Source: Bacteroidota bacterium (GTDB lineage: Bacteria > Bacteroidota > Bacteroidia > Sphingobacteriales > Sphingobacteriaceae). Taken from it: DNA of 64,000 nucleotides. Both the position numbers and the translations under genes were made by a program. Below the pieces are notes generated by a model that was not told where the DNA came from, ran no database searches, and saw only the letters and a list, made by a program, of their open reading frames with translations. The stretch is from NCBI GenBank assembly GCA_013286565.1, contig JABDFM010000008.1, positions 446 to 64,445 on the forward strand. The letters are read 5' to 3'. Position 1 is the stretch's first letter. The number at the start of each line of letters is the position of its first letter. Shown here one piece after another: positions 1 to 64,000 of this stretch.

Positions 1-830
1 TGTACCAGGATACCATTGCGGCTACTTTGAGCAACTATAATTTCCGCCGGATGACAGTAACGACTGACCGGTTGAACAGTGCGACGCTTGATAAAGCTTA
101 TAGTTTTTATAAAGACAGGTTTGCTGATGCCAGTGGGTTCACATTTGTGTTGGTGGGCAATTTCGATGCGGATAAGATAAAGCCTTTGCTTGAAAAATAT
201 TTGGGCGGTCTGCCGTCTACAAACCGTAACGAAACCTATAAAAATTTAGGGATAACCCCTCCAGCCGGGCAGATTACCAAAACTGTTTATAAGGGTATCG
301 GTGACAAAAGCAGCGTGCAGTTAGTATTCAGCGGTAACTATGATTATAACGAGGATAATAATTTGCAGGTAGATGCATTGAATGAGATATTGAATATCAA
401 GTTGATAGAGCGTCTGCGCGAGAAAGAAAGCGGGGTGTACGCGCCTGGTGTAAGGGCAAACTATACCAAATTACCATCCGGAAGATACAGCATCAATGTT
501 TATTTTGGCTGCGCACCTGTTAATGTAGATAAGCTGATCGCTGCTACCATAGAAGAAATAAATAAGATCAAACAAAACGGTCCGGAAGCAGTGGATATCC
601 AAAAATTTATTGCCGAGGAAACCAGGGCTACAGAAGTACAGTTAAAAGAAAACTCTTTTTGGGAAGGAAACTTAACCGCTTCCTCTCAAAACCAGGGAGA
701 TCCTGATGCAATCCTGCATCATATTCATGATCTGAATAAGCTAAGTGTACAAAGCATTAAGGATGCTGCCAACAAATATTTGAATGAAGCTAATTATATC
801 AAGCTGATCTTATTGCCTGAAAAGAAATAA
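1..830 (+). CDS. M16 family zinc peptidase, C-terminal part (5' end outside window)
   Basis: The frame is open from base 3 with no start, so the gene enters from the left and only its last 275 codons are here. The segment LVGNFDADKIKPLLEKYL, the later RLREKESGVYAPGV and the closing helical region ending KLILLPEKK are typical of the C-terminal, non-catalytic half of bacterial M16 (pitrilysin/PqqL-like) peptidases. These form clam-shell chambers that degrade peptides, usually in the periplasm. The zinc motif HxxEH must lie upstream of the window. A good hairpin terminator follows. Family assignment is fairly sure; substrate is unknown. Confidence 0.88.
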   Translation, partial: YQDTIAATLSNYNFRRMTVTTDRLNSATLDKAYSFYKDRFADASGFTFVLVGNFDADKIKPLLEKYLGGLPSTNRNETYKNLGITPPAGQITKTVYKGIGDKSSVQLVFSGNYDYNEDNNLQVDALNEILNIKLIERLREKESGVYAPGVRANYTKLPSGRYSINVYFGCAPVNVDKLIAATIEEINKIKQNGPEAVDIQKFIAEETRATEVQLKENSFWEGNLTASSQNQGDPDAILHHIHDLNKLSVQSIKDAANKYLNEANYIKLILLPEKK

Positions 831-855
831 GACAGATTTAAATAGCCTTTTAAAG

Positions 856-886
856 TCCTGCTGATTTATTTCGGCAGGATTTTTTT
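856..886 (+). terminator. Rho-independent terminator of the M16 peptidase gene
   Basis: TCCTGCTGA pairs with TCGGCAGGA (9 bp including one G-T pair) around a 6-base loop and is followed directly by seven T residues. It lies 26 bases after the stop codon. Confidence 0.8.
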
Positions 887-1045
887 ATGATACTATTTGA
901 TAGATTTGAGTAATCCATGGTTTTGGCGCAAGTATGACGGGTTGGAAATCGGGTATAGGCTACTCTGACTTACATTATCGGCAAAGAGCTTATTGGTCTT
1001 GTCCCAACTTTTATAGTTACCATAATAAAATCAAAAAATAATACA

Positions 1046-1228
1046 ATGAATATAACATATGTAATCTGGGGGGCAGTTATGATCTGCGTCGGTATCTTTA
1101 TAGTTATCTTTCAAATCAAATGGTTTAAAAAGGGGTTGAAAGATCCATATGGATGGGAAGGGCGATTTTTGCTGGGTGGTTTTTTTCTTATCTTGGGTGG
1201 TATAATCATAATAGTGCAAAATTGGTAG
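1046..1228 (+). CDS. Small two-helix membrane protein, unknown function
   Basis: The 60-residue product has two hydrophobic segments, about residues 4-23 and 41-57, joined by a basic, tryptophan-containing loop (IKWFKKGLKDPYGWEGR). That is the form of a small inner-membrane protein. No known domain is recognised. It stands alone between two hairpins and has no clear Shine-Dalgarno sequence, which is normal in this phylum. The hydrophobic pattern and isolated position argue for a real gene, but it could be spurious. Confidence 0.55.
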   Translation: MNITYVIWGAVMICVGIFIVIFQIKWFKKGLKDPYGWEGRFLLGGFFLILGGIIIIVQNW

Positions 1229-1259
1229 TGTTACAAAAGTGTTAGTGAGATAGTAAACC

Positions 1260-1290
1260 AAGCCCAGCCATAGTGTTGGGCTTACTTTTT
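1260..1290 (+). terminator. Hairpin terminator after the small membrane protein
   Basis: AAGCCCA (1260-1266) pairs with TGGGCTT (1277-1283) and ACTTTTTAT follows. It also overlaps the end of the gene remnant on the minus strand. Confidence 0.55.
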
Positions 1291-1443
1291 ATAAGCCATC
1301 CTTGTTTTAGCGTGTTGTATTAAGCCATCAATGGAATAGAGGATATGGGTTCCATCTTCTTCGGGGAGTTGCTGGATGGTAATACTTGCCTGATCTAAAG
1401 TTAAGTTAACGTAAAGACTTTTTATGATAAGATATGCAACTAA
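1282..1443 (-). pseudogene. Start-less open fragment, probable gene remnant
   Basis: On the minus strand an open stretch of 53 codons ends in TAA (1282-1284). Its C-terminal half reads like ordinary protein (QLPEEDGTHILYSIDGLIQ, then a basic tail ending MAYKK). No ATG, GTG or TTG start exists before the in-frame stop at 1444-1446. It may be the 3' end of a gene lost by deletion. I cannot name the family, and chance is possible. Confidence 0.3.
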
Positions 1444-1470
1444 TTATCAATTTTAATTGTATGTTGAATT

Positions 1471-4098
1471 GTGATCACAACAGGGCAGCAAATCATCCGG
1501 CAATGGTATAAGCAAAAGAACTGGCAGCAGTTCCCCTTCCAACAGGAAATGGAAGAGGCATATCTTGGCGGTAACTCAGGCTTGTTAAATGCCCCTACTG
1601 GCAGCGGAAAAACCTTTGCGCTGTTTTTACCTTTCCTGGCTGATTATATCAATAAAAACCCGGCAACCTGGTCGACCCAAAAAAATAATGGGCTGATGAT
1701 GCTTTGGATAACGCCATTACGCGCGCTGACCAACGACATTAAAAAAGCCATGCAGGAGGTATGCGATGATATTGGCCTACCCTGGAAAATAGCTACCCGC
1801 ACCGGTGACACACCTGCCGCCGAAAAACAAGCCCTAAAGAAAAAACTGCCCGAAGTACTACTCACCACCCCCGAAAGTCTGCACCTGATGCTGGCCCAAA
1901 AAGAATATCCACAAATATTTAAAAGCTTACAGGTAGTAGTAATTGATGAATGGCACGAATTATTAGGCACAAAACGCGGCGTGCAGGTGGAGTTGGGCCT
2001 TTCACGCCTCAAGGCTCTCGCTTCAGTAGGCAGTTTGCAGTTTGCAGTTGGCAGTGAGCAGTTGGCAAAAAGTAGCAAAAGTCCATTGATAACAGAAAAG
2101 AGCAGCAAACTGAAAACTGAAAACTGCCAACTCAAAATATGGGGTATCAGCGCAACCATCGGTAATTTGGAACAGGCGGCGGATGTATTATTAGGCAATG
2201 ATTTCCCGGCTGATAGGATAAAAATGGTGCGTGCTTTTGTGGATAAGAAATTGGTGATCAAATCCGTCATCCCCGAAAATATAGAGAGTTATTCATGGGC
2301 GGGGCATATTGGTGTAAAGCTATTGCCGCAGGTGATGAAAATTGTGGCGAAAAGTAAAACCACGCTGATATTCACCAATACCCGTTCGCAGGCCGAAATA
2401 TGGTACCACGCTATACTGGATAATTACCCCGAATACGCCGGGATCATGGCCATGCACCATGGTTCCCTCGATAACGAATTGCGCAATTGGGTGGAGCAGG
2501 CGCTGCATGCCGAGGCTTTAAAAGTTGTGGTATGCACTTCGAGCCTCGACCTGGGGGTGGATTTCCGCCCCGTGGATACCGTTATACAAGTGGGCAGTCC
2601 TAAAGGTGTTGCCCGGTTTATGCAGCGCGCAGGTCGCAGCGGGCATGCACCGGGCGCGGTATCAAGGGCCTGGTTTGTGCCCACCCACTCCTTGGAGCTG
2701 TTAGAAGGGGCTGCATTAAAAGAGGGTATAAAGAAAGGCATTTTTGAAAGCCGCGACCCTTTGTTGCTTACCATGGATGTATTGATCCAGTATATGGTTA
2801 CGCTGGCGGTTTCGGATAGTTTCAGGGCCGACGAGCTATATCGGGAAGTAAAAACAACCTATGCGTTTACAGACCTCACACGAAATGAATTTAACGAACT
2901 GCTTGATTTTGTCACCCACGGCGGTAATGTGCTGGCCCAGTATGATGAATTTTTAAAAGTGGAAGTCGAAAACGGGCTTTACAAAGTGAATAACCGTCGG
3001 GTGGCCATGCGACACCGTTTAAGTATTGGCACCATTACCAGCGATGTAAGCATACGGGTTAAATGGCTGAGCGGGAAAAGCCTGGGAACCATTGAGGAGT
3101 CCTTCATTTCAAAATTAAACCCCGGAGATAATTTCTGGTTCGCCGGACAAAGCCTGGAGTTTATCCGGATAAAGGAAATGTCGGCCTATGTAAAAAAGTC
3201 GACCAAAAAAAAGGGGCTCATTCCCAGCTGGATGGGCGGTAGGATGCCTTTGTCGTCACAACTTGCGGCTGTGTTCAGGGATAAACTGGATGAGGTGGCA
3301 CACGGCATTGAAGTTGATGAGGAAGTGATCGCGCTAAAGCCGCTATTTAAGCTCCAGGCCGAACTTTCACACCTGCCCGAAAGCCACGAGTTTTTGATCG
3401 AGTCGTTCAAATCCAAAGAAGGGCATCATCTTATATTTTATCCGTTTGAGGGTCGACTGGTACATGAGGGGATGGCATCGCTGCTTGCCTACCGCATTTC
3501 TAAAATAAAAAATGCCTCATTCTCTATAGCGATGAACGATTATGGCTTTGAGTTACTGACTGATGAGGATATCCCAATAGAGCAGGCCTTAGAGGATGCC
3601 AGTTTTTTCAGCATCGATAATCTGCTGGATGATATTTTGCATAGCCTTAACGCCAATGAAATGGCCCGGCGCCGTTTTCGCGATATCGCCCATATCGGTG
3701 GATTGGTGTTTACAGGGTATCCGGGGCAACCGGTTAAAGGTAGGCATCTGCAGGCATCTACCTCGCTGCTATTTGATGTTTTTAGTGAGTATGAGCCCAA
3801 TAACCTGTTGGTGAGACAGGCCTATAACGAGGCCTTAGCTTTTCAGCTGGAAGAATTTAGACTTCGTATGGCGTTGCAGCGCATCATCAAACAAAGCATT
3901 GTTCTTAAACAAATAGAACGCCCTACCCCGTTTGCCTTTCCCATTATGATTGACAGCCTGGGCCGTGAAAGATTAACCACCGAAACCCTGGAAGAGCGCG
4001 TAGCAAGAATGACACGGCCCTATAACCTTGATAATCTTGATCAATCAGAAAACGGAGAAACTATGAAGAAAGGGGTCAACCGGAAGAGGGATTTTTGA
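1471..4098 (+). CDS. Ligase-associated DExH-box DNA helicase, Lhr-like
   Basis: An 875-residue superfamily 2 helicase of the Lhr type, often encoded beside an ATP-dependent DNA ligase and a nuclease and thought to act in DNA repair; those partners are not in this window. Motifs in order: Walker A APTGSGKT (about 41-48), DEWH (about 159-162), SAT in GISATIG (about 227), and QRAGRSGH (about 385-392), followed by the Lhr winged-helix and C-terminal domains. The start is GTG: an in-frame stop just upstream rules out an earlier one. Residues of about 186-222, between motifs II and III, are encoded by a palindromic intergenic repeat present at three other places in the window, so the protein carries an extra low-complexity loop of about 35 residues. 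Confidence 0.93.
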   Translation: MITTGQQIIRQWYKQKNWQQFPFQQEMEEAYLGGNSGLLNAPTGSGKTFALFLPFLADYINKNPATWSTQKNNGLMMLWITPLRALTNDIKKAMQEVCDDIGLPWKIATRTGDTPAAEKQALKKKLPEVLLTTPESLHLMLAQKEYPQIFKSLQVVVIDEWHELLGTKRGVQVELGLSRLKALASVGSLQFAVGSEQLAKSSKSPLITEKSSKLKTENCQLKIWGISATIGNLEQAADVLLGNDFPADRIKMVRAFVDKKLVIKSVIPENIESYSWAGHIGVKLLPQVMKIVAKSKTTLIFTNTRSQAEIWYHAILDNYPEYAGIMAMHHGSLDNELRNWVEQALHAEALKVVVCTSSLDLGVDFRPVDTVIQVGSPKGVARFMQRAGRSGHAPGAVSRAWFVPTHSLELLEGAALKEGIKKGIFESRDPLLLTMDVLIQYMVTLAVSDSFRADELYREVKTTYAFTDLTRNEFNELLDFVTHGGNVLAQYDEFLKVEVENGLYKVNNRRVAMRHRLSIGTITSDVSIRVKWLSGKSLGTIEESFISKLNPGDNFWFAGQSLEFIRIKEMSAYVKKSTKKKGLIPSWMGGRMPLSSQLAAVFRDKLDEVAHGIEVDEEVIALKPLFKLQAELSHLPESHEFLIESFKSKEGHHLIFYPFEGRLVHEGMASLLAYRISKIKNASFSIAMNDYGFELLTDEDIPIEQALEDASFFSIDNLLDDILHSLNANEMARRRFRDIAHIGGLVFTGYPGQPVKGRHLQASTSLLFDVFSEYEPNNLLVRQAYNEALAFQLEEFRLRMALQRIIKQSIVLKQIERPTPFAFPIMIDSLGRERLTTETLEERVARMTRPYNLDNLDQSENGETMKKGVNRKRDF
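2028..2136. repeat. Palindromic repeat (CAGTTTGCAGTTGGCAG family), copy inside the helicase gene
   Basis: The left arm has repeated CAGTTTGCAGTTGGCAGT units and the right arm the complement (AAACTGAAAACTGCCAACT). The other copies, at 24895-25010, 29500-29615 and 55593-55667, are intergenic. Here it keeps the frame open. Confidence 0.85.
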
Positions 4099-4331
4099 TC
4101 AAAACAATCCCTTGGATCAAATATCCATAGAAAGCATTATAATTTCTCTCCTATTACTAATGCTTAAAAAATCAAGCAATAGACAACATTAATGTAAACC
4201 AAAAAGAAAGTTTGCAAACTGGAAGGAAAATTCAGACGCGGGGGTAGTCAGAAATAAGGACGAAAAACCAATAGCCATTACATTAGGTATGCAAAGCTTG
4301 ACTCTAAAACTGATTTAGAGAGCAGCCCGGA
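4099..4331. other. Intergenic stretch without recognised gene
   Basis: AT-rich. The only structure seen is a 7-bp hairpin, CTCTAAA/TTTAGAG, at 4302-4320, which could end the transcript of the small minus-strand gene beside it but lacks a T run. Confidence 0.4.
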
Positions 4332-4430
4332 TTAATCAAACAGCTTTTTACCCCTGATAATTACCGTTGCGATAATTAATACGATTGGTAAAACTGTAAT
4401 GATTACTCCTACTAATGTGAATGTGTTCAT
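4332..4430 (-). CDS. 32-residue single-pass membrane peptide
   Basis: ATG at 4428-4430 and TAA at 4332-4334 enclose 32 codons. The product starts MNTFTLVGVIITVLP, continues as one unbroken hydrophobic helix and ends in a basic tail, IRGKKLFD. This is the plan of small single-helix membrane proteins that assist larger complexes, with N-terminus out and positive charges inside. It is followed by a small hairpin. No homologue is recognised, and it is too short for most gene callers. The clean hydrophobic-then-basic pattern makes chance unlikely but not excluded. Confidence 0.5.
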   Translation of the reverse strand: MNTFTLVGVIITVLPIVLIIATVIIRGKKLFD

Positions 4431-4814
4431 AACTGGGTCGTGTTTTTAAATGGTATTATATTAAAATGAATAATATTGCAAAAATCATGCCGTATAATAT
4501 CAGTCTTTCAGCATAATTTATAGACGCTTTTTATCTCATTTGGTTTAAAATGATATTTTCAAACGGGTATTATATTCTACAACAATGGGGCAATAACAAT
4601 TTTATTGGGTAATTATTTGCCCATTCAAGTAGTTGTATTTCAGTTAAATATATAAACGACTTAAAGTATTTAAATTTACAGTTTGTCCTTAAAAAATATT
4701 CGTTAAATGAAATAAAATATATAAATTATTATATAATTTTCGTTAGAATTAAGTAAGGTTTTGGAGTATTTACCGACTAAGAATTATAGAATAAATATAA
4801 AAAAAAATAAGATA
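4431..4814. other. AT-rich upstream region of msrB
   Basis: Very AT-rich, with no open frame of note. It must contain the promoters of the small minus-strand gene and of msrB; I could not fix a convincing TTTG/TAnnTTTG pair. Confidence 0.4.
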
Positions 4815-5333
4815 ATGCAAATGAAAACGAAAAAATTTAATGTGGCCTTGTTCACGTTACTAATAGTAACATTAAGCGCCTGCAGCCAAACCCCGTCAAA
4901 CACTAAAATTGTTGCCGGAAGTTCAGAAGATACAAAAACCTTTCCAGAAGCTAAACCTAATGCTTATTGGAAAAAAATGTTGTCGCCAGAGGCTTACGAT
5001 ATTATGGTAAACAAGGGTACGGAGGCCCCTTTTAATAACCCTTACTGGAACAAACACGAAAAAGGGATGTATGTAAGCACTGCTACAGGCAAACCTTTAT
5101 TTAACTCCGATGCCAAATTTGAGTCGGGTACGGGATGGCCAAGTTTCTTTCAGCCTATTGATCCTAAGGCGATCATGATCGTAAAGGACTATTCATTTGG
5201 CATGGAGCGCGACGAAGTAGTAGAGCGCAGCACCGGCCTGCACCTGGGGCACGTGTTTGACGACGGGCCCGCACCCACAGGCTTGCGCTATTGCCTGGAT
5301 TCGTACGCCTTAAAGTTTATTAAGGCCAAGTAA
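4815..5333 (+). CDS. msrB: Peptide-methionine (R)-S-oxide reductase MsrB, lipoprotein form
   Basis: Reduces the R epimer of methionine sulfoxide in proteins. The 172-residue product has a signal peptide ending in a lipobox (VTLSAC, Cys about 23), so it should be anchored in the cell envelope. The MsrB core is clear: SGTGWPSF, then HLGHVFDDGPAPTGLRYC with the catalytic cysteine in the RYC motif. The residue pair where many MsrB proteins carry the first CxxC of a structural zinc site is STAT here (MYVSTATGKPLF), and no second CxxC is seen, so this is a zinc-free form. An upstream TTG would add 18 unlikely residues; the ATG giving MQMKTKK fits the signal peptide. Confidence 0.92.
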   Translation: MQMKTKKFNVALFTLLIVTLSACSQTPSNTKIVAGSSEDTKTFPEAKPNAYWKKMLSPEAYDIMVNKGTEAPFNNPYWNKHEKGMYVSTATGKPLFNSDAKFESGTGWPSFFQPIDPKAIMIVKDYSFGMERDEVVERSTGLHLGHVFDDGPAPTGLRYCLDSYALKFIKAK

Positions 5334-5354
5334 AACAAATGCTGGATATTTAAT

Positions 5355-5396
5355 GTGATCTACGAAAATCATAATCATGTTATTTTCGTAGATCAC
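5355..5396. repeat. Perfect inverted repeat, 15-bp stem
   Basis: GTGATCTACGAAAAT (5355-5369) and its exact complement (5382-5396) enclose 12 bases. It lies between msrB and the next transcription unit. No T run follows, so it may be a terminator for msrB or a repeat copy. Confidence 0.7.
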
Positions 5397-5399
5397 CTG

Positions 5400-5551
5400 A
5401 TGAGTAAAAACCGCAAAGGCTTAAATTTATCTGGCTGATACTATTAGTAGCTTTAGGCAGCATTGCCAGTTGTGTTTTTGTGTTGATACAACTTTTCAGG
5501 CTCAAACCCGGCGAAGGGTTAAAGGAACTCTTTAGTAAACAAAATGGATAA
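5400..5551 (+). pseudogene. Small single-helix membrane protein, frame broken in an A5 run
   Basis: ATG at 5400 starts MSKN and then hits a stop. In the next frame, bases 5408-5551 are open for 47 codons encoding one membrane helix (FIWLILLVALGSIASCVF) and a charged tail ending LKELFSKQNG. One additional A in the A5 run at 5406-5410 would join them into a 50-residue protein starting MSKKPQRLKF. Its TAA overlaps the ATG of the DUF1295 gene (ATGGATAA), the arrangement of translationally coupled genes. Either a sequencing error, a decayed gene, or a frame used by slippage. Confidence 0.5.
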
Positions 5552-6338
5552 CAATTCTCTATTAACTTTAGTGATTTACAGCATTATCGCCTGTTGTGTG
5601 ATCATGCTTTTTGTGTGGCTATGGTCGTACAAGATAAAAAATGCCGGGGTGGTTGATATTTTTTGGTCGTACAATTTCCCGGTCATTGCGATTATTTTAT
5701 ACCTGTTTGCACCGGGATTTGAAATGCGCAAAATGTTGTTATGTGGCATGGTCATACTTGCCGGTTTGCGCCTGGGTACCCACCTGGCCATCAGGATCTT
5801 TAAACACCTGCATGAGGAAGAACCCCGATACAAACAAATACGCCAGGAATGGGGTAAAAATGCCGAGAAAAAAATGTTCGGTTTTTTCCAGGTGCAGGCC
5901 TTATCCAATGTTTTATTAGCTGTTCCTTTTTTCATCAGCGCTATCAATACCGATCCTCAAATATCCCCCATGGAATATGCCGGGGTATTTTTATGGGCGA
6001 TAAGCGTTATATGCGAGGCTATTGCCGATCAGCAACTGGCAAACTTTAAGAAAGACCCGGCCAATAAAGGCAAGGTCTGCGATACCGGCTTATGGCGCTA
6101 TTCCCGCCACCCCAATTACTTTTTTGAGTGGCTGATGTGGGTATCCTACTTTATTTTCGCTCTGGCATCGCCTTATGGGTATATCGCCATCATCAGCCCG
6201 GCTATTATTTTATACCTGCTATTGAAAGTTACCGGAATACCTATGACAGAACAGCAATCATTAAAAACAAAAGGCGAAGCTTTTAAACGCTACCAGGAAA
6301 GCACCAGCGTGTTTGTGCCCTGGTTTAAAAAACGTTAA
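5544..6338 (+). CDS. DUF1295 family membrane protein (steroid 5-alpha-reductase-like)
   Basis: A 264-residue polytopic membrane protein with about six helices. The C-terminal RHPNYFFEWLMW, followed by a hydrophobic stretch and IPMTEQQ, is the signature shared by DUF1295 proteins and steroid 5-alpha-reductase/isoprenylcysteine methyltransferase folds. Family members are suspected to reduce or methylate lipids; the reaction here is not known. It opens the lipid cluster running to about 14.7 kb, and its start overlaps the end of a broken small membrane gene. Confidence 0.85.
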   Translation: MDNNSLLTLVIYSIIACCVIMLFVWLWSYKIKNAGVVDIFWSYNFPVIAIILYLFAPGFEMRKMLLCGMVILAGLRLGTHLAIRIFKHLHEEEPRYKQIRQEWGKNAEKKMFGFFQVQALSNVLLAVPFFISAINTDPQISPMEYAGVFLWAISVICEAIADQQLANFKKDPANKGKVCDTGLWRYSRHPNYFFEWLMWVSYFIFALASPYGYIAIISPAIILYLLLKVTGIPMTEQQSLKTKGEAFKRYQESTSVFVPWFKKR

Positions 6339-6448
6339 GTATTATAGGTTTTTGTGTGATTTTCAGCAATTTTATACCTTACATCAATCCGAACAGCAAG
6401 CAATAACGTAACCTTTAAAATTAAAAGCTATACGTATAACCTTATTCC

Positions 6449-7483
6449 ATGTGGTACGATAAACTGATTGAACAAAATAAAGTCCCTGATCTTCTGCTTC
6501 GCAAGGGCATCCGTAATTTATTAAAGCAACGTTTAAATGATGAGAATAAAGGCGGAGTTGAGGCACAGCAGGCGCATTTGATGTCGCTTATCGCCCAATT
6601 GAAAGCATCCCCCATCGCGGTAAACACAGCCGATGCCAACCAACAGCATTATGAAGTGCCGACCACGTTTTATCAATACTGCCTCGGTAAAAATCTCAAA
6701 TACTCAAGCGGCTACTGGAAAACCGGTGTTACTGATATTGATACTTCGGAAGATGATATGCTGGAGCTTACCTGCCAGCGGGCAGACCTGCAAAACGGAC
6801 AGCAAGTGTTAGAGCTGGGTTGCGGGTGGGGTTCATTATCGTTATACATGGCGGCCAAATTCCCGAAAAGCACCTTTAAAGTGGTTTCCAATTCGCGTAC
6901 TCAAAAAATATTTATTGATGATACGGCTAAAGAACGCGGGATAAAAAACCTGGTTGTAATTACCGCTGATATAAACACATTTAGCATTGAGGAGCAGTTT
7001 GACCGTATTGTATCGGTTGAGATGTTTGAGCACATGCGTAATTATCAGCTGCTGATGCAAAAAACGGCCTCGTTTTTAAAACCCGATGGAAAAGTATTCA
7101 TCCATATCTTTACTCATAAGGAATATGCGTATTTGTTCGAGGTGAAAGATGATACCGACTGGATGAGCAAATATTTCTTCACCGGCGGCATTATGCCAAG
7201 CGATGACCTGCTGTTTTATTTTAACGATCATTTAACCGTTGAAGATCACTGGCATGTAAGCGGAACCCATTACGCCAAAACATCAGAAGCCTGGCTTAAA
7301 AACATGGATGCGCACAAGGCAGGGATCATGCCGCTGTTTGAGGCAACTTATGGTAAAGACCAGGCGTTAAAGTGGTGGGTTTACTGGCGCATATTTTATA
7401 TGGCCTGCGCCGAATTGTGGAAATACAATAACGGCAACGAATGGATAGTAAGCCATTATTTATTTCATAAAACAACAGCATGA
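6449..7483 (+). CDS. SAM-dependent methyltransferase, CFA-synthase-like
   Basis: 344 residues. Class I methyltransferase fold with the SAM-binding motif VLELGCGWGSLSLYMA (about 119-134) and the acidic segment VSVEMFEHMRNY used by cyclopropane-fatty-acid synthase relatives. It lacks the N-terminal domain of true CFA synthase and resembles the shorter coclaurine N-methyltransferase-like group, so methyl transfer to an unsaturated acyl chain or a small amine are both possible. Its last codons overlap the next gene by 4 bases (ATGA), indicating co-translation with the hydrolase. Family certain, substrate unknown. Confidence 0.85.
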   Translation: MWYDKLIEQNKVPDLLLRKGIRNLLKQRLNDENKGGVEAQQAHLMSLIAQLKASPIAVNTADANQQHYEVPTTFYQYCLGKNLKYSSGYWKTGVTDIDTSEDDMLELTCQRADLQNGQQVLELGCGWGSLSLYMAAKFPKSTFKVVSNSRTQKIFIDDTAKERGIKNLVVITADINTFSIEEQFDRIVSVEMFEHMRNYQLLMQKTASFLKPDGKVFIHIFTHKEYAYLFEVKDDTDWMSKYFFTGGIMPSDDLLFYFNDHLTVEDHWHVSGTHYAKTSEAWLKNMDAHKAGIMPLFEATYGKDQALKWWVYWRIFYMACAELWKYNNGNEWIVSHYLFHKTTA

Positions 7484-8610
7484 TCAGGTTAATCATCATC
7501 ATTCTTTTATTTCTGCTTTCGTTATTGGCCATACTTAAGGCACAAGCTTATTTTTTATGGCTAATGGCCATAGCGGTGGCTGAGTACCCGATGATATTTG
7601 TAATAAGCACCATGGTGATGCTGGCTACAGGGGTATGGGTTACAAAATACAAAGTTACGGGAAGTGTAATTGGTGTTATCGCTTTGCTTTTATTCCTATC
7701 ACCTATTATCAGGTCGTACATAATTTCCAGGAGCCTGAGGAAAGAAATTGCGGTGGCTTTTGACCCGAGCGAAGAAACAATGGTTGATACCAAGCCATTC
7801 GGTTTTGAGAAATTGTTTAAGCTATCCTATTCAGATACAATTCACAGCCGTGTATTAACCTATACCACTTACAAAGACACCTCATTAACCATGGATTTTT
7901 TCCCGGCTTATCAAACGGGTAACAGGCCTTGTGTTATCGTGGTTCACGGTGGTTCATGGAGCAGCGGCGACAGTAAGCAGCTACCCGACCTGAACAGCTA
8001 TATGGCAAAAGCAGGCTACAATGTTGCCGCGATCAACTATCGGCTTGCCCCAAAACATCAGACCCCTGCCCCGGTTGAGGATATTAAAAACGCATTGGCT
8101 TATTTACGTAAACACGCTGCCGAGCTGCACATCGACACCAATAAGTTTGTGTTGCTGGGGCGTTCGGCGGGGGCGCAGATCGTTTTGCTGGCTGCTTATA
8201 CCTTGCATGATAAGGGCCTTAAAGGCGTGATTGATTTTTATGGCCCTGCAGATATGGTTTGGGGGTATTCTGTCCCCTCAAACCCATTGGTGATGGATAG
8301 CCGCAAGGTAATGGGCGATTACATAGGCGGCACTTATGCACAGGTACCCGTAAAATATGCGGCATGTTCACCTATTGAGTTTGTTGATTCAACATCCGTC
8401 CCCACTTTAATCATCCATGGCACCAATGATGTACTGGTTTCGGTTGAGCATAGCAGGCGGTTGAATGCCAAATTAAATGAAAATAACATCAAGCATTTCT
8501 GGCTCAAACTGCCCTGGGCAACGCACGGATTTGATTATAACCTGAACGGGCCGGGCGGGCAACTATCCACCTACGCCGTTGAACAATTTCTAAGTACGGT
8601 AACTCATTAA
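7480..8610 (+). CDS. Alpha/beta hydrolase (esterase/lipase, HSL-like) with N-terminal membrane helices
   Basis: 376 residues. About three hydrophobic helices in the first 80 residues anchor it in the membrane. The hydrolase domain has the oxyanion motif VVHGGSWSSGD, the nucleophile elbow GRSAG, an acid in IIHGTNDVLV and the catalytic His in ATHGFDY. It starts inside the end of the methyltransferase gene and ends one base before the FAD oxidoreductase, so the three are one operon. A role in releasing or transferring acyl chains for modification is inference from context. Confidence 0.87.
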   Translation: MIRLIIIILLFLLSLLAILKAQAYFLWLMAIAVAEYPMIFVISTMVMLATGVWVTKYKVTGSVIGVIALLLFLSPIIRSYIISRSLRKEIAVAFDPSEETMVDTKPFGFEKLFKLSYSDTIHSRVLTYTTYKDTSLTMDFFPAYQTGNRPCVIVVHGGSWSSGDSKQLPDLNSYMAKAGYNVAAINYRLAPKHQTPAPVEDIKNALAYLRKHAAELHIDTNKFVLLGRSAGAQIVLLAAYTLHDKGLKGVIDFYGPADMVWGYSVPSNPLVMDSRKVMGDYIGGTYAQVPVKYAACSPIEFVDSTSVPTLIIHGTNDVLVSVEHSRRLNAKLNENNIKHFWLKLPWATHGFDYNLNGPGGQLSTYAVEQFLSTVTH

Positions 8611-8611
8611 T

Positions 8612-9874
8612 ATGAAGACAGCCATTATCGGAACAGGTATAGCCGGAATGGGCTGCGGGCATTTTTTAAACCCACACGATGAGCTGACGATCTACGAGCA
8701 AAACGATTACGTTGGAGGCCATACCAATACGGTAACAGTGGACGAGGACGGCAAACCGGTTTATATTGATACCGGCTTTATGGTTTTCAACTACAAAACC
8801 TACCCCAATTTATGCAAGCTGTTTGCCGAATTGAAGGCTCCGATTAAAAAAACGGATATGTCGTTCAGTGTGCAGCATGTACCCAGCGGGTTGGAGTATA
8901 GCGGCTCAAGCGTTAATCATTTATTTGCCCAGCGGAAGAATATTTTCAACCTCTCCTATATCAAAATGCTCATGCAGATAGGGCGATTCAATAAGGAAAG
9001 TGTTCAGATACTGGATGACCCTAAGTACGCCGATTATTCCATCGGTCAATACGTCAAAGAGTTTGGTTACAGCGATGATATGCTGTGGAAATACCTGGTG
9101 CCGATGAGTTCGGCAGTATGGTCCACACCGATGGAGCAGATGCTTGATTTCCCGGCGGTGACGTTGATCCGTTTCTTTCAGAATCATGGCTTTTTGGGCT
9201 TGGATACCCAGCACCAATGGTACACTTTAGATAAAGGCAGCCAGAGCTACCGCGAACTGCTTATCAAACCGTTTAAAGATCGAATTCGTGTCAACTGTAA
9301 AGCCATAAAGGTTTCCCGGCAGGATGGAAAGGTCGTAGTTTACGCGACGGATGGCTCGCAGGAAGTTTTTGACAGGGTGATCATTGCCACGCATGGCGAC
9401 CAGGCGTTGGCCCTGCTGGGTTCGCCAACCGATGCAGAGCAAAAACTGTTATCAACCTTTAAATATCAATACAATAAAGCCGTTCTGCATACTGATGAAA
9501 ATACCATGCCCAAAACCTGGCTGGCCTGGAGTAGTTGGAACTATCGCATCCAACAGCAGGGCGGCAAATTACTACCCAGCACCATTTACTGGATGAATAA
9601 ATTGCAGGGCGTATCAGACAAAAAGAACTACTTCGTTTCCATTAATCCGCATGATAACCTGGATGAGAAAAAGATCATCAAAGAAATAGATTATGAGCAT
9701 CCTTTATTTGATGTGCCTGCTATCAATGCACAAGCGCAATTACATATCTTAAATCAAAGCGGACCTGTATATTTTTGCGGCAGCTACTTCAAATATGGCT
9801 TTCATGAGGATGCCTTTGCAAGCGCGGTAAATTTGTGCTCACAATTGCTGGGCAAGGCTGTTTATGATGAATGA
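8612..9874 (+). CDS. FAD-dependent oxidoreductase (flavin amine oxidase/desaturase-like)
   Basis: 420 residues with an N-terminal Rossmann motif GTGIAGMGCG (about 7-16) and the acidic residue in YEQNDYVGGHTNTV that binds FAD ribose. The C-terminal FCGSYFKYGFHEDAFASA is the second FAD contact of this family. Close relatives stand beside DUF1365 and CFA-synthase-like genes in many proteobacteria, where members of the group are linked to desaturation or oxidation of methylated acyl chains. That is family knowledge, not shown here. It starts one base after the hydrolase stop. Confidence 0.85.
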   Translation: MKTAIIGTGIAGMGCGHFLNPHDELTIYEQNDYVGGHTNTVTVDEDGKPVYIDTGFMVFNYKTYPNLCKLFAELKAPIKKTDMSFSVQHVPSGLEYSGSSVNHLFAQRKNIFNLSYIKMLMQIGRFNKESVQILDDPKYADYSIGQYVKEFGYSDDMLWKYLVPMSSAVWSTPMEQMLDFPAVTLIRFFQNHGFLGLDTQHQWYTLDKGSQSYRELLIKPFKDRIRVNCKAIKVSRQDGKVVVYATDGSQEVFDRVIIATHGDQALALLGSPTDAEQKLLSTFKYQYNKAVLHTDENTMPKTWLAWSSWNYRIQQQGGKLLPSTIYWMNKLQGVSDKKNYFVSINPHDNLDEKKIIKEIDYEHPLFDVPAINAQAQLHILNQSGPVYFCGSYFKYGFHEDAFASAVNLCSQLLGKAVYDE

Positions 9875-9919
9875 TATTGCATTGTCTATCACGTGTTTAG
9901 CGATTGAATAAAAACCGAT

Positions 9920-10027
9920 GTCATTTCGAACGACAGTGAGAAATCTTAAACTACATGCAGGTCGCCGATATGCATAGCCCGCCTTTCGCTCGCATAGGAT
10001 TTCTCCTCGTTCCTCGTTCGAAATGAC
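9920..10027. repeat. Palindromic repeat (GTCATTTCGA...TCGAAATGAC family)
   Basis: The ends GTCATTTCGAACGA and TCGTTCGAAATGAC are near-perfect complements, with AGAAATCT and AGGATTTCTCC inside. Related copies are at 26055-26131, 36271-36360 and 37726-37800. Confidence 0.8.
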
Positions 10028-10119
10028 AAGATGTTTTATGGTAATTGTGAAATAAAAATCTTCAATCGCTAAATACATTATTTATCATAAATTAGTGTTC
10101 CATTATTTAAAAGTAAGCA

Positions 10120-10467
10120 ATGTACAAAGCGCTTTATCTGAGCCCGATGATACCTTCGTATAAAGTAAGGGAAACGGTCCGTTTTTTTGAAGAGATATTT
10201 AGTTTTTCCACCCTTAGGGATGAAGGGGATTATGTGATCCTGATAAAAGACAATCTGACCGTACACATCCAGCGGGCGGGTGACATTGGTGAGATGTCAT
10301 TTTACCTGGCGGTTGACGATATTGATCAATGGTGGGCCACTGTTGAGGATAAATTAAAAGATTTAAAAGCCAGGCCCCCTTTTGATCGGGAGTATGGTAT
10401 GCGGGAAGCTCATATTATTATTCCGGATACAAAAACGTTGGTTTTTGTTGGGCAATCCATTTTATGA
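10120..10467 (+). CDS. VOC-fold (glyoxalase/bleomycin-resistance-like) protein
   Basis: 115 residues with the two beta-alpha-beta-beta-beta units of the vicinal oxygen chelate fold: VRETVRFFEEIFSFSTLRDEGDYVIL, written here only in outline, then SFYLAVDDIDQWWATVEDKL. The metal-ligand pattern (His/Glu at four positions) is not clearly complete, so enzymatic activity is uncertain. It sits with the following lipoprotein inside the lipid cluster, just after a palindromic repeat, and may have been inserted there. Confidence 0.75.
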   Translation: MYKALYLSPMIPSYKVRETVRFFEEIFSFSTLRDEGDYVILIKDNLTVHIQRAGDIGEMSFYLAVDDIDQWWATVEDKLKDLKARPPFDREYGMREAHIIIPDTKTLVFVGQSIL

Positions 10468-10504
10468 TGGTACTTTGATTTAAGAATAAAACTATATTTA
10501 ATAT

Positions 10505-11149
10505 ATGAAGCTTTATCTTCTGTGTTTGGTTTTCTTTATTCTTATTTCGTCATGTAGTACATTAAATAAAAAACCTACAAAAGCTTACCTTAAAGCGAAT
10601 CCATCAATGCCAATTAAAATCAATGGAACATCGGCTACTCCTAAACAATCAACTGAATTTCATTCCCTAATTAAATCCGACGCAGACACGTTAGCCATTG
10701 AGGTAGCGTCAACTTATGTTTACTTTCCTTTCGGGATAATAAAAGGTAAAACCAATCCCAACCTACATTTATTGAAGAACTTCAAGATCACCAACGAAAT
10801 TATAAAAACTGATATTGGCGATATCGACCTTCAAATATTGAAGCACGGCTCAAGTAAATTAATTTTCTTTTTTAATCCGGCATATTCAGGTAAGGAGTCT
10901 GATCTCTATAAAGGCGAGATATATGATACAGATGTGAAGTTTATAAATGGCATTAAAATAGGAATGAGCATAGATGATTTTTACAAGTGCTTTTTTGATT
11001 ACTTCCCAAGCAACTTAAAAAACAAATACAAATATTTTGTAGTCGAAGCAGTTGACGGTATCAAGCATACATACTCTTTTAAAAATGACACCCTGAAATC
11101 AGTCAAGTTTTCAACTGGAACATATTGGAAACTGGTGGGTAACCCCTGA
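10505..11149 (+). CDS. Putative lipoprotein, unknown function
   Basis: 214 residues. A short basic and hydrophobic signal (MKLYLLCLVFFILISSC) ends in a lipobox cysteine at about residue 17, so it is an envelope lipoprotein. The mature part has no recognised domain. It contains the segment INGIKIGMSIDDFYKCFF, which resembles the short hinge motifs of SmpA/OmlA-like folds, but that is weak. It lies between the VOC protein and the DUF1365 gene. Confidence 0.7.
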   Translation: MKLYLLCLVFFILISSCSTLNKKPTKAYLKANPSMPIKINGTSATPKQSTEFHSLIKSDADTLAIEVASTYVYFPFGIIKGKTNPNLHLLKNFKITNEIIKTDIGDIDLQILKHGSSKLIFFFNPAYSGKESDLYKGEIYDTDVKFINGIKIGMSIDDFYKCFFDYFPSNLKNKYKYFVVEAVDGIKHTYSFKNDTLKSVKFSTGTYWKLVGNP

Positions 11150-11205
11150 ATTTTATAAAGAATGGTGGATAATCTAATTGGCCTCATAATCCGTATATTC
11201 ACTTA

Positions 11206-12033
11206 ATGTCCAATTCCTGCCTATACAAAGCCCGCGTAATGCACAATCGCCTGGCGCCAAAAAAGCACCAGTTCCATTACGATGTGTTTATGTTTTATCT
11301 CGACCTGGATGAGATTGATACGCTGCACAGGCAAATGAAATGGATGAGCCGCAACCGGTTCAATCTTTTTAATTTCAGGGATAAGGATCATTTGCAGTTA
11401 CCTAAGGAAAAGCCGGATACTTCAAAAAACGTTCGTCAGCATATCAGTGATTACCTGCAAACGCAAGGCATTACCATCGGCAACGGGCGCATCATGGTGT
11501 TGACCAATTTGTGTACGCTGGGCTACCAGTTTAACCCCGTTTCATTTTATTTTTGTTATGTTGAGGATGACAAGCCGCTTTGTTCCGTTGTTGAGGTATG
11601 TAATACCTTCCGCGAGATGAAGCCTTATTTTTTGGGTGCTGACACTAAAAAGGATGATCGTTTTAAGCTGAATACAGCCAAGTACTTTTATGTATCGCCG
11701 TTTATTGATATGGATACCAATTTTGATTTCGACCTGCAAGTTCCCGGTGATAAATTGCAGATCCGGATAGATGATTTTGATAAGGAGGGTAAAAGATTCT
11801 TTATCAGCACACTAAACGGCAGCAGAAAACCATTGACGGATGCTAATCTTTTAATTTATTTTATTAGCTTTCCTTTAATAACTTTAAAGGTGATTAGCCT
11901 CATACATTGGCAGGCCCTTAAATTGTGGTTAAAGAAGCTGCCTTTTCATAAAAAAGAGGCGGATAAGGAATTACAAAGAGAAGTTTATAAACCTTACAGA
12001 TCAAATTATACAACCGAAAAAACTTTGCAGTAA
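11206..12033 (+). CDS. DUF1365 family protein
   Basis: 275 residues. The start MSNSCLYKARVMHNRLAP, then FHYDVFMFYLDLDE, and the central NPVSFYFCY are characteristic of DUF1365, a family found almost always next to a FAD oxidoreductase and a CFA-synthase-like methyltransferase. Its biochemical role is unknown; co-occurrence points to modification of membrane acyl chains. It is followed after about 40 bases by the cfa-like gene, in the same direction. Confidence 0.9.
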   Translation: MSNSCLYKARVMHNRLAPKKHQFHYDVFMFYLDLDEIDTLHRQMKWMSRNRFNLFNFRDKDHLQLPKEKPDTSKNVRQHISDYLQTQGITIGNGRIMVLTNLCTLGYQFNPVSFYFCYVEDDKPLCSVVEVCNTFREMKPYFLGADTKKDDRFKLNTAKYFYVSPFIDMDTNFDFDLQVPGDKLQIRIDDFDKEGKRFFISTLNGSRKPLTDANLLIYFISFPLITLKVISLIHWQALKLWLKKLPFHKKEADKELQREVYKPYRSNYTTEKTLQ

Positions 12034-12072
12034 TAAATATTCGTAAGTAGTAAAAATTAGAATACGCTAATT

Positions 12073-13311
12073 ATGCCGGATACGCTTACCCTCGTTAAAA
12101 AAAGCAGCTTTTACCAGGATGTGGTTATTAAATTCCTGTCGCAAATGGATAAGGGCCATCTTTACCTTACCCTCCCCGATGGTGGTCAAATTAAAATAGG
12201 AACAGGTGAGGGGCATATTGCCGCCCATATCAACATTAACGATGCGGAGTTTTATAAACAGGTGATCCTATTTGGCGATATTGGCTTTGGCGAGGCTTAT
12301 GTAGATGGCTTGTGGGATACGGATAATATCACCAATGTAATTAAATGGGTGTTACTGAATATTGATAATGCTCCCGGGGTTTCGGGCAGTAAAACACAGA
12401 CTTTAGCGCTTAACCTGCTGAAGTTTTTCAATAAGATAGCCCAATATAAAAAAGCCAATTCCATCGAAGGTTCAAGAAAAAACATATCGGCGCATTATGA
12501 TCTGAACAATGACTTTTTTGCCAGTTTCCTTGATCCTACCATGACCTATTCGGGCGCTTATTTCTACAAAGACGGACTCAGTTTAGAAGAAGCCCAATTA
12601 GCAAAATACGAGCGTTTATGCAGGCAACTGCATTTGAAACCAACTGATCATGTATTGGAGATAGGCAGCGGCTGGGGCGGCAATGCCATCTATATGGCTA
12701 AAAACTATGGCTGCAAAGTAACCTCGCTAACCATATCGGCCGAACAGCATAAACTGGCTAATGAGCGTGTAGAAGCAGAGGGGTTAGGCGATAAAGTTAG
12801 TATTCTGATGCAGGATTACCGGTTGATGGATGGCCAGTTTGATAAGATCGTTTCAGTAGAAATGCTGGAGGCAGTTGGGCATAATTACCTTGACCTGTAT
12901 TTTAAAAAATGCCATGACCTGTTAAAGAAAAATGGCATCCTCGCCATACAGGTGATCACATCACCCGATTCAAGATATGACAGCTTGCGCAAAGGGGTGG
13001 ATTGGATACAAAAACATATTTTTCCGGGTTCGCTTTTACCATCAGTAGCAGCCATAAACGGGGCGGTAAACCGCACAGGCGATCTGACTATGGTTGATCT
13101 GAAAGATATTGGCCTGCACTATGCCACCACCTTAAAACTATGGTTCGATCAGTTTAACGCTAACCTGGCTACTGTAAGATCATTGGGTTTTGATGATACC
13201 TTCATCCGTAAATGGAACTATTACCTGTGTTATTGCGAAGCCGCATTTGCCATGCGAAATATCAACGTGATGCAGCTGGTGTACTCAAGACCGAATAATG
13301 TTGCGCGTTAG
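12073..13311 (+). CDS. cfa: Cyclopropane-fatty-acyl-phospholipid synthase-family methyltransferase
   Basis: 412 residues, close to E. coli Cfa in length. It has an N-terminal lipid-binding domain and then the class I methyltransferase core with HYDLNNDFFASFLDPTMTYS, the SAM site LEIGSGWGGNAIYMAKNYG, VSVEMLEAVGHNY and a C-terminal YYLCYCEAAF. Family members transfer a methylene or methyl group from SAM to the double bond of phospholipid acyl chains. In a cluster with DUF1365 and a FAD oxidoreductase the product may not be a cyclopropane but a methylated chain that is processed further. Its stop is 4 bases from the end of the convergent MFS gene. Confidence 0.9.
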   Translation: MPDTLTLVKKSSFYQDVVIKFLSQMDKGHLYLTLPDGGQIKIGTGEGHIAAHININDAEFYKQVILFGDIGFGEAYVDGLWDTDNITNVIKWVLLNIDNAPGVSGSKTQTLALNLLKFFNKIAQYKKANSIEGSRKNISAHYDLNNDFFASFLDPTMTYSGAYFYKDGLSLEEAQLAKYERLCRQLHLKPTDHVLEIGSGWGGNAIYMAKNYGCKVTSLTISAEQHKLANERVEAEGLGDKVSILMQDYRLMDGQFDKIVSVEMLEAVGHNYLDLYFKKCHDLLKKNGILAIQVITSPDSRYDSLRKGVDWIQKHIFPGSLLPSVAAINGAVNRTGDLTMVDLKDIGLHYATTLKLWFDQFNANLATVRSLGFDDTFIRKWNYYLCYCEAAFAMRNINVMQLVYSRPNNVAR

Positions 13312-13315
13312 TTGA

Positions 13316-14704
13316 TTAAGTCGGCCTTTCGATAATAAACTCATCAACCTGCTTAATTCTTTTTTCCTTAAATCTGCTGAAAAAGATCAACGCCATCAGG
13401 CAAAGCGCAAAGCCACAGATACCATTCAGTCGTAAGCCGTAATCGTTACCGGGGTCTTTACCATATACTGTGAGGAAGGCAAACAGGGCGATACCAAGCG
13501 TTTGCCCCATTTTTACAAACAAATACTTTACGGCGAAGAACATTCCTTCGCGGTTTTCGCCGGTTTTCTCTGCGTCATCCTGGGCTATTTCGGCTAATAT
13601 GGCATTTGGTAAAATACCCAATGCAGCCAGCGGGAATGAAGCACAGAGCACTAACACATAAACCTGTATGGTAGCTGATATCGGAACTTTCCCAAGGAAA
13701 TAGATCGCCACAAAGACTAAGCTCATCAAGCCAAACGAGATCAACACCAGTGGCTTTTTACCGATCCTTTTTGATGCATAATTGATCAATGGATAAAAGG
13801 CCAGCGAAAACAAAACCATCGCTCCCATCAATGCCCCGCCCATGGACTCCGGCAGGTTAAGCAATACGGTTACAAAGTACAGCATCCCGCTTGATATGAC
13901 GCTTAGGGACATATAAAAGGAAAAATCGGAAATGAGGTAATATTTGAAATTAGTATTGCTGAAAGTTTTACGAATAGCCGTTAAAATAGGCAAGTGCGAT
14001 GGTTTGCTGGTGGAGTATTTCTTTTCATCAATAGCAAAAACAGGTATCAGCATCACCAAACCTGCAAAAACAGCCAGGCCCCAAATGGTATATTGAACAG
14101 CCGAGTCGCGATTAAGCACATGGAAATAACGCTGTATCAGGTCGGCATAATTGTTTACCAAAGCGGCAATAATAATACCCAATACAAAGCCTGCTTGCTG
14201 AAAAGATGATAACTTAACCTTTTCGGCAGGGTTACTACCAGTTAACTCAGGCAGCAGAGCGTTATAAGGTATGATGTAGGCAGTTACACTCATAAAGAAG
14301 AGGATAAGCGTTATGGCCAAAGCATAAGCATTATACATGCTTTCGCCTCTTACGGGCGGATAAAAAGTTAACCCGCAAAAAATTATCGCAGGCAAAATGG
14401 CCCACTTCATAAAAGGGATACGCCTGCCTTTAGGATTTTGGCTTTTGTCGCTTAACGAGGCAATAAATGGGTCGAACAAAGCATCCACAAACCTACCCGA
14501 AGCAGCGATAATGGACAAGATATTTACTACGCCGAGTAAAAGCAATTGCGGAACCAAAGTTATCAATCCCGCGTTTGATGGCGGCAAATAAAAGTACGGC
14601 AGCATCACGATAATGAGATTCGTCATGATGCTCCAGCCTATCATTCCGCAGGCGTAGGCAAGCTGTTTATTTAAAGGAAGTTTTGCAACAGGCATTTGCT
14701 GCAA
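13316..14704 (-). CDS. MFS transporter, glycoside-pentoside-hexuronide (GPH) symporter family
   Basis: 462 residues with about 12 membrane helices. SRFVDALFDPFIASLSD-like sequence near residue 70 (here GRFVDALFDPFIASLSDK) is the D-x-x-x-D-P signature of GPH sugar:cation symporters. Symporters of this kind recur in the FAD oxidoreductase, DUF1365, cfa clusters of other bacteria, where a lipid or lipid-linked substrate is suspected rather than sugar. It converges on the cfa-like gene with a gap of only 4 bases, so it is transcribed separately. Confidence 0.87.
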   Translation of the reverse strand: MQQMPVAKLPLNKQLAYACGMIGWSIMTNLIIVMLPYFYLPPSNAGLITLVPQLLLLGVVNILSIIAASGRFVDALFDPFIASLSDKSQNPKGRRIPFMKWAILPAIIFCGLTFYPPVRGESMYNAYALAITLILFFMSVTAYIIPYNALLPELTGSNPAEKVKLSSFQQAGFVLGIIIAALVNNYADLIQRYFHVLNRDSAVQYTIWGLAVFAGLVMLIPVFAIDEKKYSTSKPSHLPILTAIRKTFSNTNFKYYLISDFSFYMSLSVISSGMLYFVTVLLNLPESMGGALMGAMVLFSLAFYPLINYASKRIGKKPLVLISFGLMSLVFVAIYFLGKVPISATIQVYVLVLCASFPLAALGILPNAILAEIAQDDAEKTGENREGMFFAVKYLFVKMGQTLGIALFAFLTVYGKDPGNDYGLRLNGICGFALCLMALIFFSRFKEKRIKQVDEFIIERPT

Positions 14705-15013
14705 GATGCGAATATTTAATTAAAAATTAAGAGCCGCGATTACAACCCCTGTGCAAATGCATTAAAATAAATCAAAGAGCATATCCATTGCAAAAGGAGG
14801 CCCCTATGGAGCCCAAACAATAATATATGTTGTCCTATAAACAGGTTGCTCCTATGGAGCAAATATTTGCAGTGATAAAATGGGTATTTGACTCCAGCGG
14901 AGTCACCTTTTTATAGAAATAAGCAATAAAGTAAAAAGGCTCCATGGGAGCCACCTAAAAGGAGTTTGGTAAGATAAATAATTACTAAATTATTTTAATA
15001 CGTTTACCGATGA
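14705..15013. repeat. Intergenic block of TCCATGGGAGC-type palindromic units
   Basis: Four related units: CTATGGAG at about 14804, ACAGGTTGCTCCTATGGAGC at 14841-14860, GACTCCAGCGGAGTC with TTTATAGAAA at 14890-14919, and GGCTCCATGGGAGCC at 14938-14952. The same family occurs at 48812-48878 and 49143-49216. The MFS promoter must lie at its left edge. No gene is seen. Confidence 0.75.
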
Positions 15014-15814
15014 TCACAACCCCGAATAATAATCATATCCCTGCTCGGCCCAGTAATCGCGTGGCCGGGTATTGCTGAAAGTAATCGTCCCTATGCGTTT
15101 CAGGTTTTTGATGCCGTATTTTACCGGAATGATGAGCCTTAATGGTTGCCCATGATTTCCATTCAAAAGCACGTCATTCATCTGGTAAGCTAATAATGTT
15201 TGCGGGTGCAGCGCGCTTGGCATATCTATGCCTACATAATATTGTTTATCCGGTGTTTCCATACCCACATAATCCAACTTTGCCTCATCATGCAATTTAA
15301 AATGCTCAATAAAATCGATGAATTTAACTCCTGCCCAATGCTGTATCTGGTCCCAACCTTCCACACATTTAAAATCGTAAGTGATCTCCGTTTTCGGTAG
15401 TGCCATTATTTCATCAAGAGAGATCTGTAAGACCTCGCCCGATCTCTTTTTGACCTGTAATTTCCACTTTTCAGGCGGCAGTTTCCCTTCTGATCCTATG
15501 TCGGTATTGTGCCTTATCACCTTTGCCGCCATTGACCGGGGATACGTTTTTACCAAATGGCTCTCGTTAAAAGCTAATCTCCTGAAAAATAATTCAGTTT
15601 TATTCAATGCCCGGCGCAATGGTGCACGTGCACCTCCGGTTATCCCGGTTACTTCTTCGGGCGAATTGTATAGCCATTTCCAACCGCCAAATGCACTGGC
15701 AGCAAAAGCTCCAAAAACGGTGAAGGATATAAAATTCCGCCGCTTTATCTTTTGCTCAATGGTGAGTTCCTTCTTAATCTTTTTCGGCTTCTTCTCCTTC
15801 ATTGGTATTTTCAA
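15014..15814 (-). CDS. Molybdopterin-dependent oxidoreductase, YedY/MsrP-like
   Basis: 266 residues with a sulfite-oxidase-fold molybdopterin domain. The invariant cysteine that binds molybdenum is seen in FKCVEGWDQ, and GNHGQPLRLIIPVKYG is the conserved cofactor loop. The N-terminus has a twin-arginine-type signal (KRRNFISFTVFGAFAASAFG), so it should be exported folded by Tat. E. coli MsrP reduces methionine sulfoxide in periplasmic proteins with electrons from the heme membrane protein MsrQ; here the partner is the overlapping cytochrome b gene. The start at 15814 overlaps that gene by 41 bases; a second ATG at 15802 is also possible. Confidence 0.88.
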   Translation of the reverse strand: MKIPMKEKKPKKIKKELTIEQKIKRRNFISFTVFGAFAASAFGGWKWLYNSPEEVTGITGGARAPLRRALNKTELFFRRLAFNESHLVKTYPRSMAAKVIRHNTDIGSEGKLPPEKWKLQVKKRSGEVLQISLDEIMALPKTEITYDFKCVEGWDQIQHWAGVKFIDFIEHFKLHDEAKLDYVGMETPDKQYYVGIDMPSALHPQTLLAYQMNDVLLNGNHGQPLRLIIPVKYGIKNLKRIGTITFSNTRPRDYWAEQGYDYYSGL

Positions 15815-16481
15815 TTACTGGCTTTGGTTGTTCGTTGATCACCTCAAATCCTGATATGACCGATCTAAAATTGCCCCACCCGGCCAGGATCACCTGCACA
15901 ATATGGATCACAAAAAACAAAACGTAGCCTATAGTTAATGCAAAATGAAATATCCGGGCTAAGTGGTAACCACCACAAATCCATGTTAAATAATAAAATT
16001 GTACGGGCTTATAAATGGCCAACCCGGTTATTACCGAACCAATCCCCATTACAATAATGGCAGTGTAGGCTATGCGCTGGGCTGCGTTATATTTATTCTG
16101 CGGAGGTGCTGTTTTACGGATATGCAGATCATGCAAAAGCACCAGCCAGGCTTCTTTAAATGATTTTTTTTGAGGGAGCAATTGCCGCCACTCGCCGGAT
16201 ATGATGGTATATAATATATACAGTATGCCGTTGAGTGTAAAGAACCACATGAACAGGAAATGAAAGGCCATCCCTTCGGCTAAGCGGGCCGGGATATGCA
16301 GCAGGTTATAGTACCAATCGGGGAAAAAACGAACAAAGGTGTGCCCGAATAGGGTGATACTGTATTCATCATTGGCCCAATAGATCAGCATCCCGCTCCA
16401 GATCATGATGGTGAGTATGGGGAAATTGACCCAGTGCGTCCATCGCATTAATAAAGGGTGTTTTTCTTTGATCACTTTCAT
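15774..16481 (-). CDS. Membrane cytochrome b561-type subunit paired with the molybdoenzyme
   Basis: 235 residues with four to five membrane helices. His residues suited to heme b ligation lie in RWTHWVNF, FHFLFMWF and YHLARIFHF/VIHIVQVIL. It is of the thiosulfate-reductase/formate-dehydrogenase cytochrome b type, not the MsrQ type. The acidic tail (NTNEGEEAEKD) is encoded in the overlap with the next gene, so the two are translated together. It probably passes electrons between the quinone pool and the periplasmic molybdoenzyme. Confidence 0.85.
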   Translation of the reverse strand: MKVIKEKHPLLMRWTHWVNFPILTIMIWSGMLIYWANDEYSITLFGHTFVRFFPDWYYNLLHIPARLAEGMAFHFLFMWFFTLNGILYILYTIISGEWRQLLPQKKSFKEAWLVLLHDLHIRKTAPPQNKYNAAQRIAYTAIIVMGIGSVITGLAIYKPVQFYYLTWICGGYHLARIFHFALTIGYVLFFVIHIVQVILAGWGNFRSVISGFEVINEQPKPVIENTNEGEEAEKD

Positions 16482-16529
16482 GAGCAGGGGCTATTAGTTT
16501 GTACTGGTGAAGTTACCTAAAATATTACC

Positions 16530-17333
16530 TTATTTCGAAGCGTTGGCACTTACTGTTGCCGGCAATTCAATTTTTGCTGCGCCGGTGATCTCGCCATTGG
16601 ACGTGTTCTGTATAAAGCCGATCACTTCCCAATCCTGCGGGTTAAAGCCATGCGGCAACGTCATACTTTCAATACCCGAATTATTTTTCAATACCACACT
16701 TTTTAACTGGCGAACAATTTGCACATGCGATAAAGTGCGCCCACCATTTTCACCTCGCTGCACTTTTGTAGTGGCGTTTTTTTCTATCAGGGCTATCATT
16801 AAAACGGCATTATTGGTTGCGCCGTCGGCCTGATATTGTATGCTTGCTTTATCATTGGCTATCTTAATATTGCTCAATGTAAGTTCGGATTTTGCAGGAT
16901 TTTGCAAGCTGGTTTTGATAGCATTGCGCAGGGTACCTTCTTCTGAACCTACAAATTCTGTGTGGCCATTAACTATTGCCTGCGGGGTATAAACCGATGA
17001 AAGCTTTAACCATCTGGCGTATTGATTCTGCCTGTCGGAATACTCCGAACTGCTGAATACATCTTTCCATCCAAGGCGGTTCCAGTAATCCACATGGAAA
17101 GCCAGGATATAAACCGGTTGACCAACGCTTTCTTTTTGCACTTTGGCCACCAATGCATCAGCAGGCGGGCAGCTTGAGCAGCCTTCGGAAGTGAACAACT
17201 CAATTACTGCAAAGCCTTTGCCTACAACCTCTGTTTTAACCGCTTTTTTATTCTTGATAACTATAAAAGCCTGGGTAACTATCGCGGCAAAACCGAGGCA
17301 GGCGACAGTAACGAATATTCTGAATGATCTCAT
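16530..17333 (-). CDS. DUF1223 domain protein, thioredoxin-like, secreted
   Basis: 267 residues. After an N-terminal membrane or signal segment (FVTVACLGFAAIVTQAFIVI) comes VIELFTSEGCSSCPPADALV, the thioredoxin-like CxxC start typical of DUF1223, then HVDYWNRLGW and YTPQAIVNG. The fold suggests a thiol-disulfide or metal-handling role in the envelope; the function of the family is not settled. It lies 48 bases upstream of the cytochrome b gene in the same direction, so probably shares its transcript. Confidence 0.87.
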   Translation of the reverse strand: MRSFRIFVTVACLGFAAIVTQAFIVIKNKKAVKTEVVGKGFAVIELFTSEGCSSCPPADALVAKVQKESVGQPVYILAFHVDYWNRLGWKDVFSSSEYSDRQNQYARWLKLSSVYTPQAIVNGHTEFVGSEEGTLRNAIKTSLQNPAKSELTLSNIKIANDKASIQYQADGATNNAVLMIALIEKNATTKVQRGENGGRTLSHVQIVRQLKSVVLKNNSGIESMTLPHGFNPQDWEVIGFIQNTSNGEITGAAKIELPATVSANASK

Positions 17334-17520
17334 TTTTTTATTGTTAATTAGATGAATATCTTATTTACGCAATTAGTCGGCCTGTAAATTGAATCCTTAC
17401 AATAAATTTAAAGTTTTTTTGATGATGAATAAAGCGGGTCTTTTTTATTCTGAATGAGAAATATCTTTTTTTTTTAAAATACCTGTAAGGTTTTATACAA
17501 ATTAACGACAAAAGAGTAGC

Positions 17521-17616
17521 ACTAATTGCACGAATTGGGTCGAATTACACGAATTATGCACGGTTCAATTCGTGCAATTCGGTCTAATTAGTGTAATACG
17601 TGTTATAAAATTCGTG
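17521..17616. repeat. Palindromic repeat (AATTCGTGTAATTCG family)
   Basis: CACGAATT and CGAATTACACGAATT arms are complementary to AATTCGTGCAATTCG and ATTCGTG to the right. Same family at 43685-43776, 44243-44336 and 44722-44812. It fills the 5' region of the sigma factor gene. Confidence 0.8.
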
Positions 17617-17621
17617 TTAAA

Positions 17622-18188
17622 ATGAATAATAATCTGTTAGATCCTCATCAGTGGGTTAATGCCCATGCCGATTATCTGTATGCTTATACCATTACCCGCA
17701 TAAGCGATGAAGAGCAGGCAAAAGATTTGGTGCAGGAAACTTTTTTAGCTGCGCTTGAGAAGGTGAACAGTTTTGAGGGCAAAAGCTCTGAACGCACCTG
17801 GCTGACCGCCATTTTAAGGAATAAGATCATTGATGTGTACCGGAAAAAATCGTCGGGGCTGGTTAATATCGATGTGAGCAAAGCAGAACAGGAACAAGCT
17901 GATTTTTTTGAACCGGATGATGGGCATTGGAACAGTGAATATGCCCCAAAAGAATTTGGCATCGATAATTATGACCCTATCGTCAATAAGGAGTTTAATC
18001 AAATACTATTAAAGTGTATGCAAAAACTCCCGGCGCTTTGGATGTCGGTTTTTACAATGAAGCACATGGATGACGAAACAACTGATGTGATTTGTGCCGA
18101 ACTGAAAGTAACCCCATCAAATTTTTGGGTGATCATCCATCGCACTAAACTTAACCTGAGGGCATGCCTTCAAAAAAACTGGATCTGA
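17622..18188 (+). CDS. ECF-type RNA polymerase sigma factor
   Basis: 188 residues. Region 2 is at the N-terminus (ISDEEQAKDLVQETFLAALE, then RTWLTAILRNKIIDVYRKK), with a linker rich in acidic residues and region 4 at the C-terminus (TPSNFWVIIHRTKLNLRACL). It redirects RNA polymerase to a stress regulon. The next gene, one base away, encodes a zinc-finger protein of anti-sigma type. The following secreted peptide and peroxiredoxin suggest an oxidative or envelope signal; this is inference. Confidence 0.9.
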   Translation: MNNNLLDPHQWVNAHADYLYAYTITRISDEEQAKDLVQETFLAALEKVNSFEGKSSERTWLTAILRNKIIDVYRKKSSGLVNIDVSKAEQEQADFFEPDDGHWNSEYAPKEFGIDNYDPIVNKEFNQILLKCMQKLPALWMSVFTMKHMDDETTDVICAELKVTPSNFWVIIHRTKLNLRACLQKNWI

Positions 18189-18189
18189 T

Positions 18190-18465
18190 ATGGAAGCGTT
18201 AAAAAAAATTACCCACAACTGTAAAAAAGCGACTTTCCTGATCGAGAAAAAACTCATTGGCCGCATTACTCTGCGCGAACATATTGAACTGAGGATACAC
18301 CTGTTTGGATGCGGCGTGTGCAGGATATATCAAAAACAAACGATTAAGATAAGCGAAATGGTGCGCCAGCTTTTTCACAGCTCTGTGAATAGGGATACCA
18401 AACTGGATGATAACTTCAAAAAAGACCTGCAGGAACGCATTGAGGAAGAATTGAATAAAAACTAA
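18190..18465 (+). CDS. Putative zinc-finger anti-sigma factor (zf-HC2-like)
   Basis: 91 residues. The pattern HNCKKAT, then EHIELRIHLFGCGVCRIY, gives the His-x3-Cys-x2-Cys core of ZAS-type anti-sigma domains. It is too short to hold a membrane helix and periplasmic sensor, so it is a soluble anti-sigma factor that would respond inside the cell, for instance to thiol oxidation or metal loss. It follows the sigma gene by one base and must be co-translated with it. Confidence 0.78.
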   Translation: MEALKKITHNCKKATFLIEKKLIGRITLREHIELRIHLFGCGVCRIYQKQTIKISEMVRQLFHSSVNRDTKLDDNFKKDLQERIEEELNKN

Positions 18466-18544
18466 AATACTTTGTAAGGTTTGTTAATGGCGCCCGACTA
18501 AGGGGTAAATGTTTAAAACATCATTAAAAACTAAAAAACAATTT

Positions 18545-18754
18545 ATGAAATCAATTTTTTCAAAAGCGGTTATCATCGCTGTAATTGCCACCTTATTTAC
18601 GTTTAACCTGCAAGCTGCTACGCACCCGACAGGTGACACCACTAAAATGTCCAAAATGAAAATGGATAAAATGGACAAGAAGATGGAAAAAAAGAAAATG
18701 AGCAAAATGAAGAAGAAAGACAAAATGGCAAAAGACACATCAGGCAAAATGTGA
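18545..18754 (+). CDS. Secreted methionine/lysine-rich small protein
   Basis: 69 residues. A signal peptide (FSKAVIIAVIATLFTFNLQA) is followed by a mature part made almost only of Met, Lys and Asp in runs such as MSKMKMDKMDKKM. It resembles the MxKDx pentapeptide-repeat proteins found in some bacteria. It could act as an oxidant sink, given its many methionines, or bind metal or anionic polymers; neither is shown. ATG 18545 is chosen because the signal peptide starts there; an upstream ATG at 18509 adds 12 residues. It ends in a strong terminator. Confidence 0.7.
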   Translation: MKSIFSKAVIIAVIATLFTFNLQAATHPTGDTTKMSKMKMDKMDKKMEKKKMSKMKKKDKMAKDTSGKM

Positions 18755-18776
18755 GTTTTTTGTGTTTTTTGATTTG

Positions 18777-18801
18777 GAGGGGGTGTATTCCCCCTCTTTT
18801 T
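18777..18801 (+). terminator. Rho-independent terminator
   Basis: GAGGGGG (18777-18783) pairs perfectly with CCCCCTC (18790-18796) around TGTATT, followed by TTTTT. It closes the sigma, anti-sigma, Met/Lys-rich unit. Confidence 0.88.
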
Positions 18802-18832
18802 GTTCAATAGTTTGATTATTAATATGACTACC

Positions 18833-19414
18833 ATGAAGAAATACTTACTTATAGCCTCAATCCTGTTTTTCTCATTACAGGTTTTGGCACAAACAGGCCT
18901 CAAAAGCGGCACGATTGCCCCTGAATTTAAAGCAACGGATAACTCAGGCAAAACACTTGATCTAAAGGCGCTGCTTAAATCGCACAAAGCAGTGGTACTG
19001 TTTTTTTACAGGGGCCAATGGTGCCCATATTGCAATAAGCAGATCAAGCAATTACAGGATTCGCTGCAATTATTGACCGATAAAGGCGCTTATGTGATTG
19101 GTGTAACACCTGAGACCGGCGAAAACATCAATAAAACTATTGATAAAACCCGTGCCTCATTTTCCATTATCCAGGATAAAGGTTATCAGATCATGAAAGC
19201 CTACGATGTTAATTATACAGTGAACGATGCCCTGTATTCTAAATTAAAAGGGTACGGTGTTGATCTGGAAAAAAATAATGGGAATAAAGACCATGTGCTG
19301 CCTGTTCCCGCAACGTACGTGATCGACCGTTCGGGTAAGATCAGCTTTGTTCAGTTTGACAAGGACTATACCAGGAGAGCATCGGTTAGCTCCATCTTAA
19401 ATGCTTTAAATTAA
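18833..19414 (+). CDS. Peroxiredoxin-like protein (AhpC/TSA family), secreted
   Basis: 193 residues from ATG 18833, with a signal peptide (MKKYLLIASILFFSLQVLAQ). The thioredoxin-fold core has FYRGQWCPYCNKQIKQLQ, where CPYC takes the place of the single peroxidatic cysteine of classic peroxiredoxins, followed by GVTPETGENI. Proteins of this group are thiol peroxidases or reductases of the envelope. Upstream ATGs at 18800 and 18824 would only lengthen the signal region. It follows the terminator of the sigma factor unit and so has its own promoter, or read-through. Confidence 0.85.
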   Translation: MKKYLLIASILFFSLQVLAQTGLKSGTIAPEFKATDNSGKTLDLKALLKSHKAVVLFFYRGQWCPYCNKQIKQLQDSLQLLTDKGAYVIGVTPETGENINKTIDKTRASFSIIQDKGYQIMKAYDVNYTVNDALYSKLKGYGVDLEKNNGNKDHVLPVPATYVIDRSGKISFVQFDKDYTRRASVSSILNALN

Positions 19415-19429
19415 TTTATTGCACCCCAA

Positions 19430-19486
19430 GCGTAAACTAAACTGCCTTCATTTATATTTGCTGATAAGCACCAGTTTAGTTTACGC
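19430..19486 (+). promoter_or_regulatory. 15-bp perfect hairpin ending at the base before a start codon
   Basis: GCGTAAACTAAACTG (19430-19444) and its exact complement (19472-19486) enclose 27 bases. The right arm stops at the base before ATG 19487. In RNA it would bury the ribosome-entry region of the next gene. It could also end the peroxiredoxin transcript, though no T run follows. Confidence 0.6.
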
Positions 19487-19999
19487 ATGAAAAATCTTCT
19501 AATCCTACTTTTCCTTTACGCCGGCTCGGTTCTGGCACAGGAAACCGCATGGAAACCCACCCACCAGTTTACTATTTCGGGGCAGATCAAAAAAGAATCG
19601 GTCATCACCATGGATTCTTTAAATAGCTATCCTTTAAAAGAGATCGGTGATATCAAAGTGACCAACCACTTGGGCGATTTCAAACACAAAGACGATAAAC
19701 TGAAAGGCGTTTTGTTAAAAGATATCCTGATCCATTCAGAACTGGTAGCTAATAGTCCTAAACTATTCAGTCGTTTTTACTTTACCTGTGTTGGATCGGA
19801 CGGGTACAAAGTGGTGTATTCGTGGAACGAGTTATTCAATACCGAAGTTGGCGATAATGTATATATCCTGTTGGAGAAAAACGGCATTAAAGCCGACAAA
19901 ATGCCCGAAAGCCTTCAAATGGCATCCATGCTCGATTTTAAAACCGGGCGCAGGTTTTTGCATAATTTGGATAAGATCATTGTGAGCGAGGTACAGTAG
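19487..19999 (+). CDS. Secreted protein with sulfite-oxidase-like molybdopterin-binding fold
   Basis: 170 residues with a signal peptide (MKNLLILLFLYAGSVLAQ). The mature part (FTISGQIKKESVITMDSL, then YFTCVGSDGYKVVYSWNEL) resembles the small stand-alone oxidoreductase molybdopterin-binding domain family. Whether it keeps the molybdenum-binding Cys is unclear: one Cys is present in FTCVGSDGY. It converges on modABC, so a link to molybdenum is plausible but inferred. Its TAG stop is supplied by the palindromic repeat that follows. Confidence 0.7.
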   Translation: MKNLLILLFLYAGSVLAQETAWKPTHQFTISGQIKKESVITMDSLNSYPLKEIGDIKVTNHLGDFKHKDDKLKGVLLKDILIHSELVANSPKLFSRFYFTCVGSDGYKVVYSWNELFNTEVGDNVYILLEKNGIKADKMPESLQMASMLDFKTGRRFLHNLDKIIVSEVQ

Positions 20000-20062
20000 A
20001 GACGCAATACTTTGCGTCTCGTGTTTCAATTCCAAAGGAGACGCAAAGTATTGCGTCTCTAC
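19996..20062. repeat. Palindromic repeat GTAGAGACGCAATACTTTGCGTCTC and complement
   Basis: Left arm 19996-20020 and right arm 20038-20062 are exact complements, and each arm is itself a hairpin (GAGACGCAA/TTGCGTCTC). It stands between two convergent genes, and the TAG at each end is the stop codon of one of them. Confidence 0.88.
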
Positions 20063-20682
20063 GAGAGGTTAATTTCTATTTCCCGCGCTGTCAACCCTTC
20101 CAATTCCTGCGGATTATGGCTTACGATCAATACGGTAGTCCCCAATTCCTCCCAAAGCAACTTCAGACCGGGAATAATTCCTGATTTCATTTTTGGGTCG
20201 AGGGCCGAGAAGGGCTCATCCATCAGCAACAATTTTGGTTTGATAGCCATCGCCCTTAATATAGCCAGTCGCTGCTGCTGCCCGCCGGATAGGTATTCGG
20301 GTTTGTGCTCAGCAAAGGTTTCCAGTTGCCCTATCGCCAATAAGCGGTTGATCCATTGCCGGTCATCTGTAGCATATTCCAGGTGTTGCTGAACCGTCAT
20401 GTTAGGGAATAGAGCATAGTTCTGAAAAACAAAACCCGTTCTTCTTTTTTGGGGTGACAAAGAAAACTTGCTGTCTGTATCCAACCAAACGGCATCATCA
20501 ACCGTTATTTTGCCTTTTTCGGGGGTAATCAATCCGGCAATGATCTTTAAAAAAGTGGTTTTACCGGAACCGGACGGCCCGTATATTTTGGTGATACTAC
20601 CTGACGGGAATTGTGCGGCGATCTTCAGCACCTGCTGCCCTTTATAAGCCCTTAGCTTTTTCTCGATATCTACACTGATCAT
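20059..20682 (-). CDS. modC: Molybdate ABC transporter, ATP-binding protein
   Basis: 207 residues. Walker A GPSGSGKTT, signature LSGGQQQR and Walker B LLMDEPFSALDP are all present. It is short for ModC: the C-terminal molybdate-binding TOBE/MOP domain is absent, so regulation by intracellular molybdate at this subunit is unlikely. The start overlaps modB by 4 bases. It powers uptake of molybdate (possibly tungstate) through ModB. The TAG stop lies in the palindromic repeat next to it. Confidence 0.9.
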   Translation of the reverse strand: MISVDIEKKLRAYKGQQVLKIAAQFPSGSITKIYGPSGSGKTTFLKIIAGLITPEKGKITVDDAVWLDTDSKFSLSPQKRRTGFVFQNYALFPNMTVQQHLEYATDDRQWINRLLAIGQLETFAEHKPEYLSGGQQQRLAILRAMAIKPKLLLMDEPFSALDPKMKSGIIPGLKLLWEELGTTVLIVSHNPQELEGLTAREIEINLS

Positions 20683-21353
20683 TCTAAAGGGCTTTTGGCT
20701 TTATATTTATTGAATACGAACACTGATATCACCATCACAAACGTAATAGAAAACAAAATGAGCGAATAAGTATTGGCTGCCGCATAATCCATATTCTCCA
20801 CTGAATCATAAACGGCTATGGAGGCTACTCTGGTAACTCCGGGAATGTTCCCTCCTATCATCAGCACCACGCCAAACTCGCCCAAAGTATGAGCGAATGT
20901 GAGTATTACTGCAGTCAATACCGACGGCCTGATATTGGGGAGTAAAACGTTGATAAACGTTTGCCTTTCCGTTTTTCCTAAAGTGTATGAAGCCTGCGAA
21001 AGCGACAGGGGCAATTGCTGCAAAGCTGATTTGATAGGCCCGATCATGAAAGGCATGCTGTAAATAACCGAGGCCAGTATTAATCCCTGGAACGAGAATA
21101 CAAACTGCACATTAAAGGTATCATGCAGCCATTTGCCTACCCCATGCTGCGGACTAAAAGCCAGCAGCAAATAAAATCCCAATACCGATGGAGGCAACAC
21201 CAAAGGCATGGTAATAATAGCCTCTATTATAATTTTAAATATGGAACGGCTTTTTGAAAGCCAATAAGCCAATGGCAGCCCGATCAGCAATAGCACAAGG
21301 GTGGTGGTGCTTGCCAGTTTTAGTGTGAGCCATATTGGGGTTAAGTCCATCAA
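20679..21353 (-). CDS. modB: Molybdate ABC transporter, permease
   Basis: 224 residues with about five to six membrane helices. The EAA loop is visible as ASYTLGKTERQTFINVLLPNI and GEFGVVLMIGGNIPG is the usual ModB/CysT sequence. It is the membrane channel of the transporter, lies 19 bases after modA and overlaps modC. Confidence 0.92.
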   Translation of the reverse strand: MMDLTPIWLTLKLASTTTLVLLLIGLPLAYWLSKSRSIFKIIIEAIITMPLVLPPSVLGFYLLLAFSPQHGVGKWLHDTFNVQFVFSFQGLILASVIYSMPFMIGPIKSALQQLPLSLSQASYTLGKTERQTFINVLLPNIRPSVLTAVILTFAHTLGEFGVVLMIGGNIPGVTRVASIAVYDSVENMDYAAANTYSLILFSITFVMVISVFVFNKYKAKSPLE

Positions 21354-21372
21354 TTAAATTGAAATTATAAAA

Positions 21373-22137
21373 TCACACCCCATACCCATATTCCTTCAAT
21401 ATCGCTTTAACAGCTGGACTCAGCATATAGTCATAAAATTTTTGAGCGTTTTCAGTGTTTTTGCTTTGCTTTATAATGATCATTCCCTGCTTTATCGGGC
21501 TGTAGTCTTTTGGGGCGATCTCTTTCCAATATAAAGTTGTTTTGCCTTCTACATCCTTCACTAATGCCCGGGTGGTAAAACCTACCTCAACAACGCCGGT
21601 GGTGATATACGTATTTACCTGCGCTATGCTTTCACCATTAACAACTTTAGATTGTATATCACCCCATACCCCTTTCAGCTTTAGCGATTCTTCAGCGGCC
21701 TTCCCATAAGGGGCGATGGCAGGGTTGGCAATGGCGATCTTTTTTACACGTTCAGTCATTAATACCCGCTCCCAATTCTCAAAACCAATGTTCTGCGTAC
21801 TACAGATGATCAGGCTGCCATAAGCATATACCTCCGGCGCTTTTAAGCTGAAGCCTTCCTTGAACAAGGTTTCAGGAAAATTCATATCGGCAGATAAAAA
21901 CACATCAAATGGCGCCCCGTTTCTCACCTGGTTCGACAAGTTGCCTGATGAACCCACGATGGGTTCGATCTCAATCCCTGTCTTTTTTGCGAAATCTTTT
22001 TGCAGCACTTTGATCACTCCTTGCAGGTTAGCGGCTACCGCAACTTTTAAGGTTTGGGCAAATGAGGCAACAGATATAAACAAGCAGACCGCCATGATGA
22101 GGGCAGATCGCTTTAGTTGGGACGAATTATTTTTCAT
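21373..22137 (-). CDS. modA: Molybdate ABC transporter, periplasmic binding protein
   Basis: 254 residues from ATG 22137, with a signal peptide ending SVASFAQ. The mature part starts LKVAVAANLQGVIKVL, and SSGNLSNQVRNGAPFDVFLS is the oxyanion-binding ModA pattern. It captures molybdate or tungstate outside the inner membrane. First gene of the modABC operon. An upstream alternative at 22239 would add 34 residues before the signal peptide and is rejected. The 170-base gap to the divergent GH5 gene holds both promoters. Confidence 0.92.
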   Translation of the reverse strand: MKNNSSQLKRSALIMAVCLFISVASFAQTLKVAVAANLQGVIKVLQKDFAKKTGIEIEPIVGSSGNLSNQVRNGAPFDVFLSADMNFPETLFKEGFSLKAPEVYAYGSLIICSTQNIGFENWERVLMTERVKKIAIANPAIAPYGKAAEESLKLKGVWGDIQSKVVNGESIAQVNTYITTGVVEVGFTTRALVKDVEGKTTLYWKEIAPKDYSPIKQGMIIIKQSKNTENAQKFYDYMLSPAVKAILKEYGYGV

Positions 22138-22189
22138 AACAATATTTAAGGTAGATGATCCTAATTTCTTGTTAAAAGTAATACCATAA

Positions 22190-22307
22190 AGGCATATTTT
22201 ACCTATAGCGGTTAATTTTTTATCATGTATTTTGTACACTAAGTTAAAATAATACTATATTGCATCTGCAAATTGCTAACCAGCAATTATAAACCTAAAA
22301 TATGCCT
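22190..22307. repeat. 12-bp inverted repeat flanking the divergent modA/GH5 promoters
   Basis: AGGCATATTTTA (22190-22201) and TAAAATATGCCT (22296-22307) are exact complements 94 bases apart. A small hairpin, AATTGCT/AGCAATT, lies between them at 22271-22288. They could be two half-sites of an operator; no regulator is identified. Confidence 0.4.
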
Positions 22308-22348
22308 GTATGAAAAGCGGGCATATTAATTTTTGTCAAAAGATTCTA

Positions 22349-23572
22349 ATGAAAAGATCGATCGCGCATTTTGCCATTTTGGTGCTGCTCATTTTCCCAA
22401 TTTGCTTAAAAGCACAATTCATCAGCGTGCGCGGAAAAGAAATTGTGGATGCCAATGGCAAACCTTTCCTGATGCGCGGAACCAACCTGGGCAACTGGCT
22501 GATCCCAGAGGGATATATGTTTAAATTTAAGAGCATTAACTCTCCGCGATTGATCAATGAGGCGTTTTCCGAATTGTTGGGGCCTGATGAAACCCGCGAG
22601 TTCTGGGAAAAATATCTGCATACTTATATTGATGAAGGCGATATCCATTATCTCAAAACATTGGGTGTAAACTCCATACGCATACCTTTCAGTTACCGAT
22701 TGTTTACTAAAGAAGATTACCTGGGCAAAAATGATCCCAACAGGGGCTTTGAATTATTAGACCGGGTGATCGGTTGGTGCAAAAAGGAAAGCATATATGT
22801 TATCCTGGATATGCATAGCGCGCCCGGCGGTCAAACCGGTGACAATATTGACGATGGCTACGGATATCCTTTCCTGTTTAAAAACGAGGCCAGTCAAAAG
22901 CTGACCGTTGATATATGGCAGCGAATAGCTGATCATTATAAAAATGAAACCACAATTTTAGGTTACGACCTGTTGAATGAACCCATTGCAACCTACTTTG
23001 ACAAAACTGAATTTAACCCCTACCTGGAGCCTTTATACAAAAGAATAACCGCGGCGGTTCGCACAGTTGATAAAAACCACCTGGTGGTATTGGGCGGCGC
23101 ACAGTGGGACAGTAATTTTACCGCTTTTGGCCCGCCATTTGATTCAAAGGCAGTTTACACTTTTCATAAATACTGGACTGATTCAACCAAAAAGGTAATA
23201 CAGGATTATATTGATTTCAGGGACAAATACAATGTACCCATTTATTGTGGTGAAACCGGGGAAAATACTGATGTATGGGTAGGTGCATTTAAAACGGTAC
23301 TGGAGCAAAACGATATAGGCTGGCATTTTTGGCCCTACAAAAAAATGGATAACACCAAAGGCTTTGTGACCTTTGATGTGCCAACCGGATATGATAAAGT
23401 TATTGAGTACACCGAAAAACCGCGTGCCAGTTTTAAAGATATCCGCAATGCTTCGCCCCAGGATAGGGAGCAAATAAAAAAAGCTCTGTATGATTTTATA
23501 AACAATAGCCGTTTTGAAAATTGCAGGCCGAACAAAGGTTATATTTCAGCATTAGGGCTTGGAAAAAGTTAG
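22349..23572 (+). CDS. Secreted glycoside hydrolase family 5 (glucanase/cellulase type)
   Basis: 407 residues from ATG 22349, with a signal peptide (FAILVLLIFPICLKAQ). The domain opens ISVRGKEIVDANGKPFLMRG. The acid/base Glu is in DLLNEPIAT and the nucleophile Glu in IYCGETGE, the two catalytic residues of GH5. Family members hydrolyse beta-1,4- or beta-1,3/1,6-glucans, among others; the subfamily cannot be told by eye. It is followed 71 bases later by a GH16 enzyme, so a joint role in beta-glucan breakdown is likely. Confidence 0.9.
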   Translation: MKRSIAHFAILVLLIFPICLKAQFISVRGKEIVDANGKPFLMRGTNLGNWLIPEGYMFKFKSINSPRLINEAFSELLGPDETREFWEKYLHTYIDEGDIHYLKTLGVNSIRIPFSYRLFTKEDYLGKNDPNRGFELLDRVIGWCKKESIYVILDMHSAPGGQTGDNIDDGYGYPFLFKNEASQKLTVDIWQRIADHYKNETTILGYDLLNEPIATYFDKTEFNPYLEPLYKRITAAVRTVDKNHLVVLGGAQWDSNFTAFGPPFDSKAVYTFHKYWTDSTKKVIQDYIDFRDKYNVPIYCGETGENTDVWVGAFKTVLEQNDIGWHFWPYKKMDNTKGFVTFDVPTGYDKVIEYTEKPRASFKDIRNASPQDREQIKKALYDFINNSRFENCRPNKGYISALGLGKS

Positions 23573-23643
23573 CAGCAAAAAACTATTTATCGCATAAAAC
23601 GTATCTATAAAATATTGACTATAAAGTTATTAATCAACAAAAA

Positions 23644-24501
23644 ATGACAAATCTCAAATCAACCCATCTCACACTAACAGCTGTAATGATCTTATTAGTT
23701 TCCTTATCAGCATGTAAAAAGAACACTTTTGACAATGTAAAACCGGTAACTTCGGTAACACCAGTAACTACAGACACAGCCACTGGCCCTAATACAGTTG
23801 CAAACCCTACCTACGCCCTGGTATGGTCGGATGAGTTTAACGGCACTACCGTTGATACTACAAAATGGGGCTATGACCTCGGAAACCTGCATGTAAACAA
23901 TGAAGAGGAGTATTACCAGACGCAAAATGCCACTGTAGCCAACGGCAACCTGGTGATCACAGCTAAAGCACAAGCTGTTGGCGGCCAACTTTACACATCT
24001 GCCAGGTTAACCACGGCTGGCAAGTTTTCGCAAGACTACGGCCGAATAGAGGCCAGTATTAAATTGCCTACCGGGCAGGGTATGTGGCCCGCTTTCTGGA
24101 TGTTGGGCGCTAATATTAGTACCGTTTCGTGGCCGACATGTGGTGAGTTGGATATCATGGAGACCGTAAACAACCAGGCTTTAAATTATGGCACCATGCA
24201 CTGGAACGTTAATGGCCATGTATCGTATGGTAGCACTACCCCCGTTACCACCAAGTCAGATTATCATTTATATGCGATAGAGTGGGACCGGAACGAGATA
24301 AGGTGGTATGTTGACGGCACTCTTTATCAAACAGGTAACATTGCCAATAATGTTAATGGTACCGACGCTTTCCATTTGCCGTTTTTCATCATTTTAAACC
24401 TGGCAGTAGGAGGCGATTTCCCCGGCCAATCGGTGGATCAAACCCTTTTGCCCGAAAGCATGTATGTTGATTACGTGCGGGTTTACAAACAGACGAATTA
24501 A
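23644..24501 (+). CDS. Glycoside hydrolase family 16 lipoprotein (laminarinase/beta-glucanase type)
   Basis: 285 residues. A lipoprotein signal ends LVSLSACKK, then a Thr/Pro-rich linker precedes the beta-jelly-roll domain (YALVWSDEFNGTTVD). The catalytic motif GELDIMETVN gives the nucleophile and acid/base of GH16 in the ExDxxE form with the additional bulge Met typical of laminarinases. It is surface- or periplasm-anchored and would cut beta-1,3-glucan. It follows the GH5 gene in one operon ended by a strong palindrome. Confidence 0.92.
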   Translation: MTNLKSTHLTLTAVMILLVSLSACKKNTFDNVKPVTSVTPVTTDTATGPNTVANPTYALVWSDEFNGTTVDTTKWGYDLGNLHVNNEEEYYQTQNATVANGNLVITAKAQAVGGQLYTSARLTTAGKFSQDYGRIEASIKLPTGQGMWPAFWMLGANISTVSWPTCGELDIMETVNNQALNYGTMHWNVNGHVSYGSTTPVTTKSDYHLYAIEWDRNEIRWYVDGTLYQTGNIANNVNGTDAFHLPFFIILNLAVGGDFPGQSVDQTLLPESMYVDYVRVYKQTN

Positions 24502-24538
24502 ATAAAAGCAGTAATTGCAACTATATTTCAGGTGGAGC

Positions 24539-24571
24539 AGACTTACGAAGTTTTAAAAACTTCGTAAGTCT
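24539..24571 (+). terminator. Perfect 33-base palindrome, likely terminator of the GH5-GH16 unit
   Basis: Sixteen base pairs, AGACTTACGAAGTTTT and complement, around a single A, followed by TTATATTTA on the plus strand. It lies between convergent genes and could also serve the gene on the other strand. Confidence 0.7.
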
Positions 24572-24577
24572 TTATAT

Positions 24578-24859
24578 TTAGAATTTCAGATTCGCTTTTA
24601 ACCATGTCTGCACGGCTTCCTGGCTGGTGATATCAGCGGGCATTTTATCATGGATCAGTTTTTCCATTTTATTGCCGGTGTTGGAAAACCGGTAATCCCA
24701 AAGCGCCATTAGCTTATTGATGAGGTAAACTACTTCATTTCCCTCCTCTTTACAAAAAGGGGTATCGTCTGGCCGGCCATTGGTACGGGGGTCGTTAGGC
24801 ACATAGGTACTCCACCTGTAATCGCTGTAAAATAAATTTCTTCTTGAAAAGAGGATCAT
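24578..24859 (-). CDS. Hypothetical protein, 93 residues
   Basis: No domain is recognised. The product is soluble and mixed in charge, starting MILFSRRNLFYSDYRW, with a middle DPRTNGRPDDTPFCKEEGNE and a C-terminal helical part ending TWLKANLKF. Normal codon use and amino acid balance suggest it is real. It stands alone on the minus strand between the GH16 palindrome and a palindromic repeat. Confidence 0.6.
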   Translation of the reverse strand: MILFSRRNLFYSDYRWSTYVPNDPRTNGRPDDTPFCKEEGNEVVYLINKLMALWDYRFSNTGNKMEKLIHDKMPADITSQEAVQTWLKANLKF

Positions 24860-24894
24860 GCGCCGTAGATTTTTCTAAAGATAACATTATTAAT

Positions 24895-25010
24895 CAGTTT
24901 GCAGTGTGCGGTTTGCAGTTAGCAGCTTTTTAATATTGTCCGGGGAGTTTTGTTACTTGGCTACTGCCGACGACTAACTGCAAACCGCACACTGAATACT
25001 GCCAACTAAA
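24895..25010. repeat. Palindromic repeat (CAGTTTGCAGTTGGCAG family)
   Basis: CAGTTTGCAGTGTGCGGTTT on the left is matched by AACCGCACACTGAATACTG on the right. Intergenic copy of the element found inside the helicase gene. Confidence 0.8.
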
Positions 25011-25016
25011 AAAGGC

Positions 25017-25056
25017 TATAAAACAGTAAAGCCCCTGATGGGCAGGGGTCTTTACT
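25017..25056 (-). terminator. Terminator of the tRNA-like transcription unit
   Basis: On the minus strand AGTAAAG-A-CCCCTG pairs with CAGGGG-CTTTACT (13 bp, one bulge) around CCCAT, followed by GTTTTAT. It lies 32 bases after the second tRNA-like gene. Confidence 0.75.
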
Positions 25057-25087
25057 AACCAATTATAAACCTAAATTATGAGAAGGG

Positions 25088-25203
25088 CTGTAGGAGAAGG
25101 GGTCGAACCTTCACGAAGTGGTTATTCTTATTGCTAAGAGTTTCCCAAAACCTTCGCCACCGGGACAAGGAGGTGTGTCTGCCAAAAATTTCACCATCCT
25201 ACA
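25088..25203 (-). tRNA. tRNA-like RNA with very long variable arm, copy 1 (anticodon unclear)
   Basis: About 116 bases. The acceptor stem TGTAGGA/TCCTACA is perfect and can extend by one C-G pair. The T arm is canonical (GAAGG, loop TTCGACC, CCTTC). The D arm is tRNA-Leu/Ser-like with a 3-bp stem GTG/CAC and GG in the loop. The anticodon arm is poor: CCTCC/GGTGG with a T-T mismatch around TTGTCCC, which would read GTC with U33, but base 37 is C. The variable arm has about 44 bases in two stems (CGAAG/CTTCG and TCTTA-GCAA-TAAGA). No CCA is encoded. It is a real structured RNA, but not an ordinary tRNA. Confidence 0.65.
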
Positions 25204-25211
25204 GTATATAA

Positions 25212-25285
25212 GTTTTCGGTTTTGAGTCCTGAGTTTTGAGTGAGAATATACTCACTACTTAAAACTCATTACTCACAACTAAAAC
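25212..25285. repeat. Palindromic repeat between the two tRNA-like genes
   Basis: TTTTGAGTCCTGAGTTTTGA on the left faces ACTTAAAACTCATTACTCA on the right, with GTGAG/CTCAC at the centre. It separates the two RNA genes by 85 bases. Confidence 0.65.
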
Positions 25286-25288
25286 TTG

Positions 25289-25401
25289 CTGTTGGGGAAG
25301 GGGTCGAACCTTCAAGGAGTGGTTAGTCAGCAAGCTGATTTCCCATATTCTCCGCCACCGGGACAAGGAGGTGTGTCTGCCAAAAATTTCACCACCCAAC
25401 A
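25289..25401 (-). tRNA. tRNA-like RNA with very long variable arm, copy 2 (promoter-proximal)
   Basis: About 113 bases, with the same plan as copy 1. The acceptor stem TGTTGGG/CCCAACA differs from copy 1 by compensating changes. The T arm, D arm and central segment (38 bases from GAAATTTTTGG to GGTGGCG) are identical to copy 1. The variable arm is again long, with GGAG/CTCC and TCAG-CTTG-CTGA replacing the two stems of copy 1, while the single-stranded TGGGAAA and TAACCA are kept. This covariation supports a selected RNA fold. A Bacteroidota promoter precedes it and a terminator follows copy 1. Confidence 0.65.
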
Positions 25402-25448
25402 TTGTTTTTGTTTTTAAAGAACGATAAGCATATTCGAATTGCTTATTA

Positions 25449-25480
25449 CAAATCTAACAGGACTATCAATTTCTTGCAAA
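25449..25480 (-). promoter_or_regulatory. Promoter of the tRNA-like unit
   Basis: On the minus strand TTTG (25477-25480), 20 bases, then TAGATTTG (25449-25456), a full match to the Bacteroidota housekeeping consensus. It predicts a start about 40 bases before copy 2. Confidence 0.7.
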
Positions 25481-25553
25481 TATTTCAATAATATATTTGC
25501 ATTTTTAATTTTATTTTAATTAAACTTGTATTTAAATATAGAATTCCAAATTT

Positions 25554-26030
25554 ATGTCCCACAGAAAAGCTCAAAATTTAGAAATTGATAATCTCGACAT
25601 CCAGATTTTATCGATATTAATGAAAAATGCGACCACTCCTTACACTGAAATAGCCAAAGAGTTGATAGTTTCCGGCGGAACCATACACGTCCGCATGAAA
25701 AAATTAGAGGAAATGGGCGTAATAAAAGGCGCCAGTTTAGAGGTTGACCCGCAGAAACTGGGATACGATATCACTGCTTTCCTGGGCATCTATCTCGAAA
25801 AGGGCTCCCAGTATCACGAAGCTGTGAAGCAACTAAAAACAGTAAAGGAAATTGTAGAGCTGCATTATACCACAGGCAGTTACAGCATTTTTGCCAAGAT
25901 CGTATGCCACGATACCAATCACTTGCGCGAAGTATTAAATGAGGATATCCAGAGTGTAAAAGGTATCCAGCGTACAGAAACCTTCATCTCGCTCGAAGAA
26001 AGCATCAGGAGGCAGATCACTTTGGAGTAA
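25554..26030 (+). CDS. Lrp/AsnC family transcriptional regulator
   Basis: 158 residues. An N-terminal helix-turn-helix (LDIQILSILMKNATTPYTEI, then GGTIHVRMKKLEEMGVIKG) is followed by the RAM/ligand domain (GYDITAFLGIYLEKG, LHYTTGSYSIFAKI). It should form oligomers that bind DNA in response to an amino acid; which one is not evident. TATATTTG at 25492-25499 is a likely -7 element of its promoter. It is divergent from the tRNA-like unit with about 150 bases between. Confidence 0.92.
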   Translation: MSHRKAQNLEIDNLDIQILSILMKNATTPYTEIAKELIVSGGTIHVRMKKLEEMGVIKGASLEVDPQKLGYDITAFLGIYLEKGSQYHEAVKQLKTVKEIVELHYTTGSYSIFAKIVCHDTNHLREVLNEDIQSVKGIQRTETFISLEESIRRQITLE

Positions 26031-26054
26031 ATTTACTAAACACTATAAAGAGCG

Positions 26055-26131
26055 TTGTCACACTGAGCCCCGTCGAAGTGTGTGCGGTATGGCCTTTGCC
26101 CACCATGCTTCGACGGGGCTCAGCATGACAA
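26055..26131. repeat. Palindromic repeat (TTGTCA...TGACAA family)
   Basis: CACTGAGCCCCGTCGAAGTG is complementary to the right side CTTCGACGGGGCTCAG. It lies between the convergent AsnC and tex genes. Confidence 0.8.
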
Positions 26132-26145
26132 CCCGTTAATCATCT

Positions 26146-28404
26146 TTACTTAAACTTCCCTCTCAACGCAGCCAGCTTAATAGCCATATCGGTTTCGGGT
26201 TGTTCTTGTACTTTCTTAACCATCACCGGTTTGGGTTGATATTTTGGTTGTTCTCTTGGTTTTGGCTGTTCCCGTGCTTCATTTACCTTCATCGATAAGG
26301 ATATTCGTTTGCGATTTGCATCCACTTCGGTTACCGTAACCTCTACTTTTTGATGAACCTTCAGCACCTCGTTAGGGTCCTTAATAAACCTGTTGGTGAT
26401 CTGGCTCAAATGCACCAAACCATCCTGGTGAACACCGATATCCACAAAGGCCCCGAAATTGGTAATATTGGTGACGATGCCCGGTAGTTTCATACCTATT
26501 TTCAGATCACCGATAGCATTTACGCCGTCCGTAAAGCTAAAGGCCTCAAACTGCTCGCGAGGGTCACGACCGGGTTTGGCCAGCTCGGCCATAATATCAT
26601 TTAGCGTAGGTAAGCCTACTGTTTCAGACACATATTTTTGCAACGGAATGCTTTTTCGCAATTGCGTATCTCCCATCAATTCCTTAACAGAACATTTGAG
26701 GTCTTTAGCCATTTGCTCCACCAAGCTGTATCTTTCCGGGTGCACAGCGCTGGTATCCAGCGGATTTGCCGCATCATGTATGCGCAGGAAACCTGCAGCT
26801 TGCTCAAATGCTTTATCGCCCAATCTCGCTACTTTTTTAAGCTGATCCCGGCGTTTAAAAGCGCCATGCTCATTGCGGTGATCCACAATGTTTTGCGCCA
26901 GCTGCGGCCCCAGGCCCGATACGTAGGCCAATATTTGTTTCGATGCCGTATTCAGTTCAACACCAACAGCATTTACGCAGCTGATCACGGTATCATCCAG
27001 CGATGTTTGTAATTTATTCTGATCCACGTCGTGCTGGTACTGCCCTACGCCAATTGATTTTGGGTCGATCTTTACCAGTTCGGCCAGCGGGTCCATCAAC
27101 CTACGACCGATCGATACTGCTCCCCGTACAGTCACATCCTTATCCGGGAATTCCTCGCGCGCCGCATCTGATGCCGAATAGATGGAGGCCCCGCTTTCAT
27201 TCACCATTACGATGTTAACCCCCGGCAGGTTTAAGCCCCGCACAAAAAGCTCAGTTTCCCTACCAGCCGTACCATTACCAATGGCAATAGCTTCGATGTT
27301 GTATTTTTCAAACAGGTGTTTGGTTGTTTTTTCGGCTTCCTTTACACCCCCTGCCCCGGTATGCGGGAATATGGCGGTGTATTCTAAAAGTTTTCCCTGC
27401 TCATCCAGGCAAACCACCTTGCAGCCGGTACGGAAACCGGGGTCGATAGCCATTGTACGTTTTTGTCCAAGCGGCGCTGCTAATAGCAACTGCCGTGCAT
27501 TTTCAGCAAACACCCCTATCGCTTCTTCATCCGCTTTCTTTTTGGTAAACAGGCGGATCTCAGTTTCCATGGATGGCTTTAATAATCGTTTATACCCATC
27601 GGCTATGGCCAGCTTTACCTGTTGCGACGACTCATTGTTGGCCTTCACCAATAGCTGCTCCAATGCATCAATAGCCATATCTTCAGGCGGTTGTATATCC
27701 AGCCAAAGCATTTCTTCCTTTTCGCCACGGCGCATGGCCAGTATGCGGTGCGATGGCGCCGATTTTACAGGCTCTGTCCAGTCGAAATAATCTTTATACT
27801 TAATACCCGCATCTTCTTTCCCGGTAATCACCTTGGATTGGAAAGTTCCTTTTTCTAAAAACAGCGAGCGTATTTTGGTACGTACTTCGGCATTTTCACT
27901 GATATGCTCGGCGATGATGTCCCTTGCTCCAGCCAATGCTTCCTCGGTTGAGTTGACGCCTTTTTCTTCATCTATGTATTTGGCAGCTTCCAATTCCAGG
28001 TCAATCCGGTTTTGTGCAAGGATCAGGTCGGCCAAAGGTTGTAATCCTTTTTCCCTTGCTGCGGTCGCCCTTGTTTTTCTTTTGGGGCGATAAGGCAGGT
28101 AAATATCTTCGAGCGCAACCATCGTTTCAGCTTCGTTCACCTGCTTTTCCAGTTCAGGGGTCAATTTACCCATTTCGGCAAGCGATTTGAGGATGGCCTC
28201 GCGGCGTTTATCCAGTTCGCGCAGTTGCTGTATGCGGTCGCGGATGGCTGCTACCTGTACTTCGTCGAGACTGCCGGTCATTTCCTTGCGGTAACGGGAT
28301 ATAAAGGGCACGGTAGCGCCCTCGTCCAGCAAACCGGCGGTGGTACTTACCTGCTTTTCAGCAATATTCAGTTCTAAAGCAATCTTTTTGTAATGGGTAC
28401 TCAT
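26146..28404 (-). CDS. tex: Tex family RNA-binding transcription accessory protein
   Basis: 752 residues, the usual Tex length. In order: the N-terminal helical Tex domain, a YqgF/RNase-H-like domain (MAIDPGFRTGCKVVCLDE), helix-hairpin-helix motifs (LAYVSGLGPQLAQNIVDHR begins them) and a C-terminal S1 RNA-binding domain (GIVTNITNFGAFVDIG). A Gln/Pro/Lys tail follows. Tex binds nucleic acids and acts with RNA polymerase or in RNA turnover; its exact role varies with species. It is monocistronic, between two palindromic repeats. Confidence 0.96.
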   Translation of the reverse strand: MSTHYKKIALELNIAEKQVSTTAGLLDEGATVPFISRYRKEMTGSLDEVQVAAIRDRIQQLRELDKRREAILKSLAEMGKLTPELEKQVNEAETMVALEDIYLPYRPKRKTRATAAREKGLQPLADLILAQNRIDLELEAAKYIDEEKGVNSTEEALAGARDIIAEHISENAEVRTKIRSLFLEKGTFQSKVITGKEDAGIKYKDYFDWTEPVKSAPSHRILAMRRGEKEEMLWLDIQPPEDMAIDALEQLLVKANNESSQQVKLAIADGYKRLLKPSMETEIRLFTKKKADEEAIGVFAENARQLLLAAPLGQKRTMAIDPGFRTGCKVVCLDEQGKLLEYTAIFPHTGAGGVKEAEKTTKHLFEKYNIEAIAIGNGTAGRETELFVRGLNLPGVNIVMVNESGASIYSASDAAREEFPDKDVTVRGAVSIGRRLMDPLAELVKIDPKSIGVGQYQHDVDQNKLQTSLDDTVISCVNAVGVELNTASKQILAYVSGLGPQLAQNIVDHRNEHGAFKRRDQLKKVARLGDKAFEQAAGFLRIHDAANPLDTSAVHPERYSLVEQMAKDLKCSVKELMGDTQLRKSIPLQKYVSETVGLPTLNDIMAELAKPGRDPREQFEAFSFTDGVNAIGDLKIGMKLPGIVTNITNFGAFVDIGVHQDGLVHLSQITNRFIKDPNEVLKVHQKVEVTVTEVDANRKRISLSMKVNEAREQPKPREQPKYQPKPVMVKKVQEQPETDMAIKLAALRGKFK

Positions 28405-28412
28405 TTTATTTT

Positions 28413-28500
28413 GATTTCACCGATTTGTTTATGATTTCACAGATTTTATAACGATTCCACAGATTATCGGTGTAATCATTCTCCAATCGGTGCAATCCTC
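28413..28500. repeat. Palindromic repeat (GATTTCACAGATT / AATCGGTGTAATC family)
   Basis: GATTTCACCGATT, GATTTCACAGATT and GATTCCACAGATT units on the left face AATCGGTGTAATC and CAATCGGTGCAATCC on the right. It lies in the 5' region of tex. Confidence 0.7.
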
Positions 28501-28562
28501 AAACAACGGATTGCGAAGTTGGTACTCTTTGGGGAGAATTGGAAATGGTGTTTAAAAGTATT

Positions 28563-29234
28563 TTATAAAGTGGGAGGCACCTGATATGACCAAATACGGC
28601 TGTTAGAATTAGCATTTAACTTTCCTTTGCGCCGACCAATCCACTCATCACCTAAACGTATTGCATAATAAACTTCTCCATTACCTTGAGTCTTCTTGGT
28701 ATAACCATCCTTCAAAAGATCTTCCGCTGTAAAATCGGCATCTTCCAACTCATCTTCAAAATGTATATGCTGCTCATCCGCAAGTCTCCAGTCAAATTGA
28801 CTCAAATCATACGACGGATGCTCAAATTTTTTATAGGGGAAAGGCTTATCCAGCTCTGAGAGCCAGCTTACACTCATATGCTCACCTTTCTCTTTCATTC
28901 TGTATGAAATAATTTCGGAACTAATATAAGCCGGGTCGTAAATTATTACTTGTAAATCATATGGTAAGGCGAGTCTATCAAAAGCTTTCTCCCATTCATC
29001 ATAAGCTATTAAAAATTTCGCAATGATCAATTTAAAAAACCATAAGGGTGGTTGTCGTTTATCTAATCTATAAAAGGGTGACAGATTGCACCGCTCATAA
29101 TTATGTCGCGCATTCTCCCGTTTAAACCATTCAAGATTGGGCTGTTTTAAGCGTTCACCCCATCCGTCCACTTGCCTTATCCTGCGTTTCCAACCCCTTA
29201 TTTTCTTGCGATCTGAATTGTATGGTCTATACAT
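28563..29234 (-). CDS. Hypothetical protein, 223 residues
   Basis: No domain is recognised. The N-terminus is very basic (MYRPYNSDRKKIRGWKRRIR) and the middle holds RLDKRQPPLWFFKLIIAKFL, followed by acidic stretches (HIHFEDELEDADFTAEDLL). It ends WSYQVPPTL. ATG 29234 is preferred over a GTG 54 bases upstream, whose extra residues look like spacer translation. It may be nucleic-acid associated from its basic N-terminus, but that is a guess. Confidence 0.65.
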   Translation of the reverse strand: MYRPYNSDRKKIRGWKRRIRQVDGWGERLKQPNLEWFKRENARHNYERCNLSPFYRLDKRQPPLWFFKLIIAKFLIAYDEWEKAFDRLALPYDLQVIIYDPAYISSEIISYRMKEKGEHMSVSWLSELDKPFPYKKFEHPSYDLSQFDWRLADEQHIHFEDELEDADFTAEDLLKDGYTKKTQGNGEVYYAIRLGDEWIGRRKGKLNANSNSRIWSYQVPPTL

Positions 29235-29316
29235 TGAATGTTTAGGTTTTAATGCGAAGATAATAATGTTAACTCTCAAAATTGACACTCCCCCAACACA
29301 CTAATCCCGTTAGCAT

Positions 29317-29347
29317 TTTGAATTCACGACATTATTATGCAACTTTG
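29317..29347 (+). promoter_or_regulatory. Promoter of the metH riboswitch transcript
   Basis: TTTG (29317-29320), 19 bases, then CAACTTTG (29340-29347), one mismatch from TAnnTTTG. The start would fall at the first base pair of the riboswitch. Confidence 0.65.
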
Positions 29348-29351
29348 TGGG

Positions 29352-29460
29352 GCTTATAGAGAAAGACGGAGGGATTAGACCCTGCGATGTCTTAGCAACC
29401 TGTGCTTACAAGGTGCTACGTTCTACTTATCCGCTTCAAAAATGGATAGGAAAGATAAGC
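29352..29460 (+). ncRNA. SAM-I (S-box) riboswitch upstream of metH
   Basis: Closing helix P1 GCTTAT (29352-29357) with ATAAGC (29455-29460). Inside are the S-box core sequences: AGACGGAGGGATTAGACCCT, GATGTCTTAGCAACCTG and AAGGTGCTACGTTC, forming the kink-turn/pseudoknot arm, the SAM-contacting strand and P3. It should bind S-adenosylmethionine and lower expression of metH and perhaps metF. No classical terminator follows. A second ATAAGC at 29492-29497 could replace the 3' strand of P1. Confidence 0.9.
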
Positions 29461-29499
29461 GAAAGTCAACATTTACACCCGACTTTTCGATATAAGCTT

Positions 29500-29615
29500 T
29501 AGTCAGTTTGCAGTTATTAGTTGGCGGTTTGCAGTTATTGTAGATTTTTCACCATGGTAACTGCCTACTGCGAACAGGAAACTGCCAACTGAAAACTGGC
29601 AACTGCGAACTGAAA
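29500..29615. repeat. Palindromic repeat (CAGTTTGCAGTTGGCAG family) in the metH leader
   Basis: CAGTTTGCAGTTATTAGTTG on the left faces AACTGCCAACTGAAAACTGG and AACTGCGAACTG on the right. It fills the space between riboswitch and ATG and ends two bases before it. Confidence 0.82.
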
Positions 29616-29617
29616 AA

Positions 29618-32600
29618 ATGGATATTAGGAAAGAATTAGAGAAACGCATACTGGTGATTGACGGCGCGATGGGTACCATGATACAGAGGTACCAATTGAC
29701 CGAGGAGGATTTTCGTGGGGAAAGGTTTAGCAATCATGCTTCTGATCTGCGGGGGAATAACGACCTGCTGAATATTACACGGCCAGATGTGATCAAAGAG
29801 ATACACCGGGAATATATTGAGGCCGGTGCAGATATAATCGAAACCAATACTTTTAGCACACAACGTATTTCGCTGGCGGATTATAACCTGGAAGAACTGG
29901 CTTATGAGCTAAGTTATGAAGGCGCGCGCATAGCCCGCGAGGTAGTGGACGAATACAATAAAAAACAACCAGACAGACCGCGCTTTGTGGCTGGTGCAGT
30001 CGGACCAACTAATCGTACTGCTTCCATGTCGCCTGATGTAAATGATCCGGGTTACCGGGCCGTTACTTTTGATGACCTGGCCGAAGCTTATTATGACCAG
30101 GTGCGTGGTTTGGTGGATGGCGGTTCTGACCTGCTGCTGATAGAAACCATATTTGATACGCTGAATGCCAAAGCGGCTATTTTCGCCATTAAACGCTACG
30201 AGCATGAATGCCGCGAAGCGGGTAAGGATCGTCACTTTTACCGCAGTACATCCAATATCATGATCTCGGGTACCATTACAGATGCTTCGGGGCGCACACT
30301 TTCCGGGCAAACGGTAGAGGCATTCTGGAATTCTATCCGCCATGCCGACCTGCTTTCTGTTGGATTGAATTGTGCTTTGGGCGCTAAAGAAATGAGGCCG
30401 CACTTACAGGAGCTTTCAGAGAAGGCAGATGTATATATTTCCGCTTACCCCAACGCGGGTTTGCCAAATGAATTTGGAGGCTATGATGAAATGCCGCACG
30501 AAACTGCGCATTTGATCGAAGATTTCCTGGATTTCGGGATGGCGAATATTGTAGGCGGTTGCTGTGGAACCACACCTGAGCATATCAAGTGTATTGCCGA
30601 AAAAGCGGCGAAGGCAACACCGCGTAAACTGCCCGAAATAGAACCTTACCTGCGTTTAAGTGGTTTGGAAGCCGTAATTCTTACACCAGAAACCAACTTC
30701 GCCAACATTGGCGAACGTACCAACATTACCGGGTCGCCAAAATTCTCCAAACTTATTTTGGGTGAGGATTACGAAGGTGCTTTGGTGGTTGCCCGTCAGC
30801 AGGTTGAAGGCGGCGCACAGGTGATCGACGTGAATATGGACGAGGGGATGATAGACTCGGAAGCTGCGATGGTGAAGTTTTTAAACCTCATCGCATCCGA
30901 ACCCGATATCTCTAAACTGCCCATTATGGTGGATTCATCCAAATGGACAGTGATAGAAGCCGGGCTGAAATGTTTGCAGGGTAAGGGTATCGTCAATTCC
31001 ATTTCGCTAAAAGAAGGCGAAGACAGATTCCGCGAGCAGGCCCGCAAAATCCAAACCTACGGCGCTGCCGTGGTGGTGATGGCATTTGACGAACAAGGTC
31101 AGGCTGATTCATTGGCCCGTCGCATAGAAATATGCAAACGCAGCTATGATATTTTGGTGGACGAAGTGGGTTTCCCACCACAGGATATTATCTTCGACCC
31201 AAACATATTAACCGTAGCCACCGGCTTAGAAGAACATAATAATTACGCGGTAGATTTTATTGGAGCTACCCGCTGGATAAAAGAAAATCTGCCCTATGCC
31301 AAAGTGAGCGGCGGGGTAAGTAATATTTCTTTCTCGTTCCGCGGCAATAACGTGGTGCGCGAGGCGATGCACTCGGCATTTTTATACCATGCTATCAAAG
31401 CGGGTCTGGATATGGGTATCGTAAACGCCGGAATGCTGGAAGTCTATGAAGAAATACCGAAGGACCTGTTAGTATTAGTGGAAGATGTATTGCTCAACCG
31501 CCGCCCGGATGCTACTGAGCGTTTGGTGGAGTTTGCAGATACCGTCAAATCCAAAGGGAAAGAAATTGTGCGCGATGAAGAATGGCGCAAAGAACCGGTT
31601 GAGCAACGCTTATCTCATGCCTTGGTTAAGGGCATTATCGAATACCTGGATGATGACGTGGAAGAAGCGCGGTTGAAATTTGCCAAGCCATTGGAAGTGA
31701 TAGAAGGTCCGCTGATGGATGGCATGAATGTGGTGGGCGACCTGTTTGGCGCGGGCAAAATGTTTCTGCCTCAGGTAGTAAAATCGGCACGGGTAATGAA
31801 AAAGGCGGTGGCCTATTTATTGCCTTTTATCGAACTGGAAAAACAAAGGGTGATCGACTCCGGCGAAGATACTACAGCCGCAAGGGCCAACGCGGGCAAG
31901 GTATTAATGGCTACTGTAAAAGGCGATGTGCACGATATTGGTAAAAACATTGTCGGCGTAGTATTAGCCTGTAATAATTTCGAAGTGATCGATTTGGGCG
32001 TGATGGTTCCGGCGCAGCGCATTATTGAGGAAGCAAGGAAACAACAGGTGGATATTATCGGCCTGAGTGGTTTGATCACCCCATCATTGGATGAAATGGT
32101 TCATTTCGCCAAAGAGATGGAGCGCGAAGGTTTTACTATTCCGCTGATCATTGGCGGGGCCACCACATCACGCATACATGCCGCGGTAAAGGTTGCGCCA
32201 AATTATCAGCATGGAGTTATCCATGTGCTGGATGCTTCGCGCAGCGTGGGCGTTTGCAGCAACCTGATGAACAAGGACCTGCGCGACAATTATATCGAAG
32301 GCATTAAAGCCGAATACGAAAAAGCCCGAGAAGCACATTTGAACAAACGTTCGGATAAACGCTTTGTGAGCATCGACGAGGCGCGGAATTCGAAGTTACA
32401 GATCAACCTGAATGGCGCTATTCCACCAAAGCCGACCTTTACCGGTACCAAGGTCTTTGAAAGTTTTCCTTTGGAGGAGTTGGTTGACTATATCGACTGG
32501 ACGCCGTTTTTCCATACCTGGGAGTTGCGCGGCAGCTATCCGAAGATATTCAATGATAAATACGTGGGTGTTGAGGCCAAAAAGCTTTTTGATGATGCCC

Positions 32601-33337
32601 AGGTATTGTTAAAGAAAATTGTAAAAGAAAAACTATTGCAGGCAAACGCTGTGATCGGTTTCTGGCCTGCAAACAGCGTGGGCGATGATATCGAATTATA
32701 TACAGACGAAAGCCGCACGCAAGTGTTAACCCGCATCCATACCCTGCGCCAGCAATCCGAAAAAGTAAAAGGTGAACCCTATTATGCATTATCTGATTTT
32801 ATTGCACCAAAAGAAAGCGGCATACCTGATTATTGGGGCGGCTTTGCCGTAACCGCCGGTATTGGTTGCGATGAACTGGTGGCGGAGTTTGAAAAAGATC
32901 ATGACGATTATAATAGCATTATGACCAAAGCCATTGCCGATCGTTTTGCAGAGGCTTTTGCCGAAAAAATGCACGAGCTGGTTCGCCGCGAATATTGGGG
33001 TTATGCCAAAGATGAGCAACTGGGCACCGAGGAATTGATCAAGGAAGAATACCAGGGTATTCGTCCGGCACCGGGTTATCCCGCCTGCCCGGATCATACG
33101 GAGAAAACCACATTATTCGAATTATTGAAAGCTGAGGACAATGCCCACATGCACCTGACCGAAAGTTTGGCCATGACACCGGCAGCTTCCGTAAGCGGGT
33201 TTTATTTCGCTCACCAGCAGTCACGCTATTTCGGCCTGGGCAAGATCAGCAAAGACCAAATTGAGGATTACGCTAAGCGAAAGAATATGTCGGTAGAAAC
33301 CGTTGAACGGTGGATGGGACCGAACTTAAACTATTAG
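29618..33337 (+). CDS. metH: Cobalamin-dependent methionine synthase
   Basis: 1239 residues with all four MetH modules. The homocysteine module starts [13 protein letters not shown]; its zinc cysteines are in [10 protein letters not shown] (about 251) and [10 protein letters not shown] (about 315-316). The methyltetrahydrofolate module has [14 protein letters not shown]. The cobalamin module has the DVHDIGKN motif with the B12-ligating His (about 771). The reactivation module has [15 protein letters not shown], which contacts SAM. It transfers a methyl group from methyl-THF to homocysteine. Controlled by the SAM-I riboswitch upstream; metF follows. Confidence 0.97.
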
Positions 33338-33430
33338 CCCCCGACCCCTAAAGGGGAGTATGGAGCAAAACTTTATATATTTAGACAAAATATCACAACT
33401 AAACGTTTCCCCTTTAGGGGTTAGGGGCTT
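33338..33430. repeat. Inverted repeat CCCCGACCCCTAAAGGGG / CCCCTTTAGGGGTTAGGGG
   Basis: Two complementary arms, each also able to fold on itself (CCCCTAAAGGGG), fill the 93 bases between the metH stop and the metF ATG. The right arm ends three bases before the ATG. Confidence 0.78.
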
Positions 33431-34387
33431 ATGAAAATAACCGAACACATACAAAACGCCAAGGGCAAAACACTTTTTTCTTTTGAATTGATACCCCCTT
33501 TAAAGGGGCAAACTATACAGGGCATTTATAACGCCATCGATCCGCTGATGGAATTTAAACCGCCGTTCATCGATGTAACGTCGCTGCGCGAGGATTTTAT
33601 CTATAAACAACACCCCACAGGTTTGCTGGAGAAATTGACCTACCGTAAACGCCCGGGAACTATCGCTATTTGTTCGGCTATCATGAACCGGTATAAAGTG
33701 GATACCGTTCCGCATTTAATTTGCGGCGGCTTTACTAAAGATGAAACTGAGAACGCCCTGATCGACCTGCAATTTTTGGGGATCGAAAATGTGCTGGTGC
33801 TGCGCGGTGATGCCCGGCAGGGTGATTCGTCATTTGTTCCTACACCGGGAGGCCATGCCTATGCCACTGATCTGCTGGAGCAGGTGGTGAATATGAACAA
33901 TGGCATTTATCTACACGAAAATTATGAAGATCCTGACAGGACCACATTTTGTATAGGCGTAGCCGGTTATCCCGAAAAGCATTTCGAAGCGCCGAATCTT
34001 AAAACAGACTTTAAATATTTAAAGCAAAAAGTCGACATGGGCGCCTCGTTCATCGTTACACAGATGTTTTTTGATAACAACAAGTATTTTGAGTTCGTAA
34101 AAAATTGCCGCGCCAACGGCATCAATGTGCCTATTATACCGGGTTTAAAACCGATCACTTCGTCAAAACAATTGGTATCACTGTCAAAAACATTTTATAT
34201 TGATATGCCCGAGGACTTATGTGATGCGATACATGCCTGTGGGTCAGAAAAAGATGTTAAAGATGTGGGGATCGAATGGATGATCAACCAATGTAAAGAG
34301 CTGATGAATTTCGGTGTACCCGTGCTGCATTTTTATACCATGAGCAATGCCGGGCCGACAAGGAAAATCGCGGAAGCGATATTTTAA
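33431..34387 (+). CDS. metF: 5,10-methylenetetrahydrofolate reductase
   Basis: 318 residues, a TIM-barrel flavoprotein. FSFELIPPLKGQ is the N-terminal substrate segment, VLVLRGDAR the FAD/folate motif, and ASFIVTQMFFDNNKYFEFV and IIPGLKPI follow as usual in MetF. It makes the methyl-THF used by MetH, which lies just upstream, so the pair forms a methionine unit probably transcribed together. Confidence 0.95.
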   Translation: MKITEHIQNAKGKTLFSFELIPPLKGQTIQGIYNAIDPLMEFKPPFIDVTSLREDFIYKQHPTGLLEKLTYRKRPGTIAICSAIMNRYKVDTVPHLICGGFTKDETENALIDLQFLGIENVLVLRGDARQGDSSFVPTPGGHAYATDLLEQVVNMNNGIYLHENYEDPDRTTFCIGVAGYPEKHFEAPNLKTDFKYLKQKVDMGASFIVTQMFFDNNKYFEFVKNCRANGINVPIIPGLKPITSSKQLVSLSKTFYIDMPEDLCDAIHACGSEKDVKDVGIEWMINQCKELMNFGVPVLHFYTMSNAGPTRKIAEAIF

Positions 34388-34427
34388 TCACTACATTTAT
34401 AGCCTAAACCAAATCACCATTTCTTAA

Positions 34428-35633
34428 ATGAAACTGCTTTTTATTGTCCTGTTTATCGCATTACCATCTGCCATTTTTGCACAATCTAACTATCACGAGG
34501 GTTCCGTTTTAAAAAATAACGGAGATACCTTAAAGGGGTTCATTAACTATCAGGAATGGTTACGATCTCCCAGGTCAATTGATTTTAAGATCAATAAGGC
34601 TGATAAAAAGACACTGCAATTTGATCCACAAACCATCAAAGGATTTCAAATCGCGGGAATGGAAACCTATATTGCTTATACAGGGACTATAAGTATGGAT
34701 AAAGCCAGTTTCCCTGATTTACCGAATGGTTTGGATACCACTAAAAAACAGGATACTATATTTTTAAAACAACTGGTAACCGGCAGCCACCTAACGCTTT
34801 TCTACCATGCTGATGATATTAAAACAAGATTTTTCATTGCCGAAACAAATGGAGCCCCTGTTGAACTTAAATACTACCAATATTATAATGATGAAAACCA
34901 GATAGTTACTAAAGACTTCTATAAAGGGCAGTTGCTATTATATATCAATAAATATATTCCTGGGAACAACAAGTTAATTAGCAAAGTTGATCGAGGGGAA
35001 TATCATCAATCAGAGATTGAAACCTTAGTTGATGACATAAATAATAACGGGATAGCTATTAAGAAAAAGTCATATAGCAGGTTATTTGCCGGCATAGCAA
35101 TAAATAGGACAAGTACAGAGGAAGTTAACCTTTTTACTCCGTTTGCAACTCATACAACTATATCGCCAAAAATAAATTTAGGTATTGATGTATTCAATAA
35201 TCCGAACGTTCAACAATTTGTTTTTAGAACTGAGTTATCTTTTTCCTATATAACACCACAATTCAGGTACCCTGCAATTTCCAATTATGTTTATACATTT
35301 AATCAGTATACAGCTAGTGTAACACCTCAAATATTATTTAATATTTATAATAAAGATAATTTTAAAGTGTACATAGATGGCGGTATTGCATTTAATTTCT
35401 CAGCGTATGGTAATAATAAATTAATATATCAAAGTGGGAGTATCCTTAAAAAGCCTTATGATTTAGAGCCCTATTGGAGTAACTTCCCTTTCCAGGTAGG
35501 TGTAACATTAAATAAAAAAATAGAAATCGCTTTTACTTATGCCGGATATGCTGCCTACACAAAATACAGTGGTGCTTCTGTCAGCAATCAATCAACTTGT
35601 TTGGGAGTAAAATATTTGTTTAGCAGGCGTTAA
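34428..35633 (+). CDS. Secreted protein with predicted outer-membrane beta-barrel C-terminus
   Basis: 401 residues with a signal peptide (MKLLFIVLFIALPSAIFAQ). The first part (YHEGSVLKNNGDTLKGFINY) resembles the beta-rich N-terminal domain common in Bacteroidota envelope proteins; the second half alternates polar and aromatic residues as in outer-membrane barrels (FRTELSFSYITPQFRYP) and ends CLGVKYLFSRR. No function is known. It lies between metF and a convergent HAD gene. Confidence 0.7.
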   Translation: MKLLFIVLFIALPSAIFAQSNYHEGSVLKNNGDTLKGFINYQEWLRSPRSIDFKINKADKKTLQFDPQTIKGFQIAGMETYIAYTGTISMDKASFPDLPNGLDTTKKQDTIFLKQLVTGSHLTLFYHADDIKTRFFIAETNGAPVELKYYQYYNDENQIVTKDFYKGQLLLYINKYIPGNNKLISKVDRGEYHQSEIETLVDDINNNGIAIKKKSYSRLFAGIAINRTSTEEVNLFTPFATHTTISPKINLGIDVFNNPNVQQFVFRTELSFSYITPQFRYPAISNYVYTFNQYTASVTPQILFNIYNKDNFKVYIDGGIAFNFSAYGNNKLIYQSGSILKKPYDLEPYWSNFPFQVGVTLNKKIEIAFTYAGYAAYTKYSGASVSNQSTCLGVKYLFSRR

Positions 35634-35635
35634 TT

Positions 35636-36247
35636 TTACTTGCTTAAAATATTTATCTGCACCAACTCCTTGTTTAGTTGCTCTGCCGAAGTAAAATGGA
35701 TGCACTGTATCCCTAATTTCTCGGCTGCCAAAATATTGCGATAATTATCATCGATAAACAGGGATTCTTCGGGTTTAACACCATAGCGGTTAAGCAAAAT
35801 ATGGTAAAAGTCAGGCGTAGGTTTCCGCATCTTTTCGGCACCCGAAACTACGATGCCGTCAAACCAGTTTAAAAAATCAAAGCGCTCCAAAGCAACCGGG
35901 AAGGTTTCTGCCGACCAGTTGGTGAGGGCATATATTTTATACCTGCCACTGTCTTTCAAGTGCCTGAATATTTCTACCGTATCATGAAACGCCTCGCCAA
36001 GCATCTCTTCCCAGCGGCCATAAAAGGCACGGATAAGTTGTTCATGTTGCGGGAATTTCTGCACCAGGTGTTCCGTTCCATCCTGCAATGAACGTCCACC
36101 ATCCTGCTCTTCGTTCCAGTCAGAAGTGACGATCTCAGCCAGGAACTTTTCCATTTCGGTCTCATCGCTAAATAAGGTGCGGTACATATACCTCGGGTTC
36201 CAGTCAATTAATACCGCGCCGAGATCGAAGATGATGGTGTTGATCAT
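35636..36247 (-). CDS. HAD-superfamily hydrolase, YihX-like subfamily
   Basis: 203 residues. Motif I is FDLGAVLID with the nucleophile Asp followed by LG instead of xD, as in the YihX/epoxide-hydrolase-N subgroup. Motif II is in YALTNWSAE and motif III/IV in KMRKPTPDFYHILL and FIDDNYRN. It probably removes phosphate from a small sugar phosphate; the substrate cannot be told. Confidence 0.88.
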   Translation of the reverse strand: MINTIIFDLGAVLIDWNPRYMYRTLFSDETEMEKFLAEIVTSDWNEEQDGGRSLQDGTEHLVQKFPQHEQLIRAFYGRWEEMLGEAFHDTVEIFRHLKDSGRYKIYALTNWSAETFPVALERFDFLNWFDGIVVSGAEKMRKPTPDFYHILLNRYGVKPEESLFIDDNYRNILAAEKLGIQCIHFTSAEQLNKELVQINILSK

Positions 36248-36270
36248 AGATAAAATTAATAATCTAACTT

Positions 36271-36360
36271 GTCATTCTGAGCGTAGTGAAGAATCTTATA
36301 CAATATGCATCCCCTGGTAGCAAGGTGTAGAAGATGTTTCGCTATCGCTCAACATGACAA
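36271..36360. repeat. Palindromic repeat (TGTCATTCTGAGCG...CATGACA family)
   Basis: TGTCATTCTGAGCGTAGTGA on the left faces ATCGCTCAACATGACA on the right, with AGAATCTTATACAATATGCA inside as in related elements. It follows thrC on the minus strand. Confidence 0.75.
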
Positions 36361-36368
36361 AGTCTTCT

Positions 36369-37679
36369 TTAGTTATTCTCCAACAAATATCTCTTAAATC
36401 CTTCAAAATCCGTCCCCAAAGCGGCAGCATGTTTGGTTTTGCCTTCCAGTTCCTTTACCTCCTCGGGTATCTGGATAGCTTTGGCAATATGCGCCGGCAA
36501 TACATCCGGGAATTTGCAGGGGTGCGCGGTCGATAAAAATATACCTGCGGTTTTCCCGGTAGGCTGATCCTGCTGCCAGTCCTTTAGCGCCTGCCAGGCA
36601 ATTGCGGTATGCGGACAAGCGATATAATTGTAACTGCTGTGTATTTTTTCAATAGCTTCCCGGGTTTCGCTGTCGTTAAAACTGAACCCGGTTATTAATC
36701 TTTTTAGTTTTCCCTCATCGCCTTTAAACAAGTCGGCTATGCGTACCCAGTTGCTCGGGTTGCCCACATCCATGGCATTGGATATAGTTTGTACCGATGG
36801 TTTAGGCTGATAAACCCCTGTTTTTAAAAATTCAGGTACAGTATCATTGGCATTAGTGGCGGCGATAAATTGATCAACAGGCAAACCCATTTTCCAGGCC
36901 AGCAAACCCGCACCGATATTACCGAAATTACCACTCGGCACAGCGAACACCACGTTGCTTTGGCCTTCTTTTAGCAATTGAGCGTAAGCATTAAAATAAT
37001 AAAATGTCTGCGGGATCAAACGGGCAATATTGATGGAATTAGCAGACGTGAGGCGGAATTTCTCATTCAATTCCGGGTCGGTAAAAGCCTGTTTTACCAA
37101 TGACTGGCAATCATCAAAAGTACCGTCGATCTCAATAGCACGGATATTTTGCCCGTTGGTGGTTAGCTGCAATTCCTGGATGCCGCTTACCTTTCCTTTG
37201 GGATATAATATGGTAACCCTGGTATTGGGCACGCCTAAAAAGCCAAGTGCAACCGCACCTCCGGTATCACCGGAAGTAGCTACCAGCACGTCCAGTTGCT
37301 TCTCGCCTTCCTCCAAAAAATAGCTCATCACCCGGCTCATAAACCGTGCGCCAAAATCCTTGAACGCCAGCGATGGCCCGTGGAAAAGCTCCAGTACATA
37401 TACATTTTCCTCCAGTTCAACTACAGGCGCGTAAAAGTTGATAGCATCTTCAATAATGTCCTTTAGATCATTTTCGGGGATATCATCGCCTAACAAGTTT
37501 TTCGCTACATGGAACGCGATCTCCGGCAGGGTATATTCATCTAAATTATTGAGGAATTTATCATCCAGCCGCGGTATGGAAACAGGCATATATAAGCCTT
37601 TATCCTGCGGCATACTATTAAAAACCGCCTCTTTGAAAGAGACACGGGTGGAAGTGTTGTTGGTACTGTAGAATTTCAT
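36369..37679 (-). CDS. thrC: Threonine synthase
   Basis: 436 residues from ATG 37679 (KFYSTNNTSTRVSFKEAV). The PLP-lysine lies in SLAFKDFGARF, the phosphate-binding loop in ATSGDTGGAVALGF, and VPSGNFGNIGAG is the third cofactor segment. It converts O-phosphohomoserine to threonine. An upstream TTG start at 37700 is less likely. Last gene of thrABC, 135 bases after thrB with a palindromic repeat between. Confidence 0.95.
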   Translation of the reverse strand: MKFYSTNNTSTRVSFKEAVFNSMPQDKGLYMPVSIPRLDDKFLNNLDEYTLPEIAFHVAKNLLGDDIPENDLKDIIEDAINFYAPVVELEENVYVLELFHGPSLAFKDFGARFMSRVMSYFLEEGEKQLDVLVATSGDTGGAVALGFLGVPNTRVTILYPKGKVSGIQELQLTTNGQNIRAIEIDGTFDDCQSLVKQAFTDPELNEKFRLTSANSINIARLIPQTFYYFNAYAQLLKEGQSNVVFAVPSGNFGNIGAGLLAWKMGLPVDQFIAATNANDTVPEFLKTGVYQPKPSVQTISNAMDVGNPSNWVRIADLFKGDEGKLKRLITGFSFNDSETREAIEKIHSSYNYIACPHTAIAWQALKDWQQDQPTGKTAGIFLSTAHPCKFPDVLPAHIAKAIQIPEEVKELEGKTKHAAALGTDFEGFKRYLLENN

Positions 37680-37725
37680 TTTCTTATTTCGAATGTTCAA
37701 TTTCGAATTTGTATTATTTTCTATT

Positions 37726-37800
37726 TGTCATTGCGAGCGTAGCGTGGCAATCGCGAACTATATCTGTCCTATGAGATTGCTTCGTTCCTCGCAATGACAT
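37726..37800. repeat. Palindromic repeat (TGTCATTGCGAG...CTCGCAATGACA family) within the thr operon
   Basis: TGTCATTGCGAGCGTAGCG and TCCTCGCAATGACA are the arms, with GGCAATCGC and GAGATTGCTTCG inside. It separates thrB and thrC. Confidence 0.85.
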
Positions 37801-37813
37801 TCTCTTTTTAATA

Positions 37814-38749
37814 TTAACCTATAATCTTCGGCCCTTTATCATTGATCTCTGATACATAAATATTTGAATTGATCCTGAGCCTCGTCAAATGTTGCTGCAA
37901 TTTTTGGGTGATCTGGTGCGCCGTTTCCTCATCCCGCGTAAACGCAAAAACCGATGGGCCCGAGCCGGAAATGCCAAAACTTACGGCGCACAATTCCATT
38001 GCCATTTCGCGCATTTTATAAAAGTCGGGGATCAGCATGGAACGTACCGGCTCCACCAATATATCTTTCATGCTGCGACCGATCAGGTCGATATCATTCA
38101 TAAATAAGCCGCTCACCAGTCCGGCAATATTACCCCATTGCGTTACAGCATCTTTCATCTGAATTTTATTCCGGATGATCTGCCTGGCCTCACGAGTAGG
38201 CACATCCACATCCGGGAACACGATAGCACAATACAATCCCTTCGGGTGAGGCAAGCGTACTACGTCCAAAGGCTCATAGCTGCGTATCAACACAAAACCG
38301 CCCAGCAACGCCGGGGCCACATTATCCGCATGACCATGCCCACAAGCCATTTCCTCACCTTTCATAGCGAAAGGCAACAATCTTACCGCATCAGTCTCAT
38401 CACCCAATAGGGTTTTGGCGGCAAACAAACCGGCAACCGTGCTGGCCGAGCTTGAGCCTAAACCGCTGCCAATCGGCATTTTTTTATGAAGCTCAATATC
38501 CAAACCGATATCCGTACGACCAATGCTTTCCAAATAATGTTGCACACTAACACTCACCGTATTTTTCCGGGGGTCAAAAGGTAAACGACCGTTATCACCT
38601 GTTATCTTGCTAATAGTAATACCGGGGTTATTGGTCAACCGCATAATTACCTCATCCCCCGGTGCATCCACCGCGAAACCCAATACATCAAACCCGCAAA
38701 CCACATTGGCTACCGTTGCCGGGGCGAAAATTTTAACTGATTTTTCCAT
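37814..38749 (-). CDS. thrB: Homoserine kinase
   Basis: 311 residues, GHMP-kinase family. The ATP loop PIGSGLGSSSASTVAG (about 92-107) and the C-terminal GISGSGPSVFAF are clear, as is FAPATVANVVCGFDVLG near the start. It phosphorylates homoserine, the product of the thrA-encoded dehydrogenase, for ThrC. It lies 90 bases after thrA. Confidence 0.95.
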   Translation of the reverse strand: MEKSVKIFAPATVANVVCGFDVLGFAVDAPGDEVIMRLTNNPGITISKITGDNGRLPFDPRKNTVSVSVQHYLESIGRTDIGLDIELHKKMPIGSGLGSSSASTVAGLFAAKTLLGDETDAVRLLPFAMKGEEMACGHGHADNVAPALLGGFVLIRSYEPLDVVRLPHPKGLYCAIVFPDVDVPTREARQIIRNKIQMKDAVTQWGNIAGLVSGLFMNDIDLIGRSMKDILVEPVRSMLIPDFYKMREMAMELCAVSFGISGSGPSVFAFTRDEETAHQITQKLQQHLTRLRINSNIYVSEINDKGPKIIG

Positions 38750-38805
38750 TTATATATTTCGGAATTACGATACCGAAAATCTGTGTTTAACAATTAATTA
38801 AATTG

Positions 38806-38838
38806 TCTCTCCCTACCGGGGAGAGATTTAGAGAGGGG
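38806..38838. repeat. Small inverted repeat between thrA and thrB
   Basis: TCTCTCCC and GGGAGAGA (8 bp) around TACCG, then TTTAGAGAGGGG which offers an alternative partner. It may be part of a wider CTCTCC repeat family. No T run, so not clearly a terminator. Confidence 0.5.
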
Positions 38839-38839
38839 C

Positions 38840-40461
38840 TTAATTCGCTCCCACGTTTATCAGATCAGCAAATACACCAGCAGCAGTAACTTCAGCGCCT
38901 GCGCCGGGACCTTTCACTACCAACGGCCTGTCTTTATACCTATCGGTAGTAAAGGAAATAATATTATCACTACCCGATAGCATATAGAACGGGTGGTTCT
39001 CATCTACCATTTGCAGGGTGATGGCCGCTTTTCCGTCTTCCAGTTTGCCAATATAGCGCAGCACCTTTTTTTCAGCTTCAGCCTGTTCCTTCAATTTGGT
39101 AAAATGGGCATCTTCCTTTTTCAGTGCGGCATAAAAATCTTCAACCGTTTCGGCATCCAGACAGCTTTGGGGCAGCATACTTTCTATCTGCACATCAGCC
39201 GCTTCCATGGCGTAACCAGCATCGCGGGCTAATATTAAGATCTTACGCATAAAATCCGTTCCGCGCAGGTCATCGCGCGGGTCAGGTTCAGTGTAGCCTT
39301 TTTCCTGCGCCAGTTTTACTACGTCGTGGAAATTGGCATCGCCCTTAAAATTATTAAAGATGAAAGATATAGTGCCCGAAAGTATCGCTTCAATACGCTT
39401 TACCCTGTCGCCACTGCTCATCAGATCTTTTAAAGTGCGGATAATGGGCAGGCCCGCGCCTACATTGGTTTCATAATAAAAATCAACCCCATGCTGGCGC
39501 GCCGTATCCCTGAAGGTTTTATACTGACTGAACGATGCCGAATTACCGATCTTATTACAGGTAACCACCGATATATTCGATTTAAAAATGTCTTCGTAAA
39601 ACTCAACCGGTTTGGGGCTGGCCGTGTTATCGATAAACACACAGTTAGGTAAATTCATTTCTTTCATTTTGGCAATAAATTCCGAAAGCTCAGCTTTTTC
39701 ACCTGAAGTCTGTAATTCATCCTTCCATTTGTCTAACGACAACCCATCCGCATTAAACAACATTTTGCGGGTATTGCTTATTCCGGCTATTTTCACCTGG
39801 ATGCCATTATTCTGCTGCAAAAATTCGCTATGCTGGTTTAGCTGGTTAAACAGGGTTGTGCCGATATTGCCCGTTCCCAGGCAAAAGGCATGCAATGTTT
39901 TATTAAGCTGAACAAAAAAGGCGTCGTGCACCGCATTCAATGCTTTTGCCAGATCGTGCCTGGAGATAATTACGGATATATTGTACTCTGATGATCCCTG
40001 CGCAATGGCGCGAACGTTGATACCATTCCGGCCCAACGCATGAAACAGCTTGCCCGACATGCCCGGAGTCTGTTTCATATTTTCGCCCACAATAGCTAAT
40101 ACAGCCAGGTGTTGCTCTATTACAGGATGATCCAGCTTTTTCGCTAACAGCTCCAGTTCAAACTCCTGCTCGATCAATTTTTTGGCTTTTGCTGCTTCAT
40201 TAGGCTGAACTGCAAAAGTAATGCTATGCTCTGATGAGGATTGGGTGATCAGCACAATATTGATCTGTTCGCGTGCCAGCAAAGAAAATAACCGGCCACT
40301 AAAGCCCGATTTACCCACCATGCCGCTGCCTTCCAAATTAATAATGCTGATATCATTGATAGATGAGATCCCCTTTATCGGCAAACTCGATGCTTTGCAA
40401 TCGTGCTGAATAATGGTTCCTTCAAAATCAACATCAAAAGTATTTTTTATAACGATCGGTA
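38840..40461 (-). CDS. thrA: ThrA, C-terminal part: ACT domains plus homoserine dehydrogenase (frame split)
   Basis: This frame holds the two ACT regulatory domains (ISIINLEGSGMVGKSGFSGR; LAVLAIVGENMKQTPGMSG) and the homoserine dehydrogenase with its NAD(P) motif GTGNIGTTLF and the catalytic region GAGLPIIRTLKDL. It has no normal start of its own: the frame runs back without a stop to an A8 tract at 40462-40469, where it joins the aspartokinase in the other frame. Removal of one A would give one bifunctional enzyme of about 816 residues, matching E. coli ThrA (820). It makes homoserine from aspartate semialdehyde. A weak TTG at 40384 could start an ACT-HSD fragment. Confidence 0.85.
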
Positions 40462-41291
40462 TTTTTTTTCAGGAATGCCGGGATCATGGTAGGCGGATAA
40501 ATCACTTTCGCCCCGAAATAAGACAGCTCCATTGCTTCGGTATAAGTAAGCTCAGGCAACGAGAATGCTTTTTTAACCATACGCGGGTCTGCGGTCATCA
40601 TGCCGTTTACATCGGTCCATATTTGTATTTCGGATGCATTGAGTGCCGAACCAAATATTGCTGCAGTATAATCACTCCCTCCACGACCAAGCGTGGTGAT
40701 CTGCCCGGCATCGTTTGCGGCGATAAAGCCGGTTACAAAAAGCATTTTATCTTTATTCTCCTGCTGAAAACTCCTGATCACTAATTCAGTGAGTTCCATG
40801 TTCACTTTGGCATGGCCGAAATCACTGTCGGTCCTGATCAGCTCGGATGCATCCACAAACAAAGCCTCGGGGAAGTACTGCGCCGCCATTTTGCTGATCA
40901 TTAAAGTTGAGCAACGTTCGCCATAACTCAATATCAGGTCGCGCGTTTTTGCGGTCAGTTCCCGCAGGGTCAACACACCCTGCAGCAATTCTTCCAGGTG
41001 ATTAAAATTGATCTTCAACCGGGTATAAGCCGGGTTCTGGTGCTGCACGTTCAGTAACGAGCGCACCATATCAAAATGACGCGTTTCCAGTTCAGCTAAT
41101 TGCGTGGTAAAGTCTTCGCCGTTCGCAGCCTTTTCGGCCATTGAAGACAATAGGTTGGTTACGCCGCTCATGGCCGACAACACAACCACAGGTTTTTCAC
41201 CTGCCTTGTATTCCTTTTCAAGAATACTGATCACCGTACTGATACTTTTCGCTGAACCGACGGAAGTACCTCCGAATTTTAAAATTTTCAT
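40434..41291 (-). CDS. thrA: ThrA, N-terminal part: aspartokinase (frame split)
   Basis: 285 residues. KFGGTSVGSAKSI (about 4-16) and the substrate loop TTLGRGGSDYTAA are the aspartate kinase signatures. The frame goes on to VIYPPTMIPAFLKK and then runs over an A8 tract (40462-40469) into 9 foreign residues and a stop. The correct continuation, IPIVIKNTFDVDFEGT, is in the next frame. It phosphorylates aspartate, the first step towards threonine, methionine and lysine. Without the regulatory domains this fragment would lack normal threonine feedback. It follows the attenuator by 10 bases. Confidence 0.9.
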   Translation of the reverse strand: MKILKFGGTSVGSAKSISTVISILEKEYKAGEKPVVVLSAMSGVTNLLSSMAEKAANGEDFTTQLAELETRHFDMVRSLLNVQHQNPAYTRLKINFNHLEELLQGVLTLRELTAKTRDLILSYGERCSTLMISKMAAQYFPEALFVDASELIRTDSDFGHAKVNMELTELVIRSFQQENKDKMLFVTGFIAANDAGQITTLGRGGSDYTAAIFGSALNASEIQIWTDVNGMMTADPRMVKKAFSLPELTYTEAMELSYFGAKVIYPPTMIPAFLKKNTDRYKKYF

Positions 41292-41301
41292 TTTTTGTGA
41301 T

Positions 41302-41339
41302 AAATAAAAACGCCTTCCTCTTTTTGGGAGGAAGGCGTT
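41302..41339 (-). terminator. Attenuator terminator of the thr operon
   Basis: On the minus strand AACGCCTTCCTC pairs with GAGGAAGGCGTT (12 bp) around CCAAAAA, followed by TTTATTTA. It ends about 10 bases before the thrA ATG. Confidence 0.9.
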
Positions 41340-41372
41340 CTGTATGTATTTTTTATTTTTTACACCATACGA

Positions 41373-41441
41373 TCATCTTCCTCCGAGACAAATCCCGGTG
41401 GTAGTTGTTGTTGTCGTAACTATGGTGCTGTTAATTTTCAT
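41373..41441 (-). CDS. thrL: Threonine operon leader peptide
   Basis: A 22-residue frame (ATG 41441, TGA 41373-41375) starting MKINSTIV and going on with seven threonine codons in a row, then GICLGGR. With Thr6 it has eight threonine and three isoleucine codons, the same design as E. coli thrL. The codons for Gly-Gly-Arg (GGAGGAAG, 41377-41384) can pair with CTTCCTCC (41327-41334) of the terminator, forming an anti-terminator. They overlap a competing hairpin CCGGGA/TCTCGG (41393-41398 with 41383-41388). A ribosome stalled on Thr codons would free the anti-terminator strand. It controls thrABC. Confidence 0.88.
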   Translation of the reverse strand: MKINSTIVTTTTTTTGICLGGR

Positions 41442-41472
41442 CGAGTAATTATTCTTCAATCCTGTAATGCCT

Positions 41473-41505
41473 GTAAAGTAAGTAGATATTTTTTTAATAA
41501 CCAAA
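41473..41505 (-). promoter_or_regulatory. Probable promoter of thrLABC
   Basis: On the minus strand TTTG (41502-41505), 21 bases, then TACTTTAC (41473-41480), two bases from TAnnTTTG. It would start the transcript about 25 bases before the leader peptide. Confidence 0.5.
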
Positions 41506-41533
41506 TGCTATTTTTTTATTTTTTGTTGATAGA

Positions 41534-42595
41534 TCAATGCGGCACAACCACAATACCATTTGCTGCTGAAGCGAAGCCGGTATTCTTATTGAGCTGCACA
41601 GGAGTTTTATTTTTCCAGTAGGTTGCCGTACCATCCAGCAAGCCTGATATATATACATCATTATTATTCACTGCTATCGCATCGGCCTCAGCGTTGGTTT
41701 TACCATCCGTGATCTTAGTTTCCACACCGTTTTTCCAGTAAGTAGCCACAGCCTTATTGGTGGTAGCATCTTTGGTAAACCCTGCCACATATACATCTGA
41801 TCCACTAATAACCATGGCACCGGGTGTTGTTGATAATGAACAAATGGTGCCATCGTGCAATTGGGTGGCAACTCCATTTTTCCAGTAAATTCCGCCGATA
41901 GTGCTGTAGGTAGCAACCTGCCCTGCAACATACACATCGGCTCCATTGATAATGATAGCATTTGCCTTGGTAGAATACAGATTGGGATCTGCTGTTGGAT
42001 CAACTAAAAGCGTATCTGCCACACCATTTTTCCAATATACGGCTGCATTATTAATATAACCCGCTACGTACACATCCGAACCACTAACAGTAACAGCAAG
42101 GGCCCTTGTAGCAAATGACGGATCGCCCAGGGCGATCATCGCGCCATTTTTCCAGAGCACTGCTTGCGGTAAGCTTGGGCCATAAACAACGCCCGCTACA
42201 TACACATCACTACCGCTAACAGCAATACCGTTTGCCTGCGATACTACCGATCCGGTTGTAAGCGCAGTTGCAACTCCATTTTTCCAGTAGGTGGCTATGT
42301 CGGCTCCGTAAAGCGCATTGGTATATCCAGCCACATAAATATCAGTCCCCTGTTTGATCATAGATGTTGCCATTGTTTGGTTTGAGCTGTCGGTAAGCTT
42401 GACAGGTACACCGTTCTTCCAGTAACTAGCCACCAAAGATCCACCAGCCGTCGGTGCTACACCCGCAACATATACATCGGCGTCATTTACAACAGGAGGA
42501 GTTGTTGTTACAGGTTTAGTAACAGGGCTCTTTGTACAGGATGCCAATGCAAACATTGCAATAGCGATCAAAGGAATATATATTTTAAATTTCAT
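41534..42595 (-). CDS. Lipoprotein with seven WKNG/DVYVAG repeats, beta-propeller-like
   Basis: 353 residues. A lipoprotein signal ends FALASCTKS. The rest consists of about seven repeats of roughly 45 residues, each with SDVYVAG (variants TDIYVAG, NDVYISG) and YWKNGV. Seven such beta-rich units suggest a seven-bladed propeller on the cell surface. The repeat resembles those in extracellular Bacteroidota proteins of unknown role. It stands alone upstream of the thr promoter. Confidence 0.75.
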   Translation of the reverse strand: MKFKIYIPLIAIAMFALASCTKSPVTKPVTTTPPVVNDADVYVAGVAPTAGGSLVASYWKNGVPVKLTDSSNQTMATSMIKQGTDIYVAGYTNALYGADIATYWKNGVATALTTGSVVSQANGIAVSGSDVYVAGVVYGPSLPQAVLWKNGAMIALGDPSFATRALAVTVSGSDVYVAGYINNAAVYWKNGVADTLLVDPTADPNLYSTKANAIIINGADVYVAGQVATYSTIGGIYWKNGVATQLHDGTICSLSTTPGAMVISGSDVYVAGFTKDATTNKAVATYWKNGVETKITDGKTNAEADAIAVNNNDVYISGLLDGTATYWKNKTPVQLNKNTGFASAANGIVVVPH

Positions 42596-42747
42596 GATTC
42601 TTTTTTGGCAGAAAGTAATAACCGTTTAAGTTTTTTATGAATACGAAAAATAAAACGTCAGGGTTCGTTTTTATTACATAAAGTACGGGGTTAATTTGCT
42701 AATCCGCAAATGCTTTGCACTTGTTTTAAGCGCCTTACTAATTTTAA

Positions 42748-42755
42748 TACCTTTG
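42748..42755 (+). promoter_or_regulatory. Probable -7 element of the rsgA promoter
   Basis: TACCTTTG is an exact match to TAnnTTTG, 8 bases before ATG 42764. The -33 element is unclear (TTTT at 42724-42727). The transcript would have almost no leader. Confidence 0.45.
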
Positions 42756-42763
42756 TGCAGACA

Positions 42764-43684
42764 ATGGAGGGATTAATAACCAAATCAACCGGTAGCTGGT
42801 ACCAGGTACAAACCAAAGACGGGCAAAAGTTCGACTGCCGGATAAAGGGTATCTTCCGCACCAAAGGTATTACTACCACCAACCCAATTGCCGTAGGTGA
42901 TATAGTAGATTTTGAGCTGGAGCCCGAGCAGGAAACCGGTGTGATCACCAAGCTCCATCCCCGCAAAAACTATATTATCCGCAAGTCCATCAACCTGTCG
43001 AAACAGGCACAGGTTATCGCGGCTAATCTTGACCAGGCTTTCCTGATCGTTACTTTGGCATCCCCGCGTACCTCATTAGGTTTTATTGATCGTTTTTTGG
43101 TTACTGCCGAAGCCTACAGCATCCCGGCAGCATTGGTTTTTAATAAACTCGACCTGTTCAGCGATGAGGGCCTCGAAATACTGGCCGATTACAAAGCTGT
43201 TTATGAAAATATTGGCTACCCCTGCTACGAGATATCCGCATTGGAAGGAACTAACATTGAGCAGTTGGCTGAACTGATCCAAAATAAAGTGACCTTGTTT
43301 TCCGGTCATTCCGGTGTCGGCAAATCAAGCCTGATCAATGTGTTGCTGCCTGATCTTAAACTTCGCACCACCGAAATATCCGAATGGCACGATAAGGGCA
43401 TGCATACCACTACCTTTGCCGAAATGTTTGAACTACCAGGCGGGGGTTTTATTATCGATACTCCCGGTATTCGCGAATTAGGGGTGATCGACATAGAAAA
43501 GCAGGAGCTCAGCCACTTCTTCCCAGAAATGCGCGCCCTGATGAACCAATGCCGCTACAACAATTGCCGCCACATCAACGAGCCCGGCTGCGCCGTACTT
43601 AAAGCTGTTGAAAATGGTGAGATCGAATTATCCCGCTATGAAAGCTATCTGAGTATTTATCATGGGAATGATACAAGGGCATAA
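42764..43684 (+). CDS. rsgA: Ribosome small subunit-dependent GTPase A
   Basis: 306 residues from ATG 42764. Circularly permuted GTPase: an N-terminal OB domain, then NKLDLF (G4) ahead of GHSGVGKSSLIN (G1) and DTPGI (G3), and a C-terminal zinc finger (CRYNNCRHINEPGCAV). It helps maturation of the 30S subunit. An upstream start at 42710 would add 18 residues overlapping the promoter and is rejected. dtd and mazG follow. Confidence 0.95.
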   Translation: MEGLITKSTGSWYQVQTKDGQKFDCRIKGIFRTKGITTTNPIAVGDIVDFELEPEQETGVITKLHPRKNYIIRKSINLSKQAQVIAANLDQAFLIVTLASPRTSLGFIDRFLVTAEAYSIPAALVFNKLDLFSDEGLEILADYKAVYENIGYPCYEISALEGTNIEQLAELIQNKVTLFSGHSGVGKSSLINVLLPDLKLRTTEISEWHDKGMHTTTFAEMFELPGGGFIIDTPGIRELGVIDIEKQELSHFFPEMRALMNQCRYNNCRHINEPGCAVLKAVENGEIELSRYESYLSIYHGNDTRA

Positions 43685-43776
43685 ACAACACTAATTGGCA
43701 CGAATTATTTTCGAATTACACGAATTAATACCGGTGTAAATTCGTGTAATTCGCACCAATTAGTGAAATTCGTGTC
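43685..43776. repeat. Palindromic repeat (AATTCGTGTAATTCG family)
   Basis: ACACTAATTGGCACGAATT and CGAATTACACGAATT face AATTCGTGTAATTCG and ACCAATTAGTGAAATTCGTG. Between rsgA and dtd. Confidence 0.85.
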
Positions 43777-43783
43777 TGATAAT

Positions 43784-44236
43784 ATGAGAGCAATACTCCA
43801 ACGTGTTACCCAGGCAAGCTGTACAGTAGATGGCAATATAACCGGCGAGATCAAAACCGGCTTGCTGGTGCTGTTGGGTATTGAGGATGCTGATACCGAT
43901 GATGACCTGCAATGGCTGGCGCAAAAGATAACCGCTATGCGGGTTTTTGGTGACGAGAACGGCCTGATGAATACAGCATTAGCTGATGTGGATGGTGATA
44001 TTTTGCTCATCTCGCAGTTCACCCTGTTCGCCAGCACCAAAAAAGGCAACCGGCCCGGTTTTACGCGCGCGGCAAAGCCTGATAAGGCTATCCCCCTGTA
44101 TGAGCAGATGATCAAAACACTGGAAGAACTGACCGGCAAAAAAGTAGCCACCGGTATATTCGGTGCCGATATGAAGATCAGTTTATTGAATGATGGACCG
44201 GTTACGATCATCATGGACACAAAGAATCGAGAATAA
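43784..44236 (+). CDS. dtd: D-aminoacyl-tRNA deacylase
   Basis: 150 residues, the standard length. Starts MRAILQRVTQASCTVDG; SQFTLFAST and the C-terminal NDGPVTIIMD are the two motifs lining the active site. It removes D-amino acids (also glycine from tRNA-Ala) wrongly attached to tRNA. ATG 43784 is chosen by homology; an upstream ATG at 43763 lies in the repeat. Confidence 0.95.
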   Translation: MRAILQRVTQASCTVDGNITGEIKTGLLVLLGIEDADTDDDLQWLAQKITAMRVFGDENGLMNTALADVDGDILLISQFTLFASTKKGNRPGFTRAAKPDKAIPLYEQMIKTLEELTGKKVATGIFGADMKISLLNDGPVTIIMDTKNRE

Positions 44237-44242
44237 ATTCTC

Positions 44243-44336
44243 GACACAAATTGGCACGAATTATTTCGAATTACACGAATTTAGCTATACCTGATTAGTG
44301 AAAATTCGTTTCAATTAGTGAAATTCGTGTATATTC
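44243..44336. repeat. Palindromic repeat (AATTCGTGTAATTCG family)
   Basis: ACAAATTGGCACGAATT and CGAATTACACGAATT face ATTAGTGAAAATTCG and CAATTAGTGAAATTCGTG. Left flank of the GxxExxY gene. Confidence 0.82.
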
Positions 44337-44341
44337 AAATT

Positions 44342-44716
44342 ATGACCGAAATCTTATTCAAAGAAGAGTCTTACAAAATCATAGGCGCCTGTTTCGAAGT
44401 ACATAAAATATTAGGGCATGGCTTTAAAGAAGTTATTTATAAGGATGCTTTAGAAATGGAATTTAATAAAATCGGAGTTCCATTTCAACGTGAGAAATCA
44501 TATTCAATAATCTATAAAGAACAGAAGCTCAAACATTATTTCGTAGCCGATTTTATAGTTTACGATACTATTATCCTTGAAATAAAAATCGGAAACTACA
44601 TTGGCGATCCCTACATCAAACAAACGTTAAATTACCTTAAAGCATCAGGCCTTCGTTTAGGTATGGTTATCAATTTTGGTAAACCCTCACTTGATTATCA
44701 ACGGGTAGTATTTTAG
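44342..44716 (+). CDS. GxxExxY family protein
   Basis: 124 residues. The family signature is GHGFKEVIYKDAL; later FVADFIVYDTIILEIK has the acidic and lysine pattern of PD-(D/E)XK-like nuclease folds, and the family is often likened to those. The biological role is unknown. ATG 44342 is used. The gene is framed by two copies of the same palindromic repeat between dtd and mazG, which suggests it was added to a conserved gene order. Confidence 0.85.
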   Translation: MTEILFKEESYKIIGACFEVHKILGHGFKEVIYKDALEMEFNKIGVPFQREKSYSIIYKEQKLKHYFVADFIVYDTIILEIKIGNYIGDPYIKQTLNYLKASGLRLGMVINFGKPSLDYQRVVF

Positions 44717-44721
44717 GGAGC

Positions 44722-44812
44722 ACATATTTTCACGAATTCTTTCGAATTACACAAATTCCTGTCGATATTAATTCGTGTAATTCGCTCTAATTCGTGACAT
44801 TCGTGTTTCTTT
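44722..44812. repeat. Palindromic repeat (AATTCGTGTAATTCG family)
   Basis: TTTTCACGAATTCTTTCGAATT faces AATTCGTGTAATTCGC and TAATTCGTGACATTCGTG. Right flank of the GxxExxY gene. Confidence 0.82.
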
Positions 44813-44823
44813 AATTAAATAAT

Positions 44824-45150
44824 ATGGAACTAAAGGCAGCCCAGCAAATTGTCGACGAATGGATAAAAACAACCGGCATCCGGTATTTTAATGAACTAAC
44901 CAACACCGCCATATTAATGGAGGAGGTTGGCGAGGTTGCCCGTATCATGGCGCGCCAATATGGTGAGCAATCGTTCAAAAAATCAGATACCGAAGTTAAT
45001 TTGGCTGATGAAATGGCCGATGTACTTTTTGTGCTGATCTGCCTGGCCAATCAAACCGGCATCGACCTGACTACGGCGTTCGAAAAGAATTTAGAAAAGA
45101 AAAGCATCCGCGATACCGAAAGACATCGGAATAATGAGAAGTTGAAGTAG
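44824..45150 (+). CDS. MazG-like nucleotide pyrophosphohydrolase
   Basis: 108 residues, one all-alpha NTP-PPase domain. MEEVGEVARIMARQYG and NLADEMADVLFVLICLANQ carry the ExxE and ExxD magnesium ligands. Short single-domain members hydrolyse (d)NTPs or modified nucleotides to monophosphate. It follows dtd and rsgA in the same direction, a common housekeeping neighbourhood in this phylum. Confidence 0.9.
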   Translation: MELKAAQQIVDEWIKTTGIRYFNELTNTAILMEEVGEVARIMARQYGEQSFKKSDTEVNLADEMADVLFVLICLANQTGIDLTTAFEKNLEKKSIRDTERHRNNEKLK

Positions 45151-45243
45151 CAGTGGCAGTAACCGTAAATTGAAGTACTGACAAAACAGTGTCAGTACTT
45201 TATTCAAGCCTTCTTCGTAAATTTGTATATATCGGCCAGTTTA

Positions 45244-45376
45244 CTCACCCCGACTACGCTGCGCTGGTCGACCCTCTCTGCTGCGCAAAGAGGATGAAAA
45301 ATAGAAAAATAAAACAAACCCTCTTTACTGCTTGCAGTAGAGAGGGTGGTCGAGCGAAGCAAAGACCGGGTGAGTC
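45244..45376. repeat. Palindromic repeat (ACTCACCCCGAC...GGTCGACCCTCTC family)
   Basis: ACTCACCCCGACTACGCTGC and GGTCGACCCTCTC on the left face GAGAGGGTGGTCGAGCGAAG and GACCGGGTGAGT on the right. Same family at 48960-49130. Short frames in it are spurious. Confidence 0.85.
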
Positions 45377-45504
45377 TGCGCTTTCCAACAAATCTTTCAT
45401 GCCGCCCCAATTCAATTGCACAGGCATTCCATCATATAATTGATTAGTTGCGATAACTAATTGAAATTGTTCTTTGAAATCTTGATTCACAGCAGCGGTG
45501 AGAT
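45377..45504 (-). pseudogene. Gene remnant between two repeats
   Basis: On the minus strand a frame reads YLTAAVNQDFKEQFQLVIAT and continues NQLYDGMPVQLNWGGMKDLL before running into the palindromic repeat at 45244-45376, which supplies the remaining residues of a 78-codon frame starting at GTG 45490. An in-frame stop lies just upstream. The protein-like composition stops sharply at the repeat edge. Probably a gene fragment left between two repeat elements; the family is not recognised. Confidence 0.35.
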
Positions 45505-45530
45505 ACTACTGACTATTGACCACTCACCAT

Positions 45531-46247
45531 TCACCACTGTAACATCACCAACCGCTCCCCCTCTAATACAGGGATAGCCGTGGTCAGGTCAACATTCAAA
45601 CAAAAAGCGATATCTGCCTCAATGCCGAGTTTTTTGAGGCGGTCGCTGTGGGATGTTTTGGCGACGTAGGCGTTCAGGTCATCTTTACCGAGCTGGTACA
45701 GGTCATTAGCGGCAATGGCAGGATCATCCAGCTTAAAGTTACTGCCTTTTAGTTGCTCTATAACCGCACCCGAGAACATAGTATCCTCCAGGTTGAAGTT
45801 GTTTTTCCAACCGGCGCAAACCAGCAGGATATTTTCGTTTTGGGTTTTTAGCCAATTGCAAAGCGCGGTCAGGTTCAGGAATGAGCCGATCACCACTTTT
45901 TTTGCTGTACGCGACAAATGCAGCGCCTGCGTGCCGTTGGTGGTGGTAAGCACTACGGTTTTACCGGCTACTTTTTCTTTAGTGTAAGAGAATGGCGAAT
46001 TGCCAAAATCAAACCCGGCGACTACTTCACCGTTTCTTTCTGCTGCAAGTAAGTAGCCCAGGCCTTGCGCTCTATATGCGGAACATGCTTCCACCTCCGA
46101 AACCGGGATAATAGCTTCCGCGTCATTTTCAATACCATAACAAATTGATGAGGTCGCCCTGAAAATATCTACGATCACCACGATGTATTGTTCCACATCG
46201 TAAAGTGATATCAGGGCTGGGGTTAGGCAAACTTCTAATTTGTTCAT
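45531..46247 (-). CDS. comB: 2-phosphosulfolactate phosphatase family protein
   Basis: 238 residues. VVIVDIFRATSSICYGIENDA, in the N-terminal part, and TTTNGTQAL with VICAGW-like VCAGWKNNFNLED are the ComB family signatures. In archaea ComB dephosphorylates 2-phosphosulfolactate for coenzyme M synthesis; bacteria such as this have no coenzyme M, so the true substrate is unknown. Its TGA stop falls in a palindromic GGTGAATGGTGAGTGG element (45511-45540). Confidence 0.88.
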   Translation of the reverse strand: MNKLEVCLTPALISLYDVEQYIVVIVDIFRATSSICYGIENDAEAIIPVSEVEACSAYRAQGLGYLLAAERNGEVVAGFDFGNSPFSYTKEKVAGKTVVLTTTNGTQALHLSRTAKKVVIGSFLNLTALCNWLKTQNENILLVCAGWKNNFNLEDTMFSGAVIEQLKGSNFKLDDPAIAANDLYQLGKDDLNAYVAKTSHSDRLKKLGIEADIAFCLNVDLTTAIPVLEGERLVMLQW

Positions 46248-46248
46248 T

Positions 46249-46325
46249 CGCTCACTTGTTCATTAGTTCATTTGTGCAATTTCAATAATTGATCAGCGGT
46301 ACAAAACAAATGAACCAGTAAACTA
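46249..46325. repeat. Palindromic repeat (TTGTTCATTAGTTCATTTGT and complement)
   Basis: CACTTGTTCATTAGTTCATTTGTGC on the left (short form shown by its first 18 bases) faces AACAAATGAACCAGTAAACT on the right. It includes the gcvT stop codon at 46323-46325. Confidence 0.65.
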
Positions 46326-47402
46326 TTTATAAAACGGCGGTTTAACTATCTGCGCCTTTATCTGGTTATCTCTTATCTTGATAAATATCTCAGCGCCTTC
46401 TTTGGCAAATTCGGTTTTTACATAACCCATGCCGATCGCTTTTTGCAGCGAGGGTGATTGTGTGCCCGAGGTTACCTTACCAATGTTATTGCCGCCAACA
46501 TCCACGATCTCGTAATCATGACGCGGGATACCGCGGTCGATCATTTCAAAGCCTACCAGTTTATGTTTCAACCCGGCTTGTTTTTGCTGCTGCAAGGCTG
46601 CCGAATTGGTAAACTCCTTGCTGAATTTGGTTACCCAGCCCAGTCCGGCTTCTAACGGCGACGTTGCATCGTCAATATCATTCCCATAAAGGCAAAAACC
46701 CATTTCTAAACGCAAGGTATCGCGTGCGCCCAGGCCTATTGGCTTAATGCCGAAAGGTTCGCCTGCTTTAAAAACAGCGTCCCAAACTTGTTCAGCATGT
46801 GCATTATCCACATATATTTCAAAACCACCCGCGCCCGTATAACCGGTTGCTGATAGCAATACATTATCCACACCTGCAAACTTTCCTTTTTTGAAGGTAT
46901 AATACTCCATCGACCCCAGATCAATATCCGTCAGGCTTTGTAAGGCATCAGCTGCTCTTGGGCCCTGTACAGCTAAGAGCGACGTGCGATCTGATATATC
47001 TTTCATTTCCGCACCCTCGGTATTATATTTTGATATCCAGTTCCAGTCTTTTTCAATGTTGGAGGCATTTACCACCAGCATGTAGGTTTTTTCGTCGATA
47101 CGGTAAACCAGTAGGTCATCTACGATACCGCCATCTTCGTTTGGCAGGCAGGAATACTGCACTTTGCCATCATACAATTTTGAGGCATCGTTACTGGTAA
47201 CACGCTGGATCAGGTCAAGCGCCTTGTCGCCTTTCAAAATAAATTCGCCCATGTGGCTCACATCAAATACACCTACACCCTTGCGAACGGTTTCATGTTC
47301 GGCGTTGATGCCTGCGTACTGCACCGGCATATTGTAGCCAGCAAAAGGCACCATCTTGGCACCCAATTGAATGTGTTTTTCGGTTAAAGCCGTATTTTTC
47401 AT
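46323..47402 (-). CDS. gcvT: Glycine cleavage system aminomethyltransferase (T protein)
   Basis: 359 residues from ATG 47402 ([20 protein letters not shown]). [11 protein letters not shown] is the folate-domain motif with the Asp that activates tetrahydrofolate, and the C-terminal barrel holds [18 protein letters not shown]. It takes the aminomethyl group from the H protein, releasing ammonia and forming methylene-THF. The frame extends 31 codons upstream through a repeat; that part is rejected. Confidence 0.95.
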
Positions 47403-47426
47403 GGCTGCAAAAGTAATAAAAGTATT

Positions 47427-47525
47427 GTTGGAAAGTTGCAAAGTTGGAATGTTGTAAAGTTGTAAAATCGCCCTTGTATTTGATAGGTTTAACATTTCAA
47501 CCTTCCAACTTTCAAACCTTACAAC
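47427..47525. repeat. Palindromic repeat (GGAAAGTTGCAAAGTTGGAA and complement)
   Basis: Left arm TTGGAAAGTTGCAAAGTTGG and right arm CAACCTTCCAACTTTCAA between gcvT and the GT4 gene. The stop codon of the latter (TAA, 47519-47521) lies in the right arm. Confidence 0.75.
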
Positions 47526-48718
47526 AGTTGCTCATACAACGCCACCAAATTATTAGTCACCTTGTTTACATCATGCTGCTCTTCTATCAATCGACGGGCG
47601 TTGAGGCCAACGGCTTTGCAATAATCCTCATCGGCTACGCAGCGCCTGATGGCTTTAAAAAACTCATCCCGAGTGTTTGCTATCAATATATTCACCCCGT
47701 TTTTATAGTTGATACCCTCGGCACCGAGCGATGTGGAAATGATACATTTTTGCATGGCCATCCCTTCCACAATTTTCACACGCATTCCCCCGCCCGATAA
47801 AAGGGGGACGATCATAATAGATTTACTGTTCACAAATTCCAGCCCGTTATCCACCTCGCCCTGTATAAATATCTTGCCCATCACCTCGTAATCATCAAAC
47901 TGCTCGGGTATATCATTCCCTGCTACATAAAATTTTACGCGCAGTTCGTCATGCTCCAGATCGCTATGGAATGTTTTCAGGAACCATTCTATCCCTTCGC
48001 GGTTAGGCATCCAATCCAACGATCCCAAAAAAAACAAACTCGGGAACTCCGTTTTGCTGAAATCGGGTAAATAGTGCGGCAGGTCGATCCCCACCGGCAC
48101 CACCTCAATCGGTATTACAGCGCCATAAAGCATCATCGTGCTTTTATCTTGTCCGGTAAAAACAGCAATCGCATCAAACTTATTAAGTTGCTGTATCTCG
48201 TAGCGTTTTATGCGCCGGGCAATTTGCTTAAGGTATAATTTTTTAAAGGGGTCGCCTTTTTGCTCTGCCAACCTTTCCCATATCTGGTGCTCCATATTGT
48301 GCGCCCGGTAAAGCAGTTTTGATTTGCAGTTCCTGCGCACGCCATCTATGTATGGCGCTACAAACAGCCCCTCAAACTGGATAATATCATAAGTAATATT
48401 CCGCACGGTACGGATCAGCAATTTTTCAAATTCAACATTATAATACCTGTCGATATTAGAGGAGCTTTTGCTGAAAATATTACGTATGCCGTCAAACAGC
48501 GAAACGCTGGTATCGATATCAAACGATCTGTACTTTATTTTGGTGAGCAGCTCATCATCATCCGAATCCTGCTGATGCCGGTGTTTTTTGGCGTTAAGTG
48601 AAACCAGCGAAACCTCGTGCCCCAAATTAACAAGCCCCCTGATGGTATTGCAAACCACAATGGGATAGCCCCCATTTTGAGGGAATGGCACACGATGGGT
48701 TAAAATAAGGATATTCAA
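47519..48718 (-). CDS. Glycosyltransferase, GT4 type
   Basis: 399 residues if started at TTG 48718 ([20 protein letters not shown]), where homologues begin; an ATG at 48766 would add 16 residues. The C-terminal Rossmann half has [19 protein letters not shown] for donor binding and [17 protein letters not shown], the E-x7-E region of GT4 enzymes. It adds a sugar from a nucleotide donor, likely in surface glycan synthesis. It stands alone among repeats. Confidence 0.85.
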
Positions 48719-48811
48719 TTGGCTTACTGGTTTCACCAAAAATAGCAACCCTAAACCCCTAATCAAAGTATCTTTTAGAAAATACTCTTTCTTTACTCAA
48801 ACATCGGTGCA
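48719..48811. other. Upstream region of the GT4 gene
   Basis: Contains the possible longer N-terminus of the glycosyltransferase and an AT-rich start region. The 300 bases that follow are all palindromic repeats. Confidence 0.4.
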
Positions 48812-48878
48812 GGTGGCTCCTATGGAGCCTAAAGACTTCTTATATATTTTCTATAAACAGGTGGCTCTTAACAGAGCC
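48812..48878. repeat. Palindromic repeat (GGCTCCTATGGAGCC family)
   Basis: GGTGGCTCCTATGGAGCC followed by TTTTCTATAAACAGGTGGCTC and a degenerate GGCTCTTAACAGAGCC unit. Same family as 14795-14957 and 49143-49216. Confidence 0.75.
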
Positions 48879-48959
48879 TTAGCAATTTTAATTGCGTGTT
48901 TATATCTCCTTTGGGCAATGTCATTAGGTTAAAGGGTGAAGTTGTCTTTTTATCGTTTT

Positions 48960-49130
48960 CACCCTCTTTTTTGCTTGCAAAAGAGAGGGTGGTCGAGCGA
49001 AGCAACGACCGGGTGAGTAGATATACGAGCGATACTTACGTCAATACAGGGTGCATAATTGACTCACCCCGACTTTCTCCGCTAGCCAGCGGATGGTCGA
49101 CCCTCTCTTCCGCAAGCGGCAAAGAGGGTA
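48960..49130. repeat. Palindromic repeat (ACTCACCCCGAC...GGTCGACCCTCTC family)
   Basis: GAGAGGGTGGTCGAGCGAAG and GACCGGGTGAGT on the left, GACTCACCCCGAC and GGTCGACCCTCTC on the right, that is, the arms in the opposite order to the copy at 45244-45376. Confidence 0.85.
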
Positions 49131-49142
49131 AAAAGCCTAACT

Positions 49143-49216
49143 TAATGACATAGCTCCATCGGAGCATCCTGTTTATAGAAAAATAAAGACGAACCAAGGC
49201 TCCATCGGAGCCTCCT
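49143..49216. repeat. Palindromic repeat (GCTCCATCGGAGC family)
   Basis: GCTCCATCGGAGC, CCTGTTTATAGAAA and GGCTCCATCGGAGCC units, between the repeat above and rnhB. Confidence 0.8.
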
Positions 49217-49234
49217 TATCGCCACGGGGTCTTT

Positions 49235-49831
49235 TTAGAAAATACTTAGCTGCGGGTCCGACACCCTGAAGGTGAGACGGTGATAAGGCGTGAAACCAAT
49301 TTTCAAAACCGTTTGGCGGTGCTTGGTGGTTGGGTAGCCCTTGTTGCTGTGCCAATCATATTCCGGATGCTCGGTGGCTATCTGTTTCATGTAGTCGTCC
49401 CGGTAGGTTTTAGCTAAGATGGATGCTGCCGCGATGCTGAAATATTTGGCATCCCCTTCCACAATACATTGGTGCGGCGCCTTTTGATATTTATTAAAGC
49501 GGTTACCATCGATGATTAAAAACTGGGGGTTGATGGACAATTTTTCAATAGCCCGGTGCATAGCCAGGAAAGAAGCATTCAAAATATTGATCTGGTCGAT
49601 CTCCAGGTTATCAACCGATGCTACCGCAAAAGCTATGGCTTTCTGTTCTATTTCAGCACGAAGTTTATACCGCACCGCTTCTGATAATTGTTTGGAATCA
49701 TTCAGCAGGGGATGATCAAAATCATGCGGCAATATCACCGCGGCGGCAAATACCGGCCCGGCAAGGCAACCCCGACCAGCCTCGTCGCATCCCGCCTCTA
49801 ATAACTCATACTGGTACCTGCTTAGTAACAT
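49235..49831 (-). CDS. rnhB: Ribonuclease HII
   Basis: 198 residues from ATG 49831 ([20 protein letters not shown]). [18 protein letters not shown] carries the first acidic pair of the active site; NDSKQLSE and the later IIDGNRF hold further conserved residues. It cleaves RNA in RNA-DNA hybrids and at single ribonucleotides in DNA. The frame extends 72 codons upstream into the divergent spacer; that extension is rejected. Confidence 0.94.
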
Positions 49832-49985
49832 GGTGTAAAAATAGGGGATTGATGTATTGGTGGTTGCGATTGTTGAAAAGTTCCTATTGGCTGTAGATGT
49901 TGTAAGGGTTACATTAGCTCCCAGTAGGGTTCCCGTTAGGTGGTCTTGCTGGCATAAAGAGGGTCCATAACCAAAATTATTACAC

Positions 49986-50414
49986 ATGAAAAAATTATTA
50001 CTTACTGCCCTTATTGCAGGCTCGTTTATTGGATGCAAAAAAGACAAGCCGCAGACTAACGTTTCAATTGTTGGAAAATGGTATGATGTCAGAGATATTT
50101 ATTCTTTAACTGCAAACGGCAGCACTACAATCGTTGACACCACATCATTTAATAAGACAGCTAATATTTTGTTTAATAGCGATGGCAGTGGTGTTGGTAA
50201 CGATGCTAATATTTCGCAGAGTTTCAATTACAAGGTAAGTGCAGATAGTTTAAATTTAACAGAAACCATCTCGACATCTCCAGGTCAGCCACATACAACT
50301 ATTGCCAATGTTACGGTAAAAAAGCTGTCAGCTAATTCCCTTGAATTGTTCTTTTCAACAGGCCCGGATATTGATAACGGGATAGAAAATCATGATGTTA
50401 CATACACCCGGTAA
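49986..50414 (+). CDS. Small lipoprotein, lipocalin-like
   Basis: 142 residues. Lipoprotein signal [20 protein letters not shown], then [20 protein letters not shown], the opening GxW pattern of lipocalin-like and META-like beta-barrels in Bacteroidota. Mature chain rich in Thr, Ser and Asn. Function unknown. Followed at once by a small membrane protein gene. Confidence 0.7.
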
Positions 50415-50473
50415 TTTTTGTCCAGGCAGTGTCTCCCATCGGGGACAGGAAATTGATAAAATCAATAAAATGT

Positions 50474-50878
50474 ATGTTTAAATATTTTGATTATGTTTTC
50501 TATAGGATATATTCTTTTTATTTAAAAAAGCACGATGATATACCTATACTCACTTCTTTGGGATTTTTATGGCTCTTTCAAACCATTATTATTGCTGTCT
50601 TATTTTCAATAATCGATAAGCTAACTAATGGTTCTATGACCTCATCGGATTCATTAAAAAATCGCGTATATATAAGTTTGGGCCTTATTGATACGGCGAT
50701 CCTGATTTTTGACTTAATCCGGTATCTAAACAACAAATATTATCAGTCACTGATAGAGATATTTGAAAATAGTTCTTCAAATGAAAGAATCAGAACATGG
50801 ATGATATTTTTACAACCTGTTTTTTTATTATTTATAGATATAACATTCCTCGTTCTTACAAAGCATCATGGGGCTTAA
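50474..50878 (+). CDS. Hypothetical membrane protein with three helices
   Basis: 134 residues from ATG 50474 (MFKYFDYVFYRIYSFYLKKH); an ATG at 50429 is possible but adds spacer-like residues. Helices at about LWLFQTIIIAVLFSIID, YISLGLIDTAILIFDLI and IFLQPVFLLFIDITFLVL. Such FxYFDYxFYRIYxFY proteins recur in Bacteroidota, often near unrelated genes. No function known. Confidence 0.65.
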   Translation: MFKYFDYVFYRIYSFYLKKHDDIPILTSLGFLWLFQTIIIAVLFSIIDKLTNGSMTSSDSLKNRVYISLGLIDTAILIFDLIRYLNNKYYQSLIEIFENSSSNERIRTWMIFLQPVFLLFIDITFLVLTKHHGA

Positions 50879-50929
50879 TGCCTCTTGCTCCCGCGAGTTT
50901 AGCGCAGCGTAACTCGTGGTAAATCAACC

Positions 50930-52189
50930 TCAAAATATCCTCAGCGTCAGCAAAGTAATATCATCGATAGGTTTGCCTTTGATGATGAGGTTCAGATGAT
51001 CGAGCAGGGTTTGGTTAAACTTATCGGGCGATAGCTCACCATTGTTGATCACGAAATTTAGCAGCTTATCCTCGTTCCATGTTTTGGGCGAGGGCACGTC
51101 ATAATCCATCAATCCGTCGGTATAATTAAATATCAGGCTGCCGGGTTCCACATCCACTTCGCCCTGGTTCAAAAAGGGCAGCTCATCAAATGCGCCGATC
51201 ATGGTGGTACCCAATTTAAGCGGCACAGCTCCGCCGTTGCTGTATAATATAGATGGATTATGGCCCGCGTTGATGTAGTTCAGTTTACGGGTATGTTCGT
51301 TGTATTTAGCCACAAAAAGGGTGATGAACCGCTCGCCTTTGGTATTGCCTAACACGATCTGGTTCAGCCGGTCGACGATATTGGTGAGGTCGCTCTCTAC
51401 CGTGGCCCAGGCACGCAAACTGGCCTGGAAATTTGCCATCAGCAATGCCGCCGATATACCCTTGCCAGATACATCTGCGATGCACCACAAAAATTCATGG
51501 TCATTTACACGGATAAAATCAAAATAATCGCCCCCGATGTTTTGATGCGGGAAATACTTTGCGCCTATCTCCACACCTCTTTCCTTCAACATCCGCAAGG
51601 GGATCAGCATATTCTGCACTTCCTGGGCAAGTTCCATTTCGCGCTTAAAACGCTCCGATTCCATCCGTTCGCGAAAAAGCTTCTTGTTTTCGAGCGCCAC
51701 TACGATCACGTTGATCAATGTCTGTATAAAGTTCAGATCATTGTTCAGCATCTCGTCGGTCGTATTAAAATCACCGATCAGGGCATAAGCCAAAGGCTTG
51801 CTTTTTTGATAGATCGGTATAAAATAATCGTACTTTTTAAGCAGGTAATCCTCGTGGTGCAACAAAGGCGTGGGCGACCTGTGTTTCTTCATTTTATTGC
51901 AGGCCTGGTGCAATAACTTGGTGTTTTCAATTTCATCCCCGTAGCTGGAGATACAGATAAAACTCCCTTCGTGCTCAATTAAAAAGCGCAGCTTGCCAAC
52001 CTGCAGGTAATTTTGCAAAATAACTTCCAGCATCTGGATCAATACCGGCGTAGCAATATTTTTATTAATCGCCCTCGTAACCTCAAGTAATGAGTTTAAT
52101 TCTGATTGCCTTTTAAGCAGCAAACGAATTAATTCATCCTCACCTGAGATTTCCTCCATATTGTGCATTAGTGCCCCGGTATTTTGCAT
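50930..52189 (-). CDS. PP2C-type serine phosphatase with N-terminal sensor domain (RsbU/SpoIIE-like)
   Basis: 419 residues. The N-terminal half is a GAF-like region with coiled coil (LLKRQSELNSLLEVTRAI, NKKLFRERMESERFKREME). The C-terminal half is a PPM phosphatase: GGDYFDFI, IADVSGKGISAALLMA and YTDGLMDYD give the metal-binding acids. Such proteins act in partner-switch signalling, dephosphorylating an anti-anti-sigma protein; no partner gene is in the window. It is followed by nothing on its strand and lies 43 bases downstream of the ABC permease gene. Confidence 0.9.
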   Translation of the reverse strand: MQNTGALMHNMEEISGEDELIRLLLKRQSELNSLLEVTRAINKNIATPVLIQMLEVILQNYLQVGKLRFLIEHEGSFICISSYGDEIENTKLLHQACNKMKKHRSPTPLLHHEDYLLKKYDYFIPIYQKSKPLAYALIGDFNTTDEMLNNDLNFIQTLINVIVVALENKKLFRERMESERFKREMELAQEVQNMLIPLRMLKERGVEIGAKYFPHQNIGGDYFDFIRVNDHEFLWCIADVSGKGISAALLMANFQASLRAWATVESDLTNIVDRLNQIVLGNTKGERFITLFVAKYNEHTRKLNYINAGHNPSILYSNGGAVPLKLGTTMIGAFDELPFLNQGEVDVEPGSLIFNYTDGLMDYDVPSPKTWNEDKLLNFVINNGELSPDKFNQTLLDHLNLIIKGKPIDDITLLTLRIF

Positions 52190-52232
52190 TATTGGTTTAG
52201 AAGATAGTATAATCTAAAATTAGGAATAATTT

Positions 52233-53414
52233 TTAAATGCGCGTACTTTGTGATTTTATATCGAATGCATCCCTTAGGCCTACCGTCACCAAATTAAAGG
52301 CATACACCATCAACATAATGGCAAGGCCGGGTAATATGGCAAGATAAGGAGAATCCATTATAATATAACCATAATGTTCCTTTATCATGCTTCCCCAGGT
52401 AGGCATGGGCGGTTGCGCTCCAAAACCCAGGAAACTAAGCCCCGCCTCCAGCAATATGGCCGATGCAAAATTTGAGGACGCCAGCACCAGTATCGGGCCA
52501 ATAATATTGGGCAAAATATGCCTTCGGATGATCCTCGCATTGTTAAACCCCATCGACCGCGCCGCTTCAATAAACTCTACCTGCTTTAAACTTAATACCT
52601 GGCCCCTTACCAGTCGGCCTACTTCCACCCACATGGAAAGGCCCACGGCGATAAATACTTCCCACAGCCCTTTGCCTAAGGCAAATGATATGGCGATCAC
52701 CAGCAGCAGGGCAGGTAGCGCCCATAAAATATTCATCAGCCAGCTTAGCGAGGCATCAACCCATCCGCCAAAATAACCCGCGATAGAGCCCACGCTTATC
52801 CCCAAAAGTAAACTGATGATCACCGACATAAAACCAACCGCCAATGATACCCTCGCCCCCAAAATAAGGCGACTTAACAAATCGCGGCCATATACATCCG
52901 TACCCAGCCAATAAGTTCTTTTGATGATTTGATGGGCGATGATCTTATCTTTCAGATCGCTATAATTTATTGCTGACGAACCAAAAGACTTGTTTTGTGA
53001 CAGATCTTCCAATTTCTTCCCGGTAACAACCTCAACCAAGCTATAGGCAACTTTCACCGGTTTATCCTCACCACCGATATATTCATCCACATAAATTGAA
53101 TCTTTGCCAAAATGATAGCCTGTTATCGGCACATCCTTATAAAAAGCAGGTTGACCGTACAGCATTTTAGAAAAAATATTCACCGTATCCACCGGTTCAC
53201 TTTTGCGGATACGCAGCATGGTAAATGTGGCCCCCGGTTTTTTTATACTCAGCTGGATGATCATGTTATTGGCCTGGGGGGTGGAGTCGGGCATGATCAA
53301 ATAACCTAATATGGCGATCAATACCGAAAGGATGATAAATACAAGCCCCGCGACAGCAATCTTATTGTGTTTAAATGCTTTCCAGGTACGTTGAGATGGG
53401 GTTAATTCGGCCAA
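52233..53414 (-). CDS. ABC transporter permease, dipeptide/oligopeptide type (DppC/OppC)
   Basis: 393 residues. One N-terminal helix, a periplasmic insert of about 130 residues containing TGYHFGKDSIYVDEYIGG, then the membrane domain with the EAA motif in IEAARSMGFNNARIIRRHIL and GLSFLGFGAQPPMPTWGSMI. The insert is typical of Bacteroidota DppC proteins and absent in E. coli. It forms the channel for peptide import with a DppB partner not present here. Confidence 0.88.
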   Translation of the reverse strand: MAELTPSQRTWKAFKHNKIAVAGLVFIILSVLIAILGYLIMPDSTPQANNMIIQLSIKKPGATFTMLRIRKSEPVDTVNIFSKMLYGQPAFYKDVPITGYHFGKDSIYVDEYIGGEDKPVKVAYSLVEVVTGKKLEDLSQNKSFGSSAINYSDLKDKIIAHQIIKRTYWLGTDVYGRDLLSRLILGARVSLAVGFMSVIISLLLGISVGSIAGYFGGWVDASLSWLMNILWALPALLLVIAISFALGKGLWEVFIAVGLSMWVEVGRLVRGQVLSLKQVEFIEAARSMGFNNARIIRRHILPNIIGPILVLASSNFASAILLEAGLSFLGFGAQPPMPTWGSMIKEHYGYIIMDSPYLAILPGLAIMLMVYAFNLVTVGLRDAFDIKSQSTRI

Positions 53415-53474
53415 GTGCTGTTAATAGTAGATCAGTTGGCTAAATATCGCTTATTTTAAAAGTAAAAGCAAAGA

Positions 53475-54605
53475 TTATCGTACCGTGCGGCCTTTCCACA
53501 CATATTTTCCCGTATTGCCCATCAAGCCGATATACACAAAATAAATAATGTGAATAGGTATCACCAGTATCAGCAACCCAACCAGGTTTACACGCTTAAA
53601 AAATGTGGTAATGGGCAGCAGCAATGCCGCCTCGAACAAATATTTCAACAAAAATTGCAGGGCAAACAACTTAAAGAAATAAATATTATAAAACCCTAAG
53701 CCCGCATTTATCAGCATCGAAACATTAAACAACCAGATGCTCACCGCCAGCGCCACTATTTTTTTATCCTTGTATTTGGTTGATTTTGATGCCCAGCGGC
53801 GGCGTTGCTGCAAAAACTCTTTCAGCGTATGCTTGGCGTGGGTATAAACAATGGCTTCCCTGCTCTTTAAAAAACCTATCCGCCCGGGGTAACGTTCCGC
53901 CACTTTCTGCAACAACAATTCGTCATCTCCTGATGCCAGGTCATCTATCCCCGTAAAACCACCCACCTCATAAAAAACATCTTTACGGTAAGCCAGGTTG
54001 GCCCCGTTGCAGGTAGAGGCTTTGCCGTTGCCGATAAATGCTGCCCCTATCCCAATAAGATAGGCGAACTCCAGCGTCTGCATATATTCAAACAAACTCC
54101 GTTCTTCAAAATAAGCCACCGGCGACGAGATCATCACCAAATCACCGCTTTCGTAATAGCTGACGATGGACGACAACCATTCCTTCCCCATTCGGCAATC
54201 TGCATCGGTAGCTACCATCAGTGTGCCCGTGGACAAGCCTATTGCCCTTGCTATCGCTTTTTTCTTATAGGAATTCAGAGGTTTATCCTCATTTAGTTGC
54301 AGCAATTGAACCCCCTGGTCTGCATAGCCCCGGATGATATCAGCAGTACGGTCAGTTGAGTGATCGTCAACAAAAATGATCTCAGTTAAATGTTTGGGAT
54401 AATCCTGCGCCAAAATATCATCAATAGTAAGGCTTATCTTTTCTTCCTCGTTACGGGCCGCCACCATTACGGTCAGCTTGGTAGTGGGGTTTACCAGGTT
54501 GATTTTGGGGCGCCTTAAAGCCGCCCATCCTTTAATCAGATAAACTAAAACCAAAAGGTAAACGCCCGTAAGCAGTAACGATATACAACTATGAATTGCG
54601 ATCAA
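53475..54605 (-). CDS. Glycosyltransferase family 2, membrane-bound
   Basis: 376 residues. N-terminal helix, then the GT-A core: TVMVAARNEEEKISLTIDDI, IIFVDDHSTD, ATDADCRMGKEWL (the DxD-like metal motif) and QRRRWASKSTKYKD (the QxxRW-like motif of processive or lipid-linked enzymes). Three to four helices close the protein. It probably glycosylates a membrane lipid. It overlaps the flippase-like gene by 17 bases, so both act together. Confidence 0.88.
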   Translation of the reverse strand: MIAIHSCISLLLTGVYLLVLVYLIKGWAALRRPKINLVNPTTKLTVMVAARNEEEKISLTIDDILAQDYPKHLTEIIFVDDHSTDRTADIIRGYADQGVQLLQLNEDKPLNSYKKKAIARAIGLSTGTLMVATDADCRMGKEWLSSIVSYYESGDLVMISSPVAYFEERSLFEYMQTLEFAYLIGIGAAFIGNGKASTCNGANLAYRKDVFYEVGGFTGIDDLASGDDELLLQKVAERYPGRIGFLKSREAIVYTHAKHTLKEFLQQRRRWASKSTKYKDKKIVALAVSIWLFNVSMLINAGLGFYNIYFFKLFALQFLLKYLFEAALLLPITTFFKRVNLVGLLILVIPIHIIYFVYIGLMGNTGKYVWKGRTVR

Positions 54606-55560
54606 AGAATCTGAGTTTTAAAACGAATACGGAGCCTAATATAGCAGGAATGATGAGGTTGATCAGCCAGATGGATGAAACCGCCGCCATTACCGCGATC
54701 TTCTGATCGGTAATATAGATAAAAAAGATGGATGCTGTAAAGTTACGTACGCCAATATCCAGCAGATCAAGCGATGGCAATGCCGATTGGATAAAAAACA
54801 GGATAAATACCATCATCATCACCGGGAAGATCGGCAACTCCGGCATCAGCAAATGAATAACCAGGTAATACTGGAACGAAAAAACAAAGAAGCGCGCCAG
54901 GCAAAACCACATCACATTAAGCAGTTGCGCCATTTTATACCTTCCCAGTATATCAAAAAAGCGATGATACTTTTTAAGGAATTGGATACGATTAAGCAGC
55001 GTTACCAGCCAGCCAATATTAAAGTAAAATATAAGGAACAGCGCTATCACACCAATAGCTATGAGCGATCCGCCGACAATTAACCAAATATTTATAGGAT
55101 GATAAGTAAACCCGAACCACATCAACGCAAGCAGCCCAAGAACATTGGTGATCACGTTTTGGCCGAACGACCCAACCGCCATGGCAAATACACCATGTAT
55201 GCGTTTACGGTTTGGTAAAAACATTACCCGGCCGCCATATTCCCCTATGCGGTTTGGCGTAAATATGGCCCAGGTTAAACCGCAAAACACAGCCTCGATA
55301 GCTTGCCAGGTAGTCATGGCTGATAGTTCGCGGGTAAGATATTTCCATTTAAGGGATTCCAGCACCCAATTTACCACCATCAGCAGCACAACGAACGACA
55401 TGGTAATAACCACCTGGTTATGGCTGATACGTGATATCAGGTCTTCAAATTGCTTTAAATTTTTATTGTTATTTATCCGGTGATAAATAAATACAAATGC
55501 CAAAACTAATATGGCAAGTTTAAGCAGGTATGAGAATATTTTCTTGGCAGCGGCAGTCAA
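54589..55560 (-). CDS. Lysylphosphatidylglycerol synthase/UPF0104-like membrane protein (possible flippase)
   Basis: 323 residues with about eight helices. TPNRIGEYGGRVMFLP and SLDLLDIGVRNFTASIF are the features of the UPF0104/AglD-like membrane domain, related to the transmembrane part of MprF. It lacks the MprF synthase domain. With the overlapping GT2 gene downstream, a role in moving or modifying a glycolipid across the membrane is likely but inferred. Confidence 0.83.
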   Translation of the reverse strand: MTAAAKKIFSYLLKLAILVLAFVFIYHRINNNKNLKQFEDLISRISHNQVVITMSFVVLLMVVNWVLESLKWKYLTRELSAMTTWQAIEAVFCGLTWAIFTPNRIGEYGGRVMFLPNRKRIHGVFAMAVGSFGQNVITNVLGLLALMWFGFTYHPINIWLIVGGSLIAIGVIALFLIFYFNIGWLVTLLNRIQFLKKYHRFFDILGRYKMAQLLNVMWFCLARFFVFSFQYYLVIHLLMPELPIFPVMMMVFILFFIQSALPSLDLLDIGVRNFTASIFFIYITDQKIAVMAAVSSIWLINLIIPAILGSVFVLKLRFFDRNS

Positions 55561-55592
55561 TCCGTAAAAATTTGTGCAATGTTACGAAACAT

Positions 55593-55667
55593 AGTTCAGT
55601 TTGCAGTTAGTAGTATGCAGTTGGCCGTTCCCCTTTTTGCAAACTGCCAACTGCACACCGCAAACTT
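55593..55667. repeat. Palindromic repeat (CAGTTTGCAGTTGGCAG family)
   Basis: CAGTTTGCAGTTAGTAGTAT and CAGTTGGC on the left face GCAAACTGCCAACTG and CCGCAAACT on the right. Fourth copy of the element inside the helicase gene. It touches the stop of the hydrolase gene. Confidence 0.8.
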
Positions 55668-56514
55668 ACTTCAGCCGCGGCCTTAAAAAAGCGATGGTAT
55701 TGGCATAAGCATCTTTGGTGGCTTCGCTGTTGTAGATAGGGTTGCTCGGGTTGGCGAAACCATGGTCGGCATCATATTGGTGCAGGTATAGTTTTTTACC
55801 AGCAGCTTTCATATTCTCAGCAAATTTGGCTACCACTTTTGGGTTGATCCATCCGTCTTTATTGCCAAAATTACCCAGTACATCAGCGTGAAGGGTTTTT
55901 AGTTTGGCTACGTCCTGCTCGGGCATACCGTAATACATCACACAAGCTACATCCTGCTTACCTGCTAATAAGCTGGTTTGCAAACTCCAGCCGCCGCCAA
56001 AGCACCAGCCAATAGTGGCGATATGCGCATCAGGGCCAACATAAGCTATAGCACCTTTGATAATAGCCTGGGCCCTGTCTTCCTTTAATGCTTGCATATA
56101 TTTTCCGGCATCCTCGCGGGTGGTGGCTACCTGGCCATCATACAGGTCAAGGTCCAGCACGTTTACATTACCCAGGTCAGTGTATATTTTTTCTGATTCG
56201 TGCTTTACAAAATCATTCAGCCCCCACCATTCGTGTACCACAAAAAGCCAGTTATTGGTAGGGTTTTTTGCCTTCATTTCAAAAGCATCAGCGTCCTTTC
56301 CATCAGCAGTTTTGTAAGTGATGGCCTTGCCGATAGTACTTTGATAATGATAAGGGCGCGGATTGGCATGCGCCGATACAAATTTCTTATCAGAAGCCAG
56401 CATCGCAAATTTTTGTGTGGCAGATGTTGATTGGCTACAGCAGATCGTCCGGCTCTGGCTGAACGCAAACACGCTGCACCAGATCATTAAGGTTAAAAGG
56501 AATAGTTTTTTCAT
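55666..56514 (-). CDS. Dienelactone hydrolase family protein, secreted
   Basis: 282 residues from ATG 56514 with signal peptide (MKKLFLLTLMIWCSVFAFSQ). VVHEWWGLNDFVKHES is the family's oxyanion region, IGWCFGGGWSLQ holds the nucleophile cysteine in GxCxG, and DADHGFANP the catalytic His. The family hydrolyses cyclic esters or other small esters; the substrate is unknown. An upstream start at 56583 is not supported. Confidence 0.88.
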   Translation of the reverse strand: MKKLFLLTLMIWCSVFAFSQSRTICCSQSTSATQKFAMLASDKKFVSAHANPRPYHYQSTIGKAITYKTADGKDADAFEMKAKNPTNNWLFVVHEWWGLNDFVKHESEKIYTDLGNVNVLDLDLYDGQVATTREDAGKYMQALKEDRAQAIIKGAIAYVGPDAHIATIGWCFGGGWSLQTSLLAGKQDVACVMYYGMPEQDVAKLKTLHADVLGNFGNKDGWINPKVVAKFAENMKAAGKKLYLHQYDADHGFANPSNPIYNSEATKDAYANTIAFLRPRLK

Positions 56515-56653
56515 AACGAGTATATTTTTAAAGGTTAATTTTCGCAGAAAATGGATAAGTGTTTCAACAACCAATATTAGCATAAATTTGTTTGAGATTT
56601 TTATTGGTTATACCACTTATAATATAACTATATTGACCATTATAAACCTTATT

Positions 56654-57319
56654 ATGGAACCTAGATTTATAACTTATCAAAAATTCGATGATGTTGAGTT
56701 AGCAAACGCGCTTATTGCATTGTTAGAAGAGCACGACATTAAATACTACCTACAGCAAGAGACATCCGGGTTTGATCCTTCAATGGTGATGAGCAACGCC
56801 ACTGTTGATTATGCCATAAAGCTAAAAAGTGAAGATTTTGAACAGGTAAATCAACTACTAAAAGAAAATGAAGCAAAAAACATTGAGGAGGTAGATAAAG
56901 ATTATTACCTTTTTACTTTCACCGATGATGAATTGATGGAAGTAGTAACAAAAGCGGATGAGTGGAGTGCTTATGATAATGTGCTTGCCCGAAAAATACT
57001 TACTGAAAGAGGCAAAAATATAAGCGACAAAGACATATCGGTTATAAAAGAAAAGAGGATTGAGGAACTAAAGGAGCCCGAACCACCTCAAACTACCTGG
57101 ATAATTCTCGGGTACCTATTTGCCGCTTTAGGTGGCGTACTGGGAATATTTATTGGGTGGCATTTAATGTCGTATAAGAAGACTTTACCCAATGGCGAAA
57201 AGATTTATGGTTACACTGAAAATGACAGATGGCATGGTAAGCTGATTTTTTATATCGCTGTTGTTGGGGCAGTATTTGGATTTATTTACGAATTATGGCC
57301 ATTCTTAAGAAGTGAATAA
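56654..57319 (+). CDS. DUF2007-like protein with C-terminal membrane helices
   Basis: 221 residues from ATG 56654. The N-terminal part (YQKFDDVELANALIALLEEH, then VDYAIKLKSEDFEQVNQLL) looks like the DUF2007 signal-transducing domain, a small ferredoxin-like fold. A linker contains KILTERGKNISDKDI, and two helices follow (ILGYLFAALGGVLGIFIGWH; FYIAVVGAVFGFIYEL). Function unknown. It is divergent from the hydrolase gene. Confidence 0.72.
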   Translation: MEPRFITYQKFDDVELANALIALLEEHDIKYYLQQETSGFDPSMVMSNATVDYAIKLKSEDFEQVNQLLKENEAKNIEEVDKDYYLFTFTDDELMEVVTKADEWSAYDNVLARKILTERGKNISDKDISVIKEKRIEELKEPEPPQTTWIILGYLFAALGGVLGIFIGWHLMSYKKTLPNGEKIYGYTENDRWHGKLIFYIAVVGAVFGFIYELWPFLRSE

Positions 57320-57390
57320 TTTCTCCCATATCCGGGTCCATAATTTAGTTTAAGGAAATCATTCCGCAATCAGCCCTCCGTCTTCCGAAC

Positions 57391-60285
57391 CTACTTCAAT
57401 ATCTCCTTAATATCATCAGCTGACAATGATTTGATAAAGCTTTCCTCGGTAGTGATGAGCGATTGGGCAACTTTTAGTTTGCGTTTTTGCAGGGCCAGTA
57501 TCTTTTCCTCAACAGAATCTTTGGTGATGAATTTATAGATGAACACATTTTTGGTTTGCCCGATGCGGTGCGTACGGTCGATAGCCTGCTGTTCCACCGC
57601 CGGATTCCACCATGGATCGAGGATGAAAACATAGTCGGCTTCGGTCAGGTTCAATCCCACGCCGCCTGCTTTTATCGAGATCAGGAATACCCTTGTTTTT
57701 TCATCCTCCTGGAATTGTTTAACCACATCGCCGCGGTTTTGGGTGCTGCCATCCAGGTAAACATAAGGGATACCTTGTTCCTCAAAATAATTGCGGTAAA
57801 TGGTGAGCTGTTTCACAAATTGCGAGAATATCAAAACTTTATGCCCGCCATCCAATACGTTGGAAAGCGTATGCACCACGTTCTCAAACTTACCCGAGTC
57901 GCCCTCGTATTCCGCATCGATCATAGATGGGTGGTTGGCAATTTGGCGTAGCTTGATCAGCCCCTGCAAAACCTGTATCTGCGTTTTGGCAAAGGTGCCA
58001 TCCTCCAAACTTTTCAGCAGTTCATTGCGGTATTCCGATTTTACCTTTTCGTATACACTGGCCTGCTCGTCGCTCATTTTGCAGTAGAACAGAGTTTCTG
58101 TTTTCGGTGGCAATTCAGTTGCTACCTGCTCTTTTGTACGGCGCAGAACAAATGGTTTGATCAGCGCCTGCAGCTTGCGGGCCTTATCCTCATCCTTCTT
58201 TTTCTCTATCGGGGTCACAAATTCATTCTGAAAAAACTGCTGACTACCCAGCAAACCGGGATTGATGAACGACATCTGCGTCCACAGGTCATTCACCGAA
58301 TTTTCCACCGGTGTACCGCTCAATATCAGCTTAAAGCGCGATTTAAGCAGCTTAACCGATTGATAGGATTTGGACGATGGGTTTTTGATGTTCTGACTTT
58401 CGTCCAGGATGATATAATCAAAAAAGTAATTCTGAAACAGGTCGATATCTATTCGGCTAATGCCATAGGTAGTGATCACCACATCATAATTGGTAAAAAC
58501 CTCCGGCGATTTGTAGCGCATGGTACCCGTATGTACCATCATGCGCAGTTGCGGGGTAAACTTTTTAGCCTCGTTTAGCCAGTTATAGATTAGCGAGGTA
58601 GGCATGATGATGAGCGAAGTGCTTTTGCTCCCTGCTGTCTCAGTATCCTCTTTATGTTTTTGCAGCAGTGCCAGGGTTTGTATGGTTTTACCCAAGCCCA
58701 TGTCATCAGCCAGGCAGCCCCCAAAATGGTATATCTGCAAAAAATGGAACCAGTTAAACCCTGCTTTTTGGTAGGGCCTTAAATGGCCCTTAAAGTTTTT
58801 GGGCATGGCTATCTCGCCAATATCTTCGTAATTGCTTAGTTTTTGCAGTTTACGGCTCATAGTGACGCCGGCCAGTTCCCCTTCTGCCAGTTCATTTACC
58901 AGGCCGATATGGTGACGGCGTAGTTTAAGCCCGTCATTCCCTTCAGAAAAATGCAGCAGGTTACCATATTGCGAAAACCACTTTTCAGGGATCACCGCTA
59001 TTTCACCGTTCGGCAGTGTAAATTCCTTTTTATGGTTGAGGATATGATTTTTTAACTGCATAAACGGTATCCGGTATTGCCCGAAATACACCACCGCGTA
59101 AATATCAAACCAGTCGTTATTCTCCTTTACCTCCAGGTCTATCTTGCTGCTGCCGAACAAATAGCGTTTTTGCCCCTCGGGCTGTTCTATCTCAAATCCT
59201 TCGGCCAGCAGTTGGTCGTGATGCTGGTTGAGCCATTCAAATACCGAAAAAGAACGGTCTGCATCTTCCTCGCTGCCCGTAACCTCCAGGTTTTGGAACA
59301 GGGTGGATACCGTTTGCAAACCCCATCCCTCCAACAGTTGCAGTTTATTTTTTTCCCAGGTGAGCGAACGTTTGATGCGGTGGAAAAGGTAATCATCCCC
59401 GTTGCGCTCCATCCGTACCGAGACATTCCTGCCATCGCCATAAGGAAAAATATAGCCTGAATATTTAAAATAAAGCTGCAGCTGCGAAGTGCCGCCTTCT
59501 ACGTAGATCGGTTTTAGAATGGGTGTAGCCTCGTGCTTTTCGGTGTTGATGGTGAAACCCTCGGCATATACATTATGTTTTTCTATCAGCGGCGCCACAA
59601 ACTTTTCGAAATACGATTGCTCTGACGAGCGCGGTATGGCGATGTAGCGCTTGTTTAAAAAGGGGAACAGTTTTTTCCCTTCGATCTCTTTATCGAAATG
59701 ATATAGGGTATCATCCAGCAGCATCCATGCGGGATGGTTGCAAATGATCTCGGCATTTTTGAACATGAATTCGATGCGCATCCCCTGGTATTTGATAGTG
59801 GGGAAATACCTGATCTCCGTTTCATCGCGCCTGAAGTGAAACAGCACCGAAGCAGGTTCGGCTGCAATTTGCAGCTTGCGCTCGGCAGGGTAGCCCTCCT
59901 TGCTCATGGAGTATATTTGCCTGCCTGGTAACAGTGACAGTGCCTCTACCATGCGCTTTTCTATTTTTGGGCGGATGGTTTCAAAAAGCTGCTCATTAAA
60001 TATCTTGCTGAAAAACTCGAAGGGGCGTATCGGCTTTTTATAGAATTTCTTAATGATGTTACCCTGCTCCATCTCCTCCAGGATACGCACAAGCTTAAAG
60101 TCGATCTCATCCAGGTATTGGCTGAATTCCTTAGCTGTATTAGAGAAAAGGCGCTGATAAGTTAGTGAAAATTCGCCGTTGGGGTTTAACTGAACAATAT
60201 GTGGTTCAATTACATACGACAAAAACTCATGCCTGCAAACGGCATAGATGATCTGGCATGGTTTTGAGCTGTCGACGCGTAACAT
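57391..60285 (-). CDS. SNF2-family DEAD/DEAH-box helicase/ATPase
   Basis: 964 residues. The first 480 residues are a bacterial SNF2 N-terminal region without a SWIM zinc motif. The motor has DDMGLGKTIQTLALL (about 531, motif I), ILDESQNIKN (motif II), LSGTPVENSVNDLW (motif III), and, in the second lobe, LIFSQFVKQL and DRTHRIGQTKNVF. It translocates on duplex DNA and remodels protein-DNA complexes; the bacterial role is not settled, though RapA-like recycling or defence have been proposed. It stands alone. Confidence 0.94.
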   Translation of the reverse strand: MLRVDSSKPCQIIYAVCRHEFLSYVIEPHIVQLNPNGEFSLTYQRLFSNTAKEFSQYLDEIDFKLVRILEEMEQGNIIKKFYKKPIRPFEFFSKIFNEQLFETIRPKIEKRMVEALSLLPGRQIYSMSKEGYPAERKLQIAAEPASVLFHFRRDETEIRYFPTIKYQGMRIEFMFKNAEIICNHPAWMLLDDTLYHFDKEIEGKKLFPFLNKRYIAIPRSSEQSYFEKFVAPLIEKHNVYAEGFTINTEKHEATPILKPIYVEGGTSQLQLYFKYSGYIFPYGDGRNVSVRMERNGDDYLFHRIKRSLTWEKNKLQLLEGWGLQTVSTLFQNLEVTGSEEDADRSFSVFEWLNQHHDQLLAEGFEIEQPEGQKRYLFGSSKIDLEVKENNDWFDIYAVVYFGQYRIPFMQLKNHILNHKKEFTLPNGEIAVIPEKWFSQYGNLLHFSEGNDGLKLRRHHIGLVNELAEGELAGVTMSRKLQKLSNYEDIGEIAMPKNFKGHLRPYQKAGFNWFHFLQIYHFGGCLADDMGLGKTIQTLALLQKHKEDTETAGSKSTSLIIMPTSLIYNWLNEAKKFTPQLRMMVHTGTMRYKSPEVFTNYDVVITTYGISRIDIDLFQNYFFDYIILDESQNIKNPSSKSYQSVKLLKSRFKLILSGTPVENSVNDLWTQMSFINPGLLGSQQFFQNEFVTPIEKKKDEDKARKLQALIKPFVLRRTKEQVATELPPKTETLFYCKMSDEQASVYEKVKSEYRNELLKSLEDGTFAKTQIQVLQGLIKLRQIANHPSMIDAEYEGDSGKFENVVHTLSNVLDGGHKVLIFSQFVKQLTIYRNYFEEQGIPYVYLDGSTQNRGDVVKQFQEDEKTRVFLISIKAGGVGLNLTEADYVFILDPWWNPAVEQQAIDRTHRIGQTKNVFIYKFITKDSVEEKILALQKRKLKVAQSLITTEESFIKSLSADDIKEILK

Positions 60286-60428
60286 TCCTAATTTGTAAAA
60301 AATTAAGAGAAGTTACATCAACAAAAAAATTCAAACCTAATCAGAATTTGCAGAAATCGAAAGTATTTGGTGTTAAATAATTGTTAACAATGCTTAGTCA
60401 TTGAAAATTAAATGGATTAGTTTTAATA

Positions 60429-60968
60429 CTACTGTCCAACCAACTCACGCGCTAACAATCTTTGATAGATATTAAAATTTTCGCTGTCAAAGCAAACGAA
60501 GAGCACCATTTCCAGTTGAAAAACGGTTGATAAAAATTCCTCCACTGTACTGATAGCTATTTCGGCAGCCTTCATTTTGGGGAAACCAAAGATGCCGGTA
60601 CTGATATTTGGAAATGCAATGGACTTAGCTCCATTTTCAACAGCTAATTTAAGGCTGTTGCGATAAGAATTTGCCAGTAAACGTTCTGCCTTAGTAGTAT
60701 TTCTGTTCCATATTGGACCTACGGTATGTATCACATATTGCGCAGGCAATTTGCCTGCTGTGGTGATCACCGCCTCGCCAACCGGGCAGCCGCCCTGCTT
60801 ATCTTTTATGGCGATGCACTGTTCTAAAATATCCTTTCCGCCTGCACGGTGTATGGCACCATCCACACCCCCACCGCCTAATAGCGAAACGTTGGCCGCA
60901 TTAACAATGGCATCAACCCGAATCGTGGTAATATCTGCCTGTACCGCTTCAATTGTGGTGTCCATCAT
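60429..60968 (-). CDS. Macro domain protein, probable O-acetyl-ADP-ribose deacetylase
   Basis: 179 residues, one macro domain. [20 protein letters not shown] and AIHRAGG form the ADP-ribose site, and [17 protein letters not shown] is the phosphate loop. MacroD-like: it removes acetyl or ADP-ribose groups from ADP-ribose metabolites or proteins. Next to dapF in the same direction, but 50 bases or more separate them and no functional link is evident. Confidence 0.92.
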
Positions 60969-61019
60969 GTATTGCTAACTACACACAATAGAGTTTTGTT
61001 TGAGAAAAAATAAAATTTC

Positions 61020-61805
61020 TTAAATTTCCACCTCGCCGCTAAATGACTGCACCGCAGGCCCTTCCAAAAAGATATGGCTGAAATGCTTCCCATCCGTTTC
61101 AAAGCGAATGTTCAGATCACCGCCCAAAACTTTTATCGGGGTGTTTAGTTTGCCGGTTTGGTTATGATGTTTGGCCATGGCAAGTGCTACCGCAGTAACA
61201 CCTGTGCCACAGGCATAGGTTTCATCTTCCACACCACGCTCAAAGGTGCGCACGAAATAGCCATCGTTGGCCGGTTCTACAAAATTTACGTTGATGCCTT
61301 TTGCTTTATAGGTAGCATTATTGCGAATAGCATACCCATCCTGGTACACATCTTTACTTTCCAGGTTGTTGACCAGCTCAATATAATGCGGCGAGCCGGT
61401 ATCCAGCACATAAGCATCCCCATCATGACTGATCTCGTCAACATCTATCATTTGCAAGCTCACCCAATCACCAGCTGCTGAAATTTTGGCATGATGCGGG
61501 CCATCCACTGCCAAAAAATCGGTCTCTGTGTCTATTATTCCAAGGTATTTGGCAAAGGCCACAATACAGCGCCCGCCATTACCGCACATGCTGCTTGGCT
61601 GCCCGTCGGCATTATAATACACCATCTCAAAATCATACCCGGCTTTATCCTGCAAAAACATCATTCCGTCGCCGCCAATACCAAAACGGCGGTCGCATAA
61701 ACGGGATATCAGCTTAGGATGATGGTGATCAACCTCATTTTTCCGGTTATCCATCAAAATAAAATCATTCCCGGCACCCTGGTATTTATAGAATTTGATC
61801 TTCAC
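61020..61805 (-). CDS. dapF: Diaminopimelate epimerase
   Basis: 261 residues. Both catalytic cysteines are visible, in SSMCGNGGRCI (about 73) and ETYACGTGVTAV (about 210); KYQGAGNDFILMDN is the N-terminal substrate motif. It converts LL- to meso-diaminopimelate for lysine and peptidoglycan. First gene of its strand here, divergent from the HtrA protease gene. Confidence 0.96.
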   Translation of the reverse strand: MKIKFYKYQGAGNDFILMDNRKNEVDHHHPKLISRLCDRRFGIGGDGMMFLQDKAGYDFEMVYYNADGQPSSMCGNGGRCIVAFAKYLGIIDTETDFLAVDGPHHAKISAAGDWVSLQMIDVDEISHDGDAYVLDTGSPHYIELVNNLESKDVYQDGYAIRNNATYKAKGINVNFVEPANDGYFVRTFERGVEDETYACGTGVTAVALAMAKHHNQTGKLNTPIKVLGGDLNIRFETDGKHFSHIFLEGPAVQSFSGEVEI

Positions 61806-61917
61806 GCGTTTTATCTAATAATTGTCATTTTCAGTAAGGACAACAAGCCCTAACAAAATTTAAACCGTATTGAAATACAATTTAACAAATTTTAACAAAT
61901 TTACTAATAACTTATCA

Positions 61918-61949
61918 TTGCATATTACGTCTATATGGTATTAAATTTG
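61918..61949 (+). promoter_or_regulatory. Promoter of the HtrA protease gene
   Basis: TTG (61918-61920), 21 bases, then TAAATTTG (61942-61949), a full match to TAnnTTTG. The leader would be about 50 bases. Confidence 0.65.
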
Positions 61950-62006
61950 ACAGTGTAAACTGTAATAAATTAAACATCGTAAAGAAAAGTGAATAATAAT
62001 AACAAC

Positions 62007-63566
62007 ATGAAAAAGTTTGGTTTAACATTAACGGCCGCGTTTATAGGCGGCGCTTTGGCGTTAGGTGCATACAAAGTGATTGAGAATAAGTATGCCGACA
62101 ACATGAGCCTGGAAGATAAACAGAAAGTTTATTTTACCAACAACCCTTTACCTTCATCAAATTTATCATCAGCCGGCGAGGTTGATTTGACTACAGCGGC
62201 GGCAGAAGTAACACCTGCTGTGGTTTATATCCGTACTACCTATGCTGCACTAGCCAGTGGTGGGCAGGACCAAATGCAGCAATTATTTGGCGATATGTTC
62301 GGCCAGCATATGGCGCCTCAAGGTCCGCAGATGGCATCAGGTTCGGGTGTGATCATTTCGCCTGATGGTTATATCGTAACCAATAACCACGTAGTTGAAA
62401 AGGCTGACAAGATCGATATCATCACCAATGACCACCGACATTTTGTGGCAAAGGTGATTGGTACCGACCCTAATACTGATTTGGCGCTGATCAAAATTAA
62501 CGCTACCAATTTGCCTATTGTAAAATTTGGCAACTCTGATGCTGTAAAAGTAGGCGAGTGGGTATTGGCCGTAGGTAACCCTTTCAGGTTAACTTCAACT
62601 GTTACCGCGGGTATAGTAAGCGCTAAGGGCCGTGGTATTGGCATCATCGGCAGCGAGGACCAGAACCAGGAACAAGATACTCCTTTTGGTCACATGCGTA
62701 TGCAGCGCCAGAATGGAGCCCCGCAATTAAACAAAGGCATCGAATCATTTATACAAACTGATGCCGCCATTAACCCTGGTAACAGCGGTGGTGCATTAGT
62801 AAACACCAGGGGCGAACTGATCGGTATCAACTCAGCCATTGCTTCACAAACAGGTTCGTATGAGGGCTATGGTTTTGCCATCCCTATCAACCTGGCTAAA
62901 AAGGTATTGAATGATATTGAAAAATATGGCTCGGTTAAACGTGGCTACCTGGGTGTTAGTTTCCAGGAACTTGACCAGGACAAAGCTGAAGCGCTGCACA
63001 TAGACAGAAGCGTGGGCTTATATGTGGATGATGTTTCACCAACCAGCGGCGCTGCACAAGCAGGCATACAGCATGGCGATGTGATCACTAAAGTTGAAGG
63101 CAAAACAGTATATGAGTCATCAGACTTGCAGGAACCTGTTGCCCGTTTACAGCCCGGCGATAAGATCAACCTGACCCTTATGCGCGGTAACGATGAAAAG
63201 AATGTTACTGTGGTATTAAAATCAGATGCCGGTACCATGACCCGCCGTACAGCAGCCAATTCAAAATCAGCCGAAGAGTTATTCAATAAACTGGGGGCCA
63301 GCTTTAAACCGCTTACCCAGGTACAAAAAGCCAAGTTCCATGTTAACTCCGGTGTGATGGTTACACAGGTTCGCCCGGGATTATTGTTTGATGATACCCA
63401 GATCCCAGTGGGCTCGGTGATCACCAGCATTAACAAACAACCTGTAAATAACTCGGATGATATCAGCGATGCTATCACCAAGTTAAGGAACGGCAACCTG
63501 GTGATAACAGGCTACTATCCTGATGGAACCAGCTTTAGCAATATGTTCCAGCAAGGCGGAGAATAA
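62007..63566 (+). CDS. degP: DegP/HtrA (Do-type) periplasmic serine protease
   Basis: 519 residues from ATG 62007, with a signal-anchor (GLTLTAAFIGGALALGAYKV). The triad is His in TNNHVVEKAD (about 128), Asp in DPNTDLALIK (about 158) and Ser in NPGNSGGALV (about 259). Two PDZ domains follow (GYLGVSFQELDQDKAEALHI begins the first; VNSGVMVTQVRPGLLF the second). It degrades misfolded envelope proteins and may chaperone outer-membrane proteins. A GTG 18 bases upstream would add only Asn residues. Confidence 0.94.
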   Translation: MKKFGLTLTAAFIGGALALGAYKVIENKYADNMSLEDKQKVYFTNNPLPSSNLSSAGEVDLTTAAAEVTPAVVYIRTTYAALASGGQDQMQQLFGDMFGQHMAPQGPQMASGSGVIISPDGYIVTNNHVVEKADKIDIITNDHRHFVAKVIGTDPNTDLALIKINATNLPIVKFGNSDAVKVGEWVLAVGNPFRLTSTVTAGIVSAKGRGIGIIGSEDQNQEQDTPFGHMRMQRQNGAPQLNKGIESFIQTDAAINPGNSGGALVNTRGELIGINSAIASQTGSYEGYGFAIPINLAKKVLNDIEKYGSVKRGYLGVSFQELDQDKAEALHIDRSVGLYVDDVSPTSGAAQAGIQHGDVITKVEGKTVYESSDLQEPVARLQPGDKINLTLMRGNDEKNVTVVLKSDAGTMTRRTAANSKSAEELFNKLGASFKPLTQVQKAKFHVNSGVMVTQVRPGLLFDDTQIPVGSVITSINKQPVNNSDDISDAITKLRNGNLVITGYYPDGTSFSNMFQQGGE

Positions 63567-63596
63567 TATAATTGTGATTAATAAATATATGTAATA

Positions 63597-63634
63597 AAAC
63601 AGAAAACCCGGCCATAAGCCGGGTTTTCTGTTTT
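63597..63634 (+). terminator. Bidirectional terminator between HtrA and DUF4197 genes
   Basis: AGAAAACCCGG and CCGGGTTTTCT (11 bp) around CCATAAG, flanked by AAAAC on the left and GTTTT on the right, so it has a T run for each of the two convergent genes. Confidence 0.88.
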
Positions 63635-63650
63635 ATCCTAAGTCGATCTT

Positions 63651-64000
63651 CTAATTCTTCTTGCTATCCGCGAAAGCAAATACTTTTTGCATCAATGGAG
63701 TCGACCGTGCTGCTGGCAGGCCCTGACGTATCTTCAATTCTTCCTGTGCGATCTCAACAAATAACCCGTCGATGGTTTTTTGAGTGGCGTAATCAGAAAT
63801 ATCAGGGTTAAGGTGTTTTACAAAAGGCAGCTTATTATACTCACCGGCAGCCTGGGCGTAATATTTTGTTGCCCCTGCTTTGTTCAGGCTTACCTGTATC
63901 ACCGGTTTAAATTTAGCGGCTAAAGCGGCAGTGGTGGTTTTTCTGAAGTATTGAGTGGCTGCATCTTGTTGCCCCATCAATATCCCGGTTACATCCTGTA
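63651..64000 (-). CDS. DUF4197 family protein, C-terminal part (5' end outside window)
   Basis: The frame is open to the right edge (QDVTGILMGQQDAATQYF at the entry), so only the last 116 codons are here. GATKYYAQAAGEYNKLPF and QKTIDGLFVEIAQEELKIRQ are the C-terminal DUF4197 features. Members are secreted, helical proteins of unknown function, common in Bacteroidota and proteobacteria. It converges on the HtrA gene with a shared terminator. Confidence 0.88.
   Translation of the reverse strand, partial: QDVTGILMGQQDAATQYFRKTTTAALAAKFKPVIQVSLNKAGATKYYAQAAGEYNKLPFVKHLNPDISDYATQKTIDGLFVEIAQEELKIRQGLPAARSTPLMQKVFAFADSKKN

Follow-up and report, generated by a model that had tools for sequence, protein, structure and literature searches.

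Tandem tRNA-like RNAs in a Bacteroidota genome belong to a widespread family that probably acts outside decoding

The two tandem RNAs described here are members of a real and widespread RNA family, whose probable mode of action is that of a charged tRNA with a role outside decoding. They lie in a window, the whole 64,000-nucleotide stretch of DNA analyzed here, in which neither is called by ARAGORN or Rfam. The family itself, its covarying structure, its pattern of conservation, its linkage to a regulator and its co-occurrence with GatB are established. The function is inferred. The best-supported reading, which we hold with roughly even confidence, is that of a non-decoding class II tRNA-like RNA charged with aspartate, which GatCAB amidates to asparagine, under the control of an AsnC-type regulator; expression, CCA addition, charging, amidation and purpose are all inferences. 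No description of this RNA was found among the open PMC papers listed by our searches, which do not cover subscription papers.

Both genes are unannotated and lie on the minus strand, with copy B (25401-25288, 114 nt) preceding copy A (25203-25087, 117 nt), and most of what the first-pass annotation had said of this tandem tRNA-like pair was borne out. The acceptor stems are perfect over 7 bp, TGTTGGG/CCCAACA in copy B and TGTAGGA/TCCTACA in copy A, with two compensated changes between the copies, and each is followed by G73 and C74. The two copies share a canonical T arm and a tRNA-Leu-like D arm, and their variable arms, 44 nt in copy A and 41 nt in copy B (base 48 counted), contain helices that covary between the copies. 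Alignment columns 8-49 are the same in both, and the mean column identity of the alignment is 91%. The mismatch in the anticodon stem (U29-U41) and the C at base 37 are also present as annotated. The statement that no clear anticodon exists did not hold, as the loop TTGTCCC is readable as UUGUCCC with the triplet GUC, which is conserved in 179/183 distinct family members. The folding energy of the single sequences is not significant (z of -1.12 and +0.41); the structure is revealed by comparison between copies and relatives and not by folding energy alone.

The promoter and terminator noted in the first pass do flank the unit. Read along the minus strand, the order is a -7 box, TAGATTTG (25456-25449), a leader that contains the inverted repeat ATAAGC...GCTTAT (25446-25424) and the element GTTCTTTAAA (25422-25413), copy B, a spacer, copy A, a 3' linker containing AATTTAGGTTTATAATTGGTTAG (25086-25057) and a terminator hairpin with the loop CCCAT (25056-25025). 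The motif TAnnTTTG, which we take to be the Bacteroidota -7 consensus, occurs within 120 nt upstream of 134/170 distinct units compared with 11 in shuffled controls, at a median of 46 nt before the RNA (139/177 units and 16 in the shuffled set before duplicates were merged). The inverted repeat may form a leader hairpin or serve as an operator, and GTTCTTTAAA resembles the boxA antitermination element of rRNA leaders, a likeness from which its function is inferred; the boxA-like GTTCTT is found in the leaders of 74/170 distinct units. Because of the tandem copies, the promoter and the boxA-like leader, the unit appears to encode a well-expressed stable RNA, a suggestion made without transcript data.

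The 20-25 nt linkers between RNA and terminator are lineage-specific, with AATTTAGGTTTATAATTGGTTAG kept in several Sphingobacteriaceae genera and TTTTTAGTTTGTTGATGAAGTGTAATT found in Dyadobacter and Spirosoma. Sphingobacteriaceae units with the AATTTAGGTTTATAATTGGTTAG linker retain the terminator loop CCCAT while the stem varies. In Sphingobacteriaceae the variable arm is strikingly complementary to the 3' tail (TGGTTAG with CTAACCA), but such pairing was rejected as a general property, as pairings of at least 7 bp were present in 18/176 units compared with 16 in shuffled controls (duplicates not merged). A mobile or phage origin was also considered and rejected, as blastn searches of plasmid and phage collections, with one 114-base query each, returned no similar DNA.

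A covariance model built on both window copies (R1) was searched against 301 genomes of the same family as the window and matched 206 at E<=0.01. In 12 of these the matches are weak throughout (E 3.6e-7 to 9.2e-11); with them excluded, the RNA is present in 194/301 genomes and 14/25 genera. A second model from 84 members (R2) was applied to 395 genomes of the class, with matches listed to E 1.2e-9 and only members of at least 100 nt counted, and places the RNA in at least 67/395. A third model, built from 103 members (R3), recovered a genome that R2 had missed (G523) and extended the family beyond the class, to three genomes of one family (f114) of another class. Short matches of 77-88 nt to R2 and R3 were excluded from the positive set as ordinary tRNA-Leu by length. 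Two of these were checked; the match in G990 is tRNA-Leu and that in G357 is a shrunken true member, so some of the other short matches could be members as well. A pattern scan yielded at least 120 stretches, 80 of which were put to the model, and the named hosts confirmed among the matches listed include Mucilaginibacter, Pedobacter, Arcticibacter, Chitinophaga, Terrimonas, Flavihumibacter, Dyadobacter, Spirosoma, Algoriphagus, Cyclobacterium, Echinicola, Belliella, Fulvivirga and Neolewinella. Pattern matches in other phyla, for example Azospirillum and Micromonospora, are unconfirmed. One stretch named Mucilaginibacter (L010 and L143) has the same sequence as a locus of g1, the genus of the window, which is therefore probably Mucilaginibacter. 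A strong member (117 bits, L154 3131-3241) lies on a contig named Ignavibacteriales bacterium UTCHB1, where a binning error or transfer is possible.

Covariation across 102 distinct sequences exceeded chance. Standard pairs filled 96.8% of cells, and 18/28 pairs showed double-sided changes. When partners were slid, only 50-59% of cells were paired and 3-5 pairs showed such changes, and 0/500 shuffles reached either observed value. Many genomes carry two or more copies.

Neither ARAGORN nor Rfam calls these RNAs in the window. ARAGORN called no tRNA there, and called none of the RNAs in 60 loci of relatives; the exception is the 77-nt homologue of G357 (L307 2001-2077, minus strand), which lacks the long variable arm and is called tRNA-Asp with anticodon ATC. 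The A34 of this homologue is unusual for an Asp-type loop. Rfam gave no tRNA match in the window at the gathering score, nor any between 24900 and 25600 at E<=10, where seven sub-threshold matches to other families were returned; microRNA-like matches at 25210-25287 were taken as chance matches to a palindrome in the spacer. The Rfam tRNA model gave a marginal score (31.8 bits, cut-off 29) to one copy in a genome of the same genus, G101.

Across 183 distinct members the ends of the molecule and the anticodon loop are nearly invariant. The acceptor has the form UGU...ACA, with U1-A72 in 182/183, G2-C71 in 183/183, and G73 and C74 in all. All five of the ordinary tRNA genes read in a same-genus genome likewise encode C74 but no full CCA, so that the 3' end of the RNA looks like that of local tRNAs, and its D arm resembles that of the local tRNA-Leu. 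The loop from 32 to 38 is mostly YUGUCUC; the four members without GUC have UUC (2) or CUC (2), U35 and C36 occur in 183/183 and C38 in 181/183. Two loop positions are relaxed. Base 33 is U in 152, G in 21 and C in 10 of 183, with A33 at the three f114 loci read, and at 37 there are 148 U, 23 C, 11 G and 1 A, which leaves 12 purines. The anticodon stem with the mismatch seen in the window, CCTCC/GGTGG, is found in 49/183, and the commonest stem (98) is the fully paired CCCTC/GGGGG. The variable arm ranges from 37 to 124 nt and contains the motif GAYAAA (or GAAAA, GAGAAA) in 118/183 and GUUGACCAC in 42/183. The variable arm is extended by a further conserved block, around GTTGACCAC, in 42/183 distinct members (e.g. 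L040 2763-2905, L041 2766-2907 and many class loci), and in L087 3001-3133, L109 1461-1606, L117 3001-3165 and L119 3001-3163 the D loop is enlarged by an insertion of ~15-26 nt.

These positions were compared with the features of known classes, and the features tested place the RNA outside tRNA-Leu, tRNA-Asp, allo-tRNA and tmRNA. It has the Leu-type D arm, U8, T loop and long variable arm leading directly from base 44 of a bacterial class II tRNA-Leu; however, G73 replaces A73, a Leu anticodon is absent, the variable arm is far longer at its extreme, and U1-A72 is nearly invariant, so that the tRNA-Leu test (A73 with a Leu anticodon) is not met. With tRNA-Asp (GUC) it shares G34, U35, C36, C38, G73 and G2-C71, whereas U1-A72 stands in place of G1-C72, the body is class II, base 10 is not kept and bases 33 and 37 are relaxed; the pair 10-25 is AU in 43, GC in 38, UA in 14, GU in 3 and other in 4 of the 102 distinct sequences. 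Thus the loop and discriminator part of the Asp test is met and the part requiring G1-C72 and G10 is not. Nor is the requirement of a standard elongator for U33 and a purine at 37. The acceptor branch of allo-tRNAs and tRNA-Sec is 8/4, 9/3 or 8/5. The RNA has a 7-bp acceptor and a 5-bp T stem, and differs from allo-tRNAs (8/4 or 9/3) in its Asp-type anticodon loop as well. It resembles allo-tRNAs and other non-canonical tRNAs in having a class II-like body outside the standard set, going by the accessible portion of PMC7609411. ARAGORN, which also models tmRNA, found none in the window or the 60 loci. The first-pass proposal that these are tRNAs of a non-standard kind or mimics of tRNA, kept by selection and perhaps serving a role other than decoding, is supported by homologues with compensatory changes, by the relaxed positions 33 and 37 and by a separate ordinary tRNA-Asp in G101.

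In the available part of PMC9976931, bacterial Asp identity is assigned to G73, G10, G34, U35, C36 and C38, the G1-C72 pair of tRNA-Asp is called crucial, and amidation of Asp-tRNA-Asn is conferred by U1-A72 and prevented by G1-C72 and U20a. Judged from its sequence, the RNA retains the anticodon loop and base 73 read by AspRS, has the determinant for the amidotransferase, including a D loop (GGCAG) with A at 20a in our numbering, and has lost bases that are conserved in decoding tRNAs. Its charging by AspRS may be poor because U1-A72 replaces G1-C72 and base 10 is variable. This pattern of conservation predicts co-occurrence with GatCAB.

We evaluated this prediction through GatB, the only subunit sought (TIGR00133, E<=0.001; 13 of all 306 GatB matches fell below the curated cut-off); none of the tests was corrected for relatedness. 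In the class sample, GatB is present in 66/67 genomes with the RNA compared with 240/328 others (Fisher 2e-7), and the one exception is the MAG of the window itself, which is 72% complete. Reassigning G523 and G357 changes these counts to 68/69 and 238/326. In a panel of two families (f1 and f36) GatB was found in 32/33 genomes with the RNA and in 4/24 without it, and a second panel gave 35/36 for genomes with the RNA. The RNA and GatB are jointly absent in several genera, and within one genus (g21) two genomes lack both and four have both.

The synthetases sharpen this comparison. AsnRS is present in 24/24 genomes of the first panel, and among its genomes with GlnRS, GatB occurs in 8/8 with the RNA and 0/10 without. 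Including 13 further genomes, in which AsnRS was not tested, GatB is found in 20/21 GlnRS-positive genomes with the RNA, the miss being G027. The converse prediction was also tested; 54/57 genomes with GatB and without the RNA lack GlnRS and therefore need GatCAB for Gln-tRNA. Genomes with both GatB and the RNA have GlnRS in 20/36 and lack it in 16/36 (with G357 filed as lacking the RNA, the GlnRS-positive counts are 3/58 and 20/35). The genomes for this comparison were chosen and not random. Three genomes with GatB and GlnRS had no match to the RNA (G012, G311 and G673), and some of these may be false negatives because R2 misses members, as it did in G523, and because G673 is congeneric with G581, which has the RNA. 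The co-occurrence offers an answer to the puzzle of why the amidotransferase is retained in bacteria that have GlnRS as well as AsnRS. The accessible text of PMC4206432 reports AsnRS, GlnRS and GatCAB together in 67 of 547 genera surveyed (Table 2; 68 in the text), 18 of which, Bacteroidetes included, have no asparagine synthetase. The same source, a paper on Bdellovibrio, proposes that asparagine is made on tRNA-Asn with the help of a relaxed AspRS and allows that GatCAB may be vestigial in some bacteria with AsnRS and GlnRS.

The gene opposite the RNA unit provides a separate line of evidence. In the window it encodes an AsnC-type transcriptional regulator of 158 amino acids (25554-26030, plus strand), of the asparagine-sensor family and divergent from the RNAs. 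The AsnC model gives it 179.6 bits compared with 89.8 for LrpA and 56.3 for Lrp; the NCBIfam AsnC equivalog cut-off of 227 is not reached, though the other models score far lower. Among proteins of solved structure its closest relative is E. coli AsnC (2cg4, E 2.6e-38), with YTTGSYSIF aligned to YTTGHYSIF. The RNA has a divergent neighbor from one protein cluster at 115/172 distinct places, with the window excluded and eight duplicated places merged, and the median gap to the nearest copy is 153 bp. By our tally this linkage extends over 15 families of the class, as well as f114 at its three loci, and at L131 the regulator gene lies between two RNA copies, the second of which is the one transcribed divergently from it. 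No gene of this cluster adjoins the RNA at the other 57/172 places, some of which are cut by contig ends, and f3, f63, f64 and f66 show no linkage in any locus read. No second gene cluster, such as a transferase or hydrolase, recurs beside the RNA across families.

AsnC-type genes are also present in genomes without the RNA. In 13 AsnC-family loci, 12 from such genomes and one a paralogue in a genome with the RNA, no asparagine synthetase was recognized beside the gene on reading ORF starts and putting three neighbors to Pfam (one without a family), and the RNA model found nothing in these loci. In E. coli, asnC and asnA form a divergent pair. The arrangement here is likewise that of an AsnC-type regulator divergent from the unit it would control, except that an RNA and not asparagine synthetase A lies opposite.

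Collectively, the reading of an aspartate-charged, GatCAB-amidated RNA would run as follows. The transcript would be processed like a tRNA, by RNase P, 3' trimming and CCA addition. AspRS would load aspartate on reading G34-U35-C36, C38 and G73, and GatCAB would recognize U1-A72 and convert the RNA-bound aspartate to asparagine. Bases 33 and 37, being wrong for the ribosome, would keep the RNA out of decoding so that asparagine is not inserted at Asp codons, and the neighboring AsnC-type protein would tune transcription to the asparagine supply. The asparagine could then be released, amounting to RNA-dependent asparagine synthesis, or passed to an unknown acceptor. The four members with UUC or CUC carry a Glu triplet and may represent the other substrate type of GatCAB. 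In Deinococcus, Thermus and Bdellovibrio, going by what is available of PMC4206432, aspartate is likewise converted to asparagine by GatCAB on a U1-A72 RNA with AsnRS and GlnRS also present; there, however, the carrier is ordinary tRNA-Asn and a relaxed AspRS is needed, whereas in the route proposed here the carrier would be an RNA dedicated to this task, its Asp anticodon suited to a discriminating AspRS. Should the RNA prove to be charged and amidated yet not to decode, tRNA-based amino acid synthesis would be separated from translation.

More tentatively, the RNA may be a dedicated cofactor on which asparagine, and perhaps glutamine in a few lineages, is made by AspRS and GatCAB and then released. 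The RNA gene would then occupy the asparagine-controlled position that asparagine synthetase holds in E. coli, an idea no firmer than the rest of this extension, for which there are no data on the distribution of AsnA and AsnB. If true, it would explain why GatCAB is kept beside GlnRS and AsnRS in many Bacteroidota.

A less probable, though still credible, alternative is that the RNA is a regulatory mimic, a decoy or sensor of an AspRS/GatCAB route on ordinary tRNA-Asn that is bound and perhaps charged, gauges or damps the route and never delivers its amino acid. The ordinary tRNA-Asn of G101 also has U1-A72, so GatCAB could act there and be retained for tRNA-Asn with a relaxed AspRS, and the AsnC linkage and the absence of a recurring acceptor enzyme beside the RNA fit this alternative. 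Bacteria with AsnRS, GlnRS and GatCAB are thought to make asparagine in just this way, Bacteroidetes being among those without asparagine synthetase (PMC4206432, from its accessible portion). Against this, the RNA retains the determinants of a true substrate in both anticodon loop and acceptor, and a mere regulator would not require that GatB be absent from 10/10 panel genomes with GlnRS and without the RNA.

We consider it unlikely that the RNA donates aspartate, asparagine or another amino acid to an unknown transferase, in lipid, cell wall or peptide tailoring, with the link to GatCAB partly phylogenetic. Such uses of tRNA exist, as a non-proteinogenic tRNA-Gly serves the cell walls of Staphylococcus aureus, and the non-decoding body, the multiple copies in many genomes, and the stable-RNA promoter and boxA-like leader would all suit a donor. 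The staphylococcal tRNA-Gly, a charged tRNA used outside translation as is proposed here, is nevertheless of a different fold class, and no FemX-like partner was seen beside the RNA, where no transferase gene recurs across families. The repeated joint absence with GatB, even inside genus g21, fits amidation better.

Less likely again is a functional tRNA for Asp codons, unusual in its body and carrying aspartate or asparagine, that decodes or deliberately mistranslates Asp codons. The GUC triplet, U33 in 152/183, the normal T and D arms and the ARAGORN call of the 77-nt homologue as tRNA-Asp are consistent with decoding, but G33 or C33 in 31/183, A33 in f114 and a non-purine at base 37 in 171/183 are not, and neither are variable arms of up to 124 nt and the mismatched anticodon stem in 49/183; G101, moreover, has an ordinary tRNA-Asp. 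Finally, a functionless, decayed tRNA-Leu duplication, to which the Leu-like D arm and the non-significant folding energy of single sequences might have pointed, is excluded for practical purposes by the covariation, the near-invariant positions and the homologues that, in many families of the phylum, show compensatory changes.

Elsewhere in the window, a SAM riboswitch (63.3 bits) was found at 29351-29461 on the plus strand, upstream of a 1239-aa ORF at 29618 that, from reading of the ORF, resembles methionine synthase.
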